This document shows, in pieces, positions 1 to 36,555 of a stretch of DNA of 36,555 nucleotides. The stretch is from an uncultured Bacteroidota bacterium. Its GTDB lineage: Bacteria > Bacteroidota > Bacteroidia > Chitinophagales > UBA8649. Under the pieces are notes generated by a model. The model did not search any database. It was not told the origin of the DNA and saw only the letters and a list, made by a program, of their open reading frames with translations. The stretch's first letter is position 1, and every line of letters starts with the position of its first letter. Both the position numbers and the translations under genes were made by a program. Location: the NCBI GenBank assembly GCA_937139485.1, contig CAKZQD010000146.1:1-36555 (forward strand), written 5' to 3'.

Positions 1-343
1 CATTATTTGTTTGTGTTTTCCAAAATACCTCGTCATAATTATCCCAAGACGCTAAGGCATAGCGCCCTTGATCGGCTAGTTTAAGAATTCCTGCAAAAGC
101 ATCAACAGCCATATCACATAGCTCTGTGTCGTATTGATAGGTATTTATATTACTACCATTATTTGCAAACATTAAAGGACTTGCTGCCAACAGTAGATTC
201 TTTCCTTGAAATGCATATGCTGTTCCTTTTGTAACCCTACCTTTATTCTCACCTAATGTTAATTGTCCATAAGCCTGATTATCCCAATCTACAGGTAGCA
301 ATTCAATAGCCCTTTTGTAATCTTCATTAGCTCTTTTGAGTTT
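1..343 (-). pseudogene. SusD/RagB-like nutrient-binding lipoprotein, internal fragment (no 5' end)
   Basis: On the minus strand an unbroken frame runs from 343 to the window edge and carries internal SusD-family sequence, including LLPVDWDNQAYGQ, GRVTKGTAYAFQGKNLLL and AASPLMF, the segment typical of the middle of RagB/SusD proteins. SusD proteins are outer-membrane lipoproteins that capture oligosaccharides or peptides for a SusC TonB channel. Here no signal peptide, no start codon and no N-terminal third are present: the frame is closed by a stop at 344-346 and the first residues overlap the end of the XRE gene. The 3' end lies outside the window. No SusC is visible upstream. It is either a gene broken by recombination or an assembly join. 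The family call is firm; whether a functional gene ever existed at this place is unknown. Confidence 0.75.
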
Positions 344-629
344 TTAAATATTCTATTTTCTTTTCTGCAACTTTCATAGCAAGTAATCCCAAGTCTTCGT
401 CTTGCACTTCATAGACAAGTTTATCGCTAAGCCAAGCTATTACAACTTCATTTTTTTTGTCTTCATAAAATTCTGAAAGTGCTTTGACTTGTTCTTTTGT
501 TGGCATTCGGTCATTTCGCTCAATTTTACTAAGAAGAGTTGGGTCAAGCGATAATTCAGCTCCAACTTCTCTAAGTAGAAGTCCTTTAGACTCTCTTAAT
601 GCACGTAAAGTATCTCCAATATTTTTCAT
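327..629 (-). CDS. small XRE-family helix-turn-helix regulator
   Basis: This 100-residue protein has an N-terminal XRE/Cro-type HTH (about residues 6-60: GDTLRALRESKGLLLREVGA, then LDPTLLSKIERNDRMPT), where the LLSKIER segment is the recognition-helix end, followed by a charged helical tail. Proteins of this size and form in Bacteroidota are often found beside DNA methyltransferase or restriction genes, where they act as controllers; that is family knowledge and no methyltransferase is seen here. The expected downstream partner is absent: the gene stop lies inside the beginning of a SusD-like fragment. The ATG at 629 is the only sensible start. No clear -7 box was found upstream. The cognate operator could be in the AT-rich region 630-1085. 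Confidence 0.75.
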   Translation of the reverse strand: MKNIGDTLRALRESKGLLLREVGAELSLDPTLLSKIERNDRMPTKEQVKALSEFYEDKKNEVVIAWLSDKLVYEVQDEDLGLLAMKVAEKKIEYLKTQKS

Positions 630-706
630 AAGTCTATTTTTGACTTGACAATATTTGGCGAATATAGGTGTTTTTTATGATTTAGATTATCGAGCTTTTG
701 AAAAAG

Positions 707-767
707 AACAGCTCTTTTGGTTTTTTTAGCGTTGGCTCGTGAGTAGACAAAAACCAAATGTGCTGTT
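707..767. repeat. long imperfect inverted repeat
   Basis: Arms 707-725 and 749-767 pair at 16 of 19 positions (core TTTGGTTTTT against AAAAACCAAA, outer AACAGC against GCTGTT), around a 23-base loop containing GCGTTGGCTCGTGAG. There is no clean terminator T-tract at the base. It may be the end of a mobile or recombined segment that carries the XRE gene, or a structured RNA. Function unknown. Confidence 0.5.
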
Positions 768-1057
768 TGTGCGGTGTTTTTTTTGTATAAAACATAATGT
801 TCTTATAAATTGAATTTCAATTCATTTTATATTATGTCAAACAAAATTAAATAAAAATTTATTAAAAACTATAAATTTATAAAGTATTTTCCAACATTTT
901 TATTAAAACTAAATCTTATTGAAAATTCAAGATACTTTTTAGTAATTTTTAGTGTTTTAGAATTTTTATTTACAAAAAGCAAGAGATTAAAACTAAGCCA
1001 AAAACTATGATAGACTAAAAAAAATTAAAATCCTAAATCAAAAATCCTAAATAAGTT

Positions 1058-1065
1058 TATCTTTG
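1058..1065 (+). promoter_or_regulatory. pdhB promoter -7 box
   Basis: TATCTTTG is an exact match to the Bacteroidota primary-sigma -7 element TAnnTTTG, 20 bases upstream of the pdhB ATG. A direct repeat AAAATCCTAAAT lies just upstream. Confidence 0.55.
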
Positions 1066-1085
1066 CCAACCAAAACCAAACTAGA

Positions 1086-2063
1086 ATGCGTAAAATAAGA
1101 TACAGAGAGGCATTGAGAGAAGCAATGAGTGAAGAAATGAGGAGAGACAAAATGGTCTACCTTATGGGCGAAGAAGTTGCAGAATATAATGGTGCTTACA
1201 AGGTTTCTCAAGGAATGTTAGACGAATTTGGCCCAAAAAGAATTATAGATACTCCAATTTCTGAGTTGGGTTTTTCTGCAGTTGGAGTTGGTTCTGCAAC
1301 AAACGGATTAAGACCAATTATAGAGTTTATGACTTTCAATTTTGCTTTATTGGCAATAGATCAAATAGTAAACGGAGCGGCAAAAATGTATTCGCTATCT
1401 GGTGGACAATATAACTGCCCAATAGTTTTTAGAGGTGCTTCTGGTTCTGCAGGTCAGTTGGGTTGTACGCATTCACAAACTTTTGAAAACTGGTATGCAA
1501 ACGTACCGGGTTTAAAAGTAATTTCACCTTCAAATCCTTATGATGCAAAAGGTTTGTTAAAAGCGGCAATAAGAGATAACGATCCTGTAATTTTTATGGA
1601 GTCTGAGCATATGTATTCTGACATAGGCGAAGTACCAGAGGAAGAATATATTATTGAAATAGGAAAGGCAGACATAAAAAGATCTGGTACTGATGTAACA
1701 ATAGTTTCGTATAATAAAATGATGAAAGTAGCACTAGGAGCTGCAGAAGAATTAGCAAAAGACGGAATAAGTGCAGAAGTTGTAGATTTAAGAACAATAA
1801 GACCTTTAGACCATGAAACTATTGTAAAGTCTGTAAAGAAAACTAACAGACTAGTAGTAGTAGACGAATCTTGGCCTTATGGAGGTATTTCTTCAGAAGT
1901 TTGCTATCAGGTGCAGCAAAGAGCTTTTGATTATTTAGATGCACCTATACAAAGAGTTAATAGTGCCGATGCAAATATGCATTATGCTCCAAATTTGGTA
2001 GAAGCATTTTTACCATCTATAGAAAAAGTTATAAAAGCCTGTAAAGCAAGCTTGTATAGATAA
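1086..2063 (+). CDS. pdhB: pyruvate dehydrogenase E1 component, beta subunit
   Basis: This is the beta chain of the E1 thiamine-diphosphate enzyme that decarboxylates pyruvate and passes the acetyl group to the lipoyl E2 subunit. The 325-residue length fits the family. The N-terminal Transket_pyr domain carries MGEEVAEYNGAYKVSQGM, the cofactor-contacting ISELGF region near residue 60 and the EFMTFNFALLAIDQIVN helix; the C-terminal transketolase domain holds DLRTIRPLD and VVVDESWPYGG. The substitution pattern (YNGAYKVSQG, GASGSAGQLGCTHSQ) suggests pyruvate rather than branched-chain oxoacid use. The gene stands alone: no pdhA or E2 gene adjoins it, which is common in Bacteroidota. It has its own promoter at 1058 and a strong terminator at 2085. 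Start chosen at the first ATG, without a Shine-Dalgarno, as usual in this phylum. Confidence 0.95.
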   Translation: MRKIRYREALREAMSEEMRRDKMVYLMGEEVAEYNGAYKVSQGMLDEFGPKRIIDTPISELGFSAVGVGSATNGLRPIIEFMTFNFALLAIDQIVNGAAKMYSLSGGQYNCPIVFRGASGSAGQLGCTHSQTFENWYANVPGLKVISPSNPYDAKGLLKAAIRDNDPVIFMESEHMYSDIGEVPEEEYIIEIGKADIKRSGTDVTIVSYNKMMKVALGAAEELAKDGISAEVVDLRTIRPLDHETIVKSVKKTNRLVVVDESWPYGGISSEVCYQVQQRAFDYLDAPIQRVNSADANMHYAPNLVEAFLPSIEKVIKACKASLYR

Positions 2064-2084
2064 AATTAATATTTGTGTGAAATG

Positions 2085-2125
2085 AAAGGGGTTTTTTGAA
2101 TTTTCAAAAAGCCCCTTTTCTTTCA
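2085..2125 (+). terminator. rho-independent terminator of pdhB
   Basis: Arms 2085-2100 and 2103-2118 form a 16-bp stem with one G-T pair (AAAGGGG against CCCCTTT), a two-base loop and a pyrimidine-rich tail, 21 bases after the stop codon. Confidence 0.8.
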
Positions 2126-2158
2126 CAGCAGAAAACTATATATAAATAGTATTGAAAA

Positions 2159-3424
2159 ATGAATAAACACGATAATAGTAATTACTTTTTGAATGAATTG
2201 GGTTCGGTTGTTATTGGGGTTTTATTCTCATTTTCTTTAGTTTATTTTTTTGGATTAGAAATTTTAGGAATTTGGAAAAAACCTTCTTCATGCTTTTTTG
2301 AAATTTCTATTGTTGTTATACTTATATTAAAATGCATTTCTTTTATAGGCTGGTATTTAGCAATTCAAAAGTACAACCATACGCTACCTTTTGAAGGAAT
2401 ATTAATGTATGGCTATGCTATTACTATTGCTGCTAGTTTAATAATGCTTGATTATTTACTGTATCCTAGCTATAACTTGGCGACATTATATACTATTATA
2501 GTTCCATTTGGATGGTTCTTATCTTCAAAAAATGGGACAATTATAGCAGGTTTCTGGGCTGCTGTTTTAAGTTCTATTGTCTTTTTTATAAAAACAAGTC
2601 ATATAAATTTCACCTTGTTTTTATCACACAGTATTGTAGCTTTAATTGTAATTTCTATGGTTTCTGTTTTGCTAATGTATTTTAAAATTAACAAGTATAA
2701 ACTAAAAAAATCAAATAAACTTTTAAATCAAAAAATATTAGAAACCGAATTGAAAGCAAAGGAATTGGAGCAGTTTGTATATACCGTTTCACATGATTTG
2801 AAAGAACCTTTGAGATCTTTGTCTGTAATACTAGATATATTTAGTACAGGAAATAAAGACATCTTAAAAGATGATGACGTTGAATTGTTAGACTTGGTAA
2901 AAAAATCAACGCTAAGAATGGGAAACTCTATACAAGCCATGCTCGATTATTCTAAATTGGGACAAAATTTTGATTTAGAAGAAGTAGAAATCAATAAAGT
3001 AATTAATGATGTTATATTTGAAATGGATGAAGTTGTTGAGCCAATAAAACCCATTTTTAACATTAATAACTTAGGCGTATTAAATGTATATTTAAAGGAT
3101 TTTCAGTTGCTTTTTACACATTTAATAGATAATGCTATTAGATATAGAAAAAGAGATGAAGTATGTGAAATTTCTATTTCGAGAAGAGATATTGATCATT
3201 ATGCTGTATTTTATATTACAGATAATGGTATAGGAATTGAAGATATAAATCATAAAAGAATTTTTAAAATTTTTCAAAGCCTAGAGGCAAACGAAAAAAG
3301 AAAAGGAATAGGACTGGCACACTGTAGTAAAATTGCAGATTTGCATAAAGGTAATATTTCAGTAGAATCTAAACTTGGTGAAGGCAGTACATTTATACTA
3401 AAGATTTCGAGAGAATTGATTTAG
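2159..3424 (+). CDS. membrane sensor histidine kinase (orphan, copy 1)
   Basis: A 421-residue kinase. Residues 12-175 hold about five to six hydrophobic helices, including the motif IVPFGWFL near 114-121; a short coiled linker (KSNKLLNQKILETELKAKEL) leads to HisKA with the phospho-acceptor H212 in YTVSHDLKEPLRS. The HATPase_c domain shows N-box HLIDNAIRYR (N325), G1 TDNGIGI (D355), F-box RIFKIFQ and G2 KGIGLAH. All catalytic residues appear present. There is no receiver or PAS domain and no response regulator nearby, so the partner must be elsewhere. The kinase half and the membrane module just before it are clearly related to the next gene, which points to tandem duplication. The signal sensed is unknown. 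The start at 2159 is the first ATG after the pdhB terminator. Confidence 0.9.
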   Translation: MNKHDNSNYFLNELGSVVIGVLFSFSLVYFFGLEILGIWKKPSSCFFEISIVVILILKCISFIGWYLAIQKYNHTLPFEGILMYGYAITIAASLIMLDYLLYPSYNLATLYTIIVPFGWFLSSKNGTIIAGFWAAVLSSIVFFIKTSHINFTLFLSHSIVALIVISMVSVLLMYFKINKYKLKKSNKLLNQKILETELKAKELEQFVYTVSHDLKEPLRSLSVILDIFSTGNKDILKDDDVELLDLVKKSTLRMGNSIQAMLDYSKLGQNFDLEEVEINKVINDVIFEMDEVVEPIKPIFNINNLGVLNVYLKDFQLLFTHLIDNAIRYRKRDEVCEISISRRDIDHYAVFYITDNGIGIEDINHKRIFKIFQSLEANEKRKGIGLAHCSKIADLHKGNISVESKLGEGSTFILKISRELI

Positions 3425-3732
3425 TGTTATTCCTTTTTTATTTTAAAAAAAACTAAGTGATTTTAGAAATGCTGTGTTCAACTCATAAGTGCAACAAACT
3501 TATTTTTTAAACCTTCTTTGAGTACTTTATGGTAAATTAACAGAAAATTCATATTTGCAATGAGCGCTGTGAACTAGCTATTCCAAATAAAGTGTTCTGC
3601 ACTTGAAATATTTTTTGGATAAAGATTAATTTTTTTCTGACATAAAATATTGAATAATAATATGAACAAAGCAAGAAAAGTATTTAAATTTTGCTATTTT
3701 TAGTTTTAATATTGTGCTATATAGTTTGTTAT

Positions 3733-5397
3733 ATGATTGATTCAAAGTTTTGGAAAACTATTTTTTTTGTAAGTATTTATCTAATTTCAACAATTGGGGT
3801 TTTAGTAATAGGTGCTTGGTATCTTAAAATAGATAACATTTTACAGGTTTCTCCAAATTTTGCTCCAGTACAATTTAACGCTGCTTTATGTTTTTTTCTA
3901 AGTGGAATTTCACTATTATTTATTTTTTATAAAAAGTATAATTACCTAAAATTTTTTGGAATTATTTTATTTTTAATCCCTTTTCTTACCTTAATTCAAT
4001 ATGTGTTTGATTTAAATTTTGGTATAGATCAGATATTTGTAAATAGCCATATTTTAGAAAAAACATCACACCCTGGGAGAATGGCTCCGAATGCGGCATT
4101 TAGTTTTTTACTTTTTTCAGTATACATTTTGTTGTATTTTAAAGGCAAAAAATATACACAATGGTCTAGTGTTTTAGGATCTATTTTGTTTGGTTTTGGA
4201 ATGGTAGCATTAGTAGGTTATTTAGTAGGTGTTGAGTCTACTTATGCTTGGGGCAAATATACCAATATGGCAATAATTACTGCTATAGGTTTTGTTTTGT
4301 TGGGTGCTTCATCTTCTATTTATTCAATTTTCAATATACTAGCAGAAGAGAGCACCGAAACAGATAAAATTCAATTATGGATTTTTGGCTATACTATCAC
4401 AGCAGCCATTATGATTTTATTGATAGATACTCAGCTTCCAAATAGTATTGCAACTGGTGTTTTATTTGCGCTTTTAATTCCTTTTGGTTGGTTGTTGCCA
4501 AAGCCAAAATCAAGTTTATATTTAGCACTAATTGCAACTGCTTTATGTTTACTAAACTTATTCTTTAATTTACAAGATGCTGACTTATTAATATCTTCTG
4601 TAAATAGAATATTTTCAATTATCATAATTTGGTCTTTTGCTATTTTACTATTTTATGTAAAGAAAAATAAGTTCAAACTTTTTTCATTAAATAATTTATT
4701 GAATAACAAAATTGTAGAAACAGAACTTAAAAACGAAGAGCTAGAACAATTTTTGTATACCGTTACACATGATTTAAAAGAACCACTAAGGTCAGTTTCT
4801 GTTTTATTAGATATTTTAGATACTAAAGAGCCTCAAATAGAAGAAGAAGAAAGGAAGCATTTAACCTATTTAATAAAATCTTCTGCTACAAGAATGGGAG
4901 TTTCTATTCAAGCTATATTAAATTTTGCTAAACTAGGACAAAGTTTTACGAGCGAAATTATAGATTTAAATTTGTTATTGAAAGACGTTTTATTTGACCT
5001 TTCCCACATAATAAGCAGCAATAAAGTAGAGATTAATATAGAACATTTACCCACTTTAAAAATATATGAGGAAGATTTTAGAAAACTGCTTCAAAACTTA
5101 ATAACAAACGCTATAAAATATACTGATGCAAATAAACTATGTAAAATTAATATTTCGGCAAAGGAAGAAGATAATTTTTACAGATTTTTTGTAAAAGACA
5201 ATGGCGTAGGCATAGACAAAATAAACCATATAAGGATATTTAAGATTTTTCAAAGGCTACAAAAAAATGATGATGGCTTAGGAATAGGTTTGGCGCATTG
5301 CCAAAAAATAGTAAACCTACATAAAGGAGAAATTTATGTAGAGTCTGCTCTTGGAGAAGGTAGTACTTTTATTTTTACGGTATCAAAAAAACTGTAA
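3733..5397 (+). CDS. membrane sensor histidine kinase (orphan, copy 2, long sensor)
   Basis: Read from the ATG at 3733 the product has 554 residues; the frame is open to a TTG at 3691, which would add 14 hydrophobic residues. The N-terminal membrane part contains three related blocks, NFAPVQFNAALCFFLSG, HPGRMAPNAAFSFLL and YTNMAIITAIGFVLLG, an internal threefold repeat seen in many bacterial signalling proteins whose ligand is unknown. A second membrane module (LLIPFGWLLP) matches copy 1. HisKA is TVTHDLKEPLRS (H346 from this start), followed by NLITNAIKYT, KDNGVGID, RIFKIFQ and GLGIGLAH. No response regulator adjoins it. Its 3' end overlaps the convergent ogt gene by 15 bp. A 13-codon ATG frame at 3662 lies just upstream in another frame, so a single-base difference could move the true start. 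Confidence 0.88.
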   Translation: MIDSKFWKTIFFVSIYLISTIGVLVIGAWYLKIDNILQVSPNFAPVQFNAALCFFLSGISLLFIFYKKYNYLKFFGIILFLIPFLTLIQYVFDLNFGIDQIFVNSHILEKTSHPGRMAPNAAFSFLLFSVYILLYFKGKKYTQWSSVLGSILFGFGMVALVGYLVGVESTYAWGKYTNMAIITAIGFVLLGASSSIYSIFNILAEESTETDKIQLWIFGYTITAAIMILLIDTQLPNSIATGVLFALLIPFGWLLPKPKSSLYLALIATALCLLNLFFNLQDADLLISSVNRIFSIIIIWSFAILLFYVKKNKFKLFSLNNLLNNKIVETELKNEELEQFLYTVTHDLKEPLRSVSVLLDILDTKEPQIEEEERKHLTYLIKSSATRMGVSIQAILNFAKLGQSFTSEIIDLNLLLKDVLFDLSHIISSNKVEINIEHLPTLKIYEEDFRKLLQNLITNAIKYTDANKLCKINISAKEEDNFYRFFVKDNGVGIDKINHIRIFKIFQRLQKNDDGLGIGLAHCQKIVNLHKGEIYVESALGEGSTFIFTVSKKL

Positions 5398-5916
5398 TTG
5401 TTTAACTTTGTTTTGGTTTTCTAAATCGAGTAATTTTTTTTTGCTAGAAAGTCCGCCAGCATAGCCCACCAATTTGCCACTTTTACCTATAATTCTATGA
5501 CAAGGAACAATAATAGCTATTGCATTTGCACCATTTGCTGATGCTACGGCTCTTATGGCTTTTTCATTATTTAGTTTTTGAGATAATCCTAAATAAGATT
5601 CTGTTTTACCAAATGGAACTTTCAATAATTCATTCCAAACAGATTTTTGAAATACAGTTCCACAAAAAAGTAGTTCAATATCAAATGTCATTCTTTCTTT
5701 GTTCAGATATTCTAAAAGTTGTTGTTTTGTTTTTGCAATAATTTTTGAATTTCCGATTTCTATTTCAGCATTCAGCGATTTTTGAATCCTAGATAATATA
5801 GCTTGGTGCATTTTTCTATACGTCCAATCGCAGAGGCACAATTTCTCTTCAAAAGAACCTATTGTGAGTTCGCCTACAGAAGTTTTAAATTGATTTATGA
5901 TAATTTTTGAAGCCAT
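5383..5916 (-). CDS. ogt: methylated-DNA--protein-cysteine methyltransferase
   Basis: A suicide DNA-repair protein that takes the alkyl group from O6-alkylguanine onto its own cysteine. The 177-residue protein has the full signature: the minor-groove-binding stretch AIRAVASANGANAIAI, the acceptor motif VPCHR with C139, and the conserved C-terminal segment GYAGGLSSKKKLLDLE (E166). The N-terminal part (ELTIGSFEEKLCLCDW) fits Ogt/MGMT and there is no AdaA zinc domain, so it is not the Ada regulator. It is convergent with the histidine kinase gene and overlaps it by 15 bp at the tails. A -7 box at 5922-5929 lies only 5 bases from the ATG, so the transcript may have almost no leader. Confidence 0.93.
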   Translation of the reverse strand: MASKIIINQFKTSVGELTIGSFEEKLCLCDWTYRKMHQAILSRIQKSLNAEIEIGNSKIIAKTKQQLLEYLNKERMTFDIELLFCGTVFQKSVWNELLKVPFGKTESYLGLSQKLNNEKAIRAVASANGANAIAIIVPCHRIIGKSGKLVGYAGGLSSKKKLLDLENQNKVKQLQFF

Positions 5917-5921
5917 TGTTT

Positions 5922-5929
5922 CAAAAGTA
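5922..5929 (-). promoter_or_regulatory. ogt promoter -7 box, near-leaderless
   Basis: On the minus strand the sequence reads TACTTTTG, an exact TAnnTTTG match, followed by AAACA and then the ATG at 5916. With transcription normally starting a few bases after this box, the mRNA would begin at or next to the start codon. Confidence 0.45.
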
Positions 5930-6027
5930 ATAAAATTGTATCTAAATGCTGGTTTTTATTGCTTTTCAGTAAAAAAAGAAATGTAAAAGTTTTGTTAAAG
6001 GCACTTTTAAAAGCCAGAAAAAACAAT

Positions 6028-6046
6028 TTTGGCACGGAAATAGAGT
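6028..6046 (+). promoter_or_regulatory. possible sigma-54-like or -33/-7 promoter
   Basis: TTTGGCACGG at 6028-6037 resembles a sigma-54 -24 element (TGGCAC), but the -12 GC is poor (AGAG). An alternative reading is a housekeeping promoter with GTATTTG about 31 bases before the small ORF start. Which is used cannot be decided by eye. Confidence 0.3.
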
Positions 6047-6076
6047 AACAGTATTTGTAAACTAAAAATTAATATT

Positions 6077-6217
6077 ATGAAAAATTCAAGAAAAAAGATT
6101 ACTCAAGAAAATATTAACGCATTTGCTTCTACTTTAAAATTATATGTAGATATATTATTTGCAGAGCCAACAAAAAAAATACAAATGGCAACAGTAAAAA
6201 GTAAATTTAGAAAATAA
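6077..6217 (+). CDS. hypothetical 46-residue basic protein
   Basis: An ATG-to-TAA frame of 46 codons beginning MKNSRKKITQENINAF and ending KSKFRK. It is rich in lysine and likely helical in the middle (FASTLKLYVDILFAE). Support for a real gene: an A-rich leader ending in AATATT before the ATG, a promoter-like sequence 30-45 bases upstream, and a compact hairpin at 6234-6257 just after the stop. I recognise no family and no function is offered. It could equally be a spurious frame in AT-rich DNA. Confidence 0.4.
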   Translation: MKNSRKKITQENINAFASTLKLYVDILFAEPTKKIQMATVKSKFRK

Positions 6218-6233
6218 GATAAAATAATTTGTT

Positions 6234-6257
6234 GTGTCAAGTAAAAATACTTGACAC
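6234..6257. terminator. compact hairpin after the small ORF
   Basis: A perfect 9-bp stem GTGTCAAGT/ACTTGACAC with a six-base loop, followed by GGC and an A-run. The tail CACGGC recurs after the hairpin at 35664-35685, so it may belong to a dispersed palindrome family as well as acting as a terminator. Confidence 0.5.
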
Positions 6258-6289
6258 GGCAAAAAAATCATTAAGTTAAACTCACGAAA

Positions 6290-6374
6290 ATTCGTCATTT
6301 CTTTGCAGAAAGAAATCTCAACGAGTCAAAATACTCAGCAGAAAGAGATTGCTGCCTACGCATAAATGACGAAT
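6290..6374. repeat. GTCATT-type palindromic (REP-like) element
   Basis: Outer arms ATTCGTCATTT (6290-6300) and AAATGACGAAT (6364-6374) are perfect 11-bp inverses. Inside are smaller inverted pairs AATCTC/GAGATT and GAGT/ACTC, so the whole can fold as a branched structure. A related end (GAATGACG) occurs at 8220-8227 after the next gene. It looks like a non-coding dispersed repeat. Confidence 0.55.
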
Positions 6375-6410
6375 AAACTATAAAAATTAAAAAATCATCA
6401 TTTTGTTTAA

Positions 6411-6444
6411 TAAAGCCTTAGCAATATTTTTTGTTAAGGCTTTA
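6411..6444 (+). terminator. terminator-like hairpin, promoter cassette copy A
   Basis: TAAAGCCTTA (6411-6420) pairs with TAAGGCTTTA (6435-6444), extended by AGCAA/TTGTT. It is preceded by AATCATCATTTTGTTTAA (6393-6410), which recurs before the hairpin of cassette C and, shortened, before B. Confidence 0.6.
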
Positions 6445-6471
6445 CTTTTAATAGCATTTTATTCAAAAGTT

Positions 6472-6541
6472 TGCCATTAATGAAAAAAACTTGCTGTTAA
6501 TGAACTCAATTCTTTCAGCATAAAAATACTACATAAGTTTG
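6472..6541 (+). promoter_or_regulatory. promoter cassette A: paired TGCYRTTAATGAA elements and -7 box
   Basis: Two direct copies of TGCYRTTAATGAA at 6472-6484 and 6492-6504 have a 20-bp period. The second starts 42 bases before the -7 box TAAGTTTG (6534-6541), with a TTCTTTCA stretch between them. The same spacing is kept in cassettes B and C. The ATG of the LamG gene follows 31 bases after the box, through an A-rich leader. Confidence 0.65.
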
Positions 6542-6572
6542 TACTATTATTTAACAATTAAAAAACAAAAAG

Positions 6573-8066
6573 ATGAAAAAAATTTTACTTTCAATTTTCG
6601 CAATGGGCGGATTATTTGCTTCGGCACAAATGACAGACTTGCCAGTATCGGCATCTTCAACAACAATCGTTTCTGGTCAAAACGTACAAGTGATAACCGA
6701 TGGTTCTCAAGAAGGCTATGTATATCTTTTAAGAGATAATAGCAATGATGCTCTTGTAGATGGTCCAATAGTTGGAACAGGCAACGACTTAATATTTAAC
6801 ACTGGCGCAATTTCAAGCAACACTTCTTACAATGTATATGGGTCGAATAACTTTGCTTTGAATTTTAATTATGGTACAGAAAAGGTGAATTTTGGAGATA
6901 ACAATAGAGGCATTGATACCGCTGTAACTGTAGCTGCTTGGGTTAAAACTACATCTGCAGGTTTAAGAAATATAGTTTTTGACTATGGTGCCAATGATGC
7001 TGGATTTGTTCTAAGAATGGATGATGGAGAAGCAGCAATTTCTGGAAGAGACGGAAGTGGTAATTTTAAAACTTCTGGATTGGCTTCTACTTTAATAGAC
7101 GATGGCGAATGGCATTATGTAGTAGGAACTTCTAATATGCAATATTGGAAAATATATGTAGATGGTGTTTTAGAAAATGATAATAATTATGGTGGATCTG
7201 GAGTTTCTATGAACAATACAGATGATTTGTATCTAGGGAGGTCTTTTAGTACTTCTTCATCTTATAGAGGAGATTTAAGAGATGTTACCATTTGGAATAA
7301 AGTACTTACAGATACTGAAATTTCTGATAATATGAATGCTTGCTTTACAGGTTCTGAAAGTGATGTGGTAGCTCATTTCCCTTTAAAAGATGGTACTGGC
7401 ACTACTGTAAAAGATTACTCTTCTTATGGAATAGATGGACAAATTTCAGGCGGAAATATGCTTTGGATAAACAACGATTCTTTATGTAGATATACTTTAG
7501 AAATGAGTCAAATTATAGATATTACTGTTGGTGCAGGTTCTGGAATTTTTGTAGATAGCATAAATGTAATAGGCGAAGATAGCGCAACTACAATTACTAC
7601 AAATGCAGGAACACTTCAAATGGAAGCAACTGTAAATCCATCAAATGTAGATGATGATACTTACACTTGGTCGGTAGTAAATATGACTGGTACAGCAACT
7701 ATAGATGCAGCTGGAATTTTAACTGCGGCAGGAAATGGAACAGTAGAAGTAGTAGCAACAGCAAACGATGGTTCGGGAATTATTGGTGTAGAAAAGATAA
7801 CTATTTCAAACCAAACAGGAACAGGAATAAACGATTTGGCTTTCAAAAATGTAAACATTTACCCAAACCCAACTTCTGGTTTAGTAAGTATAGATCTTGA
7901 AGAAAAATTAACTTCTATTAAAATAATGGACTTAACAGGAAAAACCATCAAAGTTTTTAATGCAGAAAGTACTCAATTAGATATTTCAAACTTTACTACA
8001 GGAATTTATTTCTTAGAAATAGCAAATACTGAAAGAAAGTCTGTTGTGAAAGTTATTAAAAAATAA
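6573..8066 (+). CDS. T9SS-exported LamG-domain surface protein
   Basis: A 497-residue secreted protein. The signal peptide MKKILLSIFAMGGLFASAQ is followed by a LamG/concanavalin-like jelly-roll domain (about residues 95-255, with AAWVKTTSAGLRNIVFDYG, DGEWHYVVGT and KIYVDGVL), a short VAHFPLKDGTGTTVKDYS segment, a BIG2-like Ig domain (about 325-412, TYTWSVVN and GILTAAGNGTVEVVATA) and a type A T9SS sorting domain (about 425-497: NIYPNPTSG, IKIMDLTGK, TTGIYFLEI). The protein should cross the outer membrane by T9SS and become surface-anchored or released. LamG domains often bind glycans or other proteins; the ligand here is unknown. It is driven by promoter cassette A. Its last residues (EIANTERKSVVKV) reappear in the relic at 9533-9571. 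Confidence 0.9.
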   Translation: MKKILLSIFAMGGLFASAQMTDLPVSASSTTIVSGQNVQVITDGSQEGYVYLLRDNSNDALVDGPIVGTGNDLIFNTGAISSNTSYNVYGSNNFALNFNYGTEKVNFGDNNRGIDTAVTVAAWVKTTSAGLRNIVFDYGANDAGFVLRMDDGEAAISGRDGSGNFKTSGLASTLIDDGEWHYVVGTSNMQYWKIYVDGVLENDNNYGGSGVSMNNTDDLYLGRSFSTSSSYRGDLRDVTIWNKVLTDTEISDNMNACFTGSESDVVAHFPLKDGTGTTVKDYSSYGIDGQISGGNMLWINNDSLCRYTLEMSQIIDITVGAGSGIFVDSINVIGEDSATTITTNAGTLQMEATVNPSNVDDDTYTWSVVNMTGTATIDAAGILTAAGNGTVEVVATANDGSGIIGVEKITISNQTGTGINDLAFKNVNIYPNPTSGLVSIDLEEKLTSIKIMDLTGKTIKVFNAESTQLDISNFTTGIYFLEIANTERKSVVKVIKK

Positions 8067-8086
8067 AACATATAACTGGAACGTCA

Positions 8087-8128
8087 TTCCAAAAAAAATA
8101 AAGAGGAACAATTTTATTTTATTTGGAA
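8087..8128 (+). terminator. AT-rich hairpin downstream of the LamG gene
   Basis: Arms 8087-8102 and 8113-8128 (TTCC plus A/T runs) pair over 16 bp with one mismatch around a 10-base loop, 21 bases after the stop. It may be a terminator, or a structure belonging to the palindromic repeat next to it. Confidence 0.4.
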
Positions 8129-8134
8129 TACAAC

Positions 8135-8229
8135 GAAAGTTTTGAACGAAAACCAAATAAAGTTTTGAAACGAAAACAGTTGAAGATTCTGAATAATTTT
8201 TCGTGCCTCAAAATTTTCAGAATGACGAT
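8135..8229. repeat. intergenic repeats: AAAGTTTTGAACGAAAAC pair and REP-like end
   Basis: At about 8136-8178 a direct repeat AAAGTTTTGAA(A)CGAAAAC occurs twice with CAAAT between. From 8184 to 8229 GATTCTGAA and TTCAGAATGACG flank a GTGCCTC core; read on the minus strand this is a CGTCATTCTGAA...TTCAGAATC palindrome of the kind common between Bacteroidota genes. CGTCATTC at 8082-8089 is the inverse of GAATGACG at 8220-8227. Confidence 0.45.
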
Positions 8230-8255
8230 TAGCTAAAAAATTAATCATATTGTTT

Positions 8256-8290
8256 AAAGCCTCAACTATTCATTTTGTTGAGGCTTTTTT
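8256..8290 (+). terminator. rho-independent terminator, promoter cassette copy B
   Basis: AAAGCCTCAAC (8256-8266) and GTTGAGGCTTT (8277-8287) form a perfect 11-bp stem with a 10-base loop and a T-tract. It is preceded by AATCATATTGTTTAA, as in the other cassette copies. Confidence 0.75.
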
Positions 8291-8299
8291 ATTTAAAAA

Positions 8300-8369
8300 T
8301 GCCGTTAATGAAAAAAATCTGCTGTTAATGAATTGCATTCTTTCAAAGCAAATTCTCAACATAAGTTTG
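8300..8369 (+). promoter_or_regulatory. promoter cassette B: paired TGCYRTTAATGAA elements and -7 box
   Basis: TGCCGTTAATGAA at 8300 and TGCTGTTAATGAA at 8320 have a 20-bp period. The -7 box TAAGTTTG at 8362-8369 starts 42 bases after the second element, exactly as in cassette A. The ATG at 8392 lies 22 bases downstream of the box. Confidence 0.65.
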
Positions 8370-8391
8370 CAGTATTAAATAACAAATAAAA

Positions 8392-9009
8392 ATGAAAAAG
8401 ATGAAAAAAATAATTTTAAGCGCTTTATTAATAAGTTTAATACTAGTAGGATGTAAAAAAGTGGAAGATCCAAAAGTTGAGGATCCAAAAGTAGAAGATC
8501 CAATAATAAGCCCAGGAGCGGAAGTTCAAATAAATATCCCAGATTCTACTTTTAAAGCCATATTAGTAGCAGATTCAAATATCAACAAAAATGGAGATGG
8601 CGATATTTCAACAACAGAAGCTTCAAGTTTTACTGGAGCAATAAATTGCCAAAATAGCGATGTTGAAAATGCAGAAGGAATACAGTATTTTGTAAATGTA
8701 ACCCGCATCATTTTTTTTAACAGCAAATTAGATTCTATAGATTTATCTAAAAACACAAAAGTTACTCAATTGCTTTTAGAAGAAAATAGATTAGAAAGTA
8801 TTGATATTTCTGCGCTTAGCGTTTTAACCGATTTTAAATGTCATAGCAATCAACTTACAGAAGCAAATTTGGCGAATGGTAACAATGCAAATATGACAAG
8901 AATGGAAATTCAACTAAATTCAAATTTAACTTGTATAAAAGTAGATGCATTGTCAACGCCTTCAGCTTGGTTGAAAGATAGTACGGCAAGTTATAATACC
9001 GATTGCTAA
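8392..9009 (+). CDS. leucine-rich-repeat surface lipoprotein
   Basis: A 205-residue lipoprotein; the lipobox LILVGC places the lipidated cysteine at about residue 21. A threefold VEDPK linker (residues 25-37) spaces the domain from the membrane. Then comes the sequence IPDSTFKAILVADSNINKNG with the acidic loop DSNINKNGDGDIS, which resembles a calcium-binding or dockerin/EF-type loop and is the usual opening of Bacteroidota LRR proteins, followed by about four degenerate LRR units (INCQNSDVENAEGI, IIFFNSKLDSIDLSKN, LLLEENRLESIDIS, FKCHSNQLTEANLA). The NLTCIKVD...STDC-like end (SNLTCIKVDA, YNTDC) closes the domain normally, so the gene looks complete. It has no T9SS tail and is under promoter cassette B. 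Two ATGs (8392, 8401) are possible starts. A role in surface binding is an inference. Confidence 0.82.
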   Translation: MKKMKKIILSALLISLILVGCKKVEDPKVEDPKVEDPIISPGAEVQINIPDSTFKAILVADSNINKNGDGDISTTEASSFTGAINCQNSDVENAEGIQYFVNVTRIIFFNSKLDSIDLSKNTKVTQLLLEENRLESIDISALSVLTDFKCHSNQLTEANLANGNNANMTRMEIQLNSNLTCIKVDALSTPSAWLKDSTASYNTDC

Positions 9010-9053
9010 AAAATATAGTGTAAACATTATTCCATTTTGGAAAATGATTTCAC

Positions 9054-9071
9054 CAAGTAAAATATTACTTG
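9054..9071. repeat. small palindrome after the LRR gene
   Basis: CAAGTAA (9054-9060) pairs with TTACTTG (9065-9071) around a four-base loop. A second inverted pair TTCCA/TGGAA lies just upstream at about 9030-9042. These occupy the same place as the REP-like elements after the two preceding genes. Confidence 0.35.
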
Positions 9072-9103
9072 CGTTAAGTCATAAAAGAATCATCATTTTG
9101 TTT

Positions 9104-9138
9104 AAAGCCTCAGCGATTAATTTTGTTGGGGCTTTTTA
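9104..9138 (+). terminator. terminator, promoter cassette copy C
   Basis: AAAGCCTCAGC (9104-9114) pairs with GTTGGGGCTTT (9125-9135) with two G-T pairs, followed by a short T-tract. AATCATCATTTTGTTTAA at 9088-9105 precedes it, identical to cassette A. Confidence 0.6.
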
Positions 9139-9144
9139 ATAATC

Positions 9145-9194
9145 TGCTGTTAATTAACTCTTTTTCTTAAAGCTAAAAACCTTCTATATTTTTG
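9145..9194 (+). promoter_or_regulatory. promoter cassette C: single TGCTGTTAAT element and -7 box
   Basis: Only one copy of the element is present (TGCTGTTAATTAA at 9145). The -7 box TATTTTTG at 9187-9194 starts 42 bases later, the same distance as in cassettes A and B, although the box sequence differs. It precedes a broken gene. Confidence 0.55.
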
Positions 9195-9222
9195 AGGTAT
9201 TATATAACAATTAAAAATAAAA

Positions 9223-9574
9223 ATGATGAAAAAAATTTTACTATTCGCTGTATTATTTATAGCAACAAACAATGTATTAAACGCACAAATAGATAGTGGT
9301 TTAATTGCAAAATTTTCTTTTAACAATCAAAATACACTAGACGAAAGTACTATTGGAAATGATGCTACGGGCTTTAATTTAACCGCCGCCACAGACAGGT
9401 TTGGTGCGCCAAATAAAGCTTATGCATTCAAAGACAGTAGTTATATGACATTGCCAAACGGAATTTTAAATGAGTACAAACTTTCTATTTCTGTTTGGTT
9501 TAAAACAGAATCTAACCAAGGCGCTATTCTTGGAAATTGCTAATGCTGAGAGGAAATCTGTTGTTAAGGTTTTG
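9223..9574 (+). pseudogene. deletion relic of a LamG / T9SS surface protein
   Basis: The open part (9223-9543, 106 codons) has a signal peptide (MMKKILLFAVLFIATNNVLNAQ) and the first half of a LamG domain (LIAKFSFNNQNTLDES, AYAFKDSSYMTLPNG, SISVWFKTESNQGAILGN), then stops. From 9533, in the next frame and overlapping the last codons, the DNA encodes EIANAERKSVVKV, nearly identical to the end of the T9SS sorting domain of the gene at 6573. So the rest of the LamG domain, any middle domains and most of the sorting domain were lost in an out-of-frame deletion whose junction is near 9532. The truncated product could still be exported to the periplasm but would lack the T9SS signal and half its fold. 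The start codon could be 9223 or 9226. Confidence 0.8.
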
Positions 9575-9618
9575 GCTTTTAGCTGTTGGCCTTTGGCTAT
9601 TAGCTTTTGGCTGCTGGC
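9570..9618. repeat. heptamer tandem repeat (NNTTRGC, seven units)
   Basis: Seven consecutive 7-base units: TTTTGGC, TTTTAGC, TGTTGGC, CTTTGGC, TATTAGC, TTTTGGC, TGCTGGC. The unit length is strict while the first three bases vary. It starts directly after the T9SS tail relic. Confidence 0.7.
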
Positions 9619-9709
9619 TTTTGATATAAGCTAGGACTGTAACAATAAAAAATAGGTCTCAAAAGCCCTTATTGCAATGTTGCAGGAAGCAGCAATCTTT
9701 ATTAGAATT

Positions 9710-9744
9710 AAAAGGTGAAAACAAATTGTTTTTCACCTTTTTTG
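9710..9744 (+). terminator. strong rho-independent terminator
   Basis: AAAAGGTGAAAA (9710-9721) and TTTTTCACCTTTT (9729-9741) form a 12-bp stem with a seven-base loop and T-run. It is probably the original terminator of the deleted LamG gene. Confidence 0.75.
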
Positions 9745-9998
9745 TTTTAGTTCAATTTTTTTAAGCCATATATTATGCTATTTATTTTAGAAAACACTTG
9801 CTAGGAAACAATCTTACAAAACTAATTGCCTAAAATTAAAGCTGAACAAAAAAAGCAAATTAGTCGTTTACAAACGAATACAAGCGAAAAAAGTCGTAAG
9901 TAAGTAGTTGTTTACCGATTAGCCACATCTAATCATCTCATATTTGCATCATCGAATCGATACAATCATTTGTTAAACAATTTTAAAAAACAATTATT
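9745..9998. other. intergenic region upstream of ssb
   Basis: No gene seen. ATATTTGC (TATTTG at 9941-9946) is a near match to the -7 box about 52 bases before the ssb ATG. The leader ends in an A/T-rich AACAATTATT stretch. Together with 9575-9744 this leaves about 420 bases without an intact gene. Confidence 0.35.
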
Positions 9999-10358
9999 AT
10001 GAGAAATTTAAGAAACACAGTACAATTAATTGGAAATGTAGGACAAGCACCAGAATTAAAAACATTTGACTCTGGAACAAAAAAAGTAAGTTTTTCTTTA
10101 GCTACAAACGAAAGCTTTACAAACGCCAAAGGAGAAAAAATAGAAGACACACAATGGCACAATATTATAGCCTGGGGCAAAACAGCAGAAGTAATAGAAA
10201 AACACGTAAGCAAAGGAAAACAAATTGCCATAGAAGGAAAATTGACCTCTAGAAGTTATGATGACAAGGCAGGAAATAAAAGATACATTACAGAAATTGT
10301 ACTTAATGAATTTATGTTTATTGGCGCAAAACCAAAAACAGAAACGACTCCATTCTGA
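9999..10358 (+). CDS. ssb: single-stranded DNA-binding protein (short)
   Basis: A 119-residue SSB made almost only of the OB fold: TVQLIGNVGQAPELK, FSLATNES, the aromatic strand WHNIIAWGKTAEV, VSKGKQIAIEGKL, and the closing strand ITEIVLNEFMFIG. It coats ssDNA in replication and repair. The usual disordered linker and acidic DDDIPF-type tail, which recruits partner proteins, are missing; the protein ends KTETTPF, keeping only the final PF without acidic residues. This suggests an accessory SSB rather than the main replicative one. It sits 89 bp before a helicase gene on the same strand. Confidence 0.93.
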   Translation: MRNLRNTVQLIGNVGQAPELKTFDSGTKKVSFSLATNESFTNAKGEKIEDTQWHNIIAWGKTAEVIEKHVSKGKQIAIEGKLTSRSYDDKAGNKRYITEIVLNEFMFIGAKPKTETTPF

Positions 10359-10447
10359 AGTATAGAATAAAAAAAGTTTATGCTGTTGTTTTTTTAAGTA
10401 CAAAAAATTAAATGACACAATTTTTTTAAATTAAATTTACACTTACT

Positions 10448-12862
10448 ATGGAAAATAGAGAACTAGAATTGGCTTGGAATTTTGTAGAAAAAACAAATAG
10501 AAATATTTTTTTAACAGGAAAAGCAGGAACAGGAAAAACTACATTTTTAAGGAAAATAAAGGCAGAATCTAATAAACGCATGATTGTTGTAGCACCCACA
10601 GGTGTTGCGGCAATAAATGCTAGAGGTGTTACCATACACTCGTTTTTTCAATTGCCTTTTGGTCCAATAATTCCTGGAGCGCAACAACAAAAATCTGCTT
10701 ATAAGTTCAATAAAATTAAAATAAATATCATTAGATCTCTAGATCTTTTAGTAATAGACGAAATTTCTATGGTTCGTGCAGATTTATTGGACGGTATAGA
10801 CCAGGTACTCAGAAAATACAAAAATAGAAATGAAGTTTTTGGAGGTGTGCAAGTATTGCTTATTGGCGATGTGCAACAACTTGCGCCCGTTATAAAACCA
10901 AACGAATGGAGTTTGCTAAAAGCGCATTATGATAATGCATATTTTTTTAGTAGTAAAGCATATTTGGCAAGCAAACCAATAGCAATAGAGTTGAAGCATA
11001 TTTATAGACAAGGCGATGAAAAATTTATTCAAGTTTTAAATGAAATAAGAACAAATACACTTTCTGAAGCATCTGCCAAAATATTAAACAAAAGATACAA
11101 ACCAGACTTTGAACCAAAAGAAGACAGCGATTATATAACCTTAACTACACACAATAATAGAGCAGATAAACTAAATTGGGCGGCTTATGAAAAACTGGAT
11201 ACAAAACAGCAAGTTTTTAAAGCAAAAATAGAAGGAAAATATCCCGAATATGCATATCCTTGTGCCGAAAATTTAAAGTTGAGAATTGGTGCGCAGGTTA
11301 TGTTTACAAAAAATGATAGCAGCCATGAAAAAAAGTATTTCAACGGAAAAATAGGAGAAATTATAGCATTAAACCACAAAGAAATTTTAGTGAAATGTGG
11401 TGAAGAAGAAATAAGTGTAGTGCCAGAAGTTTGGGAAAACATTTCTTTTAATGTACACCAAGAAACTAAAGAAATAGAAGAAAAAAAGGAAGGTTCGTAT
11501 ACACAAATGCCTTTGAAATTGGCTTGGGCTATTACCATACACAAAAGCCAAGGTCTTACTTTTGAAAAAGCAATTATAGACGCTGGTTCGTCTTTTGCAC
11601 ACGGACAAACTTATGTAGCACTCAGTAGATGTAAAACTTTAGAAGGTATTATTTTAAAAACAAAAATTAATTCAAATAGCATTATTAATGACGGAAATGT
11701 CACTAATTTTTCTGAAGATGTAGAAAAAAACATTCCAAACCAAGAGGTTTTAAACACATCTAAAAAATTATATCAAATTAGTTTGGTAAACGAATTGTTT
11801 CATTTTAAAAACTTTATATATCCTAGCCATAGATTGCTCGATATTTTATACAAAAACAGTAATTCTATTCAAGGAAATTTAATTGATAAAATTTCTTATG
11901 TATTACAAAATGTAGAAAAAATTTCTAAAGTAAGCGAAAAGTTTAAACTAGAAATATTAGAACTAAGCACTTCAATTACTGATTTAGAAAAAGATGAAAA
12001 TATTCAAACAAGAATTTCGAAAGCTTGCGATTATTATCTAAGTTTTGTAGACAGTTTTATTCAAAAGCCTTTAAAAGAAGTCACTTTTTCTACAGACAAT
12101 AAAGAAGTAAAAAAGAATCTAAAGTATCAGTTTAATTCCCTAATGGATTTAATGCAAACAAAATACTATATTTTCAAGTATTTAAACACCGGTTTTAGCA
12201 CCAGCACCTATTTAAACATAAAGGCAAAAGCAGTACTTCAAGATTTTAAACCTAAAAAAGAAAAGGAAGTTTACAACTTAGAAACAGAAAACCAAGAACT
12301 TTTTGAAAACTTAAAAAACTATAGAAAATTACAAGCAAAAATGCACGAAATTGAAGAACAAAATGTCTGTACTTTGAGATCTTTGAACGATATAAGTAAT
12401 TTGTTGCCTTGTAGTTTAAAACAATTGAGCAAAGTAAACGGAATAGGAAAAGTAAGGCTTGATGCTTATGGCGAAGAAATAGTACAAATAGTAAAAAACT
12501 ATTGCGACAAAAAAGAGATAAAATATACTGTAGATTCTGCTTCGTTTAATAAACCAAAAAAAGGAAGTTCTAAAATGATAAGCCTTGAAATGTTTCAAGC
12601 AAATAAAAGTATAATAGACATAGCAAAAGAAAGAGAATTTGCAGAAAGTACCATTCAAGGTCATTTGGCAGATTTTATTTTAACAGGAGAAATCAAAGCA
12701 AACCAACTGATGCCAGACGATAAATTTGCAGAACTAAAAAAACTGATGACAACAATAAAATATGAAGGATCTGGAGATTTGAAAGCTAAAATAGACAACA
12801 AGTTTTCTTATGGCGACATTAAAATTGTTACCAATCATCTGGAATATGAAAAATCTTTGTAG
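10448..12862 (+). CDS. RecD2/PIF1-like SF1 helicase with HRDC-like and HTH tail
   Basis: An 804-residue ATP-dependent helicase. Motif I is GKAGTGKTTF (K30), motif Ia APTGVAAINARGVTIHSFF, motif II LLVIDEISMVRADLLD, motif III LLIGDVQQLAPV, and the UvrD_C_2 part carries WAITIHKSQGLTFEKAIID and TYVALSRCKTLEG (motifs V-VI) near residues 360-400, so a full SF1B core is present. The second half is low in known motifs until an HRDC-like segment (about 640-685, LPCSLKQLSKVNGIGKVRLD) and a RecQ-type HTH_40 segment (about 710-760, EMFQANKSIIDIAKEREFAE then STIQGHLAD). This arrangement is widespread in Bacteroidota. Likely roles are recombination, fork repair or G-quadruplex unwinding; no experimental function can be read here. 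A TAAATTTA near-match to the -7 box lies shortly upstream. Confidence 0.88.
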   Translation: MENRELELAWNFVEKTNRNIFLTGKAGTGKTTFLRKIKAESNKRMIVVAPTGVAAINARGVTIHSFFQLPFGPIIPGAQQQKSAYKFNKIKINIIRSLDLLVIDEISMVRADLLDGIDQVLRKYKNRNEVFGGVQVLLIGDVQQLAPVIKPNEWSLLKAHYDNAYFFSSKAYLASKPIAIELKHIYRQGDEKFIQVLNEIRTNTLSEASAKILNKRYKPDFEPKEDSDYITLTTHNNRADKLNWAAYEKLDTKQQVFKAKIEGKYPEYAYPCAENLKLRIGAQVMFTKNDSSHEKKYFNGKIGEIIALNHKEILVKCGEEEISVVPEVWENISFNVHQETKEIEEKKEGSYTQMPLKLAWAITIHKSQGLTFEKAIIDAGSSFAHGQTYVALSRCKTLEGIILKTKINSNSIINDGNVTNFSEDVEKNIPNQEVLNTSKKLYQISLVNELFHFKNFIYPSHRLLDILYKNSNSIQGNLIDKISYVLQNVEKISKVSEKFKLEILELSTSITDLEKDENIQTRISKACDYYLSFVDSFIQKPLKEVTFSTDNKEVKKNLKYQFNSLMDLMQTKYYIFKYLNTGFSTSTYLNIKAKAVLQDFKPKKEKEVYNLETENQELFENLKNYRKLQAKMHEIEEQNVCTLRSLNDISNLLPCSLKQLSKVNGIGKVRLDAYGEEIVQIVKNYCDKKEIKYTVDSASFNKPKKGSSKMISLEMFQANKSIIDIAKEREFAESTIQGHLADFILTGEIKANQLMPDDKFAELKKLMTTIKYEGSGDLKAKIDNKFSYGDIKIVTNHLEYEKSL

Positions 12863-12936
12863 CTTTAATCAAAATTGCTCTGTCTTTATTTCGATTTACG
12901 ACTTTCTAACTTGTATTTTTACCTTTCAATTTATTT

Positions 12937-13320
12937 ATGTTTAAAGCTGTACATCATATTGCTATAATTTGTTCTGATTACCAAAAATCTAAACATTTTT
13001 ACACCAAAGTACTTGGTTTTGAAGTCATTAGAGAAGTTTACAGAAAAGAAAGAGCTTCTTATAAACTAGATTTGGCTTTAAATGGCAATTTTATTATTGA
13101 ATTGTTTTCTTTTTCAAAGCCGCCAGAAAGAGTTTCCAGACCAGAAGCAAATGGCTTGAGGCATTTAGCGTTTTCTGTAGAAAATATAGCCTTGGCAATA
13201 AAAAATTTAAACCAACAAAACATAAAAACAGAGCCAATAAGAATAGATGAATTTACAGGAAAAAGATTTACTTTTTTTGAAGATCCAGATAGATTGCCGC
13301 TTGAAATTTACGAAGTATAA
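12937..13320 (+). CDS. yaeR: VOC-family protein, YaeR-like
   Basis: A 127-residue single-domain vicinal-oxygen-chelate protein very close in motif order to E. coli YaeR: VHHIAIICSDY, FYTKVLGFEVIREVYRKER, IELFSFSKPPERVSRPEANG, LRHLAFSVENI, KRFTFFEDPD and LPLEIYE. Probable metal ligands are H7 (or H6), E55, H76 and E123, as in glyoxalase I-type enzymes. The physiological substrate of YaeR is not established, so a glyoxalase activity is not claimed. One conserved glycine in DPDGLPLE is arginine here. It is only 9 bp upstream of recJ and probably cotranscribed with it. Confidence 0.88.
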   Translation: MFKAVHHIAIICSDYQKSKHFYTKVLGFEVIREVYRKERASYKLDLALNGNFIIELFSFSKPPERVSRPEANGLRHLAFSVENIALAIKNLNQQNIKTEPIRIDEFTGKRFTFFEDPDRLPLEIYEV

Positions 13321-13329
13321 AAATAACAA

Positions 13330-15018
13330 ATGACAAATTACCGCTGGAAAATAAAAGCTTTTGAGCAAAGCAAAGTAAATAATTTACACCAAGTACTTGG
13401 TGTAAATACTACTATTTGTCAGTTATTGGTACAAAGAGGTTTTGAGTGTTTCGATGATTCTAAAAACTTTTTTAGAATGACTTTAGATCAGCTACACAAT
13501 CCGTTTCAGATGCTAGGAATGGAAAAAGCCGTTTTAAGAATCCAAGAAGCAATAGAAACCAATCAAAAAATATTGATTTATGGCGATTATGATGTAGACG
13601 GAACAACTTCTGTGGCTCTGGTTTATTCATTTATTGCTCAGTTTTACACCAATATAGACTATTACATTCCAGACAGAAATAATGAAGGCTATGGAATTTC
13701 TTTTCTTGGAATTGATTATGCAGAAGAAAACAATATTCCGCTCATTATTGCATTAGATTGTGGTATAAAAGCTATAGATAAAGTAGCTTATGCAAATGAA
13801 AAAAATATTGATTTCATTATTTGCGATCATCATACACCTGGTGCAGAAATTCCTGCTGCTTATGCTATTTTAAATCCTAAACAAACAGATTGTGTTTATC
13901 CATATAAAGAATTATCGGGTTGTGGAATTGGTTTTAAATTATGCCAAGCTTATGCTCAAAAATTTGATTTAGAAAATGAACTCTTGTTTAAATATTTAGA
14001 TTTTGTAGCTATAAGTATAGCTTGTGATATTGTGCCTATAACTGGTGAAAATAGAATTTTAGCAAAGTTTGGTTTAGAAAAACTAAATCAAAACCCAAAT
14101 CTTGGTATAAAGCAAATAATAGATATATTAAACTACGATAAAAGTCTAACAATTTCTGATGTAGTTTTTAAAGTTGGACCAAGAATAAACGCTGCCGGAA
14201 GAGTAGCACACGCCAAAGAAGCCGTTTCTGTTTTAATAGGAAACTCTTCGAGCGAAAGCCTTCAAGGAAACAATGAAGAAAGGCAAGAATTAGATAAAGA
14301 CACTACAGAATCTGCCTTAGCACTATTAGAAAAACCTGAATATAAAAAGCGGGTTTCTACAGTAATTTACAATCCAGAATGGCACAAAGGCGTAATTGGA
14401 ATTGTGGCTTCAAGACTTATAGAAGTTCACTATAAGCCTACTATTGTATTTACAAAATCTAAAGGAATGTTGGTGGCTTCGGCGCGTTCGGTAAAAGATT
14501 TTAATGTTTATAAAGCCATAAATGCTTGTAGCGAATATTTGGTAAATTTTGGAGGGCATTTTTATGCTGCTGGGCTTACTATAGAAGAAAAAGATTTTGA
14601 AGCATTTTCTAATAAATTTGAAAGTATAGTACAAGCAACAATTACCGAAGAGCAAAAAATTCCACTTATAGAAATTGATGCAGAAATCAGTTTTGCAAAC
14701 ATTACTACTTCTTTTATGAACTTACTAAAGCAGTTTGCGCCTTTTGGTCCAGAAAATATGAAACCTGTTTTTGTAACTAAAAATGTTAAAAATGCACGCT
14801 ACACAAAAGTAGTAGGAAAAGAAGATGCGCATTTAAAAGTACATTTAAAAGACCAACTTGCTTACGAAGCCAGTGGAATTGCTTTTAAAATGGGAAACAA
14901 ACTAGATTTAGTTTTAAATGAAACTATAGACATTTGCTATACTATAGAAGAAAACGAATGGAACGGAAATACTACTTTGCAGCTAATGGTAAAAGATATT
15001 AGAAAAGCCAAAGGATAG
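13330..15018 (+). CDS. recJ: single-stranded-DNA-specific exonuclease RecJ
   Basis: A 5'-to-3' ssDNA exonuclease of the DHH phosphoesterase superfamily, used in RecF-pathway recombination and mismatch repair. The 562-residue protein shows motif I IYGDYDVDGTTS (about residues 80-91), motif II IALDCGIKA, motif III ICDHHTPG, motif IV with LDFVAISIACDIVPI, the linker motif RINAAGRVAHAKEAV, and the DHHA1 motif NFGGHFYAAGLTI, with a C-terminal OB-like domain (ARYTKVVGKEDAHLK). All metal-binding aspartates and histidines are visible. It follows yaeR by 9 bp and ends at a bidirectional terminator shared with gcvH. Confidence 0.95.
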   Translation: MTNYRWKIKAFEQSKVNNLHQVLGVNTTICQLLVQRGFECFDDSKNFFRMTLDQLHNPFQMLGMEKAVLRIQEAIETNQKILIYGDYDVDGTTSVALVYSFIAQFYTNIDYYIPDRNNEGYGISFLGIDYAEENNIPLIIALDCGIKAIDKVAYANEKNIDFIICDHHTPGAEIPAAYAILNPKQTDCVYPYKELSGCGIGFKLCQAYAQKFDLENELLFKYLDFVAISIACDIVPITGENRILAKFGLEKLNQNPNLGIKQIIDILNYDKSLTISDVVFKVGPRINAAGRVAHAKEAVSVLIGNSSSESLQGNNEERQELDKDTTESALALLEKPEYKKRVSTVIYNPEWHKGVIGIVASRLIEVHYKPTIVFTKSKGMLVASARSVKDFNVYKAINACSEYLVNFGGHFYAAGLTIEEKDFEAFSNKFESIVQATITEEQKIPLIEIDAEISFANITTSFMNLLKQFAPFGPENMKPVFVTKNVKNARYTKVVGKEDAHLKVHLKDQLAYEASGIAFKMGNKLDLVLNETIDICYTIEENEWNGNTTLQLMVKDIRKAKG

Positions 15019-15045
15019 TTTATTATACTTTAAATTGAAGCAAAA

Positions 15046-15084
15046 AAAAAGCGACTTTAAAATTTTTAAAGTCGCTTTTTTCTA
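15046..15084. terminator. bidirectional terminator between recJ and gcvH
   Basis: AAAAAGCGACTTTAAAA and its inverse TTTTAAAGTCGCTTTTT form a long near-perfect stem with A-run on one side and T-run on the other, suited to both convergent genes. Confidence 0.85.
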
Positions 15085-15102
15085 TTTTTTGTCTAGGCTT
15101 AT

Positions 15103-15483
15103 TTATGCATCAATAGTTTCAGCATAAGTTTTAGCATCCATTAGATTTGCTAATTCACTTTCATCAGATAATTCAATTTTTATCATCCAGCCTTCACCAT
15201 AAGGATCTTTGTTTACCAATTCTGGATCGTCTTCCAAAGCGGTATTAAACTCAATAATTTTACCAGAAAGTGGCATAAATAAATCTGAAACAGTTTTTAC
15301 AGCTTCTATAGAACCAAATTCTTCTTCTACGGCTATAGTTTCATCTACGGTTTCAATTTCTACATAAACAATATCACCAAGTTCTTTTTGTGCAAAATCT
15401 GTAATGCCTACTGTTGCAACATTGGCTTCTATTTTTACCCATTCATGGTCTTTCGTGTATTTTAATTCTTGAGGTATATTCAT
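15103..15483 (-). CDS. gcvH: glycine cleavage system H protein
   Basis: The lipoyl carrier of the glycine cleavage system; its swinging lipoyl arm takes the aminomethyl group from P protein to T protein. The 126-residue product has the normal length and the signature [20 protein letters not shown] with the lipoylation lysine K63, preceded by [20 protein letters not shown] and followed by GKIIEFN and [10 protein letters not shown]. No gcvP or gcvT adjoins it. It is read from its own -7 box at 15508-15515 and ends at the shared terminator at 15046-15084. Confidence 0.96.
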
Positions 15484-15507
15484 TGTTGTTATTTTTTATA
15501 GTATGCA

Positions 15508-15515
15508 CAAATATA
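15508..15515 (-). promoter_or_regulatory. gcvH promoter -7 box
   Basis: On the minus strand this reads TATATTTG, an exact TAnnTTTG match, 24 bases before the gcvH ATG. Confidence 0.5.
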
Positions 15516-15554
15516 GTTTTTTATGCTTTATTTTTTTTAAATGACCTTATCTTT

Positions 15555-16616
15555 TTAATCTAGTATTTCTAAAGTGCTAAACATTGCTTCAAATTGGCGC
15601 ATGTATTTTTTCTTTTTCTTTTCACCTGGACCATAAATCATAGCCTGAAGGTAAATTACTCTTTTCCTTTTATTGTCTATAATATATTGGTTTACAAACG
15701 GGCCGCCTCCTACATAATCGTTTTGCATAATCCATAAACCAGCGTTTTCAAATATTACTAAATCATTTTTTAAAGATTTTTCTATATCAAAACCAAGTGT
15801 AGTGTCTGCTACTACATAAGAGCCTTCTGTTTCTCCATCTAACAATTTTCCTGTTTTATTAAATTTTTCAATTCCTAAATTATTGTACGAAATTGTGTCA
15901 TTATATTCCATAACATCTATTGCCAAAAACAATGTGCTTTTAACATCTTCTTTTCTTAATAATACTAAATTATTTTCATTTTTTGCTAGTACAAATCCAT
16001 TAGGAACATCAAATTTTAATCCATGAAATTCTTTAAACTGCTTGTTTAAAGTTTTGTTTACGCCATCATAATATGCTAGGTCTTTGAAAAACTTTAAATT
16101 GTTTTCATCAAAAAAATTAAACATTTCTTTTTTGTATTTTAAAAGTGTGTTTAATATTTCCTTTTTATTTGGTGCCAAAACTATTGCTACATTTTGCTTG
16201 TTTGCTGTTAGGTTGTTTTTAAAAAAAACAGCATCTTTTTGGTTTTGAAGTGTTTGCTTTTCTGAATCTGTCAATTTTGTCAACATTTCTTTATAAAGCG
16301 AGCTCGTTTCGTTTTTAGTGATAACAAAAATGGGGTTTCTAAAACGTTCTAGAATGGTATTCATTTTGCTATATTCTACTGCTGTAATAGAAAAACGAAC
16401 TTCAGACTGTGGTAAAATTTTATACATGTCTGTCATTTCTTTTCTAATATTCTGCACCAAAGAATCTGTTACAAAAGCATCTTCCATAAACACCAATAGT
16501 TCATCTGCTCCGCCTGTGGCATCTGGCAATAGCCCACCTGTGTTTGGTTTTTCATTGGAATTACAAGAAGATAATAACACAAATAAAGTAATTAATGCAA
16601 AAAAAGTGTTTTTCAT
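15555..16616 (-). CDS. DUF4837-type lipoprotein
   Basis: A 353-residue lipoprotein with the lipobox LLSSC (C18). After a short linker the sequence ATGGADELLVFMEDAFVTD resembles the opening of the Bacteroidota-specific DUF4837 family, followed by alternating strand/helix segments (IFVITKNETSS, NVAIVLAPNKKEIL, GFVLAKNENNLVLLRKED) and a C-terminal region with GLWIMQNDYVGGGPFVNQY and VIYLQAMIYGPGEKKKKKYM. No catalytic residues can be named and the function of the family is unknown. It stands between gatA and gcvH in a run of minus-strand genes with a gap of 90 bp from gatA, so it may be a separate transcription unit. The family assignment is by pattern memory and not by search. Confidence 0.7.
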   Translation of the reverse strand: MKNTFFALITLFVLLSSCNSNEKPNTGGLLPDATGGADELLVFMEDAFVTDSLVQNIRKEMTDMYKILPQSEVRFSITAVEYSKMNTILERFRNPIFVITKNETSSLYKEMLTKLTDSEKQTLQNQKDAVFFKNNLTANKQNVAIVLAPNKKEILNTLLKYKKEMFNFFDENNLKFFKDLAYYDGVNKTLNKQFKEFHGLKFDVPNGFVLAKNENNLVLLRKEDVKSTLFLAIDVMEYNDTISYNNLGIEKFNKTGKLLDGETEGSYVVADTTLGFDIEKSLKNDLVIFENAGLWIMQNDYVGGGPFVNQYIIDNKRKRVIYLQAMIYGPGEKKKKKYMRQFEAMFSTLEILD

Positions 16617-16706
16617 AAAAAGTAGTTTTAATTTATTGAGTTGCTTGTATTCTGAATGCTAAAAAGTAAAAAATATTGCTTTCACAAAATATTTTTGACA
16701 ATAATA

Positions 16707-18119
16707 TTACATTTCTAGCTGTTGTGCAAAACTGAGTAGTTTTTCTTCTTCTTGGTCGTTTGCCATAAGCTGCATACCTATAGGTAAGCCTTCTTTTGTT
16801 TTGTAAAGCGGTAAAGAAATTGCTGGGTTTCCTACTAAGTTTGCTAAAACGGTATAAATATCTTCTAAATACATGGCTACAGGATCTTCGCTTTTTTCTC
16901 CAAACTTAAATGCAGGATTTGGTGCCGTTGGAGAAAGAATAAAATCAAAATTGCTATATAAGTCGTTTATTTTGTTTTTAAGAATACGCCTTACTTGCTG
17001 TGCTTTAGTATAGTATGCGTCATAATAACCTGCGCTTAAAACAAATGTGCCAAGCATTATTCTATTTTTTACTTCTTTACCAAAGCCTTCAGATCTAGAT
17101 TTAGTATAAACCTCTTCCATGTTTTTTGCGTTTGGGCTTCTGTAGCCATAGTGCACACCATCATATCTAGATAAGTTTGAAGATGCTTCTGCTGTACTTA
17201 AAACATAATAAGTTGGTATTAAATAGTCTAAATAAGGAAAATCTATTGCTTCAACAATATTGCCTTCTGCTTCTAGTCTTGTTTTAAGATTTTCAAAAGA
17301 GGCTTTTACTTCTTTGTGTATGCTATCGTTTTCTATTGCTTGTTTAAAATAGGCTATTTTCTGTTTTTTTAAAGGTTTTAGCGAAAAAGAATCTACTTCG
17401 TTTTGAATACTTGTAGCATCGTTTTTGTCTTTGCCTGCTATTGTTTCTAAAACTAGTGCTGCGTCGGCTACATTGTTTGCAAACGGACCAATTTGATCAA
17501 ATGAAGAAGCAAAAGCAATTAAACCATAACGAGAAACGCTACCATAAGTTGGTTTTAAACCTACAACACCGCAGTAAGATGCTGGCTGACGTATAGAACC
17601 GCCAGTATCTGAACCAAGTGAAACATGACACAAACCAGCTTGCACCGCTACGGCACTTCCGCCAGAAGAACCACCAGGTGTGCGGTTTTCATCTATTGCA
17701 TTTAGTACTTTTCCGTAGGCAGAAGTTTCGTTAGAAGAACCCATTGCAAATTCATCGCAATTTAGTCTTCCTAAAATTATAGCATCTTCTGCCAATAGTC
17801 TTTCTATAACAGTGGCAGAATAAATAGATTCAAAACCTTTTAGCATGTTTGATGATGCCGAAAGTTTGTGATCTTTAATACAGATATTATCTTTAACGCC
17901 TATTGCAACACCAAAAAGTTTTCCTAATTTCTCTTTATTTCTTTTTTTATTATCTAAAAAACTTGCTCTTTCTAAAGCTTCTTTTTCAAAAACTTCTATA
18001 TAAGCATTAAGGTGTTTTTTTGCTTCTATTTTTTGAATAAAAGACATAGTACTTTCTGTACAAGAGGTTTCATTTGCTTGAATAGCTTTATGAAAAGCTG
18101 CAATGGAATTTGTAGTCAT
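16707..18119 (-). CDS. gatA: Asp/Glu-tRNA amidotransferase subunit A
   Basis: An amidase-signature enzyme that frees ammonia from glutamine for GatB, which amidates misacylated Glu-tRNA(Gln) or Asp-tRNA(Asn). The 470-residue protein carries the Ser-cisSer-Lys triad: K76 in IGVKDNI, cis-S151 in TPGGSSGGSA and S175 in SDTGGSIRQPA, plus GLKPTYGSVSRYGLIAFASS and DQIGPFANNVAD. The C-terminal ILSPTAPNPAF and LVGNPAISLPL are intact. GatB and GatC are not in the window. It follows tatA by 21 bp and is probably in the same transcript. Start M at 18119 is the first ATG and gives a normal N-terminus. Confidence 0.96.
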   Translation of the reverse strand: MTTNSIAAFHKAIQANETSCTESTMSFIQKIEAKKHLNAYIEVFEKEALERASFLDNKKRNKEKLGKLFGVAIGVKDNICIKDHKLSASSNMLKGFESIYSATVIERLLAEDAIILGRLNCDEFAMGSSNETSAYGKVLNAIDENRTPGGSSGGSAVAVQAGLCHVSLGSDTGGSIRQPASYCGVVGLKPTYGSVSRYGLIAFASSFDQIGPFANNVADAALVLETIAGKDKNDATSIQNEVDSFSLKPLKKQKIAYFKQAIENDSIHKEVKASFENLKTRLEAEGNIVEAIDFPYLDYLIPTYYVLSTAEASSNLSRYDGVHYGYRSPNAKNMEEVYTKSRSEGFGKEVKNRIMLGTFVLSAGYYDAYYTKAQQVRRILKNKINDLYSNFDFILSPTAPNPAFKFGEKSEDPVAMYLEDIYTVLANLVGNPAISLPLYKTKEGLPIGMQLMANDQEEEKLLSFAQQLEM

Positions 18120-18140
18120 ACGGTATATTATAAAGTAATT

Positions 18141-18371
18141 TTAAGACTTAGCGTCTTCTTTAGAAGTAACTTTTTCTGACTGTTCTTCTTTCATGCCTTC
18201 TTCTAATTCTTCTTTAATATTAGTTTTAGCAGCATTAAACTCTCTAATTCCTTTACCGAGTCCTTTCATTAATTCTGGAATTTTTTTACCTCCAAAAAGC
18301 AATAAAACTATAGCTGCAATAACTAAAATTTCGCTTCCTCCTGGCATTCCAAATAACAATATAGTATTCAT
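18141..18371 (-). CDS. tatA: Sec-independent translocase protein TatA
   Basis: A 76-residue TatA/E protein that forms the pore-like part of the twin-arginine translocase for folded proteins. It has one N-terminal membrane helix ([14 protein letters not shown]), the FGGKKIPEL hinge, and the amphipathic helix [15 protein letters not shown], followed by a charged tail typical of this family. TatC is not in the window. It is transcribed with gatA and has a -7 box at 18393-18400. Confidence 0.95.
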
Positions 18372-18392
18372 AATACGTTACATTTTAGATTG

Positions 18393-18400
18393 CAAATTTA
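18393..18400 (-). promoter_or_regulatory. tatA-gatA promoter -7 box
   Basis: Minus-strand TAAATTTG matches TAnnTTTG exactly, 21 bases before the tatA ATG. This starts the tatA-gatA unit separately from the barrel gene upstream. Confidence 0.5.
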
Positions 18401-18439
18401 CATCGAATTCAAAGAATTAAAGACCTTTTAAGGTATTTT

Positions 18440-20056
18440 TTACTTAGCCTTTATTAGCCAAATATCTTTATTTAATTTGGCTCGGTATTCGTCTAGCATA
18501 TCTAATGCTTCTGAATGGTCGTTTGTAAAGTCTACAACTAGTCTATATAGTCCAGATTTTACATCTGTCATTGTAACAGTATTTATGCCTTTGTTAGACC
18601 ATTTTCTTTCGTCTTTATTGGCATTAGATTTTACTTTAAAAGATCCAATAATTAAATAATATTCGGCATTAATTTCTCCTTCAAGTTTTGCAACAAAAAT
18701 ATCGTTTCCGTTTCTGAGTTTATATTCTTTGTTGTCCAAGTCATTTAAGTTGCCTTCGTTTTTTTCTTTAGTGCTAGAATTGTTTTGTAGTTCATTTAAG
18801 CTGTCTGCTTCTTCTTGTAGTCTTTTTCTTTCTTTTTCAAGTGCTGCTTGCTGTTCTTCTTTGCTTAAATCATCTGTTTGGTTTGGTTTTTCTTCATTTT
18901 GCTTTGCTTGCCCAAGCATTTTTATTAGCAATTCTAAACTATTAACTTGTTGTTCTAGGTCTTTTACCTTGCTATCCATTTCTGCTATTACAGAATCTTC
19001 TTTTGCCTGTTCTTTTTCTGATGTGATGGCATCTTTTTTAGAAAAAGCATCTGCGCCAGCAAATGGGTTATCCATATTTTTAGACTCTGCAGTGTTTTTT
19101 CCCATAATGCTAAAACTTAAACCCAAAGTAGTTTGATTGTAAGAATCAAAACCTCTTGTTAAATTTCCACTAATAGTATTTTGTCCGTCTGGTTCTTGCC
19201 ATTGCATTCCATCTATTAAATCATCTGTGCTAAGCATTTGCTTTGTTTCAATATCAAGAGTCATAAACTTAGTAAGTCTAAAAGAAACTCCTGCTCCTAA
19301 ACCAAAAACAAACTCTGGTGTATAGTTTAAAAACTTATTTTCATCGTCTACGCTATGTTCTTCTGCACGAGTTTCATATTTGCCATCACGCATATTGCTC
19401 AATGCTTTTAAAACGTCAGATCTTTTTGAGCTTCCAAGATCGTTTAAATTATCTAAAGAGCCATAATCATAAGCATCTCCATTGGCATCTAAATGGTCAT
19501 GAAATGTTTGGTACATCATCATTCCAACGCTAGGAAATACTTTAAAAACCATTATTGATCTTTCTTTATGAAAATTTATGTTTCCGATAGAAAAAACTAA
19601 GTCTAAAGTAAGGTCGTGTGCTTGCGTTCTAGAGTTATGAAAAAATAAATCTCCAGCAGAATATCCATTCAAACCTGAAGATCTTTGTTCTAAATAACTA
19701 AGTTGGTTTGTTGTTAATGTTGAAGCCACAGCATCGTTGGTAAACATTACCATTGTACTATACCTTAATCTTGTAGAAAATAAGTATGTCCAAGATTTAT
19801 TTATAAATAAACCAAAGTTGTGCCCTGGTAAAGCCGGTTTATTTCCACTAAAAAAGTTTGGTTTTACATCTCCCATCAAGATAGATGTACCGCCAAATAA
19901 ACCAACTTGCCAAGCACTTTTTTGTTTAGAAAAAATTAAGCTTTTCGAAGCAATTTGGGCTGGTTTTTCTTTCTTTGACTTTTCTTCTTTTTGTGCAAAA
20001 GAATCAAACGAAAACAAAGAAGAAAGTGTGAAAATAAAAAATAATATTTTATGCAT
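18440..20056 (-). CDS. outer-membrane beta-barrel protein with coiled coil and SPOR-like end
   Basis: A 538-residue envelope protein. The signal peptide MHKILFFIFTLSSLFSFDSFAQ is followed by a barrel-like region (about residues 50-325; WQVGLFGGTSILMGDVKPNF, FGLFINKSWTYLFSTRLRYS, FGLGAGVSFRLTKFMTLDIE, TTLGLSFSIMGK) of the PorP/DUF6089-like type. Residues about 345-435 are a charged coiled coil (SVIAEMDSKVKDLEQQVNSL and EEQQAALEKERKRLQEEADS). The C-terminus (about 470-538, YYLIIGSFKVKSNANKDERK, GLYRLVVDFTNDHSEALDML) resembles a SPOR domain, which binds denuded peptidoglycan. So it may tie the outer membrane to the cell wall, as OmpA does with a different fold. No TonB or T9SS motif was seen. 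It lies upstream of tatA, with a separate promoter for tatA between them. Confidence 0.7.
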   Translation of the reverse strand: MHKILFFIFTLSSLFSFDSFAQKEEKSKKEKPAQIASKSLIFSKQKSAWQVGLFGGTSILMGDVKPNFFSGNKPALPGHNFGLFINKSWTYLFSTRLRYSTMVMFTNDAVASTLTTNQLSYLEQRSSGLNGYSAGDLFFHNSRTQAHDLTLDLVFSIGNINFHKERSIMVFKVFPSVGMMMYQTFHDHLDANGDAYDYGSLDNLNDLGSSKRSDVLKALSNMRDGKYETRAEEHSVDDENKFLNYTPEFVFGLGAGVSFRLTKFMTLDIETKQMLSTDDLIDGMQWQEPDGQNTISGNLTRGFDSYNQTTLGLSFSIMGKNTAESKNMDNPFAGADAFSKKDAITSEKEQAKEDSVIAEMDSKVKDLEQQVNSLELLIKMLGQAKQNEEKPNQTDDLSKEEQQAALEKERKRLQEEADSLNELQNNSSTKEKNEGNLNDLDNKEYKLRNGNDIFVAKLEGEINAEYYLIIGSFKVKSNANKDERKWSNKGINTVTMTDVKSGLYRLVVDFTNDHSEALDMLDEYRAKLNKDIWLIKAK

Positions 20057-20247
20057 ATATAGTAAGTTGGTGTTTTCTTAGGTTGTTTAAAGTTAGAAAA
20101 CATTATGCAATTTTTTGATTAAAAAAGGAATTATTTTTATAAAAAACCAAAGTTTAATAATACTTTGTTAGTATAAAGATATGATTATCAGTATTTTACC
20201 TCTTTATTGTGTTCTTAAAAGCTTTTAAAACTAATTTTTCTTTTGCT

Positions 20248-20255
20248 TACTTTTG
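20248..20255 (+). promoter_or_regulatory. -7 box directly in front of the GT-C gene
   Basis: TACTTTTG matches TAnnTTTG exactly and ends 5 bases before the ATG at 20261, so the transcript should be leaderless or nearly so. Confidence 0.45.
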
Positions 20256-20260
20256 CAATT

Positions 20261-21784
20261 ATGCAAAAAAACAAAACCATATACGTTATTTCTATTTTGG
20301 TACTGGTTTTTTTATCTTCCGTTTTGGTACGTTATCCAAACATAGATAGACCGCTTTCTAAACATCATGAATTTGTAACTGCTATACCACTAAGGGTTTT
20401 ACAAATATGGCATGCTGAGGGAGCTATAAAATACAATTTTAATCCAGTAATGAATTATCCGGGAGAAGCAAATAAATACATAAACAATAATGCAAGCACT
20501 TCAAAGAATATGCTGGATAGAGCGGGAAATTATTATTATGTATCGCACCCTCCATTTGCATATATTTTTCCTTATGTTGTTTTTGAATTATTGCAAATTA
20601 AACCAACAAATTTATCACTTCAAGTTTTTCATTTAGTTATTAATTTTTTTAGTGCTGTTTTTATATATTTAATTGTTTGTTTGTTAAGTATTCAAAAGCC
20701 GTTTCAAAAATTATTTATTCCTGGTCTTATTGCTTTTGGTGTTTATATATTTAGTCCCGCCGTGCTTTGGTTTCAGTGCAATACTTATATGAGCGACATG
20801 CTGGTGCACTTCCCTTTTGTTTTAGCAGTTTATACAATATTGAAACTTCTCATGCGAGAAAAATTTTACTCTACAAAATACTTGTTATATTATGCCTTGT
20901 TTTTATTTTTAATGATTTATACTTCTTGGTTGGGCTTATTTTTTGCATTATCTGTTTTTTTATATTCTATTATAAAATTAAGGTATCAAAAAGTATTTAT
21001 TCCACTCGTTTTTATCACTATTTTTGTAAGTTTGGCTAGTTTAATTTTAATTACAAAACAATATAGTAGTATTAATGGTTTAGAAGCATATATAATACAA
21101 ATGCTAAACAGGCTTGGCGAAAGAGGGAGTTTTCAAGGTGGATATAGTTTTGGTTTCTTTGTAAGAAAGCTTTTTGAATTAAAAACGCTTATTTTTACTT
21201 ATGTTACATCATATTTACCCATTTTTATTTTGCTGCTTACTTTTATATTTCTTACTATTAAAAAAGCAAAAATGGGTTTAGTTTTTACCAAAAATGGATA
21301 CCGTTTTTTATGGCTTTCTACGCTTCCTGTTTTAATGTTGCATTTCTTTTTGTTAAACTATTCTGGTCACGACTTTGTTTCGCTTTATGGTTCTTTATTT
21401 TTAGCTGTTGTTGTAGGTATTTTATATGATAAGCTTAAAAAATCAAAATCTTTTTCTCCTTATACATTAAACGGAGGAGTACTTGCTGTAATATTTTCTT
21501 CTATTGCTATATACTACTTTATAAATAAACCTGGAGATTATTCTTGGAATAAAGATTATTATGCCACAAGTAAAGAGATTGGAACTTTTATTAAAAACAA
21601 TGCCAAACCAGATGAAAAAATATTTATAGACGGAAACATTACATTAGATCCTCAACTTATATATTATGCCGAAAGAAATATTATAAAGCTAAATAATAAT
21701 TACTCACAAGGAAACCCTAAAGTTCTTAAATTTGTTACATATACTGTTAAAACCAATGGAGAAATTGAAATAAAGAGACATTAA
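20261..21784 (+). CDS. polytopic GT-C-like membrane glycosyltransferase (putative)
   Basis: A 507-residue inner-membrane protein with about ten to twelve helices. The first periplasmic loop begins VRYPNIDRPLSKHHEFVTA, a position where GT-C enzymes (for example PMT/ArnT-type) keep acidic catalytic residues; YYYVSHPPFAYIFPYVVFEL and FQCNTYMSDMLVHFPFVLAV also fit this fold. The final 90 residues form a soluble tail (EIGTFIKNNAKPDEKIFIDG). Such enzymes move sugars from lipid-phosphate carriers. Donor and acceptor are unknown and no polysaccharide cluster surrounds it. The start is the ATG at 20261: an upstream TTG at 20243 lies within the promoter. It is followed by the FG-GAP lipoprotein, which has its own promoter. 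Confidence 0.6.
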   Translation: MQKNKTIYVISILVLVFLSSVLVRYPNIDRPLSKHHEFVTAIPLRVLQIWHAEGAIKYNFNPVMNYPGEANKYINNNASTSKNMLDRAGNYYYVSHPPFAYIFPYVVFELLQIKPTNLSLQVFHLVINFFSAVFIYLIVCLLSIQKPFQKLFIPGLIAFGVYIFSPAVLWFQCNTYMSDMLVHFPFVLAVYTILKLLMREKFYSTKYLLYYALFLFLMIYTSWLGLFFALSVFLYSIIKLRYQKVFIPLVFITIFVSLASLILITKQYSSINGLEAYIIQMLNRLGERGSFQGGYSFGFFVRKLFELKTLIFTYVTSYLPIFILLLTFIFLTIKKAKMGLVFTKNGYRFLWLSTLPVLMLHFFLLNYSGHDFVSLYGSLFLAVVVGILYDKLKKSKSFSPYTLNGGVLAVIFSSIAIYYFINKPGDYSWNKDYYATSKEIGTFIKNNAKPDEKIFIDGNITLDPQLIYYAERNIIKLNNNYSQGNPKVLKFVTYTVKTNGEIEIKRH

Positions 21785-21807
21785 GTTTCAATAAAAAGCC
21801 ATTTCCA

Positions 21808-21815
21808 TATATTTG
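21808..21815 (+). promoter_or_regulatory. -7 box of the FG-GAP lipoprotein gene
   Basis: TATATTTG matches TAnnTTTG and ends 24 bases before the ATG at 21840. A TTG at 21813, which would extend the reading frame by nine codons, falls inside the box and is therefore unlikely to be the start. Confidence 0.5.
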
Positions 21816-21839
21816 TTAGTATTAAAAAATCAACCGGAT

Positions 21840-24800
21840 ATGAAAACTACATTTACTTACTTATTAATTATATTATTTCTGTTTGCTTGTAAAACAGATG
21901 TAAAAGAAAAAAAAGCATCAGAACAAAAAACAAACAAAAAGCCTACTAATTATTTATTTGAAACTAAGCTTGTATCTGAATCGGGAATAGATTTTAAGAA
22001 TAGTGTAACACAAGATGCTGTTCATAATGTATTGTCTTACGAATATATTTTTACTGGTGCAGGTGTTGCTATTGGAGATATTAATAACGATGGTTTGCCA
22101 GATATTTTTTTTACTGGAAACCAAGTTCCAAATAAATTATTTTTAAATAAAGGAAACTTAAAATTTGAAGATATTTCTGCAATGGCAAATATTAACATAA
22201 AACCATCTGACAATAAAATTCCTTGGCATACTGGCGTAACTATGGCAGACGTAAACAATGATGGATTTTTAGACATTTATGTTTGTAAATCTGGCATGAA
22301 AAATGTTGTAGCAAAGCCAGAAAACTTAATGTTTATTAATAATGGAGACTTAACATTTACAGAAAAAGCAAAAGAACTAGGAATTAATGATGCAGCACAA
22401 AGCACCTCTGCCAGTTTTTTTGATTATGATAAAGATGGCGATTTAGATTTATACGTCAATAATCATTTTGACTTGTTTAATAGAAAGCAGTCAGTATCTC
22501 AAATTTATAAGTATCTAGAAGAAAACCCTGAAAAATTAGAGCAAAATTCATCTCATTTTTTTAGAAATGATGATGGCAAGTTTAAAGACTTTACCAAAGC
22601 ATTAGGAATGCTTAGATATGATTATGGACTAGGCTTAGTAACTACAGATTTAAATAATGATGGCTATACCGATATTTATGTTTCTAATGACTTTACACAA
22701 CCAAACGCCATGTGGATTAATGATAAAAAAGGCGGCTTTAAAGATGAAATAAAACAAAAGTTAAATCACGTAGCATATTTTTCTATGGGCGCAGATGTTA
22801 ACGACTTTAATAATGATGGTTTTCCAGAAATTGTGGCCGTAGATATGGCAGCAAAAGACCATGTAGTTTCTAAAACATTTATGGTTTCTATGAATGTTAA
22901 TTATTTTAGGCAGCTTACCGAAAAATTTAAGTATGTTCCTCAGTATATGTTTAATGAGTTTCAGTTAAACAATAGCAATGGAAGTTTTTCTGAAATTGCA
23001 AACCTTGCTGGAATTGCAAAAACAGATTGGAGCTGGGGTCCTCTTTTTGCAGATTTTGATAATGATGGCTTTAAAGATTTAGTTGTTACCAATGGTTTAA
23101 AACAAAACGCACTAGACAACGACTTTAGAATAAAACTAAGAGAAAGAAAAAGCAAAGGAAACATTCCAATGAATGAAAGAATGGAATGGATAAAAAAAAT
23201 ACCTAGCTATAAAGCTAAAAACTACTATTATAAAAATACTGGCAAACTAGGCTTTACAGACATGAGCAATGACTGGCTAAACAATATTGCCAATGTAACT
23301 ACCGGAGCAGCTTATGCAGACCTAGACAATGACGGAGATTTAGATTTAGTGCTAAACAATATAGACGATTTTGCTTCTGTTTTAGAAAACAAAACTCAAA
23401 ACAGTAATTATATACAAATAGATTTTAAAACCAAAGAAAAGCAATATGCTGCACTTACAAATGCTAAAGTTTATGCTTATGCGGGAAATGAAATTTTTTA
23501 TCAAGAAAATACTGCAACGAGAGGTTTTCAATCTTCGGTAGAAGCTATTACACATTTTGGCTTAGGAGAAAAAACTAAAGTCGATAGTTTAAAAGTAGTT
23601 TGGAATAATGGAAAATATGAAAAAATAGAAAACATTGCTGTAAATAAAAGAATTACGTTTTTTATAGAAAACGCTACAAAAACCTTTAAACTTCAAGCAA
23701 AAGAAAATACACTAGTGAGTAAAAAAGGCACTAGAATAAAATACAAAGGAAATAAGTTTGATGATTTTGCAAAAGAAATTTTATTGCCACACAAGCTTTC
23801 TACTATGGGCGGCACTATGGCTGTTGCAGATGCCAATGGCGATAAACTAGAAGACTATTTTGTAGGAGGAGGACTTGGGCAAGCGGCAAGTTTATTTATT
23901 CAACAAAAAACAAGCACTTTTGCACTTAAAAACATTAAAGCAATTTCTGCCGATAAGTCTTACAAAGATTTAGGTTCATTGTTTTTTGATGCCGATGGCG
24001 ATGGCGATCAGGATTTATATGTTTGTAGCGGTGGCGCAGGAGAAATTGAAGGAAAAGCAGATTTACTACAAGATAGATTATATATAAACAACAATGGTGT
24101 TTTTAGTAAAAAAGCTTTGCCAAAAATAGAAAGCAGCACAAAAGCAGTAAAAGCAATAGACTTTGATGATGATGGCGATTTAGATTTATTTGTTGGTGGA
24201 AGAAATGTACCAGGAAAATATCCAAAAGCTCCAAAATCTTATTTATTAGAAAACGATGGCAAAGGAAATTTTACAGATGTGATTTCTGAAAAAGCAGCAG
24301 AATTAGAAAAAGCAGGAATGATAACAGATGCATTGGTTACGGATTATAATGATGACGGAAAACCAGATTTGGTAATCTGTGGCGAATGGATGGCTATTTC
24401 GTATTTTACAAACATTGCTGGAAATTTGGTTAACGAAACTGCAAAATATGGCAATCCCGAACAAATAGGTTGGTGGTTTAGTTTAGCCGAAAATGATATT
24501 AATACAGACGGAAAGAAAGATATAATAGCTGGAAATATTGGAGCAAACAACAAATACCACCCAAGTATAGAAAAACCGCTTAAAATATTATTTAACGATT
24601 TTGATAATAACGGAACTGAAGATATATACTTAACCACACAATATAAAGGCAAAGAAGTACCTGTAAGAGGCAGAGAATGTAGTTCGCAACAAATGCCTTT
24701 TATACAAGATAAGTTTACTACTTACAATGCTTATGCACAGGCAAATATAAATCAAATTTTAGGCGCAGAAAATGTAAAAAATGCAATAAGCTATGCTGCT

Positions 24801-25172
24801 ACAGAATTTCACCATTGTATATTCATGAATACAAATGGTAATTTTAAAAACTTTGAATACTTGCCAAACCAAGCACAAGTTTCTCCTTTGAGAAGTATGA
24901 TTTTTACCGATATAAATAAAGATGGTAAAGAAGATTTGCTTGCCGTAGGAAACCTAAAAGATACTGAAGTAGAAACAGCTTCTTACGATGCAGGAATTGG
25001 TTTTTGTGCATTAAATAAAAATGCTAAACTAGAGCCTGTTTCTAATCTAAAAAGTGGTTTTTTTAGCAATGGAGAAACTAGAGAAATTATAAAACTGAAA
25101 CTTGCCAATGGTAATACAATGCTTGTGGTAAGTAAATATGACGACAATTTTGAAACTTTTACAATTAAATAA
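21840..25172 (+). CDS. CRTAC1-type FG-GAP/VCBS lipoprotein with UnbV domain
   Basis: A 1110-residue lipoprotein; the lipobox IILFLFAC follows MKTTFTYLLI. Fourteen FG-GAP-like calcium motifs of the form DxNxDG are visible: seven before the middle (for example GDINNDGLPDIFF, ADVNNDGFLDIYV, FDYDKDGDLDLYV, ADLDNDGDLDLVL), then an ASPIC/UnbV domain (about residues 560-640, ATRGFQSSVEAITHFGLG and KVDSLKVVWNNGKYE), then seven more (ADANGDKLEDYFV, FDADGDGDQDLYV, IDFDDDGDLDLFV and others). This fits two beta-propellers of seven blades joined by UnbV. Family members are surface-exposed binding proteins or relate to SusCD loci; the ligand here is unknown. Its stop shares one base with the start of the CoA-transferase gene, implying translational coupling. 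Confidence 0.88.
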   Translation: MKTTFTYLLIILFLFACKTDVKEKKASEQKTNKKPTNYLFETKLVSESGIDFKNSVTQDAVHNVLSYEYIFTGAGVAIGDINNDGLPDIFFTGNQVPNKLFLNKGNLKFEDISAMANINIKPSDNKIPWHTGVTMADVNNDGFLDIYVCKSGMKNVVAKPENLMFINNGDLTFTEKAKELGINDAAQSTSASFFDYDKDGDLDLYVNNHFDLFNRKQSVSQIYKYLEENPEKLEQNSSHFFRNDDGKFKDFTKALGMLRYDYGLGLVTTDLNNDGYTDIYVSNDFTQPNAMWINDKKGGFKDEIKQKLNHVAYFSMGADVNDFNNDGFPEIVAVDMAAKDHVVSKTFMVSMNVNYFRQLTEKFKYVPQYMFNEFQLNNSNGSFSEIANLAGIAKTDWSWGPLFADFDNDGFKDLVVTNGLKQNALDNDFRIKLRERKSKGNIPMNERMEWIKKIPSYKAKNYYYKNTGKLGFTDMSNDWLNNIANVTTGAAYADLDNDGDLDLVLNNIDDFASVLENKTQNSNYIQIDFKTKEKQYAALTNAKVYAYAGNEIFYQENTATRGFQSSVEAITHFGLGEKTKVDSLKVVWNNGKYEKIENIAVNKRITFFIENATKTFKLQAKENTLVSKKGTRIKYKGNKFDDFAKEILLPHKLSTMGGTMAVADANGDKLEDYFVGGGLGQAASLFIQQKTSTFALKNIKAISADKSYKDLGSLFFDADGDGDQDLYVCSGGAGEIEGKADLLQDRLYINNNGVFSKKALPKIESSTKAVKAIDFDDDGDLDLFVGGRNVPGKYPKAPKSYLLENDGKGNFTDVISEKAAELEKAGMITDALVTDYNDDGKPDLVICGEWMAISYFTNIAGNLVNETAKYGNPEQIGWWFSLAENDINTDGKKDIIAGNIGANNKYHPSIEKPLKILFNDFDNNGTEDIYLTTQYKGKEVPVRGRECSSQQMPFIQDKFTTYNAYAQANINQILGAENVKNAISYAATEFHHCIFMNTNGNFKNFEYLPNQAQVSPLRSMIFTDINKDGKEDLLAVGNLKDTEVETASYDAGIGFCALNKNAKLEPVSNLKSGFFSNGETREIIKLKLANGNTMLVVSKYDDNFETFTIK

Positions 25173-26230
25173 TGTTTAAAGAATTAAAAGTAATAGAGTT
25201 AGCTAGTGTTTTAGCAGGTCCATTGGTTGGTACTTTTTTTAGCGAACTGGGTGCAAGTGTTTGCAAAATAGAAAATAAAACTACTGGTGGAGATGTTACT
25301 AGAAAATGGAAACTTCCTTCAGAAAAAAGTGAAAATATTTCTGCCTATTATGCAGCGGCAAATTTTAATAAAGAAACGCTTTTTTTAGATTTTAGAAACA
25401 AAAATGACTACAACAAAACAATTGCTTTAATAAAACAAGCAGATATTGTTATTGCAAATTTTAAATTTGGTGATGCTAAAAAACTAAAATTAGATTACGA
25501 AACTTTAAAAAAAATAAATCCATTAGTTATTTATGGCGAAATTACTGGCTATGGTAAAAATGTAAACCGAAGTGCATTTGATGTAGTTTTGCAAGCCGAA
25601 ACAGGTTTTATGGCTATGAATGGAACAGCAGAAAGTGGGCCAATAAAAATGCCTGTTGCGCTAATAGATGTTTTGGCAGCTCACCAACTAAAAGAAGCTT
25701 TGCTCTGTAGTTTAATAAAAAAAATAAAAACAAACAAAGGTTCTTATGTAAGTGTATCTCTTTTTGATACTGCTATTAGTTCTTTGGCAAACCAAGCTAC
25801 AAACTGGCTTATTGCTAAACATATACCGCAGGCAATGGGTTCTCAACACCCAAATATTGCTCCTTATGGAGACATGTTTAAAACCAAAGATGAAAAATTT
25901 ATTGTTCTAGCTATTGGTTCAAATAAACAATATAAATTGCTTTGTGAATTATTAGATTTGGAGGATTTAATAAACAATGAACTATTTAAAACCAACAAAC
26001 TAAGGGTTTCAAATAGACAAGAATTAAATAAATTGTTACAAGAAAAATTTATGCTCAGAGAGTCTGGTTTTTGGGTAAGCGTTTTTATAGAAAAAAATAT
26101 TCCCGCAGGTGTCATAAAAAACTTAAAAGAAGTTTTTGAAGAAAAAGCTGCTCAAAACTTAGTTATAGAAGAAAAATTTGATGGTAATATATTAAAGAAA
26201 GTAAAAACAGTTGTTTTCGAAATCTTATAA
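25172..26230 (+). CDS. CaiB/BaiF family III CoA-transferase
   Basis: A 352-residue family III CoA-transferase, which moves CoA between carboxylic acids through an aspartyl-CoA intermediate. Recognisable parts are the N-terminal IELASVLAGPLVGTFFSELG, KIENKTTGGDVTRKW, VIANFKFGDAKKLKLDYETL, AFDVVLQAETGFMAMNG and IKMPVALIDVLAAHQLKEA, in which D166 is at the position of the catalytic aspartate. It is somewhat shorter than the usual 390-410 residues. Alternatives are an alpha-methylacyl-CoA racemase-like enzyme; the substrate is unknown. It overlaps the FG-GAP lipoprotein by one base (TAATG), a strange partner for a cytosolic enzyme, and its tail overlaps a small minus-strand gene by 6 bp. Confidence 0.85.
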   Translation: MFKELKVIELASVLAGPLVGTFFSELGASVCKIENKTTGGDVTRKWKLPSEKSENISAYYAAANFNKETLFLDFRNKNDYNKTIALIKQADIVIANFKFGDAKKLKLDYETLKKINPLVIYGEITGYGKNVNRSAFDVVLQAETGFMAMNGTAESGPIKMPVALIDVLAAHQLKEALLCSLIKKIKTNKGSYVSVSLFDTAISSLANQATNWLIAKHIPQAMGSQHPNIAPYGDMFKTKDEKFIVLAIGSNKQYKLLCELLDLEDLINNELFKTNKLRVSNRQELNKLLQEKFMLRESGFWVSVFIEKNIPAGVIKNLKEVFEEKAAQNLVIEEKFDGNILKKVKTVVFEIL

Positions 26231-26449
26231 AAACATTATTTTAGTTTTGTCAGAATCGTTTTCTTCCTTGGTTTTTTTTGTCATTTTAGAATAATCTATA
26301 AACTCTACACTTTCGTCATTAATAAATTCTTTCCACTTAGAATTTGGCATGGTTTCTAAAAAAGCTTTCACTTCATTTAAAGAGTCATAGTCCATCTCCA
26401 TCAATGTTCTAATCATATTTAACCTCAATTGTTCTAAATCTTTACTCAT
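26225..26449 (-). CDS. hypothetical 74-residue protein
   Basis: A short acidic, mainly helical protein (MSKDLEQLRLNMIRTLMEMD, YDSLNEVKAFLETMPNSKWK) with a lysine/aspartate-rich end. The helical opening recalls the small helical proteins that precede ParE-like toxins in this phylum, but no toxin gene is beside it. The gene lies between the CoA-transferase, with which it overlaps tail to tail by 6 bp, and the antiporter gene upstream. The frame is clean, with one ATG at 26449. No function can be assigned. Confidence 0.5.
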   Translation of the reverse strand: MSKDLEQLRLNMIRTLMEMDYDSLNEVKAFLETMPNSKWKEFINDESVEFIDYSKMTKKTKEENDSDKTKIMFL

Positions 26450-26488
26450 TTTAAATGCTAGTTTACACTCTAAAGATAATTATTTTAT

Positions 26489-27469
26489 TTAAATATTATA
26501 CAAAGTTTCTAAAAGGTTGATTTTCAAAAATGTACCAATAATAAAAAACAAATATAGCAATACAAAAACAATACCAAACACTTTTGGAATTGATTTAAAA
26601 AAACTAATCAGCAACATTAAAACTGTAGCAAGAAGCATGAGCGGAATGCTAAAACCTGTAAATACGGCATCATTGATTATGTAAGGGTGATTTGTAAAAT
26701 GTCCAATTACTACCGGAATACCAAGTACGCAAAGCATGTTAAACACATTTGAACCAATAATATTGCCAAGTACAATGCCATAACGGTTCTTTTTAACTGC
26801 TACAATAGTTACGGCAAGTTCTGGAAGTGATGTTCCTAATGCTACAACGGTAAGCGAAATAATATCTTCTTTTATATTCAACAATTGTGCAACTTTTGTA
26901 ATTGCCATTATTACAAACTCTGCTCCTGCCCATATTCCAACTCCACTTAGCAATATAAAAACTGAAGATTTTAATATTGATCTATCATTTGGTTCTTCTT
27001 CGTCTTCTTCGTCTTCTGGTTTTTGAATAAACACTATATATAAAATATAAGCAACAAGTAAGCCCACAGAAATTAAGCCATCTGTTAAAGAGTATTCATT
27101 GTCCCACAAAAAATAAGATACAATGCCTGTAACAAAAAAAAGTATCAATAATGGAGCGGCATTTTTCTTGAAATCTATTTTAAATCCCTTTCCTATAATA
27201 ATAGCAACGCCAAGAATAAAGAAAATATTTGAAATATTAGACCCTATTACTGTTCCTGAAATAATAGCTGGTGCATCTTTCAAAATTGCTGAAATAGCTA
27301 CAGCCAATTCTGGCAGAGAAGTTCCAAATGCAACAATTGTAGCTCCTAATACAAAACTTGGAATTTTTAGTTTTGTACCCACAGAAACAGAATCTTCTAT
27401 AAAATAATCGGCAGATTTTAAAAGCACAAACAAGGAAATAGCTAACACACCAAACCACAAAAAGATCAT
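26489..27469 (-). CDS. K+-independent Na+/Ca2+ antiporter family protein (YrbG-type)
   Basis: A 326-residue inner-membrane cation exchanger of the CaCA superfamily. The two inverted repeats are evident: alpha-1 AFGTSLPELAVAI then TVIGSNISNIFFILG, and alpha-2 ALGTSLPELAVTIVAV then NIIGSNVFNMLCVLG. About ten hydrophobic helices and an acidic cytosolic loop (KPEDEEDEEEPNDR, about residues 150-163) separate the halves. The conserved glutamates in both GTSLPE motifs are the ion ligands of the family. It probably exports Ca2+ using Na+ or H+. No regulator is adjacent, and no exact -7 box was found upstream. Confidence 0.93.
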   Translation of the reverse strand: MIFLWFGVLAISLFVLLKSADYFIEDSVSVGTKLKIPSFVLGATIVAFGTSLPELAVAISAILKDAPAIISGTVIGSNISNIFFILGVAIIIGKGFKIDFKKNAAPLLILFFVTGIVSYFLWDNEYSLTDGLISVGLLVAYILYIVFIQKPEDEEDEEEPNDRSILKSSVFILLSGVGIWAGAEFVIMAITKVAQLLNIKEDIISLTVVALGTSLPELAVTIVAVKKNRYGIVLGNIIGSNVFNMLCVLGIPVVIGHFTNHPYIINDAVFTGFSIPLMLLATVLMLLISFFKSIPKVFGIVFVLLYLFFIIGTFLKINLLETLYNI

Positions 27470-27527
27470 AAGTAATAATTTAGACTGCGAAATTAAAGAA
27501 ATAAACCTATTCTATACAAAATTACAC

Positions 27528-28124
27528 TTATCCATTTATAGCTACTACCTCTTCTACTTCTGGAATCATTTTTTGAAGTAGTGCTTCAATACCGTCTTTT
27601 AAAGTAGCAGTAGATGATGGACAACCACTACAAGCACCTTGCAATTCAACTTTTACTACGCCTTGTTCAAAAGAACTAAAGGCAATATTTCCACCATCAG
27701 ATTCTACTGCTGGTTTTACATATTTTTCTAAAAGTAGTTCTATTTTTTCAATAATAGCAGCAGTTTTTTCTGAAGATATTTCTTGCTTTTTTGCACTTTT
27801 TTCTTGAAAATCTTCCGTTACGGCAATTTTTCCACTTTTAAAGTAGTTTTTGAAAAATGCCTTCATTTCTATTCCCAACTCAAACCATTCCTTATCTGTT
27901 GTATCTGACTTTGTAAGTGTTATAAAATTGTTTGAAATAAAAACCGAAGCTATATCTTCTAGCTCTAAAAGTTCTTTTGCCAATGGAGAATATTCGGTAT
28001 CTTCTATGCTTGTGCATTCTAGCAAGGCTTTTTCTAAAAGCATAAACGTAAACACAAATTTTAGTGTTTTTGGATTTGGAGTACTTTCGGTATAAATTTC
28101 TATGTATTCTGGAACTTGATTCAT
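27528..28124 (-). CDS. Nfu-type Fe-S cluster carrier (Nfu_N + NifU C-terminal)
   Basis: A 198-residue scaffold/carrier that hands iron-sulfur clusters to target enzymes. The N-terminal Nfu_N domain (about residues 5-90) begins EIYTESTPNPKTLKFVF, and the NifU-like C-terminal domain (about 125-198) has KPAVESDGGNIAFSSF and GACSGCPSSTATLKDGIE with the cluster-binding pair C165 and C168. This fused form is common in Bacteroidota and mitochondria. It has its own -7 box at 28141-28148. No suf or isc genes are in the window. Confidence 0.94.
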   Translation of the reverse strand: MNQVPEYIEIYTESTPNPKTLKFVFTFMLLEKALLECTSIEDTEYSPLAKELLELEDIASVFISNNFITLTKSDTTDKEWFELGIEMKAFFKNYFKSGKIAVTEDFQEKSAKKQEISSEKTAAIIEKIELLLEKYVKPAVESDGGNIAFSSFEQGVVKVELQGACSGCPSSTATLKDGIEALLQKMIPEVEEVVAING

Positions 28125-28140
28125 CGTTTGTAATTTTTTG

Positions 28141-28148
28141 CAAAGTTA
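28141..28148 (-). promoter_or_regulatory. nfu promoter -7 box
   Basis: Minus-strand TAACTTTG matches TAnnTTTG exactly, 16 bases before the ATG. Confidence 0.5.
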
Positions 28149-28313
28149 TGGAATAAAAATATTTGAACATACAGAATTGCTTTTATTAATGTTGTTTAAC
28201 TTATTTTTGGTATTCTACCAATACTAATAAGTATCATATTGTTTACTTTTGAGAAAAATAAACTAGCTCCAGAAGAGCGAAACAGCTTTGTTAGAGTATA
28301 AAAAAAAACTACA

Positions 28314-28748
28314 TTATAAAGACTCGAAGTAAGAAATTAATGCTTCCTTTTGCTCCGGAGAAAGCTTAGCTTCTGAGTGAGCAAAAACATAAGATTTCAT
28401 AGGCATTTTTCCCTTTTCTATTTCTTCGGCACATTCTTCTAAAATATGTGCTTGTTCTTTAGCGTCATAAGTATTCCATTCAGAAAAATTAAAATGATCT
28501 CTTGCGCCGTTAATATGACTTTTCATTAACCAAGAAACTGGAGCCACATTGCTATACCAAGGATATTTTGATTCGCTAGAATGACAATCATAACAAGCAG
28601 ATTTTAACATTCCAGCAATTTCTATTGGTGGTTTATTTATTTCTATAAAATCATTAGCAATAACAAGTTCTGGATTCGTTTTGTCAATTCTTACAAATTG
28701 AATTAATACTAAAAATATTGCTAATGCTATTAATATTTTCTTTTTCAT
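28314..28748 (-). CDS. heme-binding domain protein (Haem_bd)
   Basis: A 144-residue envelope protein with one N-terminal hydrophobic segment (KKILIALAIFLVLIQFV), probably a membrane anchor or uncleaved signal. It has a single c-type motif CYDCH (about residues 52-56) within the family signature SACYDCHSSESKYPWYSNVA, followed by PVSWLMKSHINGARDHFNF and MPMKSYVFAHSEAKLS. This is the Haem_bd domain, related to cytochrome peroxidase-like proteins; a role in redox or heme handling in the periplasm is expected but not demonstrated. It is monocistronic, with an exact -7 box at 28768-28775. Confidence 0.88.
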   Translation of the reverse strand: MKKKILIALAIFLVLIQFVRIDKTNPELVIANDFIEINKPPIEIAGMLKSACYDCHSSESKYPWYSNVAPVSWLMKSHINGARDHFNFSEWNTYDAKEQAHILEECAEEIEKGKMPMKSYVFAHSEAKLSPEQKEALISYFESL

Positions 28749-28767
28749 AATTGGTGTTTAATAATTA

Positions 28768-28775
28768 CAAATATA
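28768..28775 (-). promoter_or_regulatory. -7 box of the heme-binding protein gene
   Basis: Minus-strand TATATTTG matches TAnnTTTG exactly, 19 bases before the ATG at 28748. Confidence 0.5.
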
Positions 28776-28824
28776 AGCACAAAATGAATATCTAAATGGT
28801 CAAGTTATAAGCTTATTAAATGCT

Positions 28825-28832
28825 TATTTTTG
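28825..28832 (+). promoter_or_regulatory. -7 box of the alpha/beta hydrolase gene
   Basis: TATTTTTG matches TAnnTTTG, 17 bases before the first ATG at 28850. It is divergent from the promoter at 28768-28775, about 50 bp away. Confidence 0.5.
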
Positions 28833-28849
28833 TTTTTTGAAAAAAGATA

Positions 28850-29698
28850 ATGATGAAAAAAATTGAAAAACAAATACCAGGAAGTTCTAATTTACCCATA
28901 AGTTTAGATTTGCATTTTGTAGCAAATGGCAAAGCAAAACCAATTGTAATATTTTGTCATGGGTTTAAAGGTTTTAAAGATTGGGGCGCATGGAATTTAG
29001 TGGCAGAAGAGTTTGCTCAAAACGGCTTTGTGTTTTTAAAATTCAATTTTTCTCATAACGGAACTACGCCTGAAAACTTACTTGATTTTAATAATTTAAA
29101 AGCTTTCAGCGAAAACAATTACTCAAAAGAATTAGAAGATTTAGAATGTGTTTTAGATTTTGTAAGTTCCAAAAAATTTCCACTAGAAAAAAATGAACTT
29201 GATTTCAATAATATTTTTCTGATAGGACACAGCAGAGGCGGTGCTGCAGTTTTAGTAAAAGGATTTGAAGAAGAAAAGATTAAAAAAATAACAACTTGGG
29301 CATCAATAGATTCTTTTGATAGATTTGGAACTACAGAACAAATAGCCAAATGGAAACAAGACGGAGAACACATTTTTGTTAATGGCAGAACAGGTCTGAA
29401 AATGCCTATTAAATTTCAGTTTTATGAAGATTATATAGAAAATAAAAAACGTTTAGATATAAAAAATGCTGTTTCAAAAACTACAAAACCTATTTTAGTA
29501 GTTCACGGTACAGAAGACCCAGCGGTTTATTTTGAATCGGCAGAAAATATTTTTTCTTGGGCTCAAAATGGAAAACTTTGCAAAGTAGAAAACGCCAATC
29601 ACGTTTTTGATGCTTCACATCCTTTTTTAGAAAAAAAATTACCAAAGCATTTGCAGAAAGTTGTAAACGAAACTATTTTGTTTTTTGAAGACAAATAA
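28850..29698 (+). CDS. alpha/beta-hydrolase
   Basis: A 282-residue cytosolic serine hydrolase. The oxyanion region is IVIFCHGFKGFKDWGAWN, the nucleophile elbow is GHSRGG with S128, the acid is D223 in VVHGTEDPAV and the histidine is H251 in VENANHVFDAS. All three catalytic residues are thus present. It resembles acylaminoacyl-peptidase or dienelactone-hydrolase-like proteins, but the substrate cannot be predicted. No signal peptide is present. Two adjacent ATGs (28850, 28853) are alternative starts. It is transcribed from its own promoter at 28825. Confidence 0.88.
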   Translation: MMKKIEKQIPGSSNLPISLDLHFVANGKAKPIVIFCHGFKGFKDWGAWNLVAEEFAQNGFVFLKFNFSHNGTTPENLLDFNNLKAFSENNYSKELEDLECVLDFVSSKKFPLEKNELDFNNIFLIGHSRGGAAVLVKGFEEEKIKKITTWASIDSFDRFGTTEQIAKWKQDGEHIFVNGRTGLKMPIKFQFYEDYIENKKRLDIKNAVSKTTKPILVVHGTEDPAVYFESAENIFSWAQNGKLCKVENANHVFDASHPFLEKKLPKHLQKVVNETILFFEDK

Positions 29699-29808
29699 TT
29701 GGTTTTGCTTGCTTGCTCTTGCAAAACACCAAAAAGCAAGAGAGCATTAACGACCTTTTTAATATTTTTATTTTTAATAAATTGGTAGTACTTTTTATGA
29801 TTAATTAT

Positions 29809-29816
29809 TAGTTTTG
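29809..29816 (+). promoter_or_regulatory. -7 box of the ArsC-like gene, near-leaderless
   Basis: TAGTTTTG matches TAnnTTTG exactly and ends 5 bases before the ATG at 29822. A GTG at 29816 overlaps the box and is not a likely start. Confidence 0.45.
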
Positions 29817-29821
29817 TGTTT

Positions 29822-30223
29822 ATGAATATACTTTTATTATGTACAGGAAATTCTTGTAGAAGCCAAATGGCTCACGGAATTTTAAGTGAATACTTTGAAG
29901 ACGAAGCCAGTATTTATAGCGCTGGCGTAGAGGCGCACGGTGTAAATCCAAAAACTATAATAGTAATGAATGAAATAGGAATAGATATTTCTAATTACAC
30001 TTCAAATACTATGAAAGATTATTTAGATATTTCTTTTGACTATGTATTTACACTAGGTGAAAATGCAAAAAGAAACTGTCCAATATATTTAGGCGAACCA
30101 ATAAATACGCACAAACAATTCTTAGATCCTTATAATGCCGAAGGTACAGAAGAAGAAGTACTAAATATTTATAGAAAAATAAGAGACGAAATAGAAAGTT
30201 ATTTTCTAAATTTTGATTTTTAA
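29822..30223 (+). CDS. low-molecular-weight phosphatase / ArsC-like protein
   Basis: A 133-residue protein of the LMW-PTP/arsenate reductase fold. The phosphate loop is LLLCTGNSCRSQMAHG with the nucleophile C7 and C12; the general-acid loop is QFLDPYNAEG. In thioredoxin-linked ArsC a second cysteine (TLC...) and a third (NCP) resolve the disulfide; here the first is replaced by glycine (FTLGENAKRNCP), leaving one of the two. This makes a classic three-cysteine arsenate reductase mechanism doubtful, and a phosphatase role or a changed redox cycle possible. No ars operon genes lie nearby. It is convergent with ctaA. Start chosen at the ATG at 29822, five bases after a -7 box. Confidence 0.85.
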   Translation: MNILLLCTGNSCRSQMAHGILSEYFEDEASIYSAGVEAHGVNPKTIIVMNEIGIDISNYTSNTMKDYLDISFDYVFTLGENAKRNCPIYLGEPINTHKQFLDPYNAEGTEEEVLNIYRKIRDEIESYFLNFDF

Positions 30224-30247
30224 CTATTTTTTTACATAAAACAAGAT

Positions 30248-31327
30248 TTACTCACTAATATTACTTTGCCGTATTTGATGTTCTAAAAATATCCAAGCTA
30301 TAAATGTAAAAAAAGCAAATATTTGGTGCAATGTTCCTAGAGGAATTAAAAAATCTTTGTCTAAATAGTTCATTATAGTAAAAACGCCTAAGAAAAATTG
30401 AATAAAAATTAAACCCAATACAATTAAGCTAGCTTTATTTAGCGTGTCAGAAATTTTTTCTTTTCTAATTTTTAATACTATATATATAGTTGCTGCAAAC
30501 AAAACATAAGCCATGCTTCTATGCAGCACTTGAACTATTGCCTTTATATAATTATTGCTTTCGTAGTTTATAAAATCTAAAAAACTCAAGTTTACATTAG
30601 AACCAAGGACATCAAAAAGTACATTTCCGCCAGCAAAAAATGGCCAAGAAGTATGAATTGCACCAGCACGCATTCCTGCCATAAGTGCACCAAATATTAT
30701 TTGTATAAATATTAAACCAAGCATTCTGTGCGGATATTTTCTAAACTTTTTAAACTCTAAATCGCTTACTTTTGGTTGTAAAACCAGCAAAGTAGTTTTA
30801 AATAAATAAGCAAAAAGCACCAACGCAATACTAAGATGAATGGCTAGTTTATAAGCACTTACCCAAGTTCGGTTTTCGTTTTCCAAGCCGCTAAAAACCA
30901 TTATAATTCCAAATGTTGCCGCAATTGCCGCTAAACCAACTACTATCAACAGTCTTTTAATCAACCAAGGCGGCATATACTTTTTATATAAAAAATACAA
31001 AAAAGGGAATAAAAATACAAGCCCCATCATTCTTGCCCAAAACCTATGAACCCATTCCCAAAAAAAAATACTTTTATATTCAGAAAGCAACATTTCTGCA
31101 TGTAAATTTTCAAACTGTGTTTTTGCAAAAGCTTGGTATTTATCAAAAGAAATTTGCCATTCTGCTTCGCTTAAAGGAGGCAAAGTTCCTTTTACTACAT
31201 TCCATTCTGTAATAGAAAGTCCAGAGTCTGTAAGGCGTGTAATGCCACCAAGCATTACTTGCCCAACTACTAAAACCAATCCAATGATAAGCCAAATACC
31301 AACAATTTTTCTTGTTTTATCAGTCAT
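30248..31327 (-). CDS. ctaA: heme A synthase (COX15/CtaA)
   Basis: A 359-residue membrane enzyme that oxidises the C8 methyl of heme O to make heme A for cytochrome c oxidase. Eight helices are visible, and the heme-ligand histidines sit in the usual segments: WVHRFWARMMGLVFLF, KLAIHLSIALVLFAYL, YPHRMLGLIFIQIIF, LHRSMAYVLFAAT and GTLHQIFAFF. The opening loop GGITRLTDSGLSITEWNVVK is a strong family signature. No cytochrome oxidase genes are adjacent. It is convergent with the ArsC-like gene; no clear promoter box was seen upstream. Confidence 0.95.
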   Translation of the reverse strand: MTDKTRKIVGIWLIIGLVLVVGQVMLGGITRLTDSGLSITEWNVVKGTLPPLSEAEWQISFDKYQAFAKTQFENLHAEMLLSEYKSIFFWEWVHRFWARMMGLVFLFPFLYFLYKKYMPPWLIKRLLIVVGLAAIAATFGIIMVFSGLENENRTWVSAYKLAIHLSIALVLFAYLFKTTLLVLQPKVSDLEFKKFRKYPHRMLGLIFIQIIFGALMAGMRAGAIHTSWPFFAGGNVLFDVLGSNVNLSFLDFINYESNNYIKAIVQVLHRSMAYVLFAATIYIVLKIRKEKISDTLNKASLIVLGLIFIQFFLGVFTIMNYLDKDFLIPLGTLHQIFAFFTFIAWIFLEHQIRQSNISE

Positions 31328-31405
31328 AACGAGCTAAAATTTAATGTAAAATTACTGATTTTTGTAGCTTATTTTCTTATTCAAACTGCTTTTAACTTTT
31401 TAAGT

Positions 31406-31413
31406 TAAATTTG
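31406..31413 (+). promoter_or_regulatory. -7 box of the rdgB-sigma-barrel operon
   Basis: TAAATTTG matches TAnnTTTG exactly, 19 bases before the rdgB ATG. The three genes downstream are closely packed and are probably read from here. Confidence 0.5.
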
Positions 31414-31432
31414 TAATTAAACAAGAACAACT

Positions 31433-32005
31433 ATGAAAATAATTTTTGCCACAAGCAACGAAAACAAAGTAAAAGAAGTAAAAGAAATTTTACCCAAGCA
31501 CATAGCAATAGTTTCTTTAAAAGAAATGGGATATACTGAAGACATTGAAGAAACGGGAAGTACTTTAGAAGAAAATTCTTTACTAAAAGCACAAACTATA
31601 TTTGATAAATATAAACTTCCAGTACTTGCAGAAGATACTGGGCTAGAAGTAGATGCGCTGCAAGGCGCGCCGGGTGTATATTCTGCACGCTATGCAGGCG
31701 AACATGGAAATAGTGAAGCAAATATGCAATTATTGCTCAAAAACCTAGAAAAAGAAGATAATAGAAAAGCGCAGTTTAGAACCGTTGCAACCTTTATAGC
31801 AGAAAACTCGTCTAGTATATATACTGGCGTTGTAAGGGGAGAAATAATCAAAGAAAAAACAGGTGAAAAAGGCTTTGGTTATGATCCAATATTTATTCCT
31901 GCAGGTTTTGATAAAACATTTGCAGAAATGAGCAGCCAAGAAAAAAGTATAGTAAGCCATAGAGCTATTGCAATGCAAAAATTTGCACAGCACTTTGAAA
32001 ACTAA
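31433..32005 (+). CDS. rdgB: dITP/XTP pyrophosphatase (non-canonical purine NTPase)
   Basis: A HAM1/RdgB enzyme that hydrolyses ITP, dITP and XTP to monophosphates, keeping deaminated purines out of nucleic acids. The 190-residue product shows the nucleotide-binding N-terminus FATSNENKVKEVKEIL, the catalytic and metal motif AEDTGLEVDALQGAPGVYSA, GEKGFGYDPIFIPAG and the C-terminal KSIVSHRAIAM. Length and motifs are normal. It is the first gene of a probable operon: the ECF sigma factor starts 6 bp after its stop. Confidence 0.95.
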   Translation: MKIIFATSNENKVKEVKEILPKHIAIVSLKEMGYTEDIEETGSTLEENSLLKAQTIFDKYKLPVLAEDTGLEVDALQGAPGVYSARYAGEHGNSEANMQLLLKNLEKEDNRKAQFRTVATFIAENSSSIYTGVVRGEIIKEKTGEKGFGYDPIFIPAGFDKTFAEMSSQEKSIVSHRAIAMQKFAQHFEN

Positions 32006-32011
32006 ATATTT

Positions 32012-32587
32012 ATGACGATAAATATGCCCGAAGAAAAAAGATTGACGGAAATTATTGAACTTTGTAAAGAAAACGACCGCAAAGCTCAGAGGACACTCTA
32101 TGATCTTTTTTCAAAAAAAATGTTTGTAGTTTGCCTAAGGTATTCTTCAGATTATAGCGATGCCGAAGATATGCTGCAAGAAGGTTTTATAAAAATTTTT
32201 AAAAAAATAGATAAGTATAATCATTCTGGCTCTTTTCCTGCATGGATGAGTAGGTTGATTTCTAATAACTGTATAGACATTATAAGAAAAAAACCAAATT
32301 TATATGCAATAACAGAAGGGCATGAAAATACACTAGAAACCTATAACACAAATGCAATAGATAAATTAATTGGGGAAGATATTGTAAATTTAATTCAAAG
32401 TTTGCCAACTGGTTATAGAACTATATTTAATATGTATGTAGTGGAAGGCTATTCACATAAGGAAATAGCAGAAAAACTTGATATAAGTGCAGGAACTTCA
32501 AAATCGCAATTGAATAGAGCAAGAAAAGTGCTTCAAAAGAAGCTAGAAGAAATAAAAGTATATGAATCTTTGAAAATAAGTAAGTAA
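32012..32587 (+). CDS. ECF-type RNA polymerase sigma factor
   Basis: A 191-residue extracytoplasmic-function sigma factor. Region 2 (about residues 20-90) contains LYDLFSKKMFVVCLRYSSDY, DAEDMLQEGFIKIFKKI and FPAWMSRLISNNCIDIIRKK; region 4 (about 125-180) contains LPTGYRTIFNMYVVEGYSHK and EIAEKLDISAGTSKSQLNRA. There is no sigma-3 or C-terminal sensing domain, so control must come from a partner protein. The best candidate is the next gene, whose start overlaps this stop by one base (TAATG). A second possible start is ATG at 32024. Its target promoters are unknown. Confidence 0.93.
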   Translation: MTINMPEEKRLTEIIELCKENDRKAQRTLYDLFSKKMFVVCLRYSSDYSDAEDMLQEGFIKIFKKIDKYNHSGSFPAWMSRLISNNCIDIIRKKPNLYAITEGHENTLETYNTNAIDKLIGEDIVNLIQSLPTGYRTIFNMYVVEGYSHKEIAEKLDISAGTSKSQLNRARKVLQKKLEEIKVYESLKISK

Positions 32588-33909
32588 TGAGTAAAGAATT
32601 TGATAAAAAAATTAACCAAAAAATCAGCGAGTCGGAGATAGCTCCATCAGCGGGTTTATGGGAAAAAATAGAGGCAGAATTGCCACAAGAAAAACGAAAA
32701 AAAGGCTTTTTTATTTTACCTCTTTTTGGTACACCAATGTTTAAAACTGCAATAGCAGCAAGTGTAATGTTTTTACTAGGTGGTTTTTCTACATATTATT
32801 TTATGAATAATAATGCGCCTGCTTTAGCAAACAAAAACAATGTAGAATCAAACACAAACAAACAATTTATAAAGCAAAATAATTTAAATAAAGAAAACAA
32901 TAATTTAGAGGATAAAAACAAGTTTCAAGCAAAAAACAATACAAAACAAGAAAGTTTAAGTACAAATTTTTTAAGTAAAAAAGCAAATAATAACAAAGCG
33001 GCAACTACTAAGTCTGCAAGTGTGTCAAATAAATTTGCAAATAGCAAAAACCCAGCATTAATTTTTAATAACAATATAGTAGCATCAAATAATTCAAATG
33101 CCAATTTAATTTTTGGAACCCAAGCAAGAGATTACACTTGGGTTTATGATGAAAATACTGGAGCTTACAGTGTTCAATTAAAGTCTGAACAAGTTCAAAA
33201 TACAAATTTTGAAGATAATTCTTTAATGGCAAATACTATAAACCAAGAAAATGAGAATGAAACAAGTTTTATGTCTTTAGCAGAAGAAGAGAAAGAAGAA
33301 AAACTTGAAATTTTAGAAGAAAATGAAGAAGAACCAGTTTTAAAAGCATTTAATTCAAAAACAAATAGAATAAATTATCAAGGATTTTGGTTAGGTCCAA
33401 AAGTAGGTTTTGAAGGTGTTTTTGTAGCAGACGAATTTTATCCAGGTGGAAGCTTTGGCGTAGATGTTGGTTATGATTTTGCTAGCAGTTGGGGAATACA
33501 AACAGGATTAAAATATGCTCTAAACAGTAAGATGATTAAACTAGAACAAGATGGAAAAACAATTGACTATAAAAGTGAATTTAATAGTTTGCACATTCCA
33601 TTATATGCAAGGTATAAGTTTACAAAACTTACCCAAGCCTATTCAAAACCATTGTCGCTTAACATAGTTGGTGGTTTAGATTATGCCTATGCAGATAGAA
33701 AAAAACTGCACCAGTTAGGATTAAATTTGGGAGCAGAATATGATATTTTTACACAAGCAGACTTAATGCTTACAGTAGGTGCAAGAGCTGGAATATATAA
33801 CAACTTAAATCTAAATAAAATAGATGCACCAGAAAAAATTAACAGATACAATTATATGCTAAGTGCTTATTTATCAGTAAGATTTATTGATTGGGCTAAG
33901 AAAAATTAA
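32587..33909 (+). CDS. putative anti-sigma/envelope-spanning protein with C-terminal beta-barrel
   Basis: A 440-residue protein coupled to the ECF sigma gene. Residues 1-45 are cytoplasmic in type and contain EIAPSAGLWEKIEAELP, a short motif that commonly opens putative anti-sigma or regulator proteins of Bacteroidota ECF loci. A single membrane helix follows (about 53-73, KTAIAASVMFLLGGFSTYYF), then a long asparagine/lysine-rich linker (74-258) with an acidic end, then a barrel-like domain (264-434) with strands such as FWLGPKVGFEGVFVADEF, SWGIQTGLKYALNS, LHIPLYARYKF and YNYMLSAYLSVRF, similar to the OMP_b-brl_2 family. There is no Sec-cleaved signal peptide in front of the barrel. How one chain could occupy both membranes is unclear; the domain may instead fold in the periplasm. 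The last 31 codons recur, slightly diverged, at 35693-35785. Confidence 0.75.
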   Translation: MSKEFDKKINQKISESEIAPSAGLWEKIEAELPQEKRKKGFFILPLFGTPMFKTAIAASVMFLLGGFSTYYFMNNNAPALANKNNVESNTNKQFIKQNNLNKENNNLEDKNKFQAKNNTKQESLSTNFLSKKANNNKAATTKSASVSNKFANSKNPALIFNNNIVASNNSNANLIFGTQARDYTWVYDENTGAYSVQLKSEQVQNTNFEDNSLMANTINQENENETSFMSLAEEEKEEKLEILEENEEEPVLKAFNSKTNRINYQGFWLGPKVGFEGVFVADEFYPGGSFGVDVGYDFASSWGIQTGLKYALNSKMIKLEQDGKTIDYKSEFNSLHIPLYARYKFTKLTQAYSKPLSLNIVGGLDYAYADRKKLHQLGLNLGAEYDIFTQADLMLTVGARAGIYNNLNLNKIDAPEKINRYNYMLSAYLSVRFIDWAKKN

Positions 33910-34052
33910 TTGAAGAGTTCTACACCAAAATAGTAAGAAAGAACAAAAAGAACAATCCAACCAATTCCTTTTACTAAAAAGAAAGCAAATCCAAAAATGC
34001 CAAACTTTTTAATCAGCCTTTTGAAGTTGAACTTGCCTTTTGGAATATCCAT
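33906..34052 (-). CDS. 48-residue single-helix membrane protein
   Basis: A minus-strand frame from ATG 34052 to the stop at 33906: a basic N-terminus MDIPKGKFNFKRLIKKFG is followed by hydrophobic segments IFGFAFFLVKGIGWIVLFVL and a short end YYFGVELFN. The start lies 4 bp after the stop of the ABM gene, which supports cotranscription, and the tail overlaps the barrel gene stop on the other strand. Similar tiny proteins exist in related bacteria as far as I recall, but the function is unknown. The positive-inside pattern implies a cytoplasmic N-terminus. Confidence 0.6.
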   Translation of the reverse strand: MDIPKGKFNFKRLIKKFGIFGFAFFLVKGIGWIVLFVLSYYFGVELFN

Positions 34053-34056
34053 AGTA

Positions 34057-34392
34057 TTATCTTGAGATGATTTCATAAGTCTTAAAGTTTGATGTCATTG
34101 GAGCTTCTCTACCTTCTTCTTTGGCTTTTCTTAGGTCTTCGAAACCTCTTTTGTGTCCATCTATAAAAGCTTTGCTTTTGGTCCAAGCTTTAAAATTTTC
34201 TTCACTTTCCCAATAGCTTACGATTAAATATTCACTTTCGCCATCTTGTGGTTTAAGTACAGACATATTTTGAAAACCAGGCATTTTATCTATTGCACCT
34301 TTTCTGGTTGCAAAAAGTTCTTCAAACCTTTCTTTGTAATCTTCTTTGCAGCTGATGTAGTTTACGGCTACGTAATTCATGTTGTTTGTCAT
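34057..34392 (-). CDS. ABM-domain monooxygenase, IsdG/HmoB-like
   Basis: A 111-residue antibiotic-biosynthesis-monooxygenase-fold protein. The order NYISCKEDYKERFEELFATR, MPGFQNMSVLKPQDGESEYL and VSYWESEENFKAWTKSKAF, HKRGFEDLR fits the dimeric ferredoxin-like ABM fold and resembles heme-degrading IsdG-type proteins, including a histidine in the C-terminal helix. Heme degradation or another monooxygenase activity is possible; the sequence does not settle it. The first possible ATG is 34392, with another at 34380. It is followed 4 bp later by the 48-residue membrane protein. No clear -7 box upstream. Confidence 0.82.
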   Translation of the reverse strand: MTNNMNYVAVNYISCKEDYKERFEELFATRKGAIDKMPGFQNMSVLKPQDGESEYLIVSYWESEENFKAWTKSKAFIDGHKRGFEDLRKAKEEGREAPMTSNFKTYEIISR

Positions 34393-34498
34393 GGTATTGT
34401 AATTTTATGTAAACATAGTTCTTATTTAGACTAATTACAAATAAAGAATGATTGAAAATTTTAACCTCATAAATTATACCTTTACAAAAAATAATAAA

Positions 34499-35638
34499 AT
34501 GAAAAAAATAATATTAATTCTAAGCCTGTTTACATTGTCTGTCAGTTTAAATGCCCAAATAGCTGTAGGAAGTTATGAAGAAAATGGAAGAATAAAAGAT
34601 TTTAAAGATGGCTCTTACGAAAAACTTTTAAAAACGACTACCATTTTTGTTTTTTCAAATGTTAATGACAAGGCTTTTTATGAAAGCATTTTAAACGAAA
34701 CTTGGACGCTCACGCCATATGAAATTGTAGATTATAAAGAATTTAGTCCTTTAGATTATTTTTCTGAAGACTACTCGTTTTGTATTTTAAAAGCTTACAA
34801 AAATGAATCCCTATATCATAGCTATTTGGAATTGTACATGTACGATATGGAAAGAATAAATAAAATATTCGGAAAAGTAAAATGGGAAAAACTAGATGAA
34901 AGACAAACCATAGGTAAAAAATTTACTGTTTCTATGGAAAATCAAATCAGTTTTGGTAAAATATATTTTTATGCACAAGCAGAACTTTTTAAAAACCTAC
35001 CACCTTTTTCGGGTATGAGTTATGGAAAAACAAAAGGTTTAGGATATAACGCCGCACAAATGAAAAGTAGTACTTACGTAGTTCCAGATGGTGCGTATTT
35101 ATACTATATGGGTTATTCTAAGCAAGATGAAAAAATAGAGCATTTGAAAACAATGCATGAATCTTTTTATAATGACAAAGTGCATTTCAACTATGAAAAA
35201 GGTTTTATTTCAAACTACTTTCAGCAATTTACAAAACAGATGAAAAGTAAAGAATTAAGTTCAAAAACTGAAAATTTTTCATCTCCACAGCTTTCTAAGC
35301 TCAAAAACAACACATTATACATTCCAGAATATGTTCAAATAAGTTATGATGGTTGGAAAATTTTGGATACTCAAATGTCTAAGTCAGACATTTCAAAAGT
35401 TATGGCTGGTTATAAATATAAATATGAGTTTATAAGTACCGAAGCGTTAGATGAAAAAATAAACGCTGGCGAAGAAATTTATTATTTGAATTATTCAAGA
35501 ATAACGGCAACACAAATTTTCCAAATTATTAATGCAAAAACTGGAAAACCAGTCTTCAAAATGAAAACAGCAGATTTCAAATATAATATTGGACCAAAGA
35601 ATTTTGAGAAAATGAGTAAAGTTATTTCAGAATCTTAA
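34499..35638 (+). CDS. secreted protein of unknown function
   Basis: A 379-residue exported protein with a clear signal peptide (MKKIILILSLFTLSVSLNAQ) if translation starts at the ATG at 34499; an ATG at 34448 would add 17 residues that hide the signal, so 34499 is preferred. The mature protein is tyrosine- and lysine-rich, with LYHSYLELYMYDMERINKIF, ISFGKIYFYAQAELFKNLPP, FSGMSYGKTKGLGYN and a C-terminal half of likely beta character (VQISYDGWKILDTQMSKS, INAGEEIYYLNYSRITATQI, GKPVFKMKTADFKY). I do not recognise a family. It has no lipobox and no T9SS tail. The gene stands alone with a near-match -7 box (TACCTTTA) about 15 bases before the ATG. Confidence 0.75.
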   Translation: MKKIILILSLFTLSVSLNAQIAVGSYEENGRIKDFKDGSYEKLLKTTTIFVFSNVNDKAFYESILNETWTLTPYEIVDYKEFSPLDYFSEDYSFCILKAYKNESLYHSYLELYMYDMERINKIFGKVKWEKLDERQTIGKKFTVSMENQISFGKIYFYAQAELFKNLPPFSGMSYGKTKGLGYNAAQMKSSTYVVPDGAYLYYMGYSKQDEKIEHLKTMHESFYNDKVHFNYEKGFISNYFQQFTKQMKSKELSSKTENFSSPQLSKLKNNTLYIPEYVQISYDGWKILDTQMSKSDISKVMAGYKYKYEFISTEALDEKINAGEEIYYLNYSRITATQIFQIINAKTGKPVFKMKTADFKYNIGPKNFEKMSKVISES

Positions 35639-35663
35639 TTTTTTTATTTTGTTTTTAAAATAA

Positions 35664-35685
35664 TGTGAAGTGAAAACACTTCACA
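35664..35685. repeat. compact palindrome with CACGGC tail
   Basis: TGTGAAGTG (35664-35672) and CACTTCACA (35677-35685) form a perfect 9-bp stem with an AAAA loop, followed by CGGCG. It resembles the hairpin at 6234-6257 in layout and tail, and lies 7 bp before the duplicated barrel-gene tail. It may also terminate the gene at 34499-35638. Confidence 0.5.
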
Positions 35686-35692
35686 CGGCGCA

Positions 35693-35785
35693 AAAATAGA
35701 CACACCAGAAAAAATTAACAGATACAATTATATGCTAAGTGCTTATTTATCAGTAAGATTTATTGATTGGGTAAAGAAAAATTAG
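35693..35785 (+). pseudogene. duplicated 3' end of the barrel gene
   Basis: This 93-bp segment matches 33817-33909 at 88 of 93 bases, covering the last 30 codons and the stop. The translation KIDTPEKINRYNYMLSAYLS then VRFIDWVKKN differs by two residues from the functional copy and keeps the frame. No promoter or start belongs to it, so it is a relic of a second barrel gene or of a partial duplication. It ends tail to tail on the stop of the toxin gene. Confidence 0.85.
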
Positions 35786-36081
35786 AATTTAATTTGTTGT
35801 TTGATAGGGTTTTGACGACAATCCCAAACACTTAAAACAACTATATGTTTTTCAGTAATCTCATAAAAAAGCATATATTCTTTAATAATTTTTGCTCTTA
35901 CATTTATTACTGAAGTTCTTTTTCCAATAAATGGGTTTTTACATACCAAATTAAGATGTTCTTGAAAAAGCTTGTTGAGTTTTCGACTGTAAGTATTTGA
36001 TTGGTTATTTTGATTCCAAAATAAAAAAATAGCTTTTCTATCTTCTTGTGCAGTAAATGTCCAAACGACTATTCTAGACAT
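35782..36081 (-). CDS. ParE/RelE-family toxin
   Basis: A 99-residue basic protein with the ParE/RelE fold pattern: VVWTFTAQEDRKAIFLFWNQ, CKNPFIGKRTSVINVRAKII, EYMLFYEITEKHIVVLSVWD and CRQNP. Such toxins act on gyrase or on ribosome-bound mRNA; which one cannot be told. It overlaps the upstream antitoxin gene by 13 bp, the usual type II toxin-antitoxin order. It ends next to the barrel-tail relic. Confidence 0.85.
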   Translation of the reverse strand: MSRIVVWTFTAQEDRKAIFLFWNQNNQSNTYSRKLNKLFQEHLNLVCKNPFIGKRTSVINVRAKIIKEYMLFYEITEKHIVVLSVWDCRQNPIKQQIKF

Positions 36082-36299
36082 TTTTTAATATCTTTTTCAG
36101 CTTGTTCGTTTGTTAAAAATTTCCCATTTAAATATTGTTTTTGAGCTAACTCAATTTTTTCTTGTTGTTCTTTATTCAATTCTATAAAATCAGAATTATT
36201 TTCAAGGTTTAAAATGCTATGCAACTCTTCCAATAAATTAATATCGCTTATCTCAGCGAGTTTATTTATAATTTTTGATTTTAATTCCACTTCAGACAT
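36069..36299 (-). CDS. antitoxin of the ParE/RelE-type module
   Basis: A 76-residue acidic, helical protein (MSEVELKSKIINKLAEISDI, LLEELHSILNLE) with a C-terminal segment LNGKFLTNEQAEKDIKKCLE typical of the toxin-binding tail in these small antitoxins. It precedes the toxin and overlaps it by 13 bp, so the two are translationally coupled. The N-terminal half probably dimerises; a DNA-binding motif is not obvious. Confidence 0.75.
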   Translation of the reverse strand: MSEVELKSKIINKLAEISDINLLEELHSILNLENNSDFIELNKEQQEKIELAQKQYLNGKFLTNEQAEKDIKKCLE

Positions 36300-36336
36300 T
36301 GTTTTGCTTTTTACGAAAATACGAAATATTATTTAA

Positions 36337-36555
36337 TTAGTTGTTCTTTTTATTGTTAAACGAATAGTGAATTCCTATTAAAAAATTATTAGAAAGATTA
36401 AAAAAGGGAACCCTCTTTACAAATGCATTTTGAGGAATATTTATTCTACTTTCAAAAGATAATAGTATATTTTTACTCAAAGTTTGTTTTATTCCTAAAC
36501 CAAAAGCAAGTCCCCATCCAATTTTAAGAGCAACATCTTGTGAGCGTTTCTTTTT
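36337..36555 (-). CDS. outer-membrane beta-barrel protein, C-terminal part (runs off the window)
   Basis: On the minus strand the frame is open from the window edge to the TAA at 36337 and encodes 72 residues with alternating hydrophobic strands: LKIGWGLAFGLGIKQTLSKN, ILLSFESRINIP, NLSNNFLIGIHYSFNNKKNN. This pattern, with a last strand ending in an aromatic residue (HYSF) followed by a short polar end, is typical of the closing strands of small Bacteroidota porin-like barrel proteins. The N-terminal part is outside. It ends 37 bp before the antitoxin start, on the same strand, so both might be cotranscribed. Confidence 0.6.
   Translation of the reverse strand, partial: KKKRSQDVALKIGWGLAFGLGIKQTLSKNILLSFESRINIPQNAFVKRVPFFNLSNNFLIGIHYSFNNKKNN

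Follow-up and report, generated by a model that had tools for sequence, protein, structure and literature searches.

Two touching genes of an uncultured Bacteroidota bacterium very probably form a cognate pair: the first encodes an ECF sigma factor, and the second an anti-sigma factor of the Dma/Reo type, a single protein spanning the cell envelope. They lie in the window, which is the whole stretch of 36,555 nucleotides analysed here. The assignment to a Dma/Reo-type pair follows from the overlap of the two open reading frames, Pfam matches, AlphaFold2 and Foldseek results, linkage of the genes across genomes, co-variation of the two proteins, charge bias around the membrane helix, and published proteins of the same layout. 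We infer that in this organism the two proteins are in contact and the sigma factor is repressed, and likewise infer the outer-membrane location, the signal, and the release step. With one chain running from the outer membrane to a sigma factor, the path from cell surface to transcription could hardly be shorter. The design is not new: the layout has so far been studied in gut Bacteroides and Phocaeicola, and the window, as a further Dma/Reo-type member, extends its occurrence to a genome nearest the Chitinophagales.

The Gene Pair and Its Neighbourhood

The sigma factor gene (32012-32587, + strand) encodes a Das/EcfO-like protein of 191 amino acids in which Pfam recognises the Sigma70_r2 and Sigma70_r4_2 domains. 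NCBIfam places it above cutoff in the ECF superfamily only. The protein shares 37-48% identity with 14 sigma factors from operons of this type in the order, and 56% with its closest named relative (UBA1941). The second gene (32587-33909, + strand) encodes the Dma/Reo-like, putatively envelope-spanning anti-sigma factor of 440 amino acids, recognised from its open reading frame, its Pfam barrel, the AlphaFold2 model, and relatives of the same layout. The two genes meet in a TAATG overlap, the sigma stop codon TAA occupying 32585-32587 and the anti-sigma ATG 32587-32589, so that one base is common to both. A preliminary description of this DNA had reported that the second gene begins inside the sigma stop codon, and its coordinates, overlap, and lengths of 191 and 440 amino acids proved exact.

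On the 5′ side, a gene for an RdgB/Ham1-type NTP pyrophosphatase (31433-32005, + strand; Pfam Ham1p_like, E 2.6e-67) is separated from the sigma gene by a 6-bp gap and probably belongs to the same transcription unit. An RdgB/Ham1-type gene is found upstream of the sigma gene also in many Chitinophagales relatives. A promoter scan returned sites that were no more numerous than in shuffled sequences. On the 3′ side, a segment of 92 bases (33817-33908) at the end of the anti-sigma gene, which takes in the last strand of the barrel and all but a part of the stop codon, recurs with 96% identity at 35693-35784, 1876 bases downstream. It looks as if a partial duplication had taken place or an insertion had separated two copies. 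A protein of 396 amino acids, without Pfam match, is encoded at 34448-35638, between the anti-sigma gene and the second copy.

Architecture of the 440-Residue Protein

The full-chain structure prediction that the preliminary description had proposed as a check was obtained with AlphaFold2 from an alignment of 17 rows, and it gave N-terminal helices, a membrane helix, a disordered linker, and a confident barrel. The putative sigma-binding segment comprises residues 1-35 (32587-32691, + strand). It is predicted to form two helices at residues 3-15 and 24-31 and carries a family signature around Asp6, Pro20, Trp25, and Leu32, whose Trp is invariant in 175 of 175 relatives. A single inner-membrane helix is predicted by AlphaFold2 at residues 50-74 (32734-32808, + strand), as expected from the one internal membrane helix noticed earlier. 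The net charge is +2 before this helix and 0 after it in the window protein, and the charge before the helix exceeds that after it in 88% of 203 relatives, a positive-inside bias.

The helix is followed by a disordered Asn/Glu/Lys-rich stretch, predicted to be periplasmic, at residues 75-262 (32809-33372, + strand). The Asn/Lys-rich linker had been estimated at roughly 185 residues; it measures 188, contains 22% Asn, and has pLDDT values mostly below 50, with a small predicted hairpin at residues 183-198. The C-terminal part, earlier called barrel-like, is modelled as an eight-stranded outer-membrane beta-barrel at residues 266-436 (33382-33894, + strand), with pLDDT mostly above 85 in the strands. 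Pfam OMP_b-brl_2 matches residues 270-410 with an E value of 2.9e-8, above the curated cutoff. The best Foldseek matches of the barrel include the 8-stranded outer-membrane barrels NspA (target TM-score 0.75), Ail, OmpA, OmpX, and OmpW. A PDB sequence search with the 440-residue protein gave no chain clearly related to it. The other possibility raised at the outset, that this part is a soluble periplasmic domain, is not the one favoured by AlphaFold2, Pfam, and Foldseek, which support an integral outer-membrane barrel instead.

The chain might in principle be cut after the membrane helix, by signal peptidase or by a site-1 protease, to yield a membrane anti-sigma factor and an independent outer-membrane barrel. 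The window protein itself reads APALA-N just after the helix, and operons in which the two parts are separate genes exist among relatives. However, an AxA motif behind the helix is not enriched, occurring in 6% of 203 relatives against 5-6% in shuffles, and for Dma/Reo proteins in the literature a span from cytosol to outer membrane is described (PMC13088901, PMC13114119). Cleavage into two products is very unlikely. A signal-peptidase site behind the helix, considered as a candidate feature, was not supported by the same AxA frequencies in the 203 relatives, and the earlier statement that the protein is without a cleavable signal agrees with the lack of a conserved cleavage motif after the helix in relatives.

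Linkage to Sigma Factor Genes across Bacteroidota

The survey of ECF neighbours across Bacteroidota that had been suggested earlier was carried out at two levels. In the survey of the order and its surroundings, the protein was matched in 20 of 61 genomes, and at the loci read out among those 20 the sigma gene lies directly upstream. Matches were found in 92 of 296 genomes in the phylum survey. A partner with the N-terminal motif stands directly downstream in 209 of 221 nonredundant sigma loci, a set that is biased where loci were fetched through that motif; the genes touch or overlap in 135 of the 209 linked loci. Among the 78 unique loci fetched by sigma sequence alone, the motif partner was found in 70 by script and in 75 after the missed ones were read. 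The arrangement of sigma factor and partner is far above chance, and the layout is present in several Bacteroidota groups.

Sigma matches are only weak in the five remaining genomes of the family to which the window belongs, so the sigma/anti-sigma pair seems to be absent there. A concatenated profile was run against 296 genomes of the class to look for natural fusions of sigma and anti-sigma factor like that of Dma3. None was uninterrupted among the matches listed, and each of these that spans both parts has an intervening stop codon. Contig 61 of the genome from which the window comes carries another, divergent pair (L244), consisting of a sigma-like protein of 181 amino acids and a partner of 500 amino acids that has a Pfam barrel and a helix at 46.

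Probable Contact between the N-Terminus and the Sigma Factor

Direct-coupling analysis was applied to 175 sigma/partner pairs (about 149 effective sequences; positions are in window numbering). The top interprotein couplings join sigma residues 167 and 171 with partner residue 6, sigma 124 with residue 9, sigma 30 with residue 20, and sigma 23 with residue 33. In the leading pairs, the couplings of helix 1 fall mostly in region 4 and those of helix 2 mostly in region 2, a bias that is not significant by itself over the top 40 coupled pairs (p = 0.18). Helices wrapped on sigma regions 4 and 2 are the binding mode known for RseA or CnrY.

The top coupling score is 2.53 versus at most 1.71 in all 60 shuffles, free or preserving coarse clades, and versus at most 2.38 in 12 shuffles within 60 fine clusters. 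Since the fine-cluster shuffles narrow the margin, part of the co-variation signal may have a phylogenetic origin. The same pair stays on top when only partners of at least 340 amino acids are used; it was not recovered from the 70 shorter partners alone. A single-chain model of the sigma factor and N-terminus from locus L198, a modelling construct in which the sigma stop codon is read through as Ser, reached a pTM of 0.41 with pLDDT of 60-77 in the N-terminal helices and did not reproduce the contact; the window's two genes lie in different frames.

The anti-sigma-like character ascribed to the N-terminus in the preliminary description is supported by the conserved motif and by its co-variation with the sigma factor across the 175 pairs. 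The case had been taken to fall if no contact between the two was predicted, and the co-evolution analysis did not have that outcome. On these grounds the N-terminus likely contacts the sigma factor.

Family models (Pfam, NCBIfam) recognise the 440-residue protein only as an outer-membrane beta-barrel, which would suit an ordinary barrel with an unusual N-terminus, placed behind a sigma gene by coincidence. This absence of any regulatory pair is, however, extremely improbable in view of the near-universal sigma linkage, the overlapping starts, the invariant Trp, the co-variation with the sigma factor, and the published genetics of same-layout proteins (PMC9308784, PMC13114119).

Comparison with Known Systems and Proposed Mechanism

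The Dma proteins of B. thetaiotaomicron described by Pardue et al. consist of a sigma-binding segment, one membrane helix, a disordered tether, and a C-terminal barrel, and are encoded beside an ECF sigma gene (PMC13088901). The pairs Dma1/Das1 and Dma2/Das2, likened here by published layout, share with the window this same four-part arrangement adjoining the sigma gene, whereas the window belongs to another bacterial order and its sigma factor is known as a member of the ECF superfamily, not placed in ECF21. Dma3 is counted in the same Dma family but carries the sigma factor fused at its N-terminus, while the window genes are separate but touching (PMC13088901). In P. vulgatus, Evans et al. 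described an anti-sigma factor that envelope stress induces and whose chain is predicted to cross the periplasm and end in an outer-membrane barrel at the C-terminus, and they likened the pair to one of B. fragilis (PMC9308784). A 2026 study names this protein Reo and states that it spans all compartments (PMC13114119). The window resembles EcfO-Reo in having a sigma gene followed by a large anti-sigma protein predicted to cross the periplasm and to end in an outer-membrane barrel. Every testable layout feature of the Dma/Reo class is present in the window. The assignment is made by described layout, and the sequences compared are Tannerellaceae, Parabacteroides, and Bacteroidales relatives, not Dma1-3 or Reo themselves; the barrel profile of the window family matches barrel partners of Tannerellaceae, Parabacteroides, and other Bacteroidales with an E value of 3e-13.

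The classical factors RseA, MucA, RsiW, and CnrY likewise combine short cytoplasmic helices with one membrane helix, and their helices pack on sigma regions 2 and 4. In contrast to the window protein, they have no outer-membrane barrel in the same chain. The structures 1or7, 6in7, 5wuq, and 4cxf of such factors came up in the PDB comparisons; the PDB search with the 440-residue protein returned no classical inner-membrane anti-sigma factor as a sequence relative. In FecI-FecR-FecA, an outer-membrane barrel also signals to an ECF sigma factor. This system differs in using three separate proteins and a TonB-dependent receptor, whereas the window has one chain without a plug: its pair has an 8-stranded barrel only and no TonB-dependent receptor with a plug in the operon.

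In the mechanism proposed, the cytoplasmic N-terminus would clamp the sigma factor with its two short helices, the first held against region 4 and the second against region 2. The single uncleaved helix would anchor the chain in the inner membrane, and the flexible linker, which with its roughly 185 residues can bridge the periplasm, would lead to the 8-stranded outer-membrane barrel. A change in the outer membrane, be it damage, a failure of barrel assembly, lost tension, or a ligand, would most likely be reported by the barrel and would presumably be passed along the chain or trigger its proteolysis. Release of the sigma factor would most likely occur via tension, conformational change, or regulated proteolysis, and the freed sigma factor would transcribe an envelope-response regulon. 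For the sensing and release steps, no demonstration for any Dma/Reo-type member was found in the literature searched.

It has been reported that, when Dma/Reo anti-sigma factors are lost, the sigma factor becomes active and the envelope is altered, with effects on OMVs, O-antigen, and NigD proteins (PMC13088901, PMC9308784, PMC13114119). The effect of dma2 deletion depends on das2, and the sensing of a glycan ligand by Dma is a hypothesis of Pardue et al. (PMC13088901). EcfO-Reo is thought to sense outer-membrane stress (PMC9308784, PMC13114119). The suggestion that one chain could link the envelope to a sigma factor stands as to layout and likely contact; the signalling role, offered at first as a conjecture, is already experimental in same-layout systems.

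Split, Barrel-Less, and Tandem-Motif Relatives

Among relatives, the parts of the chain occur in other combinations. About 50 loci, by a heuristic count, are split operons in which the sigma gene precedes a short membrane anti-sigma partner of about 190-330 amino acids, and the next gene encodes a separate exported protein whose end is barrel-like; they include L027, L030, L036, L049, L198, and about 45 others. At L164, L165, and L166, which hold the nearest sigma relatives of the window behind an RdgB-type gene, the partner has 241-258 amino acids and no barrel, and no barrel gene comes next. At L172, L175, L186, L196, and L208, the barrel is kept at the same place behind the RdgB-type and sigma genes. 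The barrel is not indispensable for the sigma/partner pair, because the nearest sigma relatives have barrel-less partners at this locus.

These barrel-less partners at the same RdgB-sigma locus would fit a reading in which the barrel is an independent outer-membrane protein fused as a mere anchor, the sigma factor being governed by the N-terminal half only. Conversely, the split operons again include the barrel, there in a gene of its own, and a Pfam barrel occurs in the next gene after 23 of 53 short partners versus at most 1 of 27 long ones (p = 0.0002, taking 1 match for the long, for which the listing covers 25 of 44 families). Pfam barrels after short partners and not after long ones indicate a functional link of the barrel, and the anchor reading is unlikely. 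The Dma/Reo-type reading is preferred. The split, barrel-less, and tandem-motif relatives serve as natural experiments on the contribution of the barrel.

The barrel model is matched by 68 of 104 long partners, and some of the long partners without a barrel carry PKD, plug, or von Willebrand domains. Sigma-linked proteins of 683-873 amino acids at L053, L056, and L057 have the same N-terminal module and helix, and at L053 a TonB plug and a von Willebrand A domain stand in place of the barrel. In a FastTree tree, the long and short partner states need 16 changes, and well-supported branches force at least 7 (with the long label). It is slightly more likely than not that the Dma/Reo layout represents one among several states of a modular system, the same sigma-binding module also occurring in split, barrel-less, other-sensor (PKD, or a TonB plug together with von Willebrand A), and tandem-array forms. 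If this is true, a split anti-sigma factor and its barrel must communicate across the periplasm, and arrays of about six to ten motifs could titrate several sigma molecules.

No mention of split operons, barrel-less nearest relatives, or tandem motifs was found in the literature searched, and these variants are possibly unreported. Two or three sigma-binding motifs occur in tandem in Chitinophagaceae. In Saprospiraceae, L191 (5699-7750) and L194 (5775-8030) encode about six to ten tandem motifs with a period of about 31 residues, and these arrays stand ahead of the membrane helix and the C-terminal barrel.
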